From Candidatus Acetocimmeria pyornia (GTDB taxonomy: Bacteria > Bacillota > Sulfobacillia > UBA3575), in assembly GCA_004367365.1 (NCBI GenBank), contig SESX01000003.1, forward strand, positions 1-42,383: 42,383 bases of DNA, written 5' to 3'. This document shows positions 1-42,383 of this stretch, piece after piece. Below the pieces are notes generated by a model. That model was not told the origin of the DNA. It saw only the letters and a program-made list of their open reading frames with translations, and ran no database searches. Position 1 is the first letter of the stretch, and every line of letters starts with the position of its first letter. The translations under genes and the position numbers were made by a program.

Positions 1-140
1 TGCTGGATGGCGATCGCTCCCGGTACCGCTTCGGCGATGGCTTCCGCCGTCCGGTTAGCACACACCACACTTGAGAGAACCAGCAGCTGGTTTCTTATTC
101 CCACCCTGCCGTCTGGACGCCTGTATCCCCAGAATTCCAT
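1..140 (-). CDS. UxaA family hydrolase / altronate-galactarate dehydratase, large (C-terminal) domain; 3' part lies outside the window
   Basis: Reverse complement reads MEFWGYRRPDGRVGIRNQLLVLSSVVCANRTAEAIAEAVPGAIAIQ, a typical start of the UxaA large domain; ATGA overlap with the upstream gene. Confidence 0.85.
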   Translation of the reverse strand, partial: MEFWGYRRPDGRVGIRNQLLVLSSVVCANRTAEAIAEAVPGAIAIQ

Positions 141-445
141 CACGCCTCAGCTCCTTTCACCCGGTCACCCCGGCCGCGTTTGCTTTCTACGTTGTGGATA
201 TGCACATGCTCTCCCGGGGCTATGTCCCTGGTGGCCGTACCAATGGTTTCTCCGTACTTGGTCACCGGGTTTCCTTTCTTGATCTCCCTGACCGCAAACT
301 TGTGCCCGGTCTCCACCGGCCCGGTCAACACTACCTTTACCTTTTCGCCGCCAACTTCCAACTCCAGTTCTTCCCCAGCCTCCAGGTCCTTGGTAGCTGT
401 GGCCACGTTGTCTTTTTTGTTAATCACAAGGGCCTTCGACACCAT
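140..445 (-). CDS. UxaA family hydrolase, small SAF domain (altronate dehydratase N-terminal subunit)
   Basis: 101 aa; SAF-like VINKKDNVATATKDLEAGEELEL...VTKYGETIGTATRDIAPGEHVHIHNVES. Confidence 0.85.
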   Translation of the reverse strand: MVSKALVINKKDNVATATKDLEAGEELELEVGGEKVKVVLTGPVETGHKFAVREIKKGNPVTKYGETIGTATRDIAPGEHVHIHNVESKRGRGDRVKGAEA

Positions 446-539
446 CTTTTCCTCCCTTCTGGCAGTAAGGCTCGCACTTCCGCTTTAGAGCTTTTTCTGA
501 CCGCCTTAGTTGGTCGTCTCTTCAGAAAGCGGAGGCGAA

Positions 540-650
540 GATAGACTGCCACCAGCCATTTCCACTTTTTCGCTGGTGCCGCCGCCTGAAGCGGCGTGGA
601 CCATTACCGCGCAAATACCATGCCTGAGTCGGTGGATGCTTTCTTCGCCG
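540..650 (-). repeat. Dispersed repeat family, copy A (partial)
   Basis: GTAATGGTCCACGCCGCTTCAGGCGGCGGCACCAGCGAAAAAGTGGAAATGG on the minus strand, similar to copies C and F. Confidence 0.6.
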
Positions 651-852
651 GCTTCAGGAGGATTGATTCGACGGAGTCCCATGTTTATCCTCCGTGGTGC
701 CATCCACTTACGGGAGGCAGGCCAATTGCCAGAAAACCTTTCTAGCTGTGACATTTTTTACCAAGTTTTCTGCCAATTAATTCTTCCTTCCCAATACAGT
801 AACACCAGGCACTTCTCCGGTTACATAGATTTCGATTCCAATATAGGCTTCT

Positions 853-1659
853 TCAAAGCTTGACCCTTTCGGCCCGCCGCTTCGAAAAACGCACCACCGA
901 ATCATAACCTGCCTTCTTCAAGATCTCGGCAGCCTCGGGAAAACCATGGCCAACCTCCTCCGGCCGGTGGGCATCTGAGGAAAGGGTCACAGGTACCCCG
1001 TACCGGGCGAGAATCGAAACAAAGGACTTTGATGGGTAGGTTTCTTGAACCGGCTTACGCCAACCGGCTGTATTCAACTCAAACCATACCCCGGCCCTGG
1101 AAAGGGCCTGGGCAACTTCTTCCATGAGACCCGTAATATCGCAGCTGGGCCGGTGACCAAAAACCTTTACGACATCCAAATGGCCCATAATGTCAAAGAG
1201 ACCGCTCTCCGCCGCCTTAATCACCTTACGGAAGTAGTCGTGGTAAACCTGGTCCACGTCCACCTCCTGCCACCGGTCTTTCTGCTCCGGAACATCAAAC
1301 CCCCAGCCGTTTATCCAGTGGACCGACCCGATCACGTAATCCCACGGGTATCGGCTCAAAAACCGGGCAATCTCCCCCTCCCGGCCTTCTACGTAATCGA
1401 ACTCAATACCAAGCTTCACCTGAAGACCTTTTTTCCTGGCGGCTTCAATCAGACGAACGTAATCATCGACACTGATTTCAACCCACTGCAGAACCCACGG
1501 ATTATCAGCCACAATATGGGCCGCTTCCCGGAACCGGTAGCAGTGTTCGGAAAACCCAATCTCCTCCAGTCCCACCCGGCAGGCCTGCCGGTAAAATTGT
1601 TCAAGCCATTCCAGTTCCAAGGGACCCTCTTCCAAGTGGAGGTGGTAGTCAAAGAGCAC
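853..1659 (-). CDS. PHP-domain histidinol-phosphatase (HisJ family)
   Basis: DYHLHLEEG, GFSEHCYRF, GIEFDYVEG, GSVHWINGW, DIMGHLDVVK, LSSDAHRPEEVG motifs. Confidence 0.85.
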   Translation of the reverse strand: MLFDYHLHLEEGPLELEWLEQFYRQACRVGLEEIGFSEHCYRFREAAHIVADNPWVLQWVEISVDDYVRLIEAARKKGLQVKLGIEFDYVEGREGEIARFLSRYPWDYVIGSVHWINGWGFDVPEQKDRWQEVDVDQVYHDYFRKVIKAAESGLFDIMGHLDVVKVFGHRPSCDITGLMEEVAQALSRAGVWFELNTAGWRKPVQETYPSKSFVSILARYGVPVTLSSDAHRPEEVGHGFPEAAEILKKAGYDSVVRFSKRRAERVKL

Positions 1660-2027
1660 TTTTTCAACTCCTTCTCAATCCAGTAATCCGGCAACCTGTC
1701 ACTAGAGTCGATTGTCTTCTTGCACTGCAATAAGGTCAGCTGCAGCTCTTGTTGCTCGTAGTGCCGCCAATCTTTAGTGTAACTTGAACACTACTTGCAA
1801 AGCACAGGACACCCCTCTTCTCATAGGGCAGAACTCGACCTGCTGGAAGCCCCTTGTGATTTCACCGGCCCGGCCGCCGCGCGCCCACTGGTCTTAATCA
1901 GGAACTACCTGGCCGTGGTCGGCCCGTGAAATCCCGGTGGTACCTGCCTAGGTTTCGGAACACTGCAGGGATGAAAGGAGGCTTACACCAAAAAAAGGCC
2001 CATCAAGGGCCCCGTCATTTTTCACAA

Positions 2028-2102
2028 TGGCTGGGGCGGCAGGATTCGAACCTGCGGATGCGGGATCCAAAGTCCCGTGCCTTACCGCTTGGCTACACCC
2101 CA
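2028..2102 (-). tRNA. tRNA-Gln (TTG), CCA encoded
   Basis: Revcomp TGGGGTGTAGCCAAGCGGTAAGGCACGGGACTTTGGATCCCGCATCCGCAGGTTCGAATCCTGCCGCCCCAGCCA; cloverleaf and anticodon TTG. Confidence 0.96.
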
Positions 2103-2109
2103 AGGTTAT

Positions 2110-2185
2110 TGGTGGAGATGAGCGGACTCGAACCGCCGACCTCCTGCTTGCAAGGCAGGCGCTCTCCCAACTGAGCTACATCCCC
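2110..2185 (-). tRNA. tRNA-Ala (TGC), CCA encoded
   Basis: Revcomp GGGGATGTAGCTCAGTTGGGAGAGCGCCTGCCTTGCAAGCAGGAGGTCGGCGGTTCGAGTCCGCTCATCTCCACCA. Confidence 0.97.
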
Positions 2186-2193
2186 ATAATTAT

Positions 2194-2268
2194 TGGCTCC
2201 CCGGGCAGGACTCGAACCTGCAGCCACTCGGTTAACAGCCGAGCGCTCTACCATTGAGCTACCGAGGA
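2194..2268 (-). tRNA. tRNA-Asn (GTT), CCA encoded
   Basis: Revcomp TCCTCGGTAGCTCAATGGTAGAGCGCTCGGCTGTTAACCGAGTGGCTGCAGGTTCGAGTCCTGCCCGGGGAGCCA. Confidence 0.97.
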
Positions 2269-2335
2269 GCGTAACTGCAAAGTTTACATGATTCTTGGCG
2301 TTACGCGTATATTATAAACACTCGAATTTGAAAAG

Positions 2336-2959
2336 TCAAGGTACCCAAAAACCTCTCTTTTTGCGCACAGCCTTTGACAATTGAATGCCGAGCATGTAAA
2401 GAGACGCTGTTTCCAAGTGGGTGCTGGCCGTGACATCAAAAAGGATGTTGGCCCGGGCTTCAAATTCCTCGTCCGCAGCCCATAAGACCAGCGCCAGCGG
2501 GACCTTGGGTAAAGCCGGTATGACAGCTCCCACATCACCGGCATCCATCCCCTCGCCTCCGAAGGATTCAACCACCCGCCTGAAATCCTCCGGGTCGTCC
2601 CCAAATTCCCTGGCCAGGGGGGAAATAGCCTCACGCTGGAAGGGAGCGTAATGCTGAGGCCCACCGGGAAGTTCCAAGAAAGATAACCACTGGCCGCGCG
2701 GGGGAAGACCGCTGGACCGGGTGAGGTACTGCAAAATCAGGATCTCGTCGGTCAGCTCAGGTTTTTCCCGCGAACTGACAGGTTCGATTCCCCCGTCCAC
2801 ACCGACCAGGTAATCACAACCACAGTAACTAATGGAGATAGCGCGCTGCTCTTTATCGAAAAGGGCCCCAGCTAACCGGGCCCTGAATTCCAGGTCCGGC
2901 TCGGAACGAAAAGCCGCCAGGGCTAGATGGTAAGCATCTTCATACTGGTTCCTTTTCAC
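2336..2959 (-). CDS. DUF3786-type protein
   Basis: ORF of 211 aa resembling DUF3786 proteins; GTG at 2959 overlaps the SDR stop (GTGA), a likely coupled start, although the ORF track begins at 2971. Confidence 0.65.
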   Translation of the reverse strand: MKRNQYEDAYHLALAAFRSEPDLEFRARLAGALFDKEQRAISISYCGCDYLVGVDGGIEPVSSREKPELTDEILILQYLTRSSGLPPRGQWLSFLELPGGPQHYAPFQREAISPLAREFGDDPEDFRRVVESFGGEGMDAGDVGAVIPALPKVPLALVLWAADEEFEARANILFDVTASTHLETASLYMLGIQLSKAVRKKRGFWVP

Positions 2960-3726
2960 AACGCCAACCACCCACCATCGACAGTCAGGGTAGACCCAGT
3001 AACAAAGCTCGATGCCTCTGAAGCCAGGTAGACGACAGCACCTGTGATTTCTTCAGGTTTTCCAAATCTGGCCATTGGGGTTTTCCGGATCAGGTCAGCG
3101 TAGATTTTTTCACTTCGCCGCACCCCTTCGGTCATCCCAGTTTCAATGTACCCCGGGGCAACAGCGTTGACCCGGATGCCGAATCTCACCCAGTCCACTG
3201 CCAGGACCCGGGTTAGCTGCAGGACCCCTCCCTTGCTCGCACAGTACGCCGCAAGGCGGGGGAAGGCCACTTCTCCTCCTATCGAGGCGATATTGATGAT
3301 GGAACCACGAACCTGAGTCTCGATCATTTTCATCCCTACTGCCCGGCAGCAAAGGAAGTTCCCCCGAAGGTTAACATTGATAATTTGGTCCCACTCCTCG
3401 ATGGTCATTTCCTCTGCCCTTTTCAGAACCGGGGAGATCCCGGCGGCATTCACAAGAACATCTATCCGACCGAACCTGGCCATCACGGCTTCAACCATTT
3501 CTTCCACTTGCTCCGGAACAGCCACATCCGTGGTTACCTCCAGGGTTTGACGGCCGAGGCGCCGGATTTCGGCGGCCACCTCCTGCACATCACCCGCTGT
3601 CCGGCTTGTCGGCACCACGTCTGCCCCAGCCTCTGCCAGGGCGACCGCAGCAGCCCTGCCGATCCCTTTCCCCCCACCGGTAACCACGGCAACTTTGCCC
3701 GTAAGGTCGAAACTTTTTGGGATCAT
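2956..3726 (-). CDS. SDR family NAD(P)-dependent oxidoreductase (FabG-like)
   Basis: GGGKGIG cofactor motif, NAAG, YCASKGG active site, VNAVAPGYIETGM. Confidence 0.95.
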   Translation of the reverse strand: MIPKSFDLTGKVAVVTGGGKGIGRAAAVALAEAGADVVPTSRTAGDVQEVAAEIRRLGRQTLEVTTDVAVPEQVEEMVEAVMARFGRIDVLVNAAGISPVLKRAEEMTIEEWDQIINVNLRGNFLCCRAVGMKMIETQVRGSIINIASIGGEVAFPRLAAYCASKGGVLQLTRVLAVDWVRFGIRVNAVAPGYIETGMTEGVRRSEKIYADLIRKTPMARFGKPEEITGAVVYLASEASSFVTGSTLTVDGGWLAL

Positions 3727-4020
3727 TACCCTTCAACTCCTTTAAGTGCTACGCGCTTTTGATTCCTACAACTGTCAAAAACTGCTTTCTGCTTGGCTGT
3801 TTCATATTTCCCCACTCACCCCTGGCTGAGCCTCTGCTATCCTTAACTGGAACACTGCCGGACCAACCGGCCCGCTGTCCCTTGAGGACCACCGTTCTCG
3901 CTCCGAAAACCCACACCGGTAAAGTTCGTTCAATTTAGTTCCCCGTGGTTCAGACCGACCAGCCCGAGTCGTGCAAATCCATCCCTGTACTGGCCGGTTT
4001 CCACGCAGCACAGGCACCAA

Positions 4021-4392
4021 TCAAGACCTGTCACTTTTCAACAAACGTAGGAACTCGGCTACCGTAGCCGGTATTTGTTCCTCTGGTACTGCACGGTGCT
4101 GCACCGTCTCCCCTGCAACCACCACCCATCCTGCCGGCGGCTGGATCCCGGGGCGTGTGGCACAATCAGCCGGACACCCGCTGAGGATCAGAACCGTTAC
4201 TGCCTCCGGGTCAGCAGCCGGTACAAAGCCTATCCCGTCCCGGAACACCAGTTCCTGGACACCCTCAAGAACCCGTTTCCGGTCGATGACCGGGTTACAC
4301 CCGCCGCAGTACTTGACCCCAACCTTAAATCTGACCACCTCTCCTTTCTCGAGCCTGGCAGGCCTCCATGCTTCTCGCCGTCTCTTCTCCAC
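4021..4392 (-). CDS. Small uncharacterized protein with CGGCNP and CPADCA cysteine motifs
   Basis: 123 aa ORF; FKVGVKYCGGCNPVIDRKRVLEGVQE...LILSGCPADCA; coherent protein composition. Confidence 0.7.
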   Translation of the reverse strand: MEKRRREAWRPARLEKGEVVRFKVGVKYCGGCNPVIDRKRVLEGVQELVFRDGIGFVPAADPEAVTVLILSGCPADCATRPGIQPPAGWVVVAGETVQHRAVPEEQIPATVAEFLRLLKSDRS

Positions 4393-4394
4393 TA

Positions 4395-4640
4395 GTGCTG
4401 CACACCGCTACCGGTGGAGGCACCACGGAGAATGAAAATCAAGAACAAGCCTGTTGTTGCAGTCTACATCAGGGGTGCCAACAAACGGGCAGCCACGGGC
4501 TCCCCGAGCGGCGATGAGTAAACGAGTTCAAGAACCGCAGGCAGCGAAGACCAGCCGCAACTACCTGTCTGGGCCCGGAGGGGTGTGTGGCTGCCGCCCG
4601 GAGCCGCCGAGGTTCATTTGGTTAATTTCAACATTCCAGC
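4395..4640 (+). repeat. Dispersed repeat family, copy B
   Basis: GGCACCACGGAGAATGAAAATC...GTTGCAGTCTACATCAGGGGTGCC...TTCAAGAACCGCAGGC...GACCAGCCGCAAC...TGTGGCTGC.GCCCGGAGCCG.CGAGGTTCATT shared with copy C. Confidence 0.8.
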
Positions 4641-4920
4641 CCCGAAATCCTATCCCCCAAACCGGCTAGGTCGAGAGGCTGCCGGTACCATCCCCATCTT
4701 CTCTTGAAACCCCGCAGCCCAAAAACCCCGGATGGGCCCCGTGACAATGCAACTACCACTGTTTTCCCCTTTTGTCTCCCCTGGCAGGAATTGTTCCCCC
4801 GCTTAAAGAACTAAGTCTGGCGGTCGTCTGTTTTCTCCGCAACCATGCAGGAATCCGGCAACGGTTTCGCCCGAAAACAGAACCTACATGAAGCTAGACA
4901 GTGGTGGAGGTGGACAGAAG

Positions 4921-6087
4921 ATGTTCTTCGAAAAGGCAGACCGAATCAAGGGGTTTTCGTCTGCCGTCTTCTCCGAGATGGAGAAAGCCAAGTACGCCGC
5001 CATGGAACGCGGCATTGAAGTCATTAACCTCGGTATCGGAAGCCCGGACCTCCCGCCGGCACCACATATCAGAAAACGCCTTCAGGAGGCTGTAGCCGAT
5101 CCCAATAATTACGGCTACGCCATCCTGGGTTTTCCTGAACTGCACGAGGCCCTCGCAGACTGGTACCGAAACCGTTTTGGGGTTGAACTTGACCCCAAGA
5201 CCGAGGTACTGGACCTGATGGGGTCCCAGGACGGGCTGGCACACATCTCACTGGCAGTCATCAACCCAGGGGATACCGTCCTGGTTCCCGATCCCGGTTA
5301 CCCGATTTACAGTGCCGGACCCCTATTCGCAGGTGCCGAGCTCTACCGTTACCCCCTGCTGGAAGAAAACAACTACCTGCCGGTTCTGGAAGAATTCGAA
5401 CCGTCACTGCTCAAGCGGGCTAAAATGATCATCATCAATTACCCCAACAACCCGCTGGCGGCCACTGCTCCCCTTGAATTCTTTTCACGGCTGGTGGAGC
5501 TGGCCTACCAGTACAACTTCTTAATCTGTCACGATGTTGCTTATTGTGAACTGGCCTTTGACGGGTACCGGCCTCCAAGCCTCCTGCAGGTCGATGGGGC
5601 CAAAGAGGTTGCGGTAGAGTTTTCTTCCCTCTCCAAGACTTACAACATGGCCGGGTGCAGGCTCGGTTTCGTATCCGGCAACCCCCAGGTGATAGCCGCC
5701 CTGGCCGAGGTTAAGTCCTACCTTGACTATGGTGTCTTCAAGCCCATTCAATATGCGGGGATTACGGCACTGACCGGACCCCAAGAATACGTTCGGGAAA
5801 CCGTCCTTACCTACCAGAGAAGACGAGATGTCTTGGTAGAGGGTCTAAACTCCATCGGTTGGAAGCTAGAGAAACCCAAGGCTACCATGTTTGTCTGGGC
5901 CCCGGTTCCGGGGGAATATACCTCCTCTGACTTCGCCACCACCCTCCTCGCAAAGACGGGGGTCGTGGTCCTACCGGGCAACGGCTTCGGGGAAAACGGG
6001 GAGGGGTACGTCAGGATCGGCCTTGTCCAGGATGAAGAACAGTTGAAAGAAGCTGTCGCCCGGATCGCAGAGAGCGGTCTCTTCTGA
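4921..6087 (+). CDS. Class I/II PLP aminotransferase, LL-diaminopimelate aminotransferase-like
   Basis: INLGIGSPDLPP, NYPNNPLAATA, EFSSLSKTYNMAGCRLGFVSGN (PLP Lys); GGAGG about 10 nt upstream of ATG 4921, so the ORF start at 4888 looks overextended. Confidence 0.92.
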   Translation: MFFEKADRIKGFSSAVFSEMEKAKYAAMERGIEVINLGIGSPDLPPAPHIRKRLQEAVADPNNYGYAILGFPELHEALADWYRNRFGVELDPKTEVLDLMGSQDGLAHISLAVINPGDTVLVPDPGYPIYSAGPLFAGAELYRYPLLEENNYLPVLEEFEPSLLKRAKMIIINYPNNPLAATAPLEFFSRLVELAYQYNFLICHDVAYCELAFDGYRPPSLLQVDGAKEVAVEFSSLSKTYNMAGCRLGFVSGNPQVIAALAEVKSYLDYGVFKPIQYAGITALTGPQEYVRETVLTYQRRRDVLVEGLNSIGWKLEKPKATMFVWAPVPGEYTSSDFATTLLAKTGVVVLPGNGFGENGEGYVRIGLVQDEEQLKEAVARIAESGLF

Positions 6088-6239
6088 GGGCTCCCCCTAC
6101 GCAGACGCTTCTACGAAAATGCCATCGTCCACCTCGCCAGGGTTGCTCCTCCACTCGCCTTTTTTCTTCCTCACCCCTTCGGGGCTGCAACCGCAGCGTT
6201 TGGTTCCGGAGCAACCCGGGAGTGCAACTCACGATACTA

Positions 6240-6585
6240 CTCGCTCAAGGGGCTGCTGAATACAGCTTCGAATTTTTATGCTTCGTGGTTCCGGCACTTC
6301 TGAGGCGGCATGGAGCATCACTACGAAAATTTTCCGACGGCACCTGCCTTCCTTCGCGGCGTCACGCTCAACGTATAGTTGTATAATGAACCTCGACGGC
6401 TCCGGGCCGCAGCCACAAACTCGCGGTGGCTGCGGCTGGTCCGCCGCCTGCGGTTCTTGAACCAGCTCAGGAAGCCCGCACCCACCCGTTCGATGCCACC
6501 CCTGGTGTAGACTGCAGCAACCGGCTGGAGCCTGATTTTCACCTTCTGTGGTGCCGCCGCGCCGCATTGCGGAATGGAACACTAC
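6240..6585 (-). repeat. Dispersed repeat family, copy C (longest copy)
   Basis: Hairpin head GCGGCGCGGCGGCACCACAGAAGGTGAAAATC, body, tail ATGCCGCCTCAGAAG...GGAACCACGAAGCATAAAAATTCG. Confidence 0.85.
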
Positions 6586-6703
6586 TCAGGGTTTCACTAA
6601 GGCCGCCCTCAGATCGCAGGCCTTGCCTCCACCTGGCGGCTGCTGCCACCTTCATCGTGACCTTCACCCTCGCGGCAGATCCATGCCGGTACATAGAAAA
6701 CCC

Positions 6704-6729
6704 AACCCCGGGCCTGTGAGCCCGGGGTT
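6704..6729. terminator. GC-rich hairpin, possible bidirectional terminator
   Basis: AACCCCGGGC-CTGTGA-GCCCGGGGTT, 10-bp perfect stem with 6-nt loop; on the minus strand followed by GGGTTTTCT. Confidence 0.5.
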
Positions 6730-6769
6730 CCAGTAAAGCTTAAGACTCGACGTTTCGGTTAGGTGCAAG

Positions 6770-6815
6770 TAAGGTCTTTTCCGATGTAAGAGCCTCAAGA
6801 TTGAAAAAGACCTTA
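6770..6815. terminator. Inverted repeat downstream of the SleB-type gene
   Basis: TAAGGTCTTTT (6770-6780) and AAAAGACCTTA (6805-6815), 11-bp perfect arms, 24-nt spacer. Confidence 0.4.
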
Positions 6816-6837
6816 AGAACAAGGCTGGGGCCGGCTT

Positions 6838-7677
6838 TCACCTGGCGAAGTTGTGGTTGCCGATTTCGGCAGTTACCTTTTTCGTCCGCCAAAAACTGCT
6901 GGTTGACAGCCGTGGATTATAAAAGAAAAGGGCCCCACCTGTTGGGTCATAGCCGGAAAGGGCCGTAAGGGCAGCCTTGCGGCTGAGCTCACTGGGCTCC
7001 ACCTGAAACCGTCGGCTGTAAACCGCAAGGAACTGTCCAGGTTCTTTGATCACCGCCTCAATCGAATCGGGAAACCGCGGGTCCTCAACCCTGTTTACAA
7101 CCACCGCGCCTACGGCCACCTGTCCCTGAAACGGCTCAGACCCAGCCTCAGCATAGATGATCCTGGCCAGGAGTTCAACTTCGTCCTCATGGGCGTGCCA
7201 CCTGTCTTGCTCCCCTGCATCACTAATCCCGGCAGCAATGGAGATCGATACCGTATTGGTAACCCCTTCCCAGGCCACTTGGCCACCCAAGGCCTCGACT
7301 GCAAAACGTAGGGGAACCAAGGTTCTGCCTTCTACGACCCGGGCCGGAACATCCAGGGGCACAACCCTGCCTCCCACAAGGGCCTCCTTTTCACCCAGGC
7401 CGATGACAATCCCCTGCCGGTCACCATCACCATTGACTAAGACCCGTTTCGAACCGGTATCGTAATGAACCTCGCGTCCCAGGGCCTCGAAGAGTCCCCT
7501 TAACCCCACCAGAATCCTGCTCTCTTCCATGACCACCGGGACAGAAGGTGCCAGTGGAACATCATTGACATAGACGATTACTGGCTCCGTAGGACCTGTA
7601 GAGGCGTAAACAGGCGGGGTAAATAAGAAAACGGAAAGTAACACCGCCATTGCGCACATCCATTGCTTCCGAACCAT
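6838..7677 (-). CDS. Copper amine oxidase N-terminal (stalk) domain plus SleB-like cell wall hydrolase
   Basis: Signal peptide; LVGLRGLFEALGREVHYD...LVPLRFAVEALGGQVAWE; LLARIIYAEAGSEPFQGQVAVGAVVVNRVEDPRFPDSI...GGALFFYNP. Confidence 0.92.
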   Translation of the reverse strand: MVRKQWMCAMAVLLSVFLFTPPVYASTGPTEPVIVYVNDVPLAPSVPVVMEESRILVGLRGLFEALGREVHYDTGSKRVLVNGDGDRQGIVIGLGEKEALVGGRVVPLDVPARVVEGRTLVPLRFAVEALGGQVAWEGVTNTVSISIAAGISDAGEQDRWHAHEDEVELLARIIYAEAGSEPFQGQVAVGAVVVNRVEDPRFPDSIEAVIKEPGQFLAVYSRRFQVEPSELSRKAALTALSGYDPTGGALFFYNPRLSTSSFWRTKKVTAEIGNHNFAR

Positions 7678-8015
7678 GCCCCAACCCCCTCTGAATCGCT
7701 ACCACGAAAGGCTCCTTTTCCCGGGTACCACTTCCTTTTTTTTCGCCGTGACCTTCCGTGAACCTCCAGGAATTATCTGCCAGAGAGTAGCTGGGGTTCG
7801 CCGCGTAACCGTAAACCTGTTGGTCTTGTGACAAGGCACACAAGAAAAAAAGACTTCACCACCAGTGCAGCCTGCCATTTATCAAAAGACGTGGGGAGCC
7901 AGACCGCCCCCAGGGTTCGATTCAGCCAAAGGGTAAGGAAACAGCACCGTGCTAGGGCATAAACCCCTGAAAGGTTTAATATATTTCCAGTGACTCATGA
8001 GAATTCCAGCCTGCC

Positions 8016-8876
8016 GTGGTGATGACCTTGACCGGACATTTCCTGGTTATCAACCCCAGGTTCCCAAGAACCATCATCCTCATTATCGCCCTGGCCTTTA
8101 CCTTCTGGTGGCCCTTCCGGGCCCCGGTGACAAGATTTCTCTTTGGTGTTCCACCAGGCGTCACACTGCACGGGGAATCGGTCTCCGGACTGACCACCGT
8201 GGAGGTAGAGGAAAAGGTGCGCCAGTTGGCCGAAGAGCTAAACCAGGAAGCGAAAAACGCCAGTATTGACCGCAGCACAGGGCAGATCATTCCGGAAAAA
8301 TGGGGGGTCCAGGTTGATATCCAGGCCACTGTCAACAGGGTCATGTCCGCTGCCGAAGGAGCCCGGGTAGAACCGGTGCTGCTAGACATTGAACCAGAGT
8401 GGAAGGCTCAAGACCTGAAAGCTATCAGCACGGTGCTTGGAAGTTTCACCACCTGGATGCAGGGTTCAAGTGCCCGGCGTTACAATATTAGGCTCTCGGC
8501 ATCCTTCCTCGACCGAACCCTGGTCCTGCCGGGTGAAGAGTTTTCCTTTAACGCCCTGGCCAGTCCTTACACCAGGGAAAGGGGCTATCAAGATGCTCCC
8601 ATCATTGACGACACCGGGCGAATGTCCCCGGGGATCGGGGGTGGAATCTGTCAGGTATCCACCACTCTCTACAACGCCATCGTCGAGGCCGGCTTAAAGC
8701 TTACCGAAAGACACCGTCATACCCTGCGCATATACTATGTCACCCCTGGCAAAGATGCCGCCGTGGCTCATGATAAAGACCTGCGTTTTGTGAATAACCG
8801 GACCACCCCTGTCCTGGTACGGGTTTACGCCGATGAGAAGAAATTGACGGCGGAAATCCTGGGAACAGGGAACTAA
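8016..8876 (+). CDS. VanW family protein
   Basis: N-terminal TM helix; RLSASFLDRTLVLPGEEFSFN...GIGGGICQVSTTLYNAIVEAGL...ERHRHTLRIYYV. Confidence 0.93.
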   Translation: MVMTLTGHFLVINPRFPRTIILIIALAFTFWWPFRAPVTRFLFGVPPGVTLHGESVSGLTTVEVEEKVRQLAEELNQEAKNASIDRSTGQIIPEKWGVQVDIQATVNRVMSAAEGARVEPVLLDIEPEWKAQDLKAISTVLGSFTTWMQGSSARRYNIRLSASFLDRTLVLPGEEFSFNALASPYTRERGYQDAPIIDDTGRMSPGIGGGICQVSTTLYNAIVEAGLKLTERHRHTLRIYYVTPGKDAAVAHDKDLRFVNNRTTPVLVRVYADEKKLTAEILGTGN

Positions 8877-8934
8877 TGACCTTAACCACCGACTGCAGTC
8901 TTCAATCTCCCCCCGGTAAGGAGGTCTGGGTGAA

Positions 8935-9090
8935 TACTACGAGAATGCCCCAACAGCACCGGCCTTCCTTCGCGGCGCCACGCGCACCGGATGGTTGTAA
9001 TGAACCTCGTCGGCTGCTGGCCCCAGCCACAAACTCGCCCTCCAGGCTCAGACAGGTGGCTACAGCTGGTCCTCCCGTCGCCTGTGGCAG
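8935..9090 (-). repeat. Dispersed repeat family, copy D (body and 3' end)
   Basis: GCGAGTTTGTGGCTG...CGACGAGGTTCATTA...CGCCGCGAAGGAAGGC.GGTGC.GT.GG...TCGTAGT shared with copy C. Confidence 0.8.
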
Positions 9091-9125
9091 TATGGGGGAC
9101 TCCAGAGCGACCCAGGCTGGTAACC

Positions 9126-10730
9126 CTAAAACCTGCCCCGCAGCAGCACCCGCCCGTTCCGGACGGTAGTTACCTTCCCCCCGGAATCCCTTACTTTTTG
9201 CAGTTCACCGCCCGAAACAGCAACTTGGCCGTTGACAAGGACGTATTCGATCCCTTCTGGATACCGGGCCGGGTCGTGATAGGTGGTTTTCTCCCTGACC
9301 ACAGCCGGATTGAAGATGGTCAGGTCAGCGTAGTAACCTGTGGCTATCATCCCCCGCCCTTTGAGCTGGTACAGCTGGGCGGCTCCAAGGGTCATTTTGT
9401 GGATGGCCTCCTCCAAGGTCAGGAGGTTCTCTTCACGTACATATTTTCTTATTATTTTGGGGTAGGTTCCGAAGGCCCGGGGATGAAGCCTTTCCTCAAG
9501 GGAGTACCCCGGGTCCGAAGAAACCGCAGGGGCGTCGGTGCCGACCAGGGTAAAGTCCTGTTTCAAAAACTCGGCCATGCTCTGTTCTGACAAGGTCTTG
9601 ACGTACACCTGAACAGGCTCCCCGTGGGCGCGCAACTCCTGCACCACCTTGGCAACTGAAACCCCGCGTTCAGCCGCCAGCTGCGTTAAGGATTTCCCTT
9701 CAGCCGACCGGTCAGCACAACGAAGAATGTAAATAATCCGGGATGGGTAGCGGCCGTACATTTCTGAAAGCCCCCTTTCGATCAGGAACCACGGTGCCCC
9801 ATACGGGTAGAAATCGGCGTAAACCTCCTGACCCTGCCTCCGGGCGGCTTGGATCCTGGCAATGACTTGGTGGGTAAGGTCCACCAGGACATCTTCACGG
9901 GCCGGCCAACTAGGGGTCCTCGCCACCTTGATATGGGAAATATTCAGAGGCACTTGAGCCTCCCGGGCAATAGAAAGGGCTTCATCCACCGCAGCGAGAA
10001 TCCTGACCCTTTCGTTCCTGATATGAGTGGAGTAAACGGCTTGGTATGGGGTCAGCACCCTCACCAGCCGCACCAGTTCCTCGGTCGTGGTGTACTTCCC
10101 TGGAACGTACTCCAGGCCGCTTGACAGGCCGACGGCCCCTTCTTCCATGGCTTTTCTGACCAGTTCCTCCATCCTTTCTAGCTGCGCTTCGCTCGCCCGA
10201 CCCGGCCCAGAACCCATCACCGCAGCCCTTACCGTGCCCTGACCGATAAGCATTGCGTAATTCACCGCAGGTCGTACCGCTGCCACCCTGTTGAGGTGCT
10301 CGCTGACGCTAAGCGGGGATTTTCCGTCCGTTCCGATGATTTCCGTGGTGACCCCCTGTCTCAGGGCCGATTCGGCGTGGGGACTCTGGAGGATGGTGCG
10401 GTCGGAATGGGAGTGGGGGTTGATGAAACCGGGAGCAACAACCAGCCCGGAGGCATTGATGGTAACTTCCCCTTCCCGCAGGGAAAGGTCACCAATTTCT
10501 GCAATTCTGTCGCCGCGGATACCGATGTCGGCCACGTAACCGGGGCGTCCGGTACCATCAACGATATAACCGTCACGGATCAAGATATCGAAGGTTGAGT
10601 AAGCTGCCCTGTTCTCCTCCGACACCCATACCCGCCTCAGATCCCCAACCATGCCCAGGAGAACCCATAACCCGATAAAGACCAGGAATACCGCCAGGAC
10701 CTTCCGTCCCCTTCGCCTTGGTGGTGGCAT
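9126..10730 (-). CDS. Membrane-anchored D-aminoacylase / N-acyl-D-amino-acid deacylase family amidohydrolase
   Basis: N-terminal TM; DILIRDGYIVDGTGRPGYVADIGIRGDRIAEIG, APGFINPHSHSD, GVTTEIIGTDG, VGLSSGLEYVPG, TDAPAVSSDPG. Confidence 0.9.
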   Translation of the reverse strand: MPPPRRRGRKVLAVFLVFIGLWVLLGMVGDLRRVWVSEENRAAYSTFDILIRDGYIVDGTGRPGYVADIGIRGDRIAEIGDLSLREGEVTINASGLVVAPGFINPHSHSDRTILQSPHAESALRQGVTTEIIGTDGKSPLSVSEHLNRVAAVRPAVNYAMLIGQGTVRAAVMGSGPGRASEAQLERMEELVRKAMEEGAVGLSSGLEYVPGKYTTTEELVRLVRVLTPYQAVYSTHIRNERVRILAAVDEALSIAREAQVPLNISHIKVARTPSWPAREDVLVDLTHQVIARIQAARRQGQEVYADFYPYGAPWFLIERGLSEMYGRYPSRIIYILRCADRSAEGKSLTQLAAERGVSVAKVVQELRAHGEPVQVYVKTLSEQSMAEFLKQDFTLVGTDAPAVSSDPGYSLEERLHPRAFGTYPKIIRKYVREENLLTLEEAIHKMTLGAAQLYQLKGRGMIATGYYADLTIFNPAVVREKTTYHDPARYPEGIEYVLVNGQVAVSGGELQKVRDSGGKVTTVRNGRVLLRGRF

Positions 10731-10992
10731 AAGTCACCATTCCCGCTTCCCCAAAGATTCAGGGTTGGGATTTTCCCAATGTCGAGCCCTTTGTTCACTA
10801 TAAGAATATATTTGCCCCCTTCCCGGGTTATGCCCTGGCACGGCTCTTGGGTGTCAACCGGCACCGGTTGCCCGACGGCCCCCTTCCAGCCGTCTCCCGC
10901 AGCATTGACCGGTCTCCTACCGCATAAATCTTAACAAAGCCACTCTGAATACCGGGACTGCACTTTCGGGGCCAAGGGAAAGGAGCCACCCG

Positions 10993-12546
10993 TTGAGATC
11001 GGCAACCTTCCTGCAGGGAACAGTAATCCTAGCCACAGCTGGTTTTCTGAACCGGTTCATCGGGTTCTTCTACAACCTGTATCTTATCCGCTGGGTTGGG
11101 CCAGAGCCTATCGGCATCTACAGGATGGTGACGCCGGTGTACTTCACCCTCCTGCTGGTCGCCACCGCCGGTATCCCTTATGCCATTTCCAAGCTTGTCT
11201 CGGAAAGGGTGGCCCTTGGCAAACCAAGGGAAGCCCTCCGTACCGTAAAGATTGCGGTCGCGATCCTCACTGTCTTGAGCTCTGCGGTTTCCACCGCTTT
11301 CTACCTGCTCGCCCCTTTACTTTCCAACTACATTTTCAGCGACCCCCGTACCTACTGGGTTGTCATCTTTCTGGTCCCCTGTATCTTTGTGGTCAGCCTG
11401 GCAGCCATCCTGCGAGGTTTTTTCCAGGGGTTGCAGCAAATGGAAGCCCTCGCGGTCTCTTCCTTCCTGGAACAGGTAACCCATGCCGTTTCAACCCTTG
11501 CCCTGGCCCTCTACCTCGCCCCCAGGGGACCTGGGTACGTAGCCGCGGGAATCGCCGTCGGCATGGTTCTTGGAGAATTAGTCGGCTTGGTGACCCTGTC
11601 GGCCCTGTTCCTACAGTGCAGGAAAACACTCCTGGAAGAGAAAACCGGACGCCCTCTAGGACGTCCGGAGCCCCCTTCGACCACCATCAAGCGCATGTTT
11701 GATCTCTCCCTACCGGTCACAGCCGGCCGGATTGCCGCTTCCCTGAGCACCACCTTCAATATTACCCTCATTCCGGCCCGGCTGCGAGCCTCGGGCCTGA
11801 GCACGGCAGAGGCCACCACTCAATTCGGGCAGCTCACCGGGATCGCCCTTCCACTGATCTTTCTCCCCAACATCATCAACGTGGCCATGGCCATCAATCT
11901 TGTCCCCGATATCTCAGCTGCCCTCGCCCGGCGGGATCTCCGTTCGGTCCGCCTCCGGACCCAAAAAGCCCTGACGGTCACCTACCTGCTTGGACTCCCC
12001 GTGGTCGCTACTTTCCTGGTCTTGGCCAGGCAAATCTGCGAGGTAGCCTACAACTACCCGGAAGCCGGGACCCTGGTGGCCATCATGGCACCGGCAGCGG
12101 TGTTGGCATACCTGCGCCAGACCACCTCTGGAATCCTACAAGGGCTGGGCAAACCCTCTATCCCGGTCAGGAACTACATCTTGGCCCTTTGCGCTGATAC
12201 CTCGGTAGTCTTTTTTCTGGCCGCCGTCCCCGGCTTCGGTATCCGGGGAGCGGCAGTTGCCTCGCTGGTTAATTTCCTGGTTGGAGGGGGGCTCAACCTC
12301 TACGGGGTCTTCAAAGAAGTGGGCTTCACCGTGAATATCGCCAACCACCTCGTCAAACCTTTCGCTGCCGCCTTGGTTTGCGCCCTGACCATCAAGCAGG
12401 TGTACCACACCCTCCTGCCCTTGGGTTCCCTGCCGGTCGCCACTTTCGGTTCGGCTGCAGCCGGTCTTGTTGCCTACGCAGCGATAATTCTGGTCACTGG
12501 TGCTGCCCGGCCCCTCAGGTTAACCACCTTCAAGAAACCCCGCTGA
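10993..12546 (+). CDS. spoVB: Polysaccharide biosynthesis / stage V sporulation protein B-like flippase (MOP superfamily)
   Basis: 517 aa polytopic protein; NRFIGFFYNLYLIRWVGPEPIGIYRMVTPVYF...ATAGIPYAISKLVSE. Confidence 0.85.
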   Translation: MRSATFLQGTVILATAGFLNRFIGFFYNLYLIRWVGPEPIGIYRMVTPVYFTLLLVATAGIPYAISKLVSERVALGKPREALRTVKIAVAILTVLSSAVSTAFYLLAPLLSNYIFSDPRTYWVVIFLVPCIFVVSLAAILRGFFQGLQQMEALAVSSFLEQVTHAVSTLALALYLAPRGPGYVAAGIAVGMVLGELVGLVTLSALFLQCRKTLLEEKTGRPLGRPEPPSTTIKRMFDLSLPVTAGRIAASLSTTFNITLIPARLRASGLSTAEATTQFGQLTGIALPLIFLPNIINVAMAINLVPDISAALARRDLRSVRLRTQKALTVTYLLGLPVVATFLVLARQICEVAYNYPEAGTLVAIMAPAAVLAYLRQTTSGILQGLGKPSIPVRNYILALCADTSVVFFLAAVPGFGIRGAAVASLVNFLVGGGLNLYGVFKEVGFTVNIANHLVKPFAAALVCALTIKQVYHTLLPLGSLPVATFGSAAAGLVAYAAIILVTGAARPLRLTTFKKPR

Positions 12547-13720
12547 CACATTCCCTTTCTAGAAACCGCTTCATCAAGACTTCAACCTGCCTGGTTTCAA
12601 CCAAGAAGGCATCATGGCCAAAGGGTGACTTAAGCTCCTCGTAGTGGGCATCAACCCCTTGGACACGCATCAGGGCGTAAAGTTCCCTCATTTCTTCCAC
12701 CGGGTAGAGGATATCACTGCTGATCCCAACCACCCAGACCTCAGATTGGATCCTTTTTAGCGCCCGTTTCAAGCCTCCCCTGCCGCGGCCCAGGTCAAAG
12801 AGGTCCATGGCACGGGTCAGAAAGAGGTAAGAGTTGGCATCAAACCTTCGTACCAGGCACTCCCCCTGGTACCAGAGGTAGCTTTCCACCTTGAATTTAC
12901 TGGTAAAGTCAAAGGGGGAAGAGGTCGGGTCCTCCAGGTGACGCCCAAACTTGAGCTCCATCGACTCGTTGCTCTGGTAGGTAATCATCCCAACCATCCG
13001 GGCCAGGGACAAACCCTCCTCCGGTGGCCGCTGGCCGTAATAGTTCCCCCGGCACCAGTTTGGGTCCCGCATGATCGCCTGGCGTCCAACCTCGTGGTAG
13101 GCAATGGACTGGGGGGAATGGCGGGCAGGGGCAGCAATGTTCAGGATCCGGCCAGCAAGTCCGGGGTACGCAACAGCCCACTCCAGGGCCTGCATCCCCC
13201 CCATAGACCCACCTATAACTGCAACCAGCTTCCTGATTCCGAGAAAATCCAGCAACCGCCGTTGAGCCCTCACCATATCCCTGATGGTGATCACGGGAAA
13301 GTCCATGGCATATTCCCGACCGGTGGCAGGATTGATGGAACTGGGACCAGTTGACCCGCGGCAACCACCCAGGACGTTGGAACAAACAATGAAGTAGCGG
13401 TTTGTATCCAGGGCCCGGCCGGGACCTACCAGACCCTCCCACCAACCTTTGCGATCGTCTTTAGTATGCGCCACTACATGGGAGTCACCGGTCAGAGCAT
13501 GGGCAACCAGAATCACGTTATCCCGGGTTGGGTTCAGGCGACCGTACGTTTCGTAGGCCAAGGTCACTGGGCTGATCTTGCGGCCGCTGTCCAGGGTAAA
13601 GGCAGACGGTGGTTGAGCAAAGGTAAAGAACTTCACGTACTCAGGGAAACACCCCGCACTACCATGACCGGGTACTAGACCCTGGTGTTTTGAGGTCGAA
13701 GAACGTTCTGGTATCCCCAC
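12530..13720 (-). CDS. metX: Homoserine O-acetyltransferase
   Basis: LAYETYGRLNPTRDNVILVAHALTGDSHV, GGSMGGMQALEWAV, SDILYPVEE, GHDAFLVE; GGAGGAGG upstream of GTG 13720 (ORF track begins at 13750); 17-bp convergent overlap with the spoVB-like gene. Confidence 0.93.
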   Translation of the reverse strand: MGIPERSSTSKHQGLVPGHGSAGCFPEYVKFFTFAQPPSAFTLDSGRKISPVTLAYETYGRLNPTRDNVILVAHALTGDSHVVAHTKDDRKGWWEGLVGPGRALDTNRYFIVCSNVLGGCRGSTGPSSINPATGREYAMDFPVITIRDMVRAQRRLLDFLGIRKLVAVIGGSMGGMQALEWAVAYPGLAGRILNIAAPARHSPQSIAYHEVGRQAIMRDPNWCRGNYYGQRPPEEGLSLARMVGMITYQSNESMELKFGRHLEDPTSSPFDFTSKFKVESYLWYQGECLVRRFDANSYLFLTRAMDLFDLGRGRGGLKRALKRIQSEVWVVGISSDILYPVEEMRELYALMRVQGVDAHYEELKSPFGHDAFLVETRQVEVLMKRFLERECVSGVS

Positions 13721-13746
13721 AGTCAAACCTCCTCCCCCTTTGAGTG

Positions 13747-15063
<1,317 letters not shown>

Positions 15064-15241
15064 TCAAAAAAACTTGTATCACTTATCTTGCCGAGCACAC
15101 CCTTACCTCTCTGTCCATTACGGGCTCTCGACCCCGAACCGCCAACACCGGGCTTAACCCCCAATTAGCCAGGTGCAGGAAAGTCTCCCCCCAGCCACGG
15201 GTCAAACGCTTCCCTTCTGGGCCTTCCTCCCGGTGGAAAGC

Positions 15242-15273
15242 AAAAATTTAAGCCCCTTCTGAGAGAAGAGGCT
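15242..15273 (-). terminator. Intrinsic terminator of the SAM-I riboswitch expression platform
   Basis: AGCCTCTTCT-CTC-AGAAGGGGCT followed by TAAATTTTTG on the minus strand. Confidence 0.8.
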
Positions 15274-15308
15274 CATAACCTTGGGATCGGCATGACGCCC
15301 GAGTCCTA

Positions 15309-15422
15309 CCCTCATCTCTCAGAACCCCCTGGTTCTGCAGGAATTGGCACCTTTCCAACCGCAAAACGATTGGCGGTTGCCGGGTTTCATTGGGCCAGTC
15401 CCTCCACCTCTCTGGATAAGAG
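15309..15422 (-). promoter_or_regulatory. SAM-I (S-box) riboswitch upstream of metY-metX
   Basis: CTCTTATCCAGAGAGGTGGAGGGACTGGCCCAATGAAACCCGGCAACC...GGAAAGGTGCCAATTCCTGCAG...GAGAGATGAGG; P1 CTTATC/GATGAG. Confidence 0.97.
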
Positions 15423-15522
15423 TGCTCGGTATTAAGTTGGTAGTATTATAGCACAGCCAAAAAGCCCCGTCAACGGGAAAATGTCCATGGACAACGGAAA
15501 ATAGGTACAGGTTCTGGCCGGT

Positions 15523-16785
15523 TCACGAGTTCACGAAGGGCACCGTCAGGAAACCTTCCGGCAATACATAAGCCTGGAAGTCAGGGCCATGCCTGGCCCG
15601 CACCCTTTCCAGTGCTTCTTCCACCGAGTGCGCCGGTTCCATCATTAGTACCCGGACAATTTCATCCGGCATTTCAGAGATCAGGATCGTGTGGACCTCC
15701 TTCAAGGTACGGCAGGTCAAGTAGGCCTTGTGGTGCCCCATCTGGAAGTTGGCTGCCACCGCTTCCACCACTTCACCAGGCGTGCTGTGGTCCTTCATGA
15801 AATCATAGAACTTCTGGGACCCATGCCCTTCAGGACAGGCGGCCATCAAGATGATGGTACCACCGGGGCGCACGGCGCGGTGGGCGTTACTCAATGTCTT
15901 CTGTGCCTGGTAAAAGTTGATATCCTTGGGGTACCCACCACAAGTGGCGATTACCACCTCGGCCTTCTCTTCGATGTTGACCGCAAACATCTCGTCCACA
16001 AGCTTACAGCCTTCAGCATGAGCCTGCTCCATGTCCCCCGCCACTACCTGGACAAATTCCCGCCGGGAATTGAGGACAACGTTGAAGATAAAGTTGGGTT
16101 TCACCATCCGAGCCGCTTCCAGCATGTCTTCGTGCAGGACATTACCCTCCAAGCGGCCTTGGGTCGCCGTGGGTTCCACCATGGCCTTGTGGTTAGTCTC
16201 GATGGCTTCCAGGGAAGCCACTCCTGGCAAGATACTCTTTCGTCCCCCGGTGTAGCCAGCCGTCATGTGATAGGTCACTTCTCCCGTCAGGATGACAAAA
16301 TCAGCCTTGGCCACGATGTCATTGATGTATACCGGGGTACCGCGGGAGGTCCGACCATAATAGGATACCGGCGCATTAACTGCATCATGGTCCACGATCT
16401 TGATCCTGGAGTAAGCCTCTTCACCTGCAATGTAACGGTGTTCCTCCGGGGTGTGTCCTCGATGGATACCAGTGGCCACCACGGCCGTAATCCTGTCGTC
16501 AGGTACACCTGCCGCGTTCAGTTCATCGAGAAGGAAAGGGAGAAAAACATCAGTCCCCACTACCCGGGTGATGTCGTTGATGACGATGGCCACCTTGCTT
16601 CCCGGGCTTACCATTTCCCGCAGCGGCGGCTTCCCGATGGGTTTGGCCAGTGCTTCTTTCATGGCGGCAACCGGGTCCGCGAGGCCGGCCCTTTCCCTCG
16701 GCAGGAAAACCCCTTTTACCCTACTGTCCGCAATGGAAAAGCTCACTTCTTCCCGACCGTACCGGACGGTAAAATCCACCCCCAT
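15523..16785 (-). CDS. larA: Nickel-dependent lactate racemase (LarA) family hydroxyacid racemase/epimerase
   Basis: VAIVINDITR, ATGIHRGHTPEE, HDAVNAPVSYYGRTSRGTPVYIN, ILTGEVTYHMTAGYTGGRKSILPGVAS. Confidence 0.92.
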   Translation of the reverse strand: MGVDFTVRYGREEVSFSIADSRVKGVFLPRERAGLADPVAAMKEALAKPIGKPPLREMVSPGSKVAIVINDITRVVGTDVFLPFLLDELNAAGVPDDRITAVVATGIHRGHTPEEHRYIAGEEAYSRIKIVDHDAVNAPVSYYGRTSRGTPVYINDIVAKADFVILTGEVTYHMTAGYTGGRKSILPGVASLEAIETNHKAMVEPTATQGRLEGNVLHEDMLEAARMVKPNFIFNVVLNSRREFVQVVAGDMEQAHAEGCKLVDEMFAVNIEEKAEVVIATCGGYPKDINFYQAQKTLSNAHRAVRPGGTIILMAACPEGHGSQKFYDFMKDHSTPGEVVEAVAANFQMGHHKAYLTCRTLKEVHTILISEMPDEIVRVLMMEPAHSVEEALERVRARHGPDFQAYVLPEGFLTVPFVNS

Positions 16786-16905
16786 ACCTCCTCATTGATT
16801 AGTACACTTCATCCCATGGGGTCTCCCGACGCAAGGAACCCCTCCAACCTTTGACGCAAAGTCCCCCGTGCGTCCCCCTACAGTCTGTAAAACAGGCTAC
16901 CCGGC

Positions 16906-17784
16906 TCAAAGCTTCCCTGGCGTCGCCCTTTCTTCTTCTACCATCTCCAGTACCCTCTTGGCATTCAGGTAAACAGGATAATCCACAAACTTGCCTCCGT
17001 CAATAACGATGGACGCCAATCCCTTCCCTTCGGCTACCTTGAATGCTTCTACAACCTTTTTGGCAAACTCGATTTCCTCTTGTGTCGGTGTGAAAACCTC
17101 GTTAATAACCGGAATCTGTTCAGGGTGGATGGCAGTCTTGCCCTTGAAGCCCAGGGCCTTGGCCAGTTCGGCCTCCTTCCTTAGCCCTTCCAGGTCGTGT
17201 ACCACCGGGTAAACCGTATCCAGTGGGGGTTCCTTTCCCGCGGCCCGTGAGGCGCAAACCACCATCATCCTGGCGTAGTAGAGTTCCTGCCCAGTGCCAG
17301 ACCACCTGATTCCAAGGTCCGTAGTGTAGTCCACTGACCCAAAGGATACCCTGCTCAACCGCTCACTGGCACGCAAGATCTCTTCCAGGTTCCAAACCCC
17401 CTTTGCATTCTCGATGATTACCACCAGGTCCAGGCTGCCCGGGCAAAGGCCTTTGCGCCTTTCAACTACACCCATAAACCAGTCGACAATGTGAAGATCA
17501 GCAGCCTTCTCAACCTTGGGCAAAACCACCCCGTCCAGTCCCCCACAAGCAACAGCTTCGATATCATCGGCTGTCATCTGGGTTGAAAGGGCATTGACCC
17601 GGACGTAGGCTTTCGCCCGGCGGGGTAGGGTCAGGGCCTGCCTGATCTTTCCCCTTGCTGCCTCCTTTTCTGAAAGGGCCACGGCATCCTCAAGGTCAAA
17701 GACGACCGCGTCGGCCGGAACCCTGAGGGCCTTTTCCATCATGCGTTCGGAATTACCGGGTGTAAACAAAACACTCCTCAACAT
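16906..17784 (-). CDS. HpcH/HpaI aldolase / CitE-like CoA ester lyase
   Basis: MLRSVLFTPGNSERMMEKALRVPADAVVFDLEDAVALSEKEAAR; VRVNAL; GVVLPKVE; GKTAIHPEQI. Confidence 0.95.
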   Translation of the reverse strand: MLRSVLFTPGNSERMMEKALRVPADAVVFDLEDAVALSEKEAARGKIRQALTLPRRAKAYVRVNALSTQMTADDIEAVACGGLDGVVLPKVEKAADLHIVDWFMGVVERRKGLCPGSLDLVVIIENAKGVWNLEEILRASERLSRVSFGSVDYTTDLGIRWSGTGQELYYARMMVVCASRAAGKEPPLDTVYPVVHDLEGLRKEAELAKALGFKGKTAIHPEQIPVINEVFTPTQEEIEFAKKVVEAFKVAEGKGLASIVIDGGKFVDYPVYLNAKRVLEMVEEERATPGKL

Positions 17785-17822
17785 TCGGAGATCCCTCCCA
17801 GAATGGCTGGATCCTCTTGGCC

Positions 17823-19031
17823 CTAAATAACCCCTTGCCTTTTCAGTTCTTCCACCTGTGCAGGGGAAAGACCCAGGCGCTCCCCGAAAATCTCCTGGTT
17901 GTGCTCACCTTTCCTGGGACCCGGGTGCTTAATCTCCCCAGGGGTTCGGGAAAAACGAGCCACTACATTAGGCATACGGATCCTCCCGAAGTCTGGGTCT
18001 GCAACTTCGATAATGGTACCACGCTCCTTGAAATGCGGATCCTCGAAGATCTGTTCCATGTTGTAAACAGGGCCGACCACCGCCCCGGCTGCCTCAAAGG
18101 TTTCCAAGACCTCCTCAAGCCCGTGGTTGGCAATCCAGGAACCAATAATCTCATCCAGTTCATCACTGTGCTTCAGCCTGGAAGCGTTGTCCTTAAACCT
18201 TTCGTCCGAGATAAGTTCCTCCCGGCCAATGGCCTTGAATACCCTCTCCGCAATCGGCTGGGCACTAGCAGACAAGGCCACCCACTTGCCGTCCCTGGTA
18301 ACGTAAGCGTTTCTCGGTGCCGCCTCCGCGGTGCGGTTTCCCAGTCTTTGGTGCACGATACCCAACTGGTCGTATTCGACCACCTGGGACTCCAGGAAGC
18401 GAAAGAGAGGCTCGTAAAGACAGATGTCAATGTACTGCCCCTTCCCACTCCCCCTGACATCCCTTTCGTAAACAGCAATCATGACCGACAAGGCGCCAAA
18501 TACACTGCATACACCGTCTGCCAGGGGAATCGAAGGCAGGGTGGGAGGGCCGTCGGGATGACCGGTGATATAGGCAAATCCACTCATGGCCTCTGCCACC
18601 GTACCAAAGCCTGCCCGCCGGGCATAGGGCCCTGTCTGGCCAAAACCGGTTGTTCTTAACATAATAAGCCGGCTGTTGATGGCGGACAATTCTTCCCATC
18701 CAATCTTCCACCGTTCCAGGGTACCGGGACGAAAGTTCTCGATCAGGACATCACAATCCCGCACCAGCCGCTTGAAAAGCTCCTGGCCCTGGGGGGTGCT
18801 CAGATCAAGGGTAATGGACTTCTTGTTTCGGCTGATGGTTTTCCAAAAGAGGGAAATCCCGTCTTTCTGGGCCCCAAACCGCCGAACATGATCCCCAAAC
18901 TGGGGGTGTTCCACCTTGATTACCTCGGCTCCAAAGTCCGCCAGGTAGGTGGCCGCCCAGGGAGCCGCCATCATGGTAGACACGTCGATAACCTTTAACC
19001 CTTCAAGGGGAAGGGAGCCATCCAGTCGCAT
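17823..19031 (-). CDS. CaiB/BaiF family (class III) CoA-transferase
   Basis: LPLEGLKVIDVSTMMAAPWAATYLADFGAEVIKVEHPQFGDHVR...RNKKSITLDLSTPQGQELFKRLVRDCDVLIENFRPGTLERW. Confidence 0.97.
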   Translation of the reverse strand: MRLDGSLPLEGLKVIDVSTMMAAPWAATYLADFGAEVIKVEHPQFGDHVRRFGAQKDGISLFWKTISRNKKSITLDLSTPQGQELFKRLVRDCDVLIENFRPGTLERWKIGWEELSAINSRLIMLRTTGFGQTGPYARRAGFGTVAEAMSGFAYITGHPDGPPTLPSIPLADGVCSVFGALSVMIAVYERDVRGSGKGQYIDICLYEPLFRFLESQVVEYDQLGIVHQRLGNRTAEAAPRNAYVTRDGKWVALSASAQPIAERVFKAIGREELISDERFKDNASRLKHSDELDEIIGSWIANHGLEEVLETFEAAGAVVGPVYNMEQIFEDPHFKERGTIIEVADPDFGRIRMPNVVARFSRTPGEIKHPGPRKGEHNQEIFGERLGLSPAQVEELKRQGVI

Positions 19032-19274
19032 CCCGTACCCTCCCGTTCTTACTCATGGTCAACCACTCCTGTTTTTCCCCAAGCCTTTTCGCCCAGGGGG
19101 TGCCACCAGGCCGGCCCCTTCCTACCCCCCGGAAAACTCCATTTATCTCGCCACCAGTTCTCCCTGGCGAGTAATTCTGAGCCGATCTCACTCTTGAGCA
19201 ACCCGGCCCGGATGCGGTAATCTCGGTGGCTCTTTTCATTGTTCCTGGCATTGTTCCTGTCAGGCCGGTGGAAT

Positions 19275-20669
19275 CTAGCCCTTCCCCCTGCGGGCACCCA
19301 CAGCTGCCCCCACCGCCAGGACCAGCATACTCACCCCCAGACCGGGGTACAAAGGGTCCACGCCCTTGGGGACCAGGAGGCTCCAGAGAACCACTACCAG
19401 CGGAGCGGCCACCACGGCCGCCACCCCGGCCTTGGGCGGAACCAGGCCTCGGAAAAAGATTGCAGCCAGCAACGGAAAACAGATGGTGGCACCACGGAGA
19501 GCCATGGAGAGAAAACTCCACCCGAGGATCATGGACGAAAGATTACCGGCCACGAAAACCGCGGAAAAAGCGGTAATGCCCGCAACGATGATCCGCATCA
19601 CCCACAGCCTCTCCCGGCTCGTAGCTCCAGGCCGGAAAAGGTGTGCGTAAACATCAGTGGTAAGCATGGTGGCTGCACCAAGGGTCAGGCCGGCAGCGGT
19701 TCCAATGACAGCAATGATGAGGGTCGCCAGAACTACACCACCGATCCAGGGATTCAGGTGTTCAAGGACAAAGCGGGGGAAGGCCTGGGCCGGGTCGATG
19801 GTGGGTTGAGTGATCTTCATATACCAGCCCACCAGGATTCCCGCAAAACCGAGGGGGACCATGAAAACCGCACTCAAGAGGGCCCCCCGCCGGGAAGTAG
19901 CCACATCCCGGCCAGAGAAAATGGCCTGGATGTAAGTTTGGGTTGACAGCACCCCGACCACAACCGAAAAGCCGGCCGCCAGGTCTTTACTCAACCCACG
20001 GCCGAAGAGGCTGAAGTAAGGATATGAAGGCAGGGAAGCGCGGATGGAACCTAGGCCCCCGGCCAAGTGGTAAGCCCAGTACCCGGCCACGACAAGACAT
20101 AGGTACAAGAGAAAGGATTTCAAGATTCCAACCCGACCGGCACCCCAAACACCACCCGAAGTGACATACGCCACCACCATGGTCACCGCCAGCACCGCCC
20201 CGGCAGCGGTAGAGATCCCAAGTAGGCTGGAGATCATGGCCGTAGCCGCCAGGATCTGGGGAATAATGTTGAGAAACATCCCCATGGAGACGAAAATTAC
20301 TCCGTATACTGCTGCCTGCGGACCATAGACCCGGCCCAGGTAGCCGGTAACCGTCTCCAGGCCGGCCTGGCGCAGGGGACGTGCCAGAAACAGTGCCAGG
20401 AGCAAGCAACCAAGACCAGAACCAAGGGCAAACCACCAGCCGCTCAAACCCACCTTGAACGCCATCTGGGCTGCACCAACAGTACTGCCGCCTCCAAAAA
20501 GGGTGCCCACGATGGTACCCGCCACCACGGCGGCACTGGCCTGGTTTCCACCCACCGAGAAATCCTGCACCGTCTTAACCCGGCGGCCGGTCGAGATCCC
20601 CACGGCGGCAACAAGGACAAAGGTCAGTCCAATACTTACCAGGTACGGAAAGCTTTCGATTGCCGTCAC
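19275..20669 (-). CDS. Sodium:solute symporter family protein
   Basis: 464 aa polytopic; FSVGGNQASAAVVAGTIVGTLFGGGSTVGAAQMAFKVGLSGWWFALG; LTLGAATMLTTDVY. Confidence 0.9.
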   Translation of the reverse strand: MTAIESFPYLVSIGLTFVLVAAVGISTGRRVKTVQDFSVGGNQASAAVVAGTIVGTLFGGGSTVGAAQMAFKVGLSGWWFALGSGLGCLLLALFLARPLRQAGLETVTGYLGRVYGPQAAVYGVIFVSMGMFLNIIPQILAATAMISSLLGISTAAGAVLAVTMVVAYVTSGGVWGAGRVGILKSFLLYLCLVVAGYWAYHLAGGLGSIRASLPSYPYFSLFGRGLSKDLAAGFSVVVGVLSTQTYIQAIFSGRDVATSRRGALLSAVFMVPLGFAGILVGWYMKITQPTIDPAQAFPRFVLEHLNPWIGGVVLATLIIAVIGTAAGLTLGAATMLTTDVYAHLFRPGATSRERLWVMRIIVAGITAFSAVFVAGNLSSMILGWSFLSMALRGATICFPLLAAIFFRGLVPPKAGVAAVVAAPLVVVLWSLLVPKGVDPLYPGLGVSMLVLAVGAAVGARRGKG

Positions 20670-20889
20670 CCTTTACCACCAAACATCGTTCATTCCTAGT
20701 CCCTCCACCCCTCGGACCGCTGCAACTGGTTTCGCGCCGGAGTACCCCGCACCGGTGGTACGGCGGGTTTTTGACCTTTCGTGGTACCGGCAGTCTCAAG
20801 GCCCCTTAAAGGACGCCCCCAAAAATAACTGCTGCCTGCCGAAGTTTCCGTCTTTCCAATCCTGCCGGCCTTCAGGGGGCAGGTCCGGT

Positions 20890-21792
20890 CTAACCCTGGT
20901 CCAGGATCTCACGGAGCCGGGCGGCATAAGCCGCACTCTCTTCGTCGTCAGTTACCAGTTCGATCTTGTCCGGGGAATCAACTCCCAGGCCCAATTCCAC
21001 CGCCCGCGCAATCTGCTCCTGGTCGAAGATTTTCTTGGACATGATGTCCTCGTTGCTACCCAGGTCCTTCAAAACAGCCACTCCCACTGCGTCAACTGCC
21101 ACCCGGTCAGTACCAGTGACAAATACACTAGCCTTCTTCCGAACACCCTGGTCTGGCCCACCGTCCACAAAGACATCCACCCCGTCCATCACGATCAACT
21201 CCGGACGGTAGCAAAGGTTGATTTCGGTGATCATCTTTCTCATGTTGGGAGAACCGTGCATCTGTCCCATGAAATCATAGCCCCGCCTGGGGACCAGGCC
21301 CACTCCCAGCTTCAGTGCCATGCTGATCACCCCACCCTTGCCGTGGGTTTTGAGACAGCAGGTGGCAACAATACACTCGGCGTCCCGAACTACCTTCGGG
21401 TAAACAAAACCCTCCGGCCAGTTTCCGTTTTGCGGACGAAACTCTACCCAGTGATCTGTATCGTTTTCGTCTAGATCGATAAACCGCACGCCCAGCTTCT
21501 CGAACAATCGGTCATAACCCTTGTCCCGAACCACATCCGCAGTGAGAGGCGGGCCGCTCCTTTCAGCGACCAGTACGCTGCGCGCCCCCATCTCCCTAAG
21601 CTTCAGGATCAACTCTTCCAGGGTAGCCAGGTCAGTTGAACCAGGGGCCGGGTCTGCGGTGTTGAAATTGGGTTTCACAAGTACTTCCTTACCCTTGACC
21701 GGGTTAACCCCCAACAGTTCAATCGACCGTCTCACTCCAGCATGCCGGTCCGAAGTCCTTACAAGGGCAACCTTGGTTTTGGTCATCCTCAT
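20890..21792 (-). CDS. DUF362 domain-containing protein
   Basis: VALVRTSDRHAGVRRSIELLG...VLVKPNFNTADPAPGSTDLATLEELI...CLKTHGKGGVISMALKLGVGLVP. Confidence 0.9.
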   Translation of the reverse strand: MRMTKTKVALVRTSDRHAGVRRSIELLGVNPVKGKEVLVKPNFNTADPAPGSTDLATLEELILKLREMGARSVLVAERSGPPLTADVVRDKGYDRLFEKLGVRFIDLDENDTDHWVEFRPQNGNWPEGFVYPKVVRDAECIVATCCLKTHGKGGVISMALKLGVGLVPRRGYDFMGQMHGSPNMRKMITEINLCYRPELIVMDGVDVFVDGGPDQGVRKKASVFVTGTDRVAVDAVGVAVLKDLGSNEDIMSKKIFDQEQIARAVELGLGVDSPDKIELVTDDEESAAYAARLREILDQG

Positions 21793-21995
21793 ACCCCCCA
21801 GGTATTGGCAAAGATTCGCACGCCCATTTTCCCCAATCTAATCCCAGCCTTCACGTCTATATTACTCCATTACTCCAGCTGTCTGATATTTCCTGCCTGA
21901 GCCTGCTCCTACTTCCCGGAACCCCTGGAGGTTCTCTCCCTGCCGTCGGTGAAATACAATTAAGAACAAAGGTCTTCAGGAACTAGGCCTCACCC

Positions 21996-22808
21996 TTGGC
22001 TCCTTGGCCCTGGAGGCACCGGACTAAGACTGGGGGGTCCTCTATCTCCACCTTTAAGCTGTGGTTCCTCCCGAGGAGGAAATTCTTTTTCAGCCTGATC
22101 GCCCTCACCGGGCTCTTGGCCTTTGGAACCATGACCCTGGCCGCGGTACTCACCACCGCTGGGAGGTCACCGGTTCTGAAGGGCAGAACCATCGTTGTTG
22201 ACCCCGGCCACGGCGGGATTGACGCCGGAACTGATTACGGTAGGTACTACGAGAAAGACATCAACCTCACGGTCAGCAGGGTCCTGCGCGCTCAACTGAC
22301 CCGGGAAGGTGCCAGGGTGATCACCACCCGGGACCGGGATACCGACCTTAGTCACCTCTACCCTGAGGGTTCTACCCGTCAACGACGTGACCTGGCCGCC
22401 AGGGTGCAGATTGCCCGCACCCATAACGCCGAGGTCCTGATCAGCCTTCACTGCAACTGGAGCTGGAAAACATACCACCGGGGTCCCATTGTTTATTACC
22501 AGGTGGGACGGGAGGACAGCAGGCTCTTGGCGGAAGCCGTCCAACAGGAACTAAACAAGGTTCAAGAGGGGATCCGTAAAATACCAAGGCCGGCAGAGTT
22601 CTACATTCTCCGGGAAAGCCCGATGACAGCCATCATTATCGAAATGGGCTTTCTTTCCAACCCGACCGACCGTCGCCTTCTCAATCAACCTGAATACCTG
22701 AAGAAACTGGCCCGGGCCATTATCGAAGGGCTGGAAACATATATCCAGGTCCGGGAGTTGTACCGCGGATTGTACGGCCCGGTGCCGATGAACTACTTAC
22801 CCCGGTGA
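21996..22808 (+). CDS. cwlD: N-acetylmuramoyl-L-alanine amidase, CwlD-like
   Basis: IVVDPGHGGIDAGTDYGRYYEKDINLTVS, RVITTRDRDTDLS, LISLHCNWS, IIIEMGFLSNPTDRRLL; start codon uncertain. Confidence 0.88.
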   Translation: MAPWPWRHRTKTGGSSISTFKLWFLPRRKFFFSLIALTGLLAFGTMTLAAVLTTAGRSPVLKGRTIVVDPGHGGIDAGTDYGRYYEKDINLTVSRVLRAQLTREGARVITTRDRDTDLSHLYPEGSTRQRRDLAARVQIARTHNAEVLISLHCNWSWKTYHRGPIVYYQVGREDSRLLAEAVQQELNKVQEGIRKIPRPAEFYILRESPMTAIIIEMGFLSNPTDRRLLNQPEYLKKLARAIIEGLETYIQVRELYRGLYGPVPMNYLPR

Positions 22809-22976
22809 ACGAAGATCGTGAACTGCACTTTTCTGCACTGCTCAAGAAGGGCATTTCTGCCCCCTCGCAACTTCAGCGCGTTGCCTCCAGGGGAGTAACG
22901 TCCCGCCGTCCCGGAGGGCAGGAAAGCACCAGGCAGCTCCCAGGGCCAACCCTCAGGCCACCGGCTTCCTGACGCC

Positions 22977-23732
22977 TTACCCTTCTGTCGGCCCCCAACC
23001 TGCAACCGGGACAACCGGTGGTACACAGCCGGCCTGAACCGGGAGCAACCGTTTATCCTGCCACTTCAACACCGTTACGGAACCCGGGGGTATCTGCACA
23101 TTCCAGAGCTTCTCTGGATCCCAACCAAAGGCATCACTCCAAAGGACCCGGACAGGCCCACCGTGGGTTACCACCACCACAGGCCTGCCCCTTCCCTCCC
23201 GAGGTCCTCCAGGTACTCCCCACTCGTCGTTCCGAGTCCCTACCCGGGAACTGGTCAGAGAAGGGGAGCCCTCCTCATCTTTCTTTCCCCTTTTGTCCTC
23301 TTGGTCCTCGTAATCAAGCACCTCGGCCAGGACTTCCCGGACCCGTTCCCGGACCTCCATGATGCTTTCTCCGCCTGGAACCGGGTACGAAGGGTCGGAG
23401 AACCAGCGGTCCACCTCCACGGGCCACCTGCTCCAGATTTGGGCCAGGGTCAATCCTTCCCAACAACCGAAGTCCATTTCCCGCCAGCGCGGGTCGGTAA
23501 TGAGGTGCCAGGGATGGCCCAGCCGGGAACCGATAGTACGGGCTGTTTGCACGGCCCGGCCAAGGTCACTCGAATATATTCTCTGCACCGGCAACCCGGC
23601 CAGGAAACGGCCGAGATCCTTCACCTTCCGCCACCCGGAAAGGGTCAAGGGTTCATCCCCGTGACCCAGGTACCTTCCGACACTGTTCGATTGAACCTCT
23701 CCGTGCCGTACCAGGTACAATAACACCGCCAA
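22977..23732 (-). CDS. cobC: Histidine phosphatase, probable alpha-ribazole phosphatase
   Basis: LYLVRHGEVQSN, YSSDLGRAVQTA, DFGCWEGLTLAQI, VVTHGGPVRVL; last gene of the cobalamin operon. Confidence 0.85.
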   Translation of the reverse strand: MAVLLYLVRHGEVQSNSVGRYLGHGDEPLTLSGWRKVKDLGRFLAGLPVQRIYSSDLGRAVQTARTIGSRLGHPWHLITDPRWREMDFGCWEGLTLAQIWSRWPVEVDRWFSDPSYPVPGGESIMEVRERVREVLAEVLDYEDQEDKRGKKDEEGSPSLTSSRVGTRNDEWGVPGGPREGRGRPVVVVTHGGPVRVLWSDAFGWDPEKLWNVQIPPGSVTVLKWQDKRLLPVQAGCVPPVVPVAGWGPTEG

Positions 23733-23776
23733 ACCTCCCCACGGCTAGCTTCCTTTCCTTGGGCCTTTGTTTAGGC

Positions 23777-24871
23777 TCACGACATGAGGGTTTCCTTTAA
23801 ACCCGCAACAAGTGCTGCATTGTCAGCTGGTCCGCGCACAGCCACCCGGAAAAAATAGGGGTCTAAGCCCTGGAAGTTGGCACAGTCCCGGATCAGGATC
23901 CCCCGCCGGGCCAGGGCCTGGCTGAGGTGGGAAGCAGTGAGACCGGTCTGGAAACAGTTGACCAAGATGAAGTTGGCCGCCGGGTGGTAGGGTTTAAGCC
24001 CCGGGATCACAGACAGGTCCCGGTAAAGGTTCTCCTTCTCCTTCACAATCAAGTCCCTGGTGGCAGCTATGTACTCCTCATCCTCCAGGGAAGCTGTCCC
24101 AGCCACCTGGGCCAGGATATTAACCCGCCACGGAACGGCCCGTTTCCTCAACTCCTCCAGGGTGGCCGGCATCCCAACCAGGTACCCCAGTCTGAGCCCC
24201 GGCAGGGCGAAAAACTTGGTCAGGGAGCCGAGGACTAAAACCCGGTCCATGGTCACCGCCACTTCCACCATAGAATAGTCTGCCGGCCGTGGGATGAAAT
24301 CCAGGAAGGCCTGGTCCACCACCAGCCAGGAATCACGTGCCCTGACCACCTCGGCAAGGTCCAGGAGTTCTTCCTTGGAGACCAGGGTCCCGGTGGGATT
24401 ATTGGGGTTGCAGATAAACACCAGGTCCCTGTTTGCCAAGAAGTCTTCCCACCCGCCTTCCGGCATCCGGAAACAAAAACCGTCGGCAGCCCTGAGGGCC
24501 ACCGGTCCGAAATCACTGCCCGCAGCAGCCCGCCGGTATTCGGAAAAGGTGGGCAGTAAGGTTACCAGCCGCCCCGGGTTAACCCAACCACCAACCAGGC
24601 CGATGAGTTCCGCAGCCCCGTTTCCCACCATCAGGTTCTCGGGCCGTACCTCCAGGTAACGCGCCAGGGCAGCACGCAGTGCAGTACTGGAAGGGTCCGG
24701 GTAGTGCTTGACCCACAACAGGTTGTCTCGGATGGCTTCCAGGGCCCTTGGGGATGGCCCCAGGGGATTAATGCTGGCACTGAAATCAATGAGTTCATCA
24801 ACCCCAAGGCCGAGTCGTGCTGACTCTTTCCACACATTCCCACCGTGTTCGTCGGCCTGCTCATTCACCAT
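23777..24871 (-). CDS. cobD: Threonine-phosphate decarboxylase / HisC-like PLP enzyme
   Basis: HGGNVWKESARLG...DFSASINPLGPSPRALEAI; FICNPNNPTGTL; LGSLTKFFALPGLRLGYLVG; cobalamin operon context. Confidence 0.9.
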   Translation of the reverse strand: MVNEQADEHGGNVWKESARLGLGVDELIDFSASINPLGPSPRALEAIRDNLLWVKHYPDPSSTALRAALARYLEVRPENLMVGNGAAELIGLVGGWVNPGRLVTLLPTFSEYRRAAAGSDFGPVALRAADGFCFRMPEGGWEDFLANRDLVFICNPNNPTGTLVSKEELLDLAEVVRARDSWLVVDQAFLDFIPRPADYSMVEVAVTMDRVLVLGSLTKFFALPGLRLGYLVGMPATLEELRKRAVPWRVNILAQVAGTASLEDEEYIAATRDLIVKEKENLYRDLSVIPGLKPYHPAANFILVNCFQTGLTASHLSQALARRGILIRDCANFQGLDPYFFRVAVRGPADNAALVAGLKETLMS

Positions 24872-26000
24872 CCGCCACCCCCTCTCCCCCCTCGCCAGGC
24901 AGGGTCACAAGCACGGCACCACCCCCGGTTAGTTCTGTCGGCCAGAGCCGGCAGCCGGGAAGGTTTTCCGCCAAGTATGGAAACACTTCCCGGGCCTGAA
25001 CCTTCCGGGGGTCAAAAAGCACCCCCACCACCGTTCCGCTGTGGGCCACGTTAACCCCCAGGGCTCCGCACTTTTTGGCCAGGGCCAAGGCCGGTTCGAA
25101 AACCGGATTGGGGAAGTTTTCCTGTTTGACACGGGCACTGAGGGTGGCTCCAAGGGCAATACTCTCGGGACAACCCGTAGCGAACCCAAAGGAGATATAA
25201 TCCCAGGCGGCCCGGATTACCGGTTCATTGGCCCGGTTTAGATCAACCAACCCTTCCCGGCGGTTAAAGGCCACCGTATCCACCGAACCCCCAGGGTCAA
25301 CCACAATGACCTCCATGGGTGGGGGATGGCCAAGTTCCTCGAGAAGAACTCCACCCAGGTGGTCAAAGGCAACCACTCCCGGGTACATGATCCCGTCGCT
25401 CGGTTCAATGGAGACTGCAAGGGCTGCCAGTTCGTCCGGTCCGGGCACCTCTCCAGTCAGAGCCGCCGCAGCCAGGGCCGCAGCCGTGATATCGGCCGTA
25501 CTGCTGCCACAACCTTTGCCGGCCGGTAGCTGGGAGTAAAGGGTGACGGTCACCTCCACCAGGCTGATCATACCGGGGGTGGTCCTGCCCAGGGTCTGCC
25601 GGACGGCCTTGAGGGTCTTCTCCGCAGCCGGGCCACAAGCGCCCCTCGAGCCTTGTTCAGCAGTCGCAGCCCCTGCCCGGCATTGAAAGTGTCTCACAGG
25701 CGGAGAAGGGCCCAGGCGGCCCGGTCCTTCCATTTTCTTTCCCGGTTCTGTCCGGCCACCGCTCACCGTGGCCTCCGAGCCGGGGATAAACTGTCCCAGG
25801 AGCCGGGAGTCTCCAACCGGCTTGCTCCCCACCGCTATTTCCACTACCGACCACTGGTTAACAGGACACGTGACCAGGAAATACTCCCCGTCCAGAAAGC
25901 CCTGGAGGAGTTCACCACAGGTTCCAGGGGCACGGGCAACAGCCCGGCCGTGCAGAACCTTCCTTCCTTGCGTCCCCATAAAACCCCCTACTCCCGCCAA
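24861..26000 (-). CDS. pduX: GHMP kinase, PduX-like L-threonine kinase
   Basis: RAPGTCGELLQGFLDGEYFLVTCPVN; LPAGKGCGSSTADITAAALA (GHMP motif); overlaps cobD by 11 bp; start may be the internal Met at about 25979. Confidence 0.85.
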   Translation of the reverse strand: MAGVGGFMGTQGRKVLHGRAVARAPGTCGELLQGFLDGEYFLVTCPVNQWSVVEIAVGSKPVGDSRLLGQFIPGSEATVSGGRTEPGKKMEGPGRLGPSPPVRHFQCRAGAATAEQGSRGACGPAAEKTLKAVRQTLGRTTPGMISLVEVTVTLYSQLPAGKGCGSSTADITAAALAAAALTGEVPGPDELAALAVSIEPSDGIMYPGVVAFDHLGGVLLEELGHPPPMEVIVVDPGGSVDTVAFNRREGLVDLNRANEPVIRAAWDYISFGFATGCPESIALGATLSARVKQENFPNPVFEPALALAKKCGALGVNVAHSGTVVGVLFDPRKVQAREVFPYLAENLPGCRLWPTELTGGGAVLVTLPGEGGEGVADGE

Positions 26001-26316
26001 CGCCGGTCTTCTTCCGGCCCGGGCCGGCTTCCCTAACTGGTCTCATTCACCCCGGGCCCTTCATGCCAATATCCCGGTGTCCCGGCACAGGCCTCCCGAA
26101 CCCCAGGCCTCTAACCACTGTTGAACATTCTTCAGCCGGTCCTTGAACCAGACATCCACCCCTCAAGCCGTGCATCTCGACCAAAACGTTCCTGTCGCCG
26201 GACGCCAGTCAAAGCGAAAATTCGTGAACCGTTACAGGCTAGAGTGCGTGGCGGACAGGGGCTTCCCCAAGTGCTTTGACTGGGCCCGAGCAACCCCCAG
26301 AACCTTGGGTACAGGT

Positions 26317-27069
26317 TCAGGACAGGGCGGATAACAACGCCAGAAAAAAAAGGGTGGCCACCTCAACAATCTCGTTGATGGCACCGTAGACATCCCCGGT
26401 CAGGCCTCCCAACCGCCGGGCCACGAGTACAGCCCCGAGCCCACCCACAAGTGAAGCCCCACCCGAAACCAGCAAGCCCGTCCAGCCTAGAACCAGCCAG
26501 GCCGCCACCCCTGTGGTTGCCAGGGCAATGACCAGTTCCCTGCTTCCGGTACGTTCAGCGAAAACCTGGCCCATACCGCCCTCAACCCGGGCATACGGGT
26601 AGAAGACCATGGCCAAGACCATCGCCCACCGGCCGAGAACAGGGGCCAGAACAAGGGCAGGGATTAAGAACCGGCCGGGTAGTAAGGCGGTAATAAAACC
26701 AGCTTTCAAAAAGAGAACCAAGAAAAGGGTTATGGCCCCCATGGAACCCAGGCGGCTGTCCTTCATGATCCGGAGGATACTTTCCCGGTCTGCTTTGCCA
26801 CTCAACAACCCGTCCGCAGTATCCATCAGTCCGTCCAGGTGCAAACCACCGGTCAGAAGCACCCAGGCAGCCAGGGTCAAGACAGAAACCGTCACGGGCG
26901 GGAAAACCCGGACTGCCAGCCACGTGACACCGGCCAACACCCCGCCCAAAACCAGCCCCACCAGTGGAAACAAGGCCGCCGCCTGGCTCCTTTCTTGCAC
27001 CGACTTCAACTCCACGTTGGGAAGGGGAAGACGGGTAAGAAAAGTAAAAGCCCAGATTAGCCTTGACAT
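26317..27069 (-). CDS. cobS: Adenosylcobinamide-GDP ribazoletransferase
   Basis: AFTFLTRLPLP; GGLHLDGLMDTADGLLSGKADRESILRIMKDSRLGSMGA. Confidence 0.95.
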   Translation of the reverse strand: MSRLIWAFTFLTRLPLPNVELKSVQERSQAAALFPLVGLVLGGVLAGVTWLAVRVFPPVTVSVLTLAAWVLLTGGLHLDGLMDTADGLLSGKADRESILRIMKDSRLGSMGAITLFLVLFLKAGFITALLPGRFLIPALVLAPVLGRWAMVLAMVFYPYARVEGGMGQVFAERTGSRELVIALATTGVAAWLVLGWTGLLVSGGASLVGGLGAVLVARRLGGLTGDVYGAINEIVEVATLFFLALLSALS

Positions 27070-27080
27070 GGTCAGCCTCC

Positions 27081-28052
27081 TTAAAATGCCACCACCGCCC
27101 CGAAAAGGGCTCCCCGTATCAATAGTCCGGAAACAAAAGCCATGAAGGAAGCCAGGTACATGAGCCTAACAGCCTGGTCCAGGTCATGAACTGTCGGCGG
27201 CGGGAAAGAAGCACCCAGGTAAGGACGCCGCGCAGGCCGGCCCTGGTAGTAGTTCGTCCCTCCAAGCCGCACCCGTAAGCTCCCGGCCACCGCTGCCTCT
27301 GGGTAGCCTCCATTGGGGCTGGGGTGTTTCCAGGCATCCTGCCGGACAGTCCTCCAGCCGCACGAGGCTCCAAGCCCGAAAAAGACCGCAGCCAGCAACA
27401 GGAACACTACGGTCAGGCGCGCCGGAATAAAGTTAGCCAGGTCATCCAGGCGGGCCGCAGCCCAACCAAAATCCCGGTACTTCTCGTCCCGGTACCCAAC
27501 CATGGAATCCAGGGTGTTTACCGCCTTGTAAGCCAAGGCCAGGGGAACCCCGCCGAGGAAAAGATAAAAGATCGGGGCCACCACCCCGTCGGAGGTATTC
27601 TCGGCTACCGTCTCGATACAGCCCCTGACGATCTCTGGTTCATCCAGGTTACCGGTATCCCGTCCCACGATCCAGCCTAGGCTCCGGCGTGCCTCCTCAA
27701 TTTCCTCCACCTGAAGAAAATCCTTCACCCGCCGGGCAGCCTGGCCCAGGGATTTAACAGCCAATACCGTGGAAACCAGCCAGACCTCAACCAGTACAGC
27801 AACCACGGGTGCGCTCCCAGAAAGGGTCCGCAGCAGCCAGGAGGCAGCCAGGTAGGTTGCGCCCACCACCAGGAACACCAGGAGGAGGCCGGCGACCCGG
27901 CGGCTGAAAGGTGTTCGTGCCAGCCGCAGCATCACCTTCTCCATCCAACTGGTCAGCCGCCCCATGCCCACCACCGGGTGGGGCAGCCAGGCAGGGTCCC
28001 CGATGATCAAATCAAGGGCAAACCCGACCGTCACAATCAACAAGAAGGTCAC
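27081..28052 (-). CDS. cbiB: Adenosylcobinamide-phosphate synthase
   Basis: ALDLIIGDPAWLPHPVVGMGRL; GCIETVAENTSDGVVAPIFYLFLGGVPLALAYKAVNTLDSMVGYRDEKYRDFGWAAARLDDLANFIPARLT; ATGA overlap with cobQ. Confidence 0.97.
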   Translation of the reverse strand: MTFLLIVTVGFALDLIIGDPAWLPHPVVGMGRLTSWMEKVMLRLARTPFSRRVAGLLLVFLVVGATYLAASWLLRTLSGSAPVVAVLVEVWLVSTVLAVKSLGQAARRVKDFLQVEEIEEARRSLGWIVGRDTGNLDEPEIVRGCIETVAENTSDGVVAPIFYLFLGGVPLALAYKAVNTLDSMVGYRDEKYRDFGWAAARLDDLANFIPARLTVVFLLLAAVFFGLGASCGWRTVRQDAWKHPSPNGGYPEAAVAGSLRVRLGGTNYYQGRPARRPYLGASFPPPTVHDLDQAVRLMYLASFMAFVSGLLIRGALFGAVVAF

Positions 28053-29641
28053 CTTTTCTCCACCAGCCCCATAATCCGGTACAGGCTGTGGAGGTTCACG
28101 TGTTGACGCACGTGGTCAGCCAGCCGGTCGTAGGCAGCCTCCCGGCGCTCCTGGTAATCCAGCCAGGCCCCAGGGGTGCTCAAGGAAAACCGGTGCCCTC
28201 GGCGGCCAGACAGCACTTTCAGCCACTCCCGCAGAAAAACAGCGTTGTCAAAGAGACCGTGTAGGTAGGTCCCAAATACCCTTCCATCTGCACTTACTGC
28301 CCCGTCGTCAACATGCACCTGTTTCCCGGAACGGGCCTGGACCTGGAAAGCCGGTTCAACCCCGCAACCCAGTACCGAGTTACCCATGTGGATCTCGTAG
28401 CCTCTGACGTAAACCCCTGTCAGGTTCCTCCACCAGGCCCGCCGGCTGGCAACCTTGGCTTGAACCTGGTGGGTCACCTTCTCCGGGGAGAAGGTGGTTT
28501 CGATGTCCAGGAGCCCCAGACCTTCCATTTCACGTACCCCGGACTGGGTTTCATGTGGGTCAACGAGGCGCGTACCCAGCATTTGAAAGCCCCCACAAAT
28601 CCCCACTACCATTTTCCCTTGGCCCGCAAGGTCCAGGATGCGGTCGGCCAACCCGGATTCCTGGAGAAAGATCAGGTCACCGGTGGTATTTTTTGTACCT
28701 GGAAGGATAACAGCATCCGGGTTACCCAGCTGCCTCAGGTTCTTGACGAACCGGACCCCAACACCGGGAACCACCCTCAGTGGGTCGAAATCAGTGAAAT
28801 TGGAGATCCTTGGCAACTGGATGACAGCAATATCAATCTCCCTGCCCGGGCAGGTTGACTCTTCTCTACCGGCCGCCACGTGAACCTGGCTTTCTTCAGA
28901 ATCCTCGGTCAGGGAAACAGAATCTTCGGCATCAATACCCAGGTCATAAAGGTAGGGGACCACCCCTAGGACCGGCTTGCCGGTCTTTTCTTCCAGGAAC
29001 CTGAGCCCGGGTTCAAGGAGTGCAACCTCACCCCGGAACCGGTTGAAGATAAATCCGGCCACCATCTCCTTTTCGTCTGGATCTAACAATTCAAGGGTTC
29101 CCACCAGGGAGGCAAAAGCCCCACCACGGTCGATGTCCGCCACCAGGATCACCGGGGCCTCAGCCAGTTCCGCCGCTTTCATGTTCACGATATCCCGGTC
29201 CTTGAGATTGATTTCTGCCGGACTCCCTGCCCCCTCAAGAACGACAACATCGAATTCTCGTCTCAGCTTGTCCAGGCACTCCCGCACCGTCTCCAACGCC
29301 CGGGGCAGGTAATCGGCCCGGTACTCACCGGCACTCATATCAGCCAGGGGCCGGCCCTTGACTATTACCTGGGCGACCGCATCCTGTTTGGGTTTCAGGA
29401 GAATGGGGTTCATCTCCACCGCAGCCGGGCAGCCTGCCGCCTCAGCTTGAATCCCCTGGGAACGACCGATCTCCCCGCCGTCACGGGTCACGTACGAGTT
29501 GAGGGCCATGTTCTGGGCTTTGAAGGGGGCGACCCGGTAACCATCCTGTTTTAGAATCCGGCACAGGGCGGTACTCAGGATACTCTTGCCCACGTTGGAG
29601 GCCGTACCTTGAAACATAATTGTCCTAGCCAGCCGTCCCAA
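28049..29641 (-). CDS. cobQ: Cobyric acid synthase
   Basis: MFQGTASNVGKSILSTALCRILKQDGYRVAPFKAQNMALNSYVT...GICGGFQMLG; likely TTG start at 29641 (GGAAGG upstream) or ATG 29617; the ORF-track start at 29809 lies in a repeat element. Confidence 0.93.
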   Translation of the reverse strand: MGRLARTIMFQGTASNVGKSILSTALCRILKQDGYRVAPFKAQNMALNSYVTRDGGEIGRSQGIQAEAAGCPAAVEMNPILLKPKQDAVAQVIVKGRPLADMSAGEYRADYLPRALETVRECLDKLRREFDVVVLEGAGSPAEINLKDRDIVNMKAAELAEAPVILVADIDRGGAFASLVGTLELLDPDEKEMVAGFIFNRFRGEVALLEPGLRFLEEKTGKPVLGVVPYLYDLGIDAEDSVSLTEDSEESQVHVAAGREESTCPGREIDIAVIQLPRISNFTDFDPLRVVPGVGVRFVKNLRQLGNPDAVILPGTKNTTGDLIFLQESGLADRILDLAGQGKMVVGICGGFQMLGTRLVDPHETQSGVREMEGLGLLDIETTFSPEKVTHQVQAKVASRRAWWRNLTGVYVRGYEIHMGNSVLGCGVEPAFQVQARSGKQVHVDDGAVSADGRVFGTYLHGLFDNAVFLREWLKVLSGRRGHRFSLSTPGAWLDYQERREAAYDRLADHVRQHVNLHSLYRIMGLVEKR

Positions 29642-29774
29642 TTGGCCTTCCCCCTCCTTCTGTGCCTGGCTTTCAACGAGAAACCTGACCTTCGTTTCCA
29701 GCTGTCCGGCGGCCCTGCCCGCCAGGACAACCCAATAACCACCTAAACTAGACCGAAAATACTGGTTCCACCCT

Positions 29775-29812
29775 GGATTTTCATCCTTTGGGGTGCCGCC
29801 GCGCCGCATACC
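29775..29812 (-). repeat. Dispersed repeat family, copy E (head only)
   Basis: ATGCGGCGCGGCGGCACCCCAAAGGATGAAAATCCAGG on the minus strand. Confidence 0.6.
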
Positions 29813-29881
29813 CCTAATGTCCTCGAAACTGCAGGTTACAACCTAACAGCTACCATCTGGACACCCGCGAACCCAAGAAAT

Positions 29882-29905
29882 TTCCCGCCCCGGAAGGGGC
29901 GGGAA
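29882..29905 (-). terminator. Intrinsic hairpin between the cobalamin riboswitch and cobQ
   Basis: TTCCCGCCCC-TTCC-GGGGCGGGAA on the minus strand, followed by ATTTCTT. Confidence 0.7.
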
Positions 29906-29971
29906 GTATCGCTTGCTTGGCCTTTGTGAGCGTTGACCTCCTTAATCCCCGAAGGGGTCCAACGTGCAATG

Positions 29972-30125
29972 AGAAGGGCAGGTTTCCTGGCTACCGGTTC
30001 TTACCACCCCATGCCTTCCCGCTTGCGCAGTGGCCTTGTATGAGGTAGTCCCCGGTTACAGTGGCGGGACCGCTCAGGATTTGCACCTGATTCCCTATTA
30101 TCTCCTGACGGAGCACCCATCTCAC
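29972..30125 (-). promoter_or_regulatory. Cobalamin riboswitch upstream of the cobQ operon
   Basis: Minus strand GGTGCTCC...GGGAATCAGGTGCAAATCCTGAGCGGTCCCGCCACTGTAACCGGGG...GCCACTGC...GGGAAGGC...AGCCAGGAAACCTGCC. Confidence 0.96.
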
Positions 30126-30180
30126 GGCATTATTCATATTTCACTGCTATTATAACCCAGTTAGTATCTTAAGAACAACC

Positions 30181-30504
30181 CTAGGATTTTAGACATGGGA
30201 GGCTGCACCAAGAACTAGAGACCAACAAGATGCCGGGAATGGGAAGCATGGTGGCAAACCGATAAAGAGCTTCCTTCCTCCCGCTGAAAAGGGTCTGCAT
30301 CATGCCTTCCTTGGACCCTAGGAAGAGGAAGGCCACGCCCTCTTGCGCCTGGAAATAGGCACGCATCCGCTTAAAAATTTCGTGGTCTGTCACCCTGGAG
30401 GCATCCTGAAACTCATCGAACATGACTACCATGAGCTTCTCATCCCTGTCAGCCAGCACACCCGGAAGCCTTCGGTGATATACAAACAGTTTTTGCCATT
30501 TCAT
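30181..30504 (-). pseudogene. Truncated AAA/archaeal-type ATPase fragment (Walker B region)
   Basis: LMVVMFDEFQDASRVTDHEIFKRMRAYFQAQEGVAFLFLGSKEGMMQTLFSGRKEALYRFATMLPIP resembles the middle of ATPase_2-type proteins; no P-loop half and no C-terminal part. Confidence 0.7.
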
Positions 30505-31865
30505 TTTGGAAATGGCCGGTATTCCCTTGAGTTAAGTTGGCTGGAACCAGTAGTTAAATCGTCAAAATCCACCCCCTGCCTCCAGAGTAGTGCTAACCGG
30601 TAACCCAGGTTGCGCGGCATATTCCACCATAGTCCTACACGAGACTTCAGAAACAGCCGGTCAAAGACAGACGGAAGGGAATAAAATTGTTTGGCAAACC
30701 AAGCCACACCCTGCTCCAATTCACGGGGGGTCATCTGCTTGGGCTGGAAGACCGCGTCCACTTTCCCATTATATTTATCCCAGTTGGTGGTCAAAAGCCT
30801 CCCTTCGCGCTGCAACCGGGTAAAGAAAGGAGTTTCCGGCATGGGAACGACAATGCTGACTGTCGCACTGTCGATACCGATTTCACGGTAATACTTCAAG
30901 GTGCGCTCGAAAATGCCCGGATCGTCTCCATCCAGTCCAAACATGGTGCCGGCCTGAATTGCGATTCCATAGCGATGCAAGTTCTTCACTGCTTCCTCGT
31001 ACAGGGCCACCTTGTTAAACCCCTTACCCTGGGAATTTAGGCTCCCCTGAGAAATTGACTCCAGGCCGATGAAGAAGGCCTTGCAGCCGCTTTCAGCAGC
31101 AGCCACCAGCAGCTCATGGTCAAAGGCCACCTGAATGGTGGTCTGAGTGGTCCACCATTTGCGATAGGGGGCGATGGCTTTGAAAAGTTCCAAGGCGTAG
31201 CGGCGATTGGCGGTCAAGTGATCGTCCCAAAAGATCACCGCCTTGCCGGGAATCGTCGCCACCTCCCGGGCCACCTCCTGTACGGGTCGCCGCCGCTGGC
31301 CGCTACCGTACATATTACCCACAGAACAATAATCACAGCGGTTAGGACAGCCCCGGGTGGCAATGATAACCCCGCGACCATAGCCCCTTCCCACGATGAG
31401 GTCTCTCCTCGCACGGGGGATCCCGGCAAGGTCGGCTGGCTTCCCCCTGTATACCCGTTGCCAAGTACCCCGCTGGAAGTCCTCGACTACTCTCGACCAG
31501 ACCGTTTCAGCTTCACCGATTACCACCGCATCGGCGTGGGCCAGGGCTTCTTCGGGCAGCACAGTAACGTGGGGGCCGCCCAGAACTACCTTCCGGCCCC
31601 GCCGGCGGAACTCGTCCGCCAGCCGGTAAACATGATTGGCGGCCGGTGTATTACAGGTGATGGCTACCAGGTCGACCTCCCGCTCGAAATTCACCGCTTC
31701 CACAATTTCATCGGTGTGGTGAATCTCAACGTCTTTCGGAGTTAAGGCCGCAATCAACGGCATCGTCAACTGCGGAAACTGGATTAGTCGCCACTTACGT
31801 AGCCGGCGCGAGGGTTCTGATTCCGGGGTGATCAATTCCAGTTTCAAGTAGGCCGCCATCCTCAC
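30501..31865 (-). CDS. B12-binding domain radical SAM protein
   Basis: N-terminal B12-binding-like region (GGPHVTVLPEEALAHADAVVIGEAE); radical SAM CxxxCxxC in TRGCPNRCDYCSVGNMYG; DDHLTANRRYALELF. Confidence 0.93.
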   Translation of the reverse strand: MRMAAYLKLELITPESEPSRRLRKWRLIQFPQLTMPLIAALTPKDVEIHHTDEIVEAVNFEREVDLVAITCNTPAANHVYRLADEFRRRGRKVVLGGPHVTVLPEEALAHADAVVIGEAETVWSRVVEDFQRGTWQRVYRGKPADLAGIPRARRDLIVGRGYGRGVIIATRGCPNRCDYCSVGNMYGSGQRRRPVQEVAREVATIPGKAVIFWDDHLTANRRYALELFKAIAPYRKWWTTQTTIQVAFDHELLVAAAESGCKAFFIGLESISQGSLNSQGKGFNKVALYEEAVKNLHRYGIAIQAGTMFGLDGDDPGIFERTLKYYREIGIDSATVSIVVPMPETPFFTRLQREGRLLTTNWDKYNGKVDAVFQPKQMTPRELEQGVAWFAKQFYSLPSVFDRLFLKSRVGLWWNMPRNLGYRLALLWRQGVDFDDLTTGSSQLNSREYRPFPK

Positions 31866-32012
31866 AGGTTAGTCTTAGTGATTAATGAGCTTGGAGCAAA
31901 CTTTCCGGCCCATGTCTACCTTGAATAGCGGACTATTTGGTGAAAGCTATGGTCCTTCTGCAGTGTTACCACTTCATCCTGCTATAAATTATACCCCTTG
32001 AGCCGTTGTGGC

Positions 32013-33068
32013 TTAGATATCCTTTTCCGATACTCCAGCCTCTTGGAAGGTGGCCATCTCCACCTGGATCCGGGTCGCCGCATCGATGATGTGAAAGGCC
32101 AGGGCTGCTCCGGTCCCTTCCCCCAGCCGCATCTTGAGGGTTAACATGGGTTCCAGGTCCAGAAGTTCCAGGATCAAAGCATGTCCTGGTTCCTCAGACA
32201 AGTGGGAAGCCAGCATGAATTCTGTCACCTGGGGACAGAGACGGGCCGCCAAGAGGGCCCCGGCCCCGGCGATAAACCCGTCAATCACCACCGGCACCCG
32301 TCGGGACGCGGCACCCAAAACGGTACCAGCGATGGCCCCTATTTCCAGCCCACCCACCTTGGCCAGTACGTCCAGGGCATCGTCCGGGTCAGGCCGGTTG
32401 ACCTCAAGGGCTTTTTCAATCACTTTTCGTTTTTCTTCGAGCCGCCCGTCGTCCAACCCGGTTCCTCGCCCCACCAGGTTCTTGAGCGGAGCCCCCGAAA
32501 AAGCGGCCAGAATGGCCGAACTAGGGGTGGTGTTGCCAATCCCCATATCCCCGGTGCCCAGGATTTGCGCCCCACTTGCAATCTCCGCCTGGGCCAGTTC
32601 AATTCCGACCTCCACGGCCCTGACTGCTTCTTGGCGGGTCATGGCCGGTCCTTCAGTCATGTCCGCCGTACCGTGCCGGACCTTTTTCACCACCAGCCCC
32701 GGGGCATCAATTTCTCCGATAACACCAATATCACAGACGACCACCCTTGCCTCAGCATGACGGGAGAGAACATTGATGGCCGCACCCCCGTTAAGAAAGT
32801 TGAGCACCATCTGGGGGGTAACCTCCTGGGGGTAGGCACTGACCCCCTGGTTCACTACCCCGTGGTCACCGGCCATCACGATAACTACCTTTTCCCTGAC
32901 CACCGGGCATTTCTCACCGGTAATGCCGGCCAACTTCACCACAATTTCCTCCAGAACCCCCAGGCTGCCCGGTGGTTTCGTCAGGCTGTCAAGCCTGGTA
33001 CGGGCCTCGGCCTGGGCCGCACTGTCTAGGGCCCCGATTGAATTGATGGTTTCCTCCAACAAGGTCAT
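32013..33068 (-). CDS. cobT: Nicotinate-nucleotide--dimethylbenzimidazole phosphoribosyltransferase
   Basis: ARTRLDSLTKPPGSLGVLEEIVVKLAGI, VVMAGDHGVVNQGVSAYPQEVTPQMVLNFLNGGAAINVL, GDMGIGNTTPSSAI; AGGAGGG upstream of ATG 33068; the 33236 ORF start runs into the riboswitch. Confidence 0.97.
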   Translation of the reverse strand: MTLLEETINSIGALDSAAQAEARTRLDSLTKPPGSLGVLEEIVVKLAGITGEKCPVVREKVVIVMAGDHGVVNQGVSAYPQEVTPQMVLNFLNGGAAINVLSRHAEARVVVCDIGVIGEIDAPGLVVKKVRHGTADMTEGPAMTRQEAVRAVEVGIELAQAEIASGAQILGTGDMGIGNTTPSSAILAAFSGAPLKNLVGRGTGLDDGRLEEKRKVIEKALEVNRPDPDDALDVLAKVGGLEIGAIAGTVLGAASRRVPVVIDGFIAGAGALLAARLCPQVTEFMLASHLSEEPGHALILELLDLEPMLTLKMRLGEGTGAALAFHIIDAATRIQVEMATFQEAGVSEKDI

Positions 33069-33124
33069 GATCATTCCCTCCTTCAGGCGGCAGGTACAGG
33101 GAAAACGGCCCCACACGTTACCAG

Positions 33125-33164
33125 GAAAAATAAAAGCCCCCAGCCCAACAGAGCTGAGGACTTT
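33125..33164 (-). terminator. Intrinsic terminator between the cobalamin riboswitch and cobT
   Basis: Minus strand AAAGTCCTCAGC...GCTGGGGGCTTTTATTTTT. Confidence 0.75.
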
Positions 33165-33191
33165 ACCATCATCCCCCCGCATCAACAGCAA

Positions 33192-33360
33192 AAGGCAGAA
33201 ACAGGCAGGTCTCCTGGCTTCCGGCTCCTCGTTCACCCATCCTTCCCAGGCAAGGCCCAGTGGATACCTTCGGGTTGTTACTCCCCGGTTACAGTGGCGG
33301 GACCGCTCAGGATTTACACCCGATTCCCTATTCTCCCCCAGAGGGGCACCTGCTGCCCGG
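33192..33360 (-). promoter_or_regulatory. Cobalamin riboswitch upstream of cobT
   Basis: Minus strand GGTGCCCCTCTGG...GGGAATCGGGTGTAAATCCTGAGCGGTCCCGCCACTGTAACCGGGG...AGCCAGGAGACCTGCCTG. Confidence 0.97.
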
Positions 33361-33469
33361 ATTTATTTTGTTGGCATCATTATATCAAGGAGAGGGTTGG
33401 AGGGTCAATAGGTCAAACAAGGCCAGAACCGTGGCCACCATCAGAACAGCCCCGGGAAAGGCAGAGATG

Positions 33470-33530
33470 AAAAGATTTGATGTCCTCGGCAGGAATACTT
33501 CTGTCCACGTCGAATATACTGGCAACATGT
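33470..33530 (+). repeat. Hairpin/Spo0A-box-like motif, copy 1
   Basis: AAAAGATTTGATGTCCTCGGCAGGAATACTTCTGTCCACGTCGAATATACTGGC; nearly identical to 36297-36355. Confidence 0.75.
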
Positions 33531-33617
33531 GCCCGTGGGTTGGTCGAGGTAGCCGGCAGTAAGAATGGTGCCGGCGTGGATGCGACTACGGGGAGCCAAA
33601 CTGCAGGAGGGTTTGAG

Positions 33618-34808
33618 TTGTTTTCTCAAATATTCGCCGAGAGAATGAAGCACCTTGGTACAGAGACGGCCTTTGAAGTACTGGCGAAGGCCAAGGCCCT
33701 GGAACGAACCGGGAAGGATATTATCCACCTTGAAATTGGAGAACCGGATTTTGATACTCCCGGCAACATCATCGAGAGTGCCGTAACCGCCCTCAGAGAC
33801 GGTTACACCCATTACACTCCTACCCCCGGTATCCACGAACTACGAGGGGCTATCGCCGAATACGTGGCCCGCACCAGGGGAATCCCCGTCGAACCAGAAG
33901 AAGTGGTAGTCACTCCGGGCGGCAAACCGATTATGTTTTTTTCGATCCTAACCCTGGTTGATCCGGGGGACGAAGTCCTGCTCCCTGACCCCGGTTTTCC
34001 CATCTACGAATCAATGGTCCGTTTCGTAGGTGGAATCCCGGTACCCATCCCCCTGCTCGAAGAAAACGACTTTGCGCTGGATGTGGACAGGCTGCGGGCC
34101 AGGATCGGACCCAAAACCAAGATGATCATCCTCAATTCACCCCAAAACCCGACGGGAGGGGTGCTCTCAAAGACCCAACTGGAGGAAATTGCTCACCTGG
34201 TGCAGGGCAAAAACATCATCGTTCTCTCGGATGAGATCTATCATCGTATCGTGTACGAGGGAGAAGCAGCTTCTATTGCCAGCCTCCCCGGGATGAAGGA
34301 ACAAACCATTATCCTGGATGGTTTTTCGAAAACCTATGCCATGACAGGGTGGAGGTTAGGGTACGGAGTCATGCACCCGGAAATTGCTGAGCGGATTACC
34401 CGTCTCATGGTCAACTCCAATTCCTGTACAGCCGCTTTCACCCAGGTAGCCGGAATCGAAGCCCTGACCGGTCCCCAAGATGCTCCGCGGGACATGGTGG
34501 AGCAGTTTCGCACCCGGCGGGATGTGATCGTAGAGGGCCTGAACTCGATCCCCGGCATCACCTGCCGTAAACCGAGGGGTGCCTTCTACGTTTTCCCCAA
34601 CATTTCAGCCCTAGGGGTTAAGTGCGAACTACTGGCCGACTACCTGCTGAGGGAAGCATCTGTGGCCGTTTTGGCCGGCACCTCCTTCGGCCGCTACGGT
34701 GAAGGCTACCTCCGGCTGTCCTACGCCAACTCTGTAGAAAACATCGAAAAAGCCGTCGACCGAATCGCTCAAGCCCTTCAACGACTGGAGAAACACATGG
34801 CCTCCTGA
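33618..34808 (+). CDS. Class I PLP aminotransferase (aspartate aminotransferase family)
   Basis: MKHLGTETAFEVLAKAKALERTGKDIIHLEIGEPDFDTPGNI; NSPQNPTGGV; LDGFSKTYAMTGWRLGYGV; GGAGGG 6 nt upstream of TTG 33618 (ORF-track start at 33477 lies in the repeat motif). Confidence 0.92.
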   Translation: MFSQIFAERMKHLGTETAFEVLAKAKALERTGKDIIHLEIGEPDFDTPGNIIESAVTALRDGYTHYTPTPGIHELRGAIAEYVARTRGIPVEPEEVVVTPGGKPIMFFSILTLVDPGDEVLLPDPGFPIYESMVRFVGGIPVPIPLLEENDFALDVDRLRARIGPKTKMIILNSPQNPTGGVLSKTQLEEIAHLVQGKNIIVLSDEIYHRIVYEGEAASIASLPGMKEQTIILDGFSKTYAMTGWRLGYGVMHPEIAERITRLMVNSNSCTAAFTQVAGIEALTGPQDAPRDMVEQFRTRRDVIVEGLNSIPGITCRKPRGAFYVFPNISALGVKCELLADYLLREASVAVLAGTSFGRYGEGYLRLSYANSVENIEKAVDRIAQALQRLEKHMAS

Positions 34809-34913
34809 GGACGTTGAAGAGGGTTTCGCAAGACCACAAATGTTCTCTTGCCGTTTCCCATCTTCAAGAGGGGGATTTTTTTCTCTTTACCCTGCATCCC
34901 TACTGTCTTTCCC

Positions 34914-35597
34914 TTACTTGGGGGTCTTGTTGGACTGGAAGTAGAGGACCGCCGAATAAACAACTGCCACGACGGCCGCCCCAATGACAGCTGCAATGGT
35001 CACCCAGAAACTAAGGGGTCCGGGAACCAAGGCGGCAAAAATACTGATGATTCCTGCCGCAACAAAGAGAAACCCTCCAAGCCTGTGGGTCCTACGCCAG
35101 ACCTCTTCACTGGCGAGGGTCCAAGGCGTCCTGATGCCCACGAAGTAGTTGTGGCGGACTTGGGTCAGGTAATTACCGATGATGATGAAGAAAACCCCCA
35201 GGGCCATGGGTACCACCCTTGATATGTTAACATCATATCCGAGGGCACTGGCAGTCACTGCCGCGTAGAGCACGGTCAAAAAGAGGACCAAACCGGTGCG
35301 TAACGCCCGGTAAGCAGTCTGGAACTTGGTATAGTTGGCCCGGCGTGGGTCAATCAACGGAAGCAGCAGCATGCCCACGTAAATGCCAACCGTCAGGAAG
35401 GGAATCGCGAAAGCACCTGTAAACCGGGACCCGTAGCGGTCCACTTCACCGGCGGCGTTCCAGTGCATGGGAACCCGTTCCGGCAGGAGCGGGAAAATTA
35501 CAAAGGCAGCGACCACCAAGCCCGACAGGACGAAAACAAGAGGCCAGTCCTGGCGCAGGATTTCGGTCCAACGGTACTCCTCGTTATGACGGGTCAT
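34914..35597 (-). CDS. SdpI family / DUF1648 membrane protein
   Basis: VIFPLLPERVPMHWNAAGEVDRYGSRFTGAF...FFIIIGNYLTQVRHNYFVGIRTPWTLASEEVWRRTHRLGG. Confidence 0.92.
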   Translation of the reverse strand: MTRHNEEYRWTEILRQDWPLVFVLSGLVVAAFVIFPLLPERVPMHWNAAGEVDRYGSRFTGAFAIPFLTVGIYVGMLLLPLIDPRRANYTKFQTAYRALRTGLVLFLTVLYAAVTASALGYDVNISRVVPMALGVFFIIIGNYLTQVRHNYFVGIRTPWTLASEEVWRRTHRLGGFLFVAAGIISIFAALVPGPLSFWVTIAAVIGAAVVAVVYSAVLYFQSNKTPK

Positions 35598-35787
35598 TCT
35601 TGAGCACCACCTTTCAGTTCATCACTACCGCGACAACATCCCTCTCCTTTCGCGTGGGCCAGCTCCTCCGCTCACCTTCTTTGTTCCTTTGCTTTTGCAA
35701 GCCCGGCTGGCAACAGCGAGAATTGTCCCCGGTGCCACCAGTGCTGAGACAGAATACGGGGTCCGCTTGGCTTGGACATGTTTTACC

Positions 35788-36108
35788 CTATTCTCCCTTC
35801 CCTTTCCCGCGCAGCCGCTCCTTACCTGGCTCTATCCTCTTGAGGAAGGTTCGCCTCAGGTCAAGAACCCACGCCGCTACTTCCTGAAAAACCGTGGTGT
35901 TGAGGGAGTAAACAATATACTGTCCCTGCCGCTCGTCGAGAACCAGGCCGGCATCCTTCAGGACACTAAGGTGATGGGAGATGGTCGCCCTCGATAAATC
36001 AAAGGCCTCGGCAATTTCGCCGGCCGTTAGGGCCTTTTGTGTGAGCAGCCGGAGTATTTCCCGCCTGGTGTTGTCGCCTAGAGCCTTAAACAAAGCATTC
36101 AAACCCAC
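35788..36108 (-). CDS. ArsR/SdpR-like winged-helix transcriptional regulator
   Basis: LFKALGDNTRREILRLLTQKALTAGEIAEAFDLSRATISHHLSVLKDAGLVLDERQGQYIVYSLNTTVFQEV. Confidence 0.93.
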   Translation of the reverse strand: MGLNALFKALGDNTRREILRLLTQKALTAGEIAEAFDLSRATISHHLSVLKDAGLVLDERQGQYIVYSLNTTVFQEVAAWVLDLRRTFLKRIEPGKERLRGKGKGE

Positions 36109-36296
36109 GGAACTACCTCCACGGCAAGCCGAATATTTCGATACCTATCTAAATCTTATTCTAATCCACACACGGCTACCTGTCAATGCAAATGACCCGT
36201 CGTGTGTCGTTGGCCTGTGATATTGTCACCCTATAAGGGGTCTGAGAAAATGTCTTAGCTCGGCGCCCCCGGTCCCGAGACCAGGTGCCTTGTACC

Positions 36297-36355
36297 CAAA
36301 AAGATTTAATGTCCATGGCAGGAATACTTCTGTCCATGTCGAATAATCTGGCTAA
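36297..36355 (+). repeat. Hairpin/Spo0A-box-like motif, copy 2
   Basis: CAAAAAGATTTAATGTCCATGGCAGGAATACTTCTGTCCATGTCGAATAATCTGGC; ATGGCAG/CTGTCCAT stem; exact TGTCGAA at 36337-36343. Confidence 0.75.
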
Positions 36356-36369
36356 ATATGTCAGTAGCT

Positions 36370-36600
36370 TGGTTAGGTTGAGAAGGTAGCCCTGAGCTTT
36401 TCCTGAACAGCTTCCTCGGGTGTTTTTGGTGACTTCGTACTGACCCATTTATCTTCCAGGTCATAACAAGCGCGGTGCTTCTGATCCCCTCAACCAGGCC
36501 GGTCTCGTCTGCCCCACGCAATGCCGCACACACTAACCCGAATTCCTTATTCATCACCTCTTGCGGTTGCTGCCCCCGTTGGAGCTCTGAAAGGACCTGT
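36370..36600 (-). pseudogene. Degraded ORF remnant of unknown family
   Basis: Minus-strand VLSELQRGQQPQEVMNKEFGLVCAALRGADETGLVEG then frame change to TKSPKTPEEAVQEKLRATFST; coding-like but not intact. Confidence 0.35.
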
Positions 36601-36699
36601 TTCGCGCGCTACACTTCAATTCCCGTAAACAACTAGACTCTTGAGTGAATAGCTCCTAGTTGGCGAAAGTTGGAAAGTTGGGTTGAATGCTTGCATTTC

Positions 36700-36775
36700 G
36701 CCAATTTTCATGCTTCGTGGTGCCGCCGCTTCAGAGGCGGCATGTAGTACTACTACCTTAAAAGGGAGGTGGGTC
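36700..36775 (-). repeat. Dispersed repeat family, copy F (hairpin spacer)
   Basis: AAGGTAGTAGTACTACATGCCGCCTCTGAAGCGGCGGCACCACGAAGCATGAAAATTGGCG on the minus strand. Confidence 0.75.
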
Positions 36776-36839
36776 TCGCCAGAATCTTTATCTACACGGC
36801 ACTGAAGCAAAATTAATTTGAGGAAAGGGGAGGGGATGA

Positions 36840-39065
36840 ATGGGTCGTAGAGGAACCTTAGCCATTTGCCTGCTGTTGATCCTGGTGCTGGTGAGCACAA
36901 CAGCTGCGACAGCTTCTACCCAAGAAACAAGTGGTTATGCAAGCGTGGATGTTAAGGTCATCCTCGACGAAAAAGTTATCTTGGCAAAAGGGCTTTCCAT
37001 CGAGGGAAGGCCGTATGTTCCCGTGAGAGCTGTGATCGAAGGATGGGGAGGCACTGTTGATTGGGACAATGTGGGGAAGGTAATTACCGCTTATGATGAT
37101 GATTACAGCCTAAAGTTTCCAACCAAAACACAAACAATGACACTCAATGGAGCTCCTGTATTAGATAAGGCCACCAATGAACCCCTCAAGGTTGACTACA
37201 GAATACTAGAAGGGACCACTTATGTTCCTGCAAGGGCTTTCCTTGTTGAAGCCTTGGGGTTTGAGGCCTCGATTGATGCCACTCAGACCTTTGTGTTTGA
37301 GAAAACTACCGGTGTGGACAAGACCTTCCCTTCATGGACGATGGTTGAGAACTTTGTTCCGCCTCAAGGAGCCCAAAAGGCTGCGGAACATTTCAGTGGA
37401 ACATTGCATTTCAGCACAACCCCCATGCATGTGACCCCAACTCCGGAAGAAATGGAGCCGGTTCTTGGAGGTGACTATAGTCGTCCTTGGGCTTTGTGGA
37501 ATGGGTGGGGGTACTCATTTGATTGGCTGGCTGACCAGGACCCGGTTGGCGCTGTTCCCCTGTATGAACTGGATGCAACACTTTTTCCGGGCCTAGACGT
37601 CCAGTTTTTTACCACCGAGGAAGGCGACCTGGTACCGGTGCAGCGTGGAATTATAAGAAAACCAGTCAAAGATCGCACCGAAAGCTTCTGGGAGATCATC
37701 ATTAGCCCTGGCAAAGTCTGGTTAGAAGATAAGGATCCAGTTTGGAAAGGGTGGAACAAGGCGGCTTTTCCCTTCTCTCTTGTCCAGTCACAGGAAGGCG
37801 AAGCCCTCATCGGGCTAGCATTCTTCTATTACAAGAATGACCAGGTTTCCAAACTCTATCTTCAGGTCAGCAATGACGCTGCCGGCGGGTTTATTTTCTG
37901 GGATGCTGATTTTAACATGAAGGCATGGGCTGAGGTCGATATTGACTACACGCCAAATACAATTCCCAATGAAGCGGAGTTGCAGGCAGCATTCGCTCAA
38001 GAAAAAGCCAATCGCCTGCCAATGAAACCCTTGTCTGAGCTTGGAGAAGCTGTTTCCGGCATGGGTGGTGATGTCAACCGTGACAATGTGTTGACAATGG
38101 CACTACTGGTAGATGACGTCATTTATTATTCACCCATTAACACTCCCTTTGGCGAATATCCCTATCCTGACGTTATGCGCGTCGGTGTCTGGTCAGTATC
38201 AAAATCGCTCATCCCAGGCATGGCCGCTCTTCGCTTGGCAGAAAAATATGGGACTGACTTTCTGGAGACAAAGATCGTTGACTATTTTGAAGAAGGTGTC
38301 GAATTTGACTATGTTAGTGACGAAGCCAAAGCCCGCTGGGAGATGGTTACCATTAAGCACGCACTGCACATGACCACGGGAATGGGGCCGGCGGGATATG
38401 ACGCCAATTGGGCTTCGACCAGTCTGAATACCTACCAATGGTCTTACTCTTACGATCTTGCCGATCAGATCCGGTATTATTTTAACCAGGGACCTGTACC
38501 GGATGATGAAGTAACCGGACCGGGTCAGAAATTCTATTACATGGATCAGGACATGTGGATTGCCACCCTTGCCATGGAGCGCTTTTTAAAAGAGAAAGAA
38601 GGCCCTGAGGCGACGATCCTGAAGATGTTGACCGAAGAAGTGTATAAACCCATTGGTATAGATCATTTTGCTGCCGGAACCAGTTATACGGAGACCGGTG
38701 AAGAGGGATTCCCCTATAGTGCCTGGGGCGTTCTACCCACCATTGATTATCTGGCCAAGGCAGGTCGATTGATAGCCAACATGGGAATGGCTGAAGATGG
38801 AACACAGATTCTGAGCAGGGCATTGATTGAAGATTTTTACACCAATCCAGAATACCAGTTCGCCTTCTGGAAAACTCAATTTACAAACGAAGCAGGTGAA
38901 ACATTTTATATTCCGCGCATGAGCGGAGCCGGTGGAAACTATGTCTTCTCCATGCCAAATGGGATCGTCGGAATCGCGCTCGGATGTAATTCCTATAATT
39001 TCTCCTGGAACGATGCACAAAGGCTGACGATTATTGAAGCGGCAAACAAGCTAAAACCATTTTAA
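36840..39065 (+). CDS. Exported copper-amine-oxidase-N (stalk) domain plus beta-lactamase-like serine hydrolase
   Basis: Signal peptide; GLSIEGRPYVPVRAVIEGWGGTVDWDN...RILEGTTYVPARAFLVEALGFEASID; SxxK in GVWSVSKSLIPGMAALRL; C-terminal MSGAGGNYVFSMPNGIVGIALG. Confidence 0.88.
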   Translation: MGRRGTLAICLLLILVLVSTTAATASTQETSGYASVDVKVILDEKVILAKGLSIEGRPYVPVRAVIEGWGGTVDWDNVGKVITAYDDDYSLKFPTKTQTMTLNGAPVLDKATNEPLKVDYRILEGTTYVPARAFLVEALGFEASIDATQTFVFEKTTGVDKTFPSWTMVENFVPPQGAQKAAEHFSGTLHFSTTPMHVTPTPEEMEPVLGGDYSRPWALWNGWGYSFDWLADQDPVGAVPLYELDATLFPGLDVQFFTTEEGDLVPVQRGIIRKPVKDRTESFWEIIISPGKVWLEDKDPVWKGWNKAAFPFSLVQSQEGEALIGLAFFYYKNDQVSKLYLQVSNDAAGGFIFWDADFNMKAWAEVDIDYTPNTIPNEAELQAAFAQEKANRLPMKPLSELGEAVSGMGGDVNRDNVLTMALLVDDVIYYSPINTPFGEYPYPDVMRVGVWSVSKSLIPGMAALRLAEKYGTDFLETKIVDYFEEGVEFDYVSDEAKARWEMVTIKHALHMTTGMGPAGYDANWASTSLNTYQWSYSYDLADQIRYYFNQGPVPDDEVTGPGQKFYYMDQDMWIATLAMERFLKEKEGPEATILKMLTEEVYKPIGIDHFAAGTSYTETGEEGFPYSAWGVLPTIDYLAKAGRLIANMGMAEDGTQILSRALIEDFYTNPEYQFAFWKTQFTNEAGETFYIPRMSGAGGNYVFSMPNGIVGIALGCNSYNFSWNDAQRLTIIEAANKLKPF

Positions 39066-39112
39066 AGCTAAAGCCAACTTTATGCTTTATTAACAATTTA
39101 TAGAACTTCGGA

Positions 39113-39194
39113 AAGAACTTCGGAACCGGATCGGAACAGGTGCAGTGTCGCATTGCTACTGCAATTCCGAGAAGTTGACGGTTCCGAAGTTCTT
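39113..39194. repeat. 82-bp imperfect palindrome (nested inverted repeats)
   Basis: AAGAACTTCGGAACCG (39113-39128) / CGGTTCCGAAGTTCTT (39179-39194), 16-bp perfect; inside it CGGAA...TTCCG and TGCAGT...ACTGCA. Confidence 0.9.
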
Positions 39195-39416
39195 CTACTT
39201 TTTCCCCAACATTGTAGACCTAACGGCCAAGAGCGAACGACTGTCCGGCTACCTGCCGGGGGAAGCATCGGTGACCGTCCTGGCCGGCACCTCCTTCGGC
39301 CGCTACGGCGAAGGCTACCTCCGGCTGTCCTACGCCAACCGGTAGAAAACATCGAAAAGGCCTCGACCGAATCGCCCGAGCCGTGTAACCACTGGAAAAA
39401 CCAATAGCCTCCTGAG
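39190..39416 (+). pseudogene. Aminotransferase C-terminal fragment, degraded paralogue of 33618-34808
   Basis: ASVTVLAGTSFGRYGEGYLRLSYAN matches ASVAVLAGTSFGRYGEGYLRLSYAN; 1-nt deletions break the frame (AACCGGTAGAAAACATCGAAAA vs AACTCTGTAGAAAACATCGAAAA). Confidence 0.9.
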
Positions 39417-39459
39417 GGCTTCCCCGCGCCAGCACAACAGGGCTGCCTTAGCAGCCCTA

Positions 39460-40239
39460 TCACCTGCCTTTTTGCACCCCGCTCAGGAAAAGCCGACAGC
39501 CCTCCATGAAAAGACTCATGTCGGATTTCAGAGAAATGTAGCAAACCCCGCGGGAGATCCAACGGTTGGCTGCCTCCGGGCTGTCCACAAAGGTCCCGAC
39601 CACCACCCCCCGTTCCGCGGATTTCTCGATAACTTCATTCATCTTGTCGATTACCACCTGGCTTTCAACCTCTCCAGGCACCCCCAGTGACTGGGAAAGG
39701 TCGTAGGGCCCCAGGAACAGGATGTCGATACCTGGAACCTCCAGGATGGCATCGATATTGTCAATCCCCCGGACCCCTTCCACCTGAATGATAACCATGG
39801 TCTCCCTGTTGGCCTCACGGACATATTCGTCCTTAGGACGTGCACTATAACGGGCAGCTCGTGTGTAGCAGCAAAGTCCCCGCTCACCGGCGGGAGCAAA
39901 CCTGGCTGCCCGTACGGCCCTTTCAGCCCCCTCCCGGTCGTTGACCTGTGGGATCTGAACCCCAGCTGCCCCCATATCGAGAACCTTTTGAATCAACCCG
40001 GGCTGGTTGTCCATAACCCTGACGATGGGAGCAATCCCCCCGCACCAGGCGGCCCTAACCATCTGCTGCGCCGTTTCCATGGTGATTGGGCCGTGTTCCG
40101 AGTCAATGATGGCAAAATCAAATCCTGCGAATCCCAGGCACTCTATCAAAGCCGGCTCCCCCACCTTCATGAAGGGGCCCAGAACCGGTTCTCGGCGCTG
40201 CACTCGTTCTTTAAAGCTCTTCCACGAAATCACCGGCAT
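39460..40239 (-). CDS. HpcH/HpaI aldolase family protein (2-keto-3-deoxy sugar acid / HHED aldolase-like)
   Basis: GPFMKVGEPALIECLGFAGFDFAIIDSEHGPI; MGAAGVQIPQVND; VIIQVEGVRGIDNIDAILEVPGIDILFLGPYDLSQSLGVPG. Confidence 0.93.
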   Translation of the reverse strand: MPVISWKSFKERVQRREPVLGPFMKVGEPALIECLGFAGFDFAIIDSEHGPITMETAQQMVRAAWCGGIAPIVRVMDNQPGLIQKVLDMGAAGVQIPQVNDREGAERAVRAARFAPAGERGLCCYTRAARYSARPKDEYVREANRETMVIIQVEGVRGIDNIDAILEVPGIDILFLGPYDLSQSLGVPGEVESQVVIDKMNEVIEKSAERGVVVGTFVDSPEAANRWISRGVCYISLKSDMSLFMEGCRLFLSGVQKGR

Positions 40240-40390
40240 CCCGCCTCAACCTCCTAACAAGATCAGGGTTAATAGCCCATACTTCGCCACAACAGAAGAG
40301 AATCCCTTTCGGACCGCACCTTGCCTCAGGCAGTCTGGCTGCCCAACCCAGATTGACACCGGTTCCTCCCCAGTCTATACTGAAGCTGAT

Positions 40391-40873
40391 ATGAAATCCA
40401 GAACAAGTTCCACCCATTCCAACCCCAGGATCCTGCTGGGAATAGGAAACACAGAAAAAGGTGATGACGGAGTCGGCCCGTATGTGGCCAGCCTCCTTGA
40501 AAATAGTACCTGGTATACAGTCGATGCCGGAGTGGCCCCGGAGAATTTTACCGGGGTTGTGCGGCGCCACCGTCCCGGCCTGGTCGTGATGGTCGATGCC
40601 GCCGACATGGGCCTGCCCCCGGGTGCCATCAGACGCCTGCCTGTCGAATCCCTCAAGCAGGCTGGCCTTGATACCCATACCCTTCCCCTTTCCCTTTTGG
40701 CCCACTACCTGGAGCAGTTTTGCCCGCGCGTAGTTATCATCGGTATCCAGCCGGAGCACGTCTTTCCAGGCCGTGGATTGAGCCCCCGGATCAAGAAAGC
40801 CGCCCAAGAGCTGGCCGCACTCCTAGCTTCTGGACGGCTGGAAGAAATACCGGTCATCGAGAAAAACCCTTGA
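40391..40873 (+). CDS. hycI: Hydrogenase maturation protease (HycI-like)
   Basis: ILLGIGNTEKGDDGVGPYVA; VDAGVAPENFTGVVRRHRPGLVVMVDAADMG; IIGIQPE; ATG 40391 preferred over the ORF-track start at 40007. Confidence 0.88.
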   Translation: MKSRTSSTHSNPRILLGIGNTEKGDDGVGPYVASLLENSTWYTVDAGVAPENFTGVVRRHRPGLVVMVDAADMGLPPGAIRRLPVESLKQAGLDTHTLPLSLLAHYLEQFCPRVVIIGIQPEHVFPGRGLSPRIKKAAQELAALLASGRLEEIPVIEKNP

Positions 40874-40952
40874 CCTCTCTGGTCTGGTATACCCTGCTTC
40901 ACACCGCAGCGCTTGCTGCTGCGCGTTCCGGCAGTACCCAGCTTCGGTCCTC

Positions 40953-41411
40953 CTACCCTGCTGCCGCAATATCTTCTTTCTTCCGCACCGGGTTGACAAC
41001 CATCGCATCAGAATGCCGGTCATAGCAGGACAAAAGAAAATTGTCGCTCATGCCGAGACAGTCTTTGGGGCAGATCTCGTTACACTGGGCACAGAATATA
41101 CACCGGGACAGGTGAATACTAATCTTTTTCTCCTCCGGGATGAATTCGATGGCAGACGCAGGGCATACCCTCAGGCATAACCGGCAGCCGGTGCATTTTT
41201 CCCCGTCGTACGTGATACACCCCCTGAAATCCGGCGGTACCGGTACCGGAGGGTTCAGTTCAACTTCACCAGCCTCGACCGCCTTAAGCAGTTCAACGAC
41301 AGATGCTGGAGCATGCCGGGCCGGGAAGGGATTGGTGAAAGGACGGCGGAACAACTGTTTCAATAGTTCCCTAGCCATCACAGTCATCTCGTTCACCACC
41401 TTTCCTGTCAA
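40953..41411 (-). CDS. 4Fe-4S ferredoxin-type subunit of a group 4 hydrogenase-like complex
   Basis: CTGCRLCLRVCP and CIFCAQCNEICP double 4Fe-4S motifs. Confidence 0.92.
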   Translation of the reverse strand: MTGKVVNEMTVMARELLKQLFRRPFTNPFPARHAPASVVELLKAVEAGEVELNPPVPVPPDFRGCITYDGEKCTGCRLCLRVCPASAIEFIPEEKKISIHLSRCIFCAQCNEICPKDCLGMSDNFLLSCYDRHSDAMVVNPVRKKEDIAAAG

Positions 41412-41507
41412 GGATTAACCAGGGTAGCGTGCCAGAGTTCCCCTCTTGAGCCGGTGAAAGTGCGGATTTTCACCTTTGGCAGTACCACCGTCCACCGGCA
41501 AGAGGGA

Positions 41508-42383
41508 CTAGAAGAGGAAGTGATCAATCACCACCAGCGCCAGCCCCCCCAGGCTTAAACCCAGGACCGGTACCCAGTAGAGATAGGCAATCTGGTCAAC
41601 CTTGAGCCTGGCCAGGGCTATCCTCACATAGGTAACCGCCACCAGCATCACAACCAAGGTCTTGACCCAGAAAAACACAAAGTCAACTACCAGGGCTCCC
41701 GTTCCACCCATGCCCAAGACCGGAGCCAGGTTGTACGGGAAGAAGAGGGCAACAATCAGGGCCGACATGACAAGGGTCTTAACGGCCTCCCCCAGGTAAA
41801 AGAGGGCAAGGTTCCGACCGGAGTATTCCACGAGCAGACCGCCGGCCAGCTCTTCCTCGGCCTCTGGTGCATCAAAGGGTACCTTTGAAAGCTCAGCCGG
41901 TGTGACTACCAGCAAGGCCAGGAGGGTCAAGAGCAAACCAATGCCTCCCACGATCCCCACACTTCCCCAAACCGGGTAATCGGCAAAGGCAGACAGGGAA
42001 AAGGCGTAGAAACCAGCGGTGCCCGCTCCATAGGCAGCCCACAGCTTCCAGGCCAGGGTAATCACCACCGCAGCCAGGGGAAATTCATAACTCATCATGG
42101 TCACCATTTCCCTCTGGGACCCCACTGCGGCGTAGGGGGAACCGGAGGCAAAACCCCCGGCGACCATCGCCACCGCCGGCAAGGTAAAGAGGTAAAGGAT
42201 AAGAATCAGGTCACCTCTCCCCTCCAGAACAGGGCCGACCCCTCCCATGGGAATGTAGAGGAGAATCGTGATTGCTGAAATCAAGGCCAGGATCGGGGCC
42301 CCGTTGAAAATCCAGGGGATTGCGTTTTCGGGGACCACTGTTTCCTTCAGTAAGAGCTTCTGGATGTCCCAGTACGGCTGCCA
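41508..42383 (-). CDS. NuoH-like (HycD/EchB/MbhM) membrane subunit; 5' end beyond window
   Basis: Reading frame stays open to the window edge: WQPYWDIQKLLLKETVVPENAIPWIFN; SPYAAVGSQREMVTMMSYEFPL; PFDAPEAEEELAGGLLVEYSG. Confidence 0.92.
   Translation of the reverse strand, partial: WQPYWDIQKLLLKETVVPENAIPWIFNGAPILALISAITILLYIPMGGVGPVLEGRGDLILILYLFTLPAVAMVAGGFASGSPYAAVGSQREMVTMMSYEFPLAAVVITLAWKLWAAYGAGTAGFYAFSLSAFADYPVWGSVGIVGGIGLLLTLLALLVVTPAELSKVPFDAPEAEEELAGGLLVEYSGRNLALFYLGEAVKTLVMSALIVALFFPYNLAPVLGMGGTGALVVDFVFFWVKTLVVMLVAVTYVRIALARLKVDQIAYLYWVPVLGLSLGGLALVVIDHFLF

What the first reader, a model, noticed from the sequence alone, without database searches (positions are those of the whole stretch)
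4395..9090. Dispersed intergenic repeat family with a GC-rich hairpin and a codon-like small ORF
At least six related segments lie in intergenic gaps: about 540-650(-), 4395-4640(+), 6240-6585(-), 8935-9090(-), 29775-29812(-), 36700-36775(-). The unit appears to be a hairpin spacer (CATGCCGCCTCTGAAGCGGCGGCACCACGAAGCATG), then ATG/GTG-AAA-ATC starting a small Arg-rich ORF (copy C: MKIRLQPVAAVYTRGGIERVGAGFLSWFKNRRRRTSRSHREFVAAARSRRGSLYNYTLSVTPRRKAGAVGKFS), then TAG and another hairpin spacer. In the last ~15 codons, copies C and D differ mainly at third positions of that frame (GCa/GCc, GCc/GCt, GTc/GTt, GGa/GGg, TTt/TTc) and share the TAG stop, as expected from a sequence once under protein selection. 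Upstream, D has a 2-nt deletion and B is frame-disrupted, so these copies look decayed. No transposase is visible, so it could be a non-autonomous element or a relic of a multicopy small-protein gene.
Basis: partly seen in the sequence, partly recalled or inferred. Interest (0 to 1): 0.75.

Follow-up and report, generated by a model that had tools for sequence, protein, structure and literature searches.

The report
Mosaic arrays of miniature IS110 elements
The repeats are not relics of a small protein: they are tiny "passenger" jumping elements that carry only the two ends of an RNA-guided mobile element (IS110) and sit head to tail in scores of arrays across the genome, where the one intact IS110 carries a guide RNA whose target sequence is the end of its own family, which would explain why they pile up.

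Summary
The connector hairpin occurs at least 174 times in the 2.75-Mb genome (reversed control 0) and forms about 147 loci in the 1 Mb I fetched.

Each unit is: left-end hairpin (AGTGCTCCATGCCGCC-loop-GGCGGCACCACGAAGGATGAAAAT), a module (A about 230 nt, B 130-150 nt, or C 16 nt), then ATTTTCGTAG. Units sit head to tail.

One module, on contig C48, is an intact IS110-family recombinase gene (404 aa, homologous to IS621) with its bridge-RNA region. The same left-end hairpin caps IS110 elements in other genomes. The connectors are therefore IS110 right-end/left-end junctions, and A, B and C are non-autonomous IS110 derivatives. Another family's genome carries five 53-bp versions, one beside an unfilled repeat copy.

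Guide assignments were checked on relatives: donor guide equals the element's own right end in 42/56; target guide matches its left flank 6.6/8 versus 4.1 in controls. The C48 target guide, CATAGTAG, equals its own right end, and C48 sits exactly at a unit junction. Self-targeting would build the arrays.

The "small ORF" shows no protein selection. The reading "non-autonomous element" was right, "small-protein relic" wrong. Activity is untested. New variant of a known kind.

The parts
6535..6583 (-). left-end (LE) hairpin H of unit 1 of a two-unit array; preceded by TGAGTAG target-like flank
   Evidence: H profile E 8.8e-7; sequence
   Evidence: A profile E 1.3e-53; no coding selection
6312..6330 (-). 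right-end/left-end (RE-LE) junction ATTTTCGTAG-TGA-TGCTCC between unit 1 and unit 2
   Evidence: sequence; inner-junction consensus ATTTTCGTAG[TA]AG|TGCTCC from 59 junctions
6272..6317 (-). LE hairpin H of unit 2
   Evidence: H profile E 1.6e-9
6121..6270 (-). module B1 with long internal inverted repeat
   Evidence: B profile E 4e-36; covariation of the H-B fold
6108..6120 (-). right end ATTTTCGTAGAAG of the array
   Evidence: sequence; same end in 24 of 59 array right ends
4391..4439 (+). target ACTAG (4391-4395) followed by LE hairpin H
   Evidence: H profile E 4.4e-6; left-flank consensus A[CG]TAG
4441..4618 (+). module A, right end lost (decayed)
   Evidence: A profile E 1.6e-43
8937..9087 (-). 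module A lacking its LE, with right end ATTCTCGTAG at 8937-8946
   Evidence: A profile E 8.2e-36; sequence
29755..29804 (-). LE hairpin plus 16-nt module C (CCAGGGTGGAACCAGT), right end ATTTTCGGTCTAG
36704..36751 (-). LE hairpin preceded by GTAGTAG target; module unrecognisable
   Evidence: H profile E 5.3e-12
574..603 (-). decayed LE hairpin (weak)
   Evidence: H profile E 0.0082

Best explanation
The repeats are non-autonomous derivatives of an IS110-family (bridge-RNA-guided recombinase) insertion sequence. Each unit keeps only what such a recombinase needs in its donor: the left end (with a hairpin conserved across this IS110 clade) and the right end ATTTTC[GA]TAG[TA]AG. The inside is a non-coding module (A, B or C). 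SHOWN: both ends are shared with an intact IS110 in the same genome (contig C48); the connectors inside arrays are right-end/left-end junctions; the C48 element sits exactly at such a junction; only one bridge-RNA locus was found in the genome, and A and B lack it; miniature elements with the same kind of ends exist in other families, with an empty site visible in one. INFERRED: the recombinase and bridge RNA of an autonomous copy act in trans to excise units as circles and insert them at A[CG]TAG targets. Because the target guide of the bridge RNA (CATAGTAG) reads like the right end of the family, new units go in next to old ones in the same orientation, which builds head-to-tail mosaic arrays.
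For: C48 array B-ATTTTCATAGAAG-H-[bridge RNA + 404-aa IS110 Tnp]-ATTTTCATAGTAG-CGCTCCATGCAGCC. Tnp: PF01548 E 6e-39 and PF02371 E 1e-24; homologous to IS621, PDB 8wt6, E 1e-19, with D12/E58/D95/D98 aligned to the DEDD positions. Connector motif in 27 of 154 class genomes, reversed control 0, and in several of them it lies upstream of IS110 genes as their LE. LDG equals own RE 8/8 in 42/56; LTG vs own left flank 6.6/8 against 4.1 for other elements' flanks; C48 LTG-LDG match 7/8 is the highest of 56. Only C48 of 76 relatives was scored as inserted directly after an IS110-type right end (that scan missed L161, also at one). Outer left flanks of arrays: consensus A[CG]TAG. Covariance model of the bridge RNA: one strong hit in the genome, C48, E 9e-29; A and B not hit. 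Five 53-bp mini-elements in G013, all after TAG, one next to an unfilled repeat copy CACTGTAG|AACGC. Published precedent: a 22-bp donor works with bridge RNA in trans (PMC11208160); cargo between IS ends moves with Tnp and RNA in trans (PMC11187229).
Against: No mobility has been shown. The right target guide of C48 (predicting AG-TCAGCC) matches the array junction only 3/6, and right flanks of arrays show no consensus. C48's own RE differs from its donor guide at one base (CATAGTAG vs CGTAGTAG). Copies are 70-90% alike, so most amplification is old and the ancestral guide is inferred. A and B have no detectable similarity to IS110 internal sequence, so their origin is unknown. The assembly is a draft of 327 contigs, many broken at these repeats.
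Confidence: 0.85

Rival explanations
1. The repeats are an unrelated intergenic palindrome family that IS110 merely uses as a landing site, as IS1111 does with QMITE2 of Coxiella or IS621 with REP elements.
For: IS110/IS1111 elements are known to target REP or MITE repeats (PMC11208160, PMC10969869); the C48 IS110 does sit inside an array.
Against: The H hairpin is part of the IS itself: it caps IS110 left ends in unrelated contexts, for example inside an IS3-type gene in L129/L130, at a fixed distance from the bridge RNA. RE ATTTTC..AG is likewise the IS end and matches the donor guide in 42/56 elements. In G013 a 53-bp H+RE unit is itself the insert in a filled/empty comparison.
Confidence: 0.06
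2. Relic or active multicopy small-protein gene.
For: The A consensus is open from ATGAAAAT to TAG; five of 19 full-length copies are open.
Against: No codon periodicity, no excess of synonymous change; the 16-nt insertion and shortened A' copies (76-80 nt) break the frame; start and stop are IS ends present around all modules.
Confidence: 0.03
3. REP/BIME-like family mobilised by a RAYT (HUH Y1 transposase), given the GTAG next to a hairpin.
For: GTAG/CTAG precedes the hairpin; high copy number; intergenic; mosaic arrays.
Against: No Y1_Tnp (PF01797) in the genome while controls ring; the same ends belong to IS110 elements instead.
Confidence: 0.02
4. The arrays arose mainly by homologous recombination and slippage between copies rather than by guided insertion.
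For: Slippage exists: L046 has a 17-nt tandem duplication at a right end, L066 has an inversion between the arms of B, and A' copies look like internal deletions.
Against: Junctions are precise RE-LE junctions in 59 cases, many module combinations occur, C48 entered exactly at a junction, and its target guide matches that junction 7/8.
Confidence: 0.15

Closest known systems
IS110 family insertion sequences with bridge RNA (IS621, ISEc21)
   Same: DEDD recombinase (PF01548 + PF02371), noncoding LE with target- and donor-binding guides, donor RE-LE junction; PDB homolog IS621 E 1e-19.
   Different: Most copies here lack recombinase and bridge RNA; the target guide of the resident copy equals its own right end, so copies stack in arrays.
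Bacterial MITEs (e.g. MITECca01 of Cardinium from IS982; Sulfolobus SMN1)
   Same: High-copy, short, intergenic, non-coding, keep parental IS ends and depend on a parental recombinase.
   Different: IS110 has no terminal inverted repeats and makes no target duplication; units stack as ordered mosaics. My full-text searches found no description of an IS110-derived MITE.
Neisserial NIME arrays (dRS3 + RS repeats), pneumococcal BOX, enterobacterial BIMEs
   Same: Short repeats alternating with a few variable modules in intergenic arrays (from general knowledge; NIME and BOX papers were located but not read).
   Different: Here the connector is identified as an IS110 end junction with a recombinase and a guide; these families have other or unknown mobilisers.
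Integron cassette arrays
   Same: Head-to-tail units joined by one recombination site with an imperfect palindrome, served in trans by one recombinase.
   Different: Recombinase is an RNA-guided DEDD enzyme, modules carry no genes, many dispersed arrays.

Membership tests
IS110 family (autonomous copy on C48) | DEDD_Tnp_IS110 plus Transposase_20 domains | tested here: met
   PF01548 133.7 bits, PF02371 86.7 bits, both over cut-off
IS110 family (autonomous copy on C48) | LE noncoding region with guides matching target and donor | tested here: met
   LDG CGTAGTAG vs RE CATAGTAG 7/8; LTG CATAGTAG vs flank CATAGAAG 7/8; covariance model hit E 9e-29
IS110 family (autonomous copy on C48) | RNA binding and recombination activity | not testable with these tools
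   needs an experiment
IS110-derived non-autonomous element (units A, B, C) | same left and right ends as a full IS110 | tested here: met
   H and ATTTTC[GA]TAG shared with C48 and with relatives
IS110-derived non-autonomous element (units A, B, C) | no recombinase and no bridge RNA of their own | tested here: met
   modules 16-230 nt; model R1 does not hit A or B
IS110-derived non-autonomous element (units A, B, C) | clean insertion at an empty site | tested here: inconclusive
   shown for a 53-bp relative in G013 beside an unfilled repeat copy; no empty site available for G000
MITE | terminal inverted repeats and target duplication | tested here: not met
   ends TGCTCC... and ATTTTCGTAG are not inverted repeats; TAG at both ends is explained by a shared core
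REP/RAYT | Y1 transposase (PF01797) in the genome | tested here: not met
   0 matches, controls ring in 5 genomes
Rfam RNA family | match at gathering score | tested here: not met
   none over the repeats
Protein-coding small ORF | third-position excess and open frames | tested here: not met
   109/103/131; 5 of 19 open

The most novel reading that the evidence does not exclude
A bridge-RNA cassette system: one IS110 recombinase whose target guide and donor guide both read the same junction excises and reinserts non-coding cassettes A, B and C among roughly 150 or more arrays, like an integron run by a guide RNA; the folded modules A and B are kept because they do something as RNA or DNA.
Probability: 0.2. 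Interest if true: 0.85.

Novelty: new variant of a known kind. Interest (0 to 1): 0.64.

Why it matters
IS110 recombinases are the newest RNA-guided DNA-moving enzymes, and how their guides shape genomes is an open question. This gives a natural case in which a target guide equal to the element's own end coincides with tandem, modular arrays of passengers. It also suggests a minimal natural donor of about 53 bp (G013), in line with the 22-bp donor that worked in the laboratory, and shows that IS110 passengers can be found by looking for end hairpins rather than inverted repeats.

Tried and rejected
Rfam at gathering and permissive thresholds: nothing relevant. T-box resemblance of 'AGGGTGGAACC' in module C: considered, dropped because Rfam's T-box did not hit and the same edges surround every module. 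RAYT/IS605: dropped on absence of PF01797. Coding selection: rejected. Exact-pattern scans of genome contigs and viral contigs for A-end or connector: no hits. Plasmid and phage blastn: no match. A and B against IS110 loci of relatives: no similarity. bRNA model on A and B: no hit. Right-flank (RT) consensus of arrays: none. Recombinase search in G013 (mini-elements present): none found, draft genome.

Full report
WHAT IS THERE. A search of the window's own genome with 6240-6585 gave 60 matches although only 40 of 161 candidates were scored. The 21-nt connector GGCACCACGAAGGATGAAAAT has 174 matches with up to 3 mismatches (80 forward, 94 reverse) and none for the reversed pattern. I fetched about 1 Mb of contigs that carry copies and annotated 147 loci.

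ANATOMY. Each unit is H-module-RE. H is a left-end hairpin, AGTGCTCCATGCCGCC-loop-GGCGGCACCACGAAGGATGAAAAT. RE is ATTTTCGTAG followed by TAG or AAG. Modules are A (about 230 nt, with shortened forms of 76-80 nt), B (about 150 or 130 nt) and C (16-17 nt). Arrays are head to tail, for example H-A-H-B or H-A-H-C-H-B. The window holds H-A-H-B (6108-6583, minus), H-A (4391-4618), A (8937-9087), H-C (29755-29804), H (36704-36751) and a weak H at 574-603.

NOT A PROTEIN. In 48 aligned copies of the last 20 codons, changes fall 109/103/131 on codon positions 1/2/3 (p=0.15); 62 synonymous and 123 non-synonymous single changes against 52 and 129 expected; only 5 of 19 full-length copies are open. The start and stop of the 'ORF' are the inner edges of H and RE, shared by all modules.

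STRUCTURE. Hairpin H is kept by paired changes (for example nine G-C to C-G swaps at one pair; paired fraction 0.906 against a shuffled maximum of 0.886). An H-B alignment of 32 units gives a covariation score of 0.144 against 0.113 +/- 0.005 in shuffles, 0 of 500 reaching it. Shuffles ignore relatedness, so this is supportive, not proof.

WHAT IT IS. The connector motif occurs in 27 of 154 genomes of the class, control 0. In several of them it sits just upstream of an IS110-family transposase, beside the noncoding region. The window's own genome has such an element on contig C48: [B]-ATTTTCATAGAAG-H-(about 200 nt noncoding)-404-aa recombinase-ATTTTCATAGTAG-(degenerate H). The protein has both IS110 domains and aligns with IS621 of known structure. 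So H and RE are IS110 ends, and the connectors inside arrays are RE-LE junctions as in IS110 circles. Modules A, B and C are non-autonomous derivatives. A covariance model of the bridge RNA finds one strong hit in the genome, on C48 (E 9e-29; the next hit has E 0.4), and none in A or B.

GUIDES. In 56 relatives the putative donor guide equals the element's own right end at 8/8 positions in 42. In 35 the putative target guide matches the left flank at 6.6/8 on average, against 4.1 for flanks of other elements. The guide positions are therefore well assigned, although I assigned them by alignment and no RNA was measured. In C48 the donor guide is CGTAGTAG, exactly the right end of many A/B/C units. 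Its target guide CATAGTAG equals its own right end, and the match between its two guides (7/8) is the highest of the 56. C48 lies exactly at a B-RE/LE junction (CATAGAAG|CGCTCCATGCAGCC). Among 76 relatives scored, only C48 was found directly after an IS110-type right end. That scan missed L161, and two G106 elements also lie after such ends (L250, L251), so the habit is rare but not unique.

TARGETS. Outer left flanks of arrays read A[CG]TAG. Of 52 outer left ends, 11 abut the stop codon of a sense gene, which helps explain why co-directional gaps hold 50 sense and 16 antisense copies. Right flanks show no consensus, and the right target guide of C48 fits array junctions poorly (3/6).

INDEPENDENT CASE. 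Genome G013, of another family in the class, has five units of about 53 bp, (hairpin)-GATGAAAATGCATTTTCGTAGTAG, each after TAG, four of the five after ACTAG. One lies in a repeat whose neighbouring copy is unfilled: GCGTTTCACTGTAG|AACGC, against GCGTTTCACTGTAG-[53 bp]-AACGC. This is the closest thing to an empty site. No recombinase was found there, so mobility in trans or loss of the parent is inferred.

MECHANISM. Inferred: recombinase plus bridge RNA of an autonomous copy bind the RE-LE ends of passengers, free them as circles and insert them at A[CG]TAG or at right ends of older units. Published work supports the feasibility: a 22-bp donor suffices with bridge RNA in trans (PMC11208160), and cargo between IS ends moves when transposase and RNA are given in trans (PMC11187229). 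Homologous recombination must also have shaped arrays (A' deletions, the B inversion in L066, slippage in L046).

NOVELTY. IS110 elements and MITEs are known. My full-text searches of the open library found no IS110-derived miniature elements; subscription papers and preprints were not covered. The combination with self-targeting guides and mosaic arrays appears to be a new variant.

LIMITS.

Noticed in passing
L066 (contig C39), minus strand, B module: The interior of this B module is inverted between its own arms CGCCCGGGGTGCTCC / GGAGCACCCCGGGCG, as if flipped by recombination or template switching.
   Followed up: partly
G106 loci L250, L251: IS110 elements inserted directly after IS110-type right ends (ATTTTCGGGGCAG, ATTTTCAGGGCAG); their putative target guide reads GCGGGGCAG, so right-end targeting seems to have arisen more than once.
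   Followed up: partly
L161 (Neobacillus terrae): IS110 whose target guide CATGGTAG equals the right end of other Bacillaceae IS110s, and whose left flank is TTTTCATGGTAG.
   Followed up: partly
L243, L244 (G153); L246-L248 (G134); L119 (G037); L123 (G028): Further short elements with the IS110 left-end hairpin and a right-end-like TTTTC/TTTCG..AG but no recombinase gene nearby.
   Followed up: partly
L126 (contig C59): Decayed second copy of the same IS110 gene (internal stop and deletions), so more than one autonomous copy once existed.
   Followed up: no
window 34583-34810 and 39192-39417: Two segments 81-87% alike; the first is the 3' end of an aminotransferase gene (33540-34808), the second has no called gene of that kind: a duplicated gene fragment.
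   Followed up: no
window 29960-30135, 33187-33365, 15309-15422 (all minus): Two cobalamin riboswitches and one SAM riboswitch at gathering score.
   Followed up: no
contig ends in G000 (e.g. C9, C76, C255, C311): Many contigs begin or end inside these repeats, so the family probably fragments the assembly and true copy number is higher.
   Followed up: no
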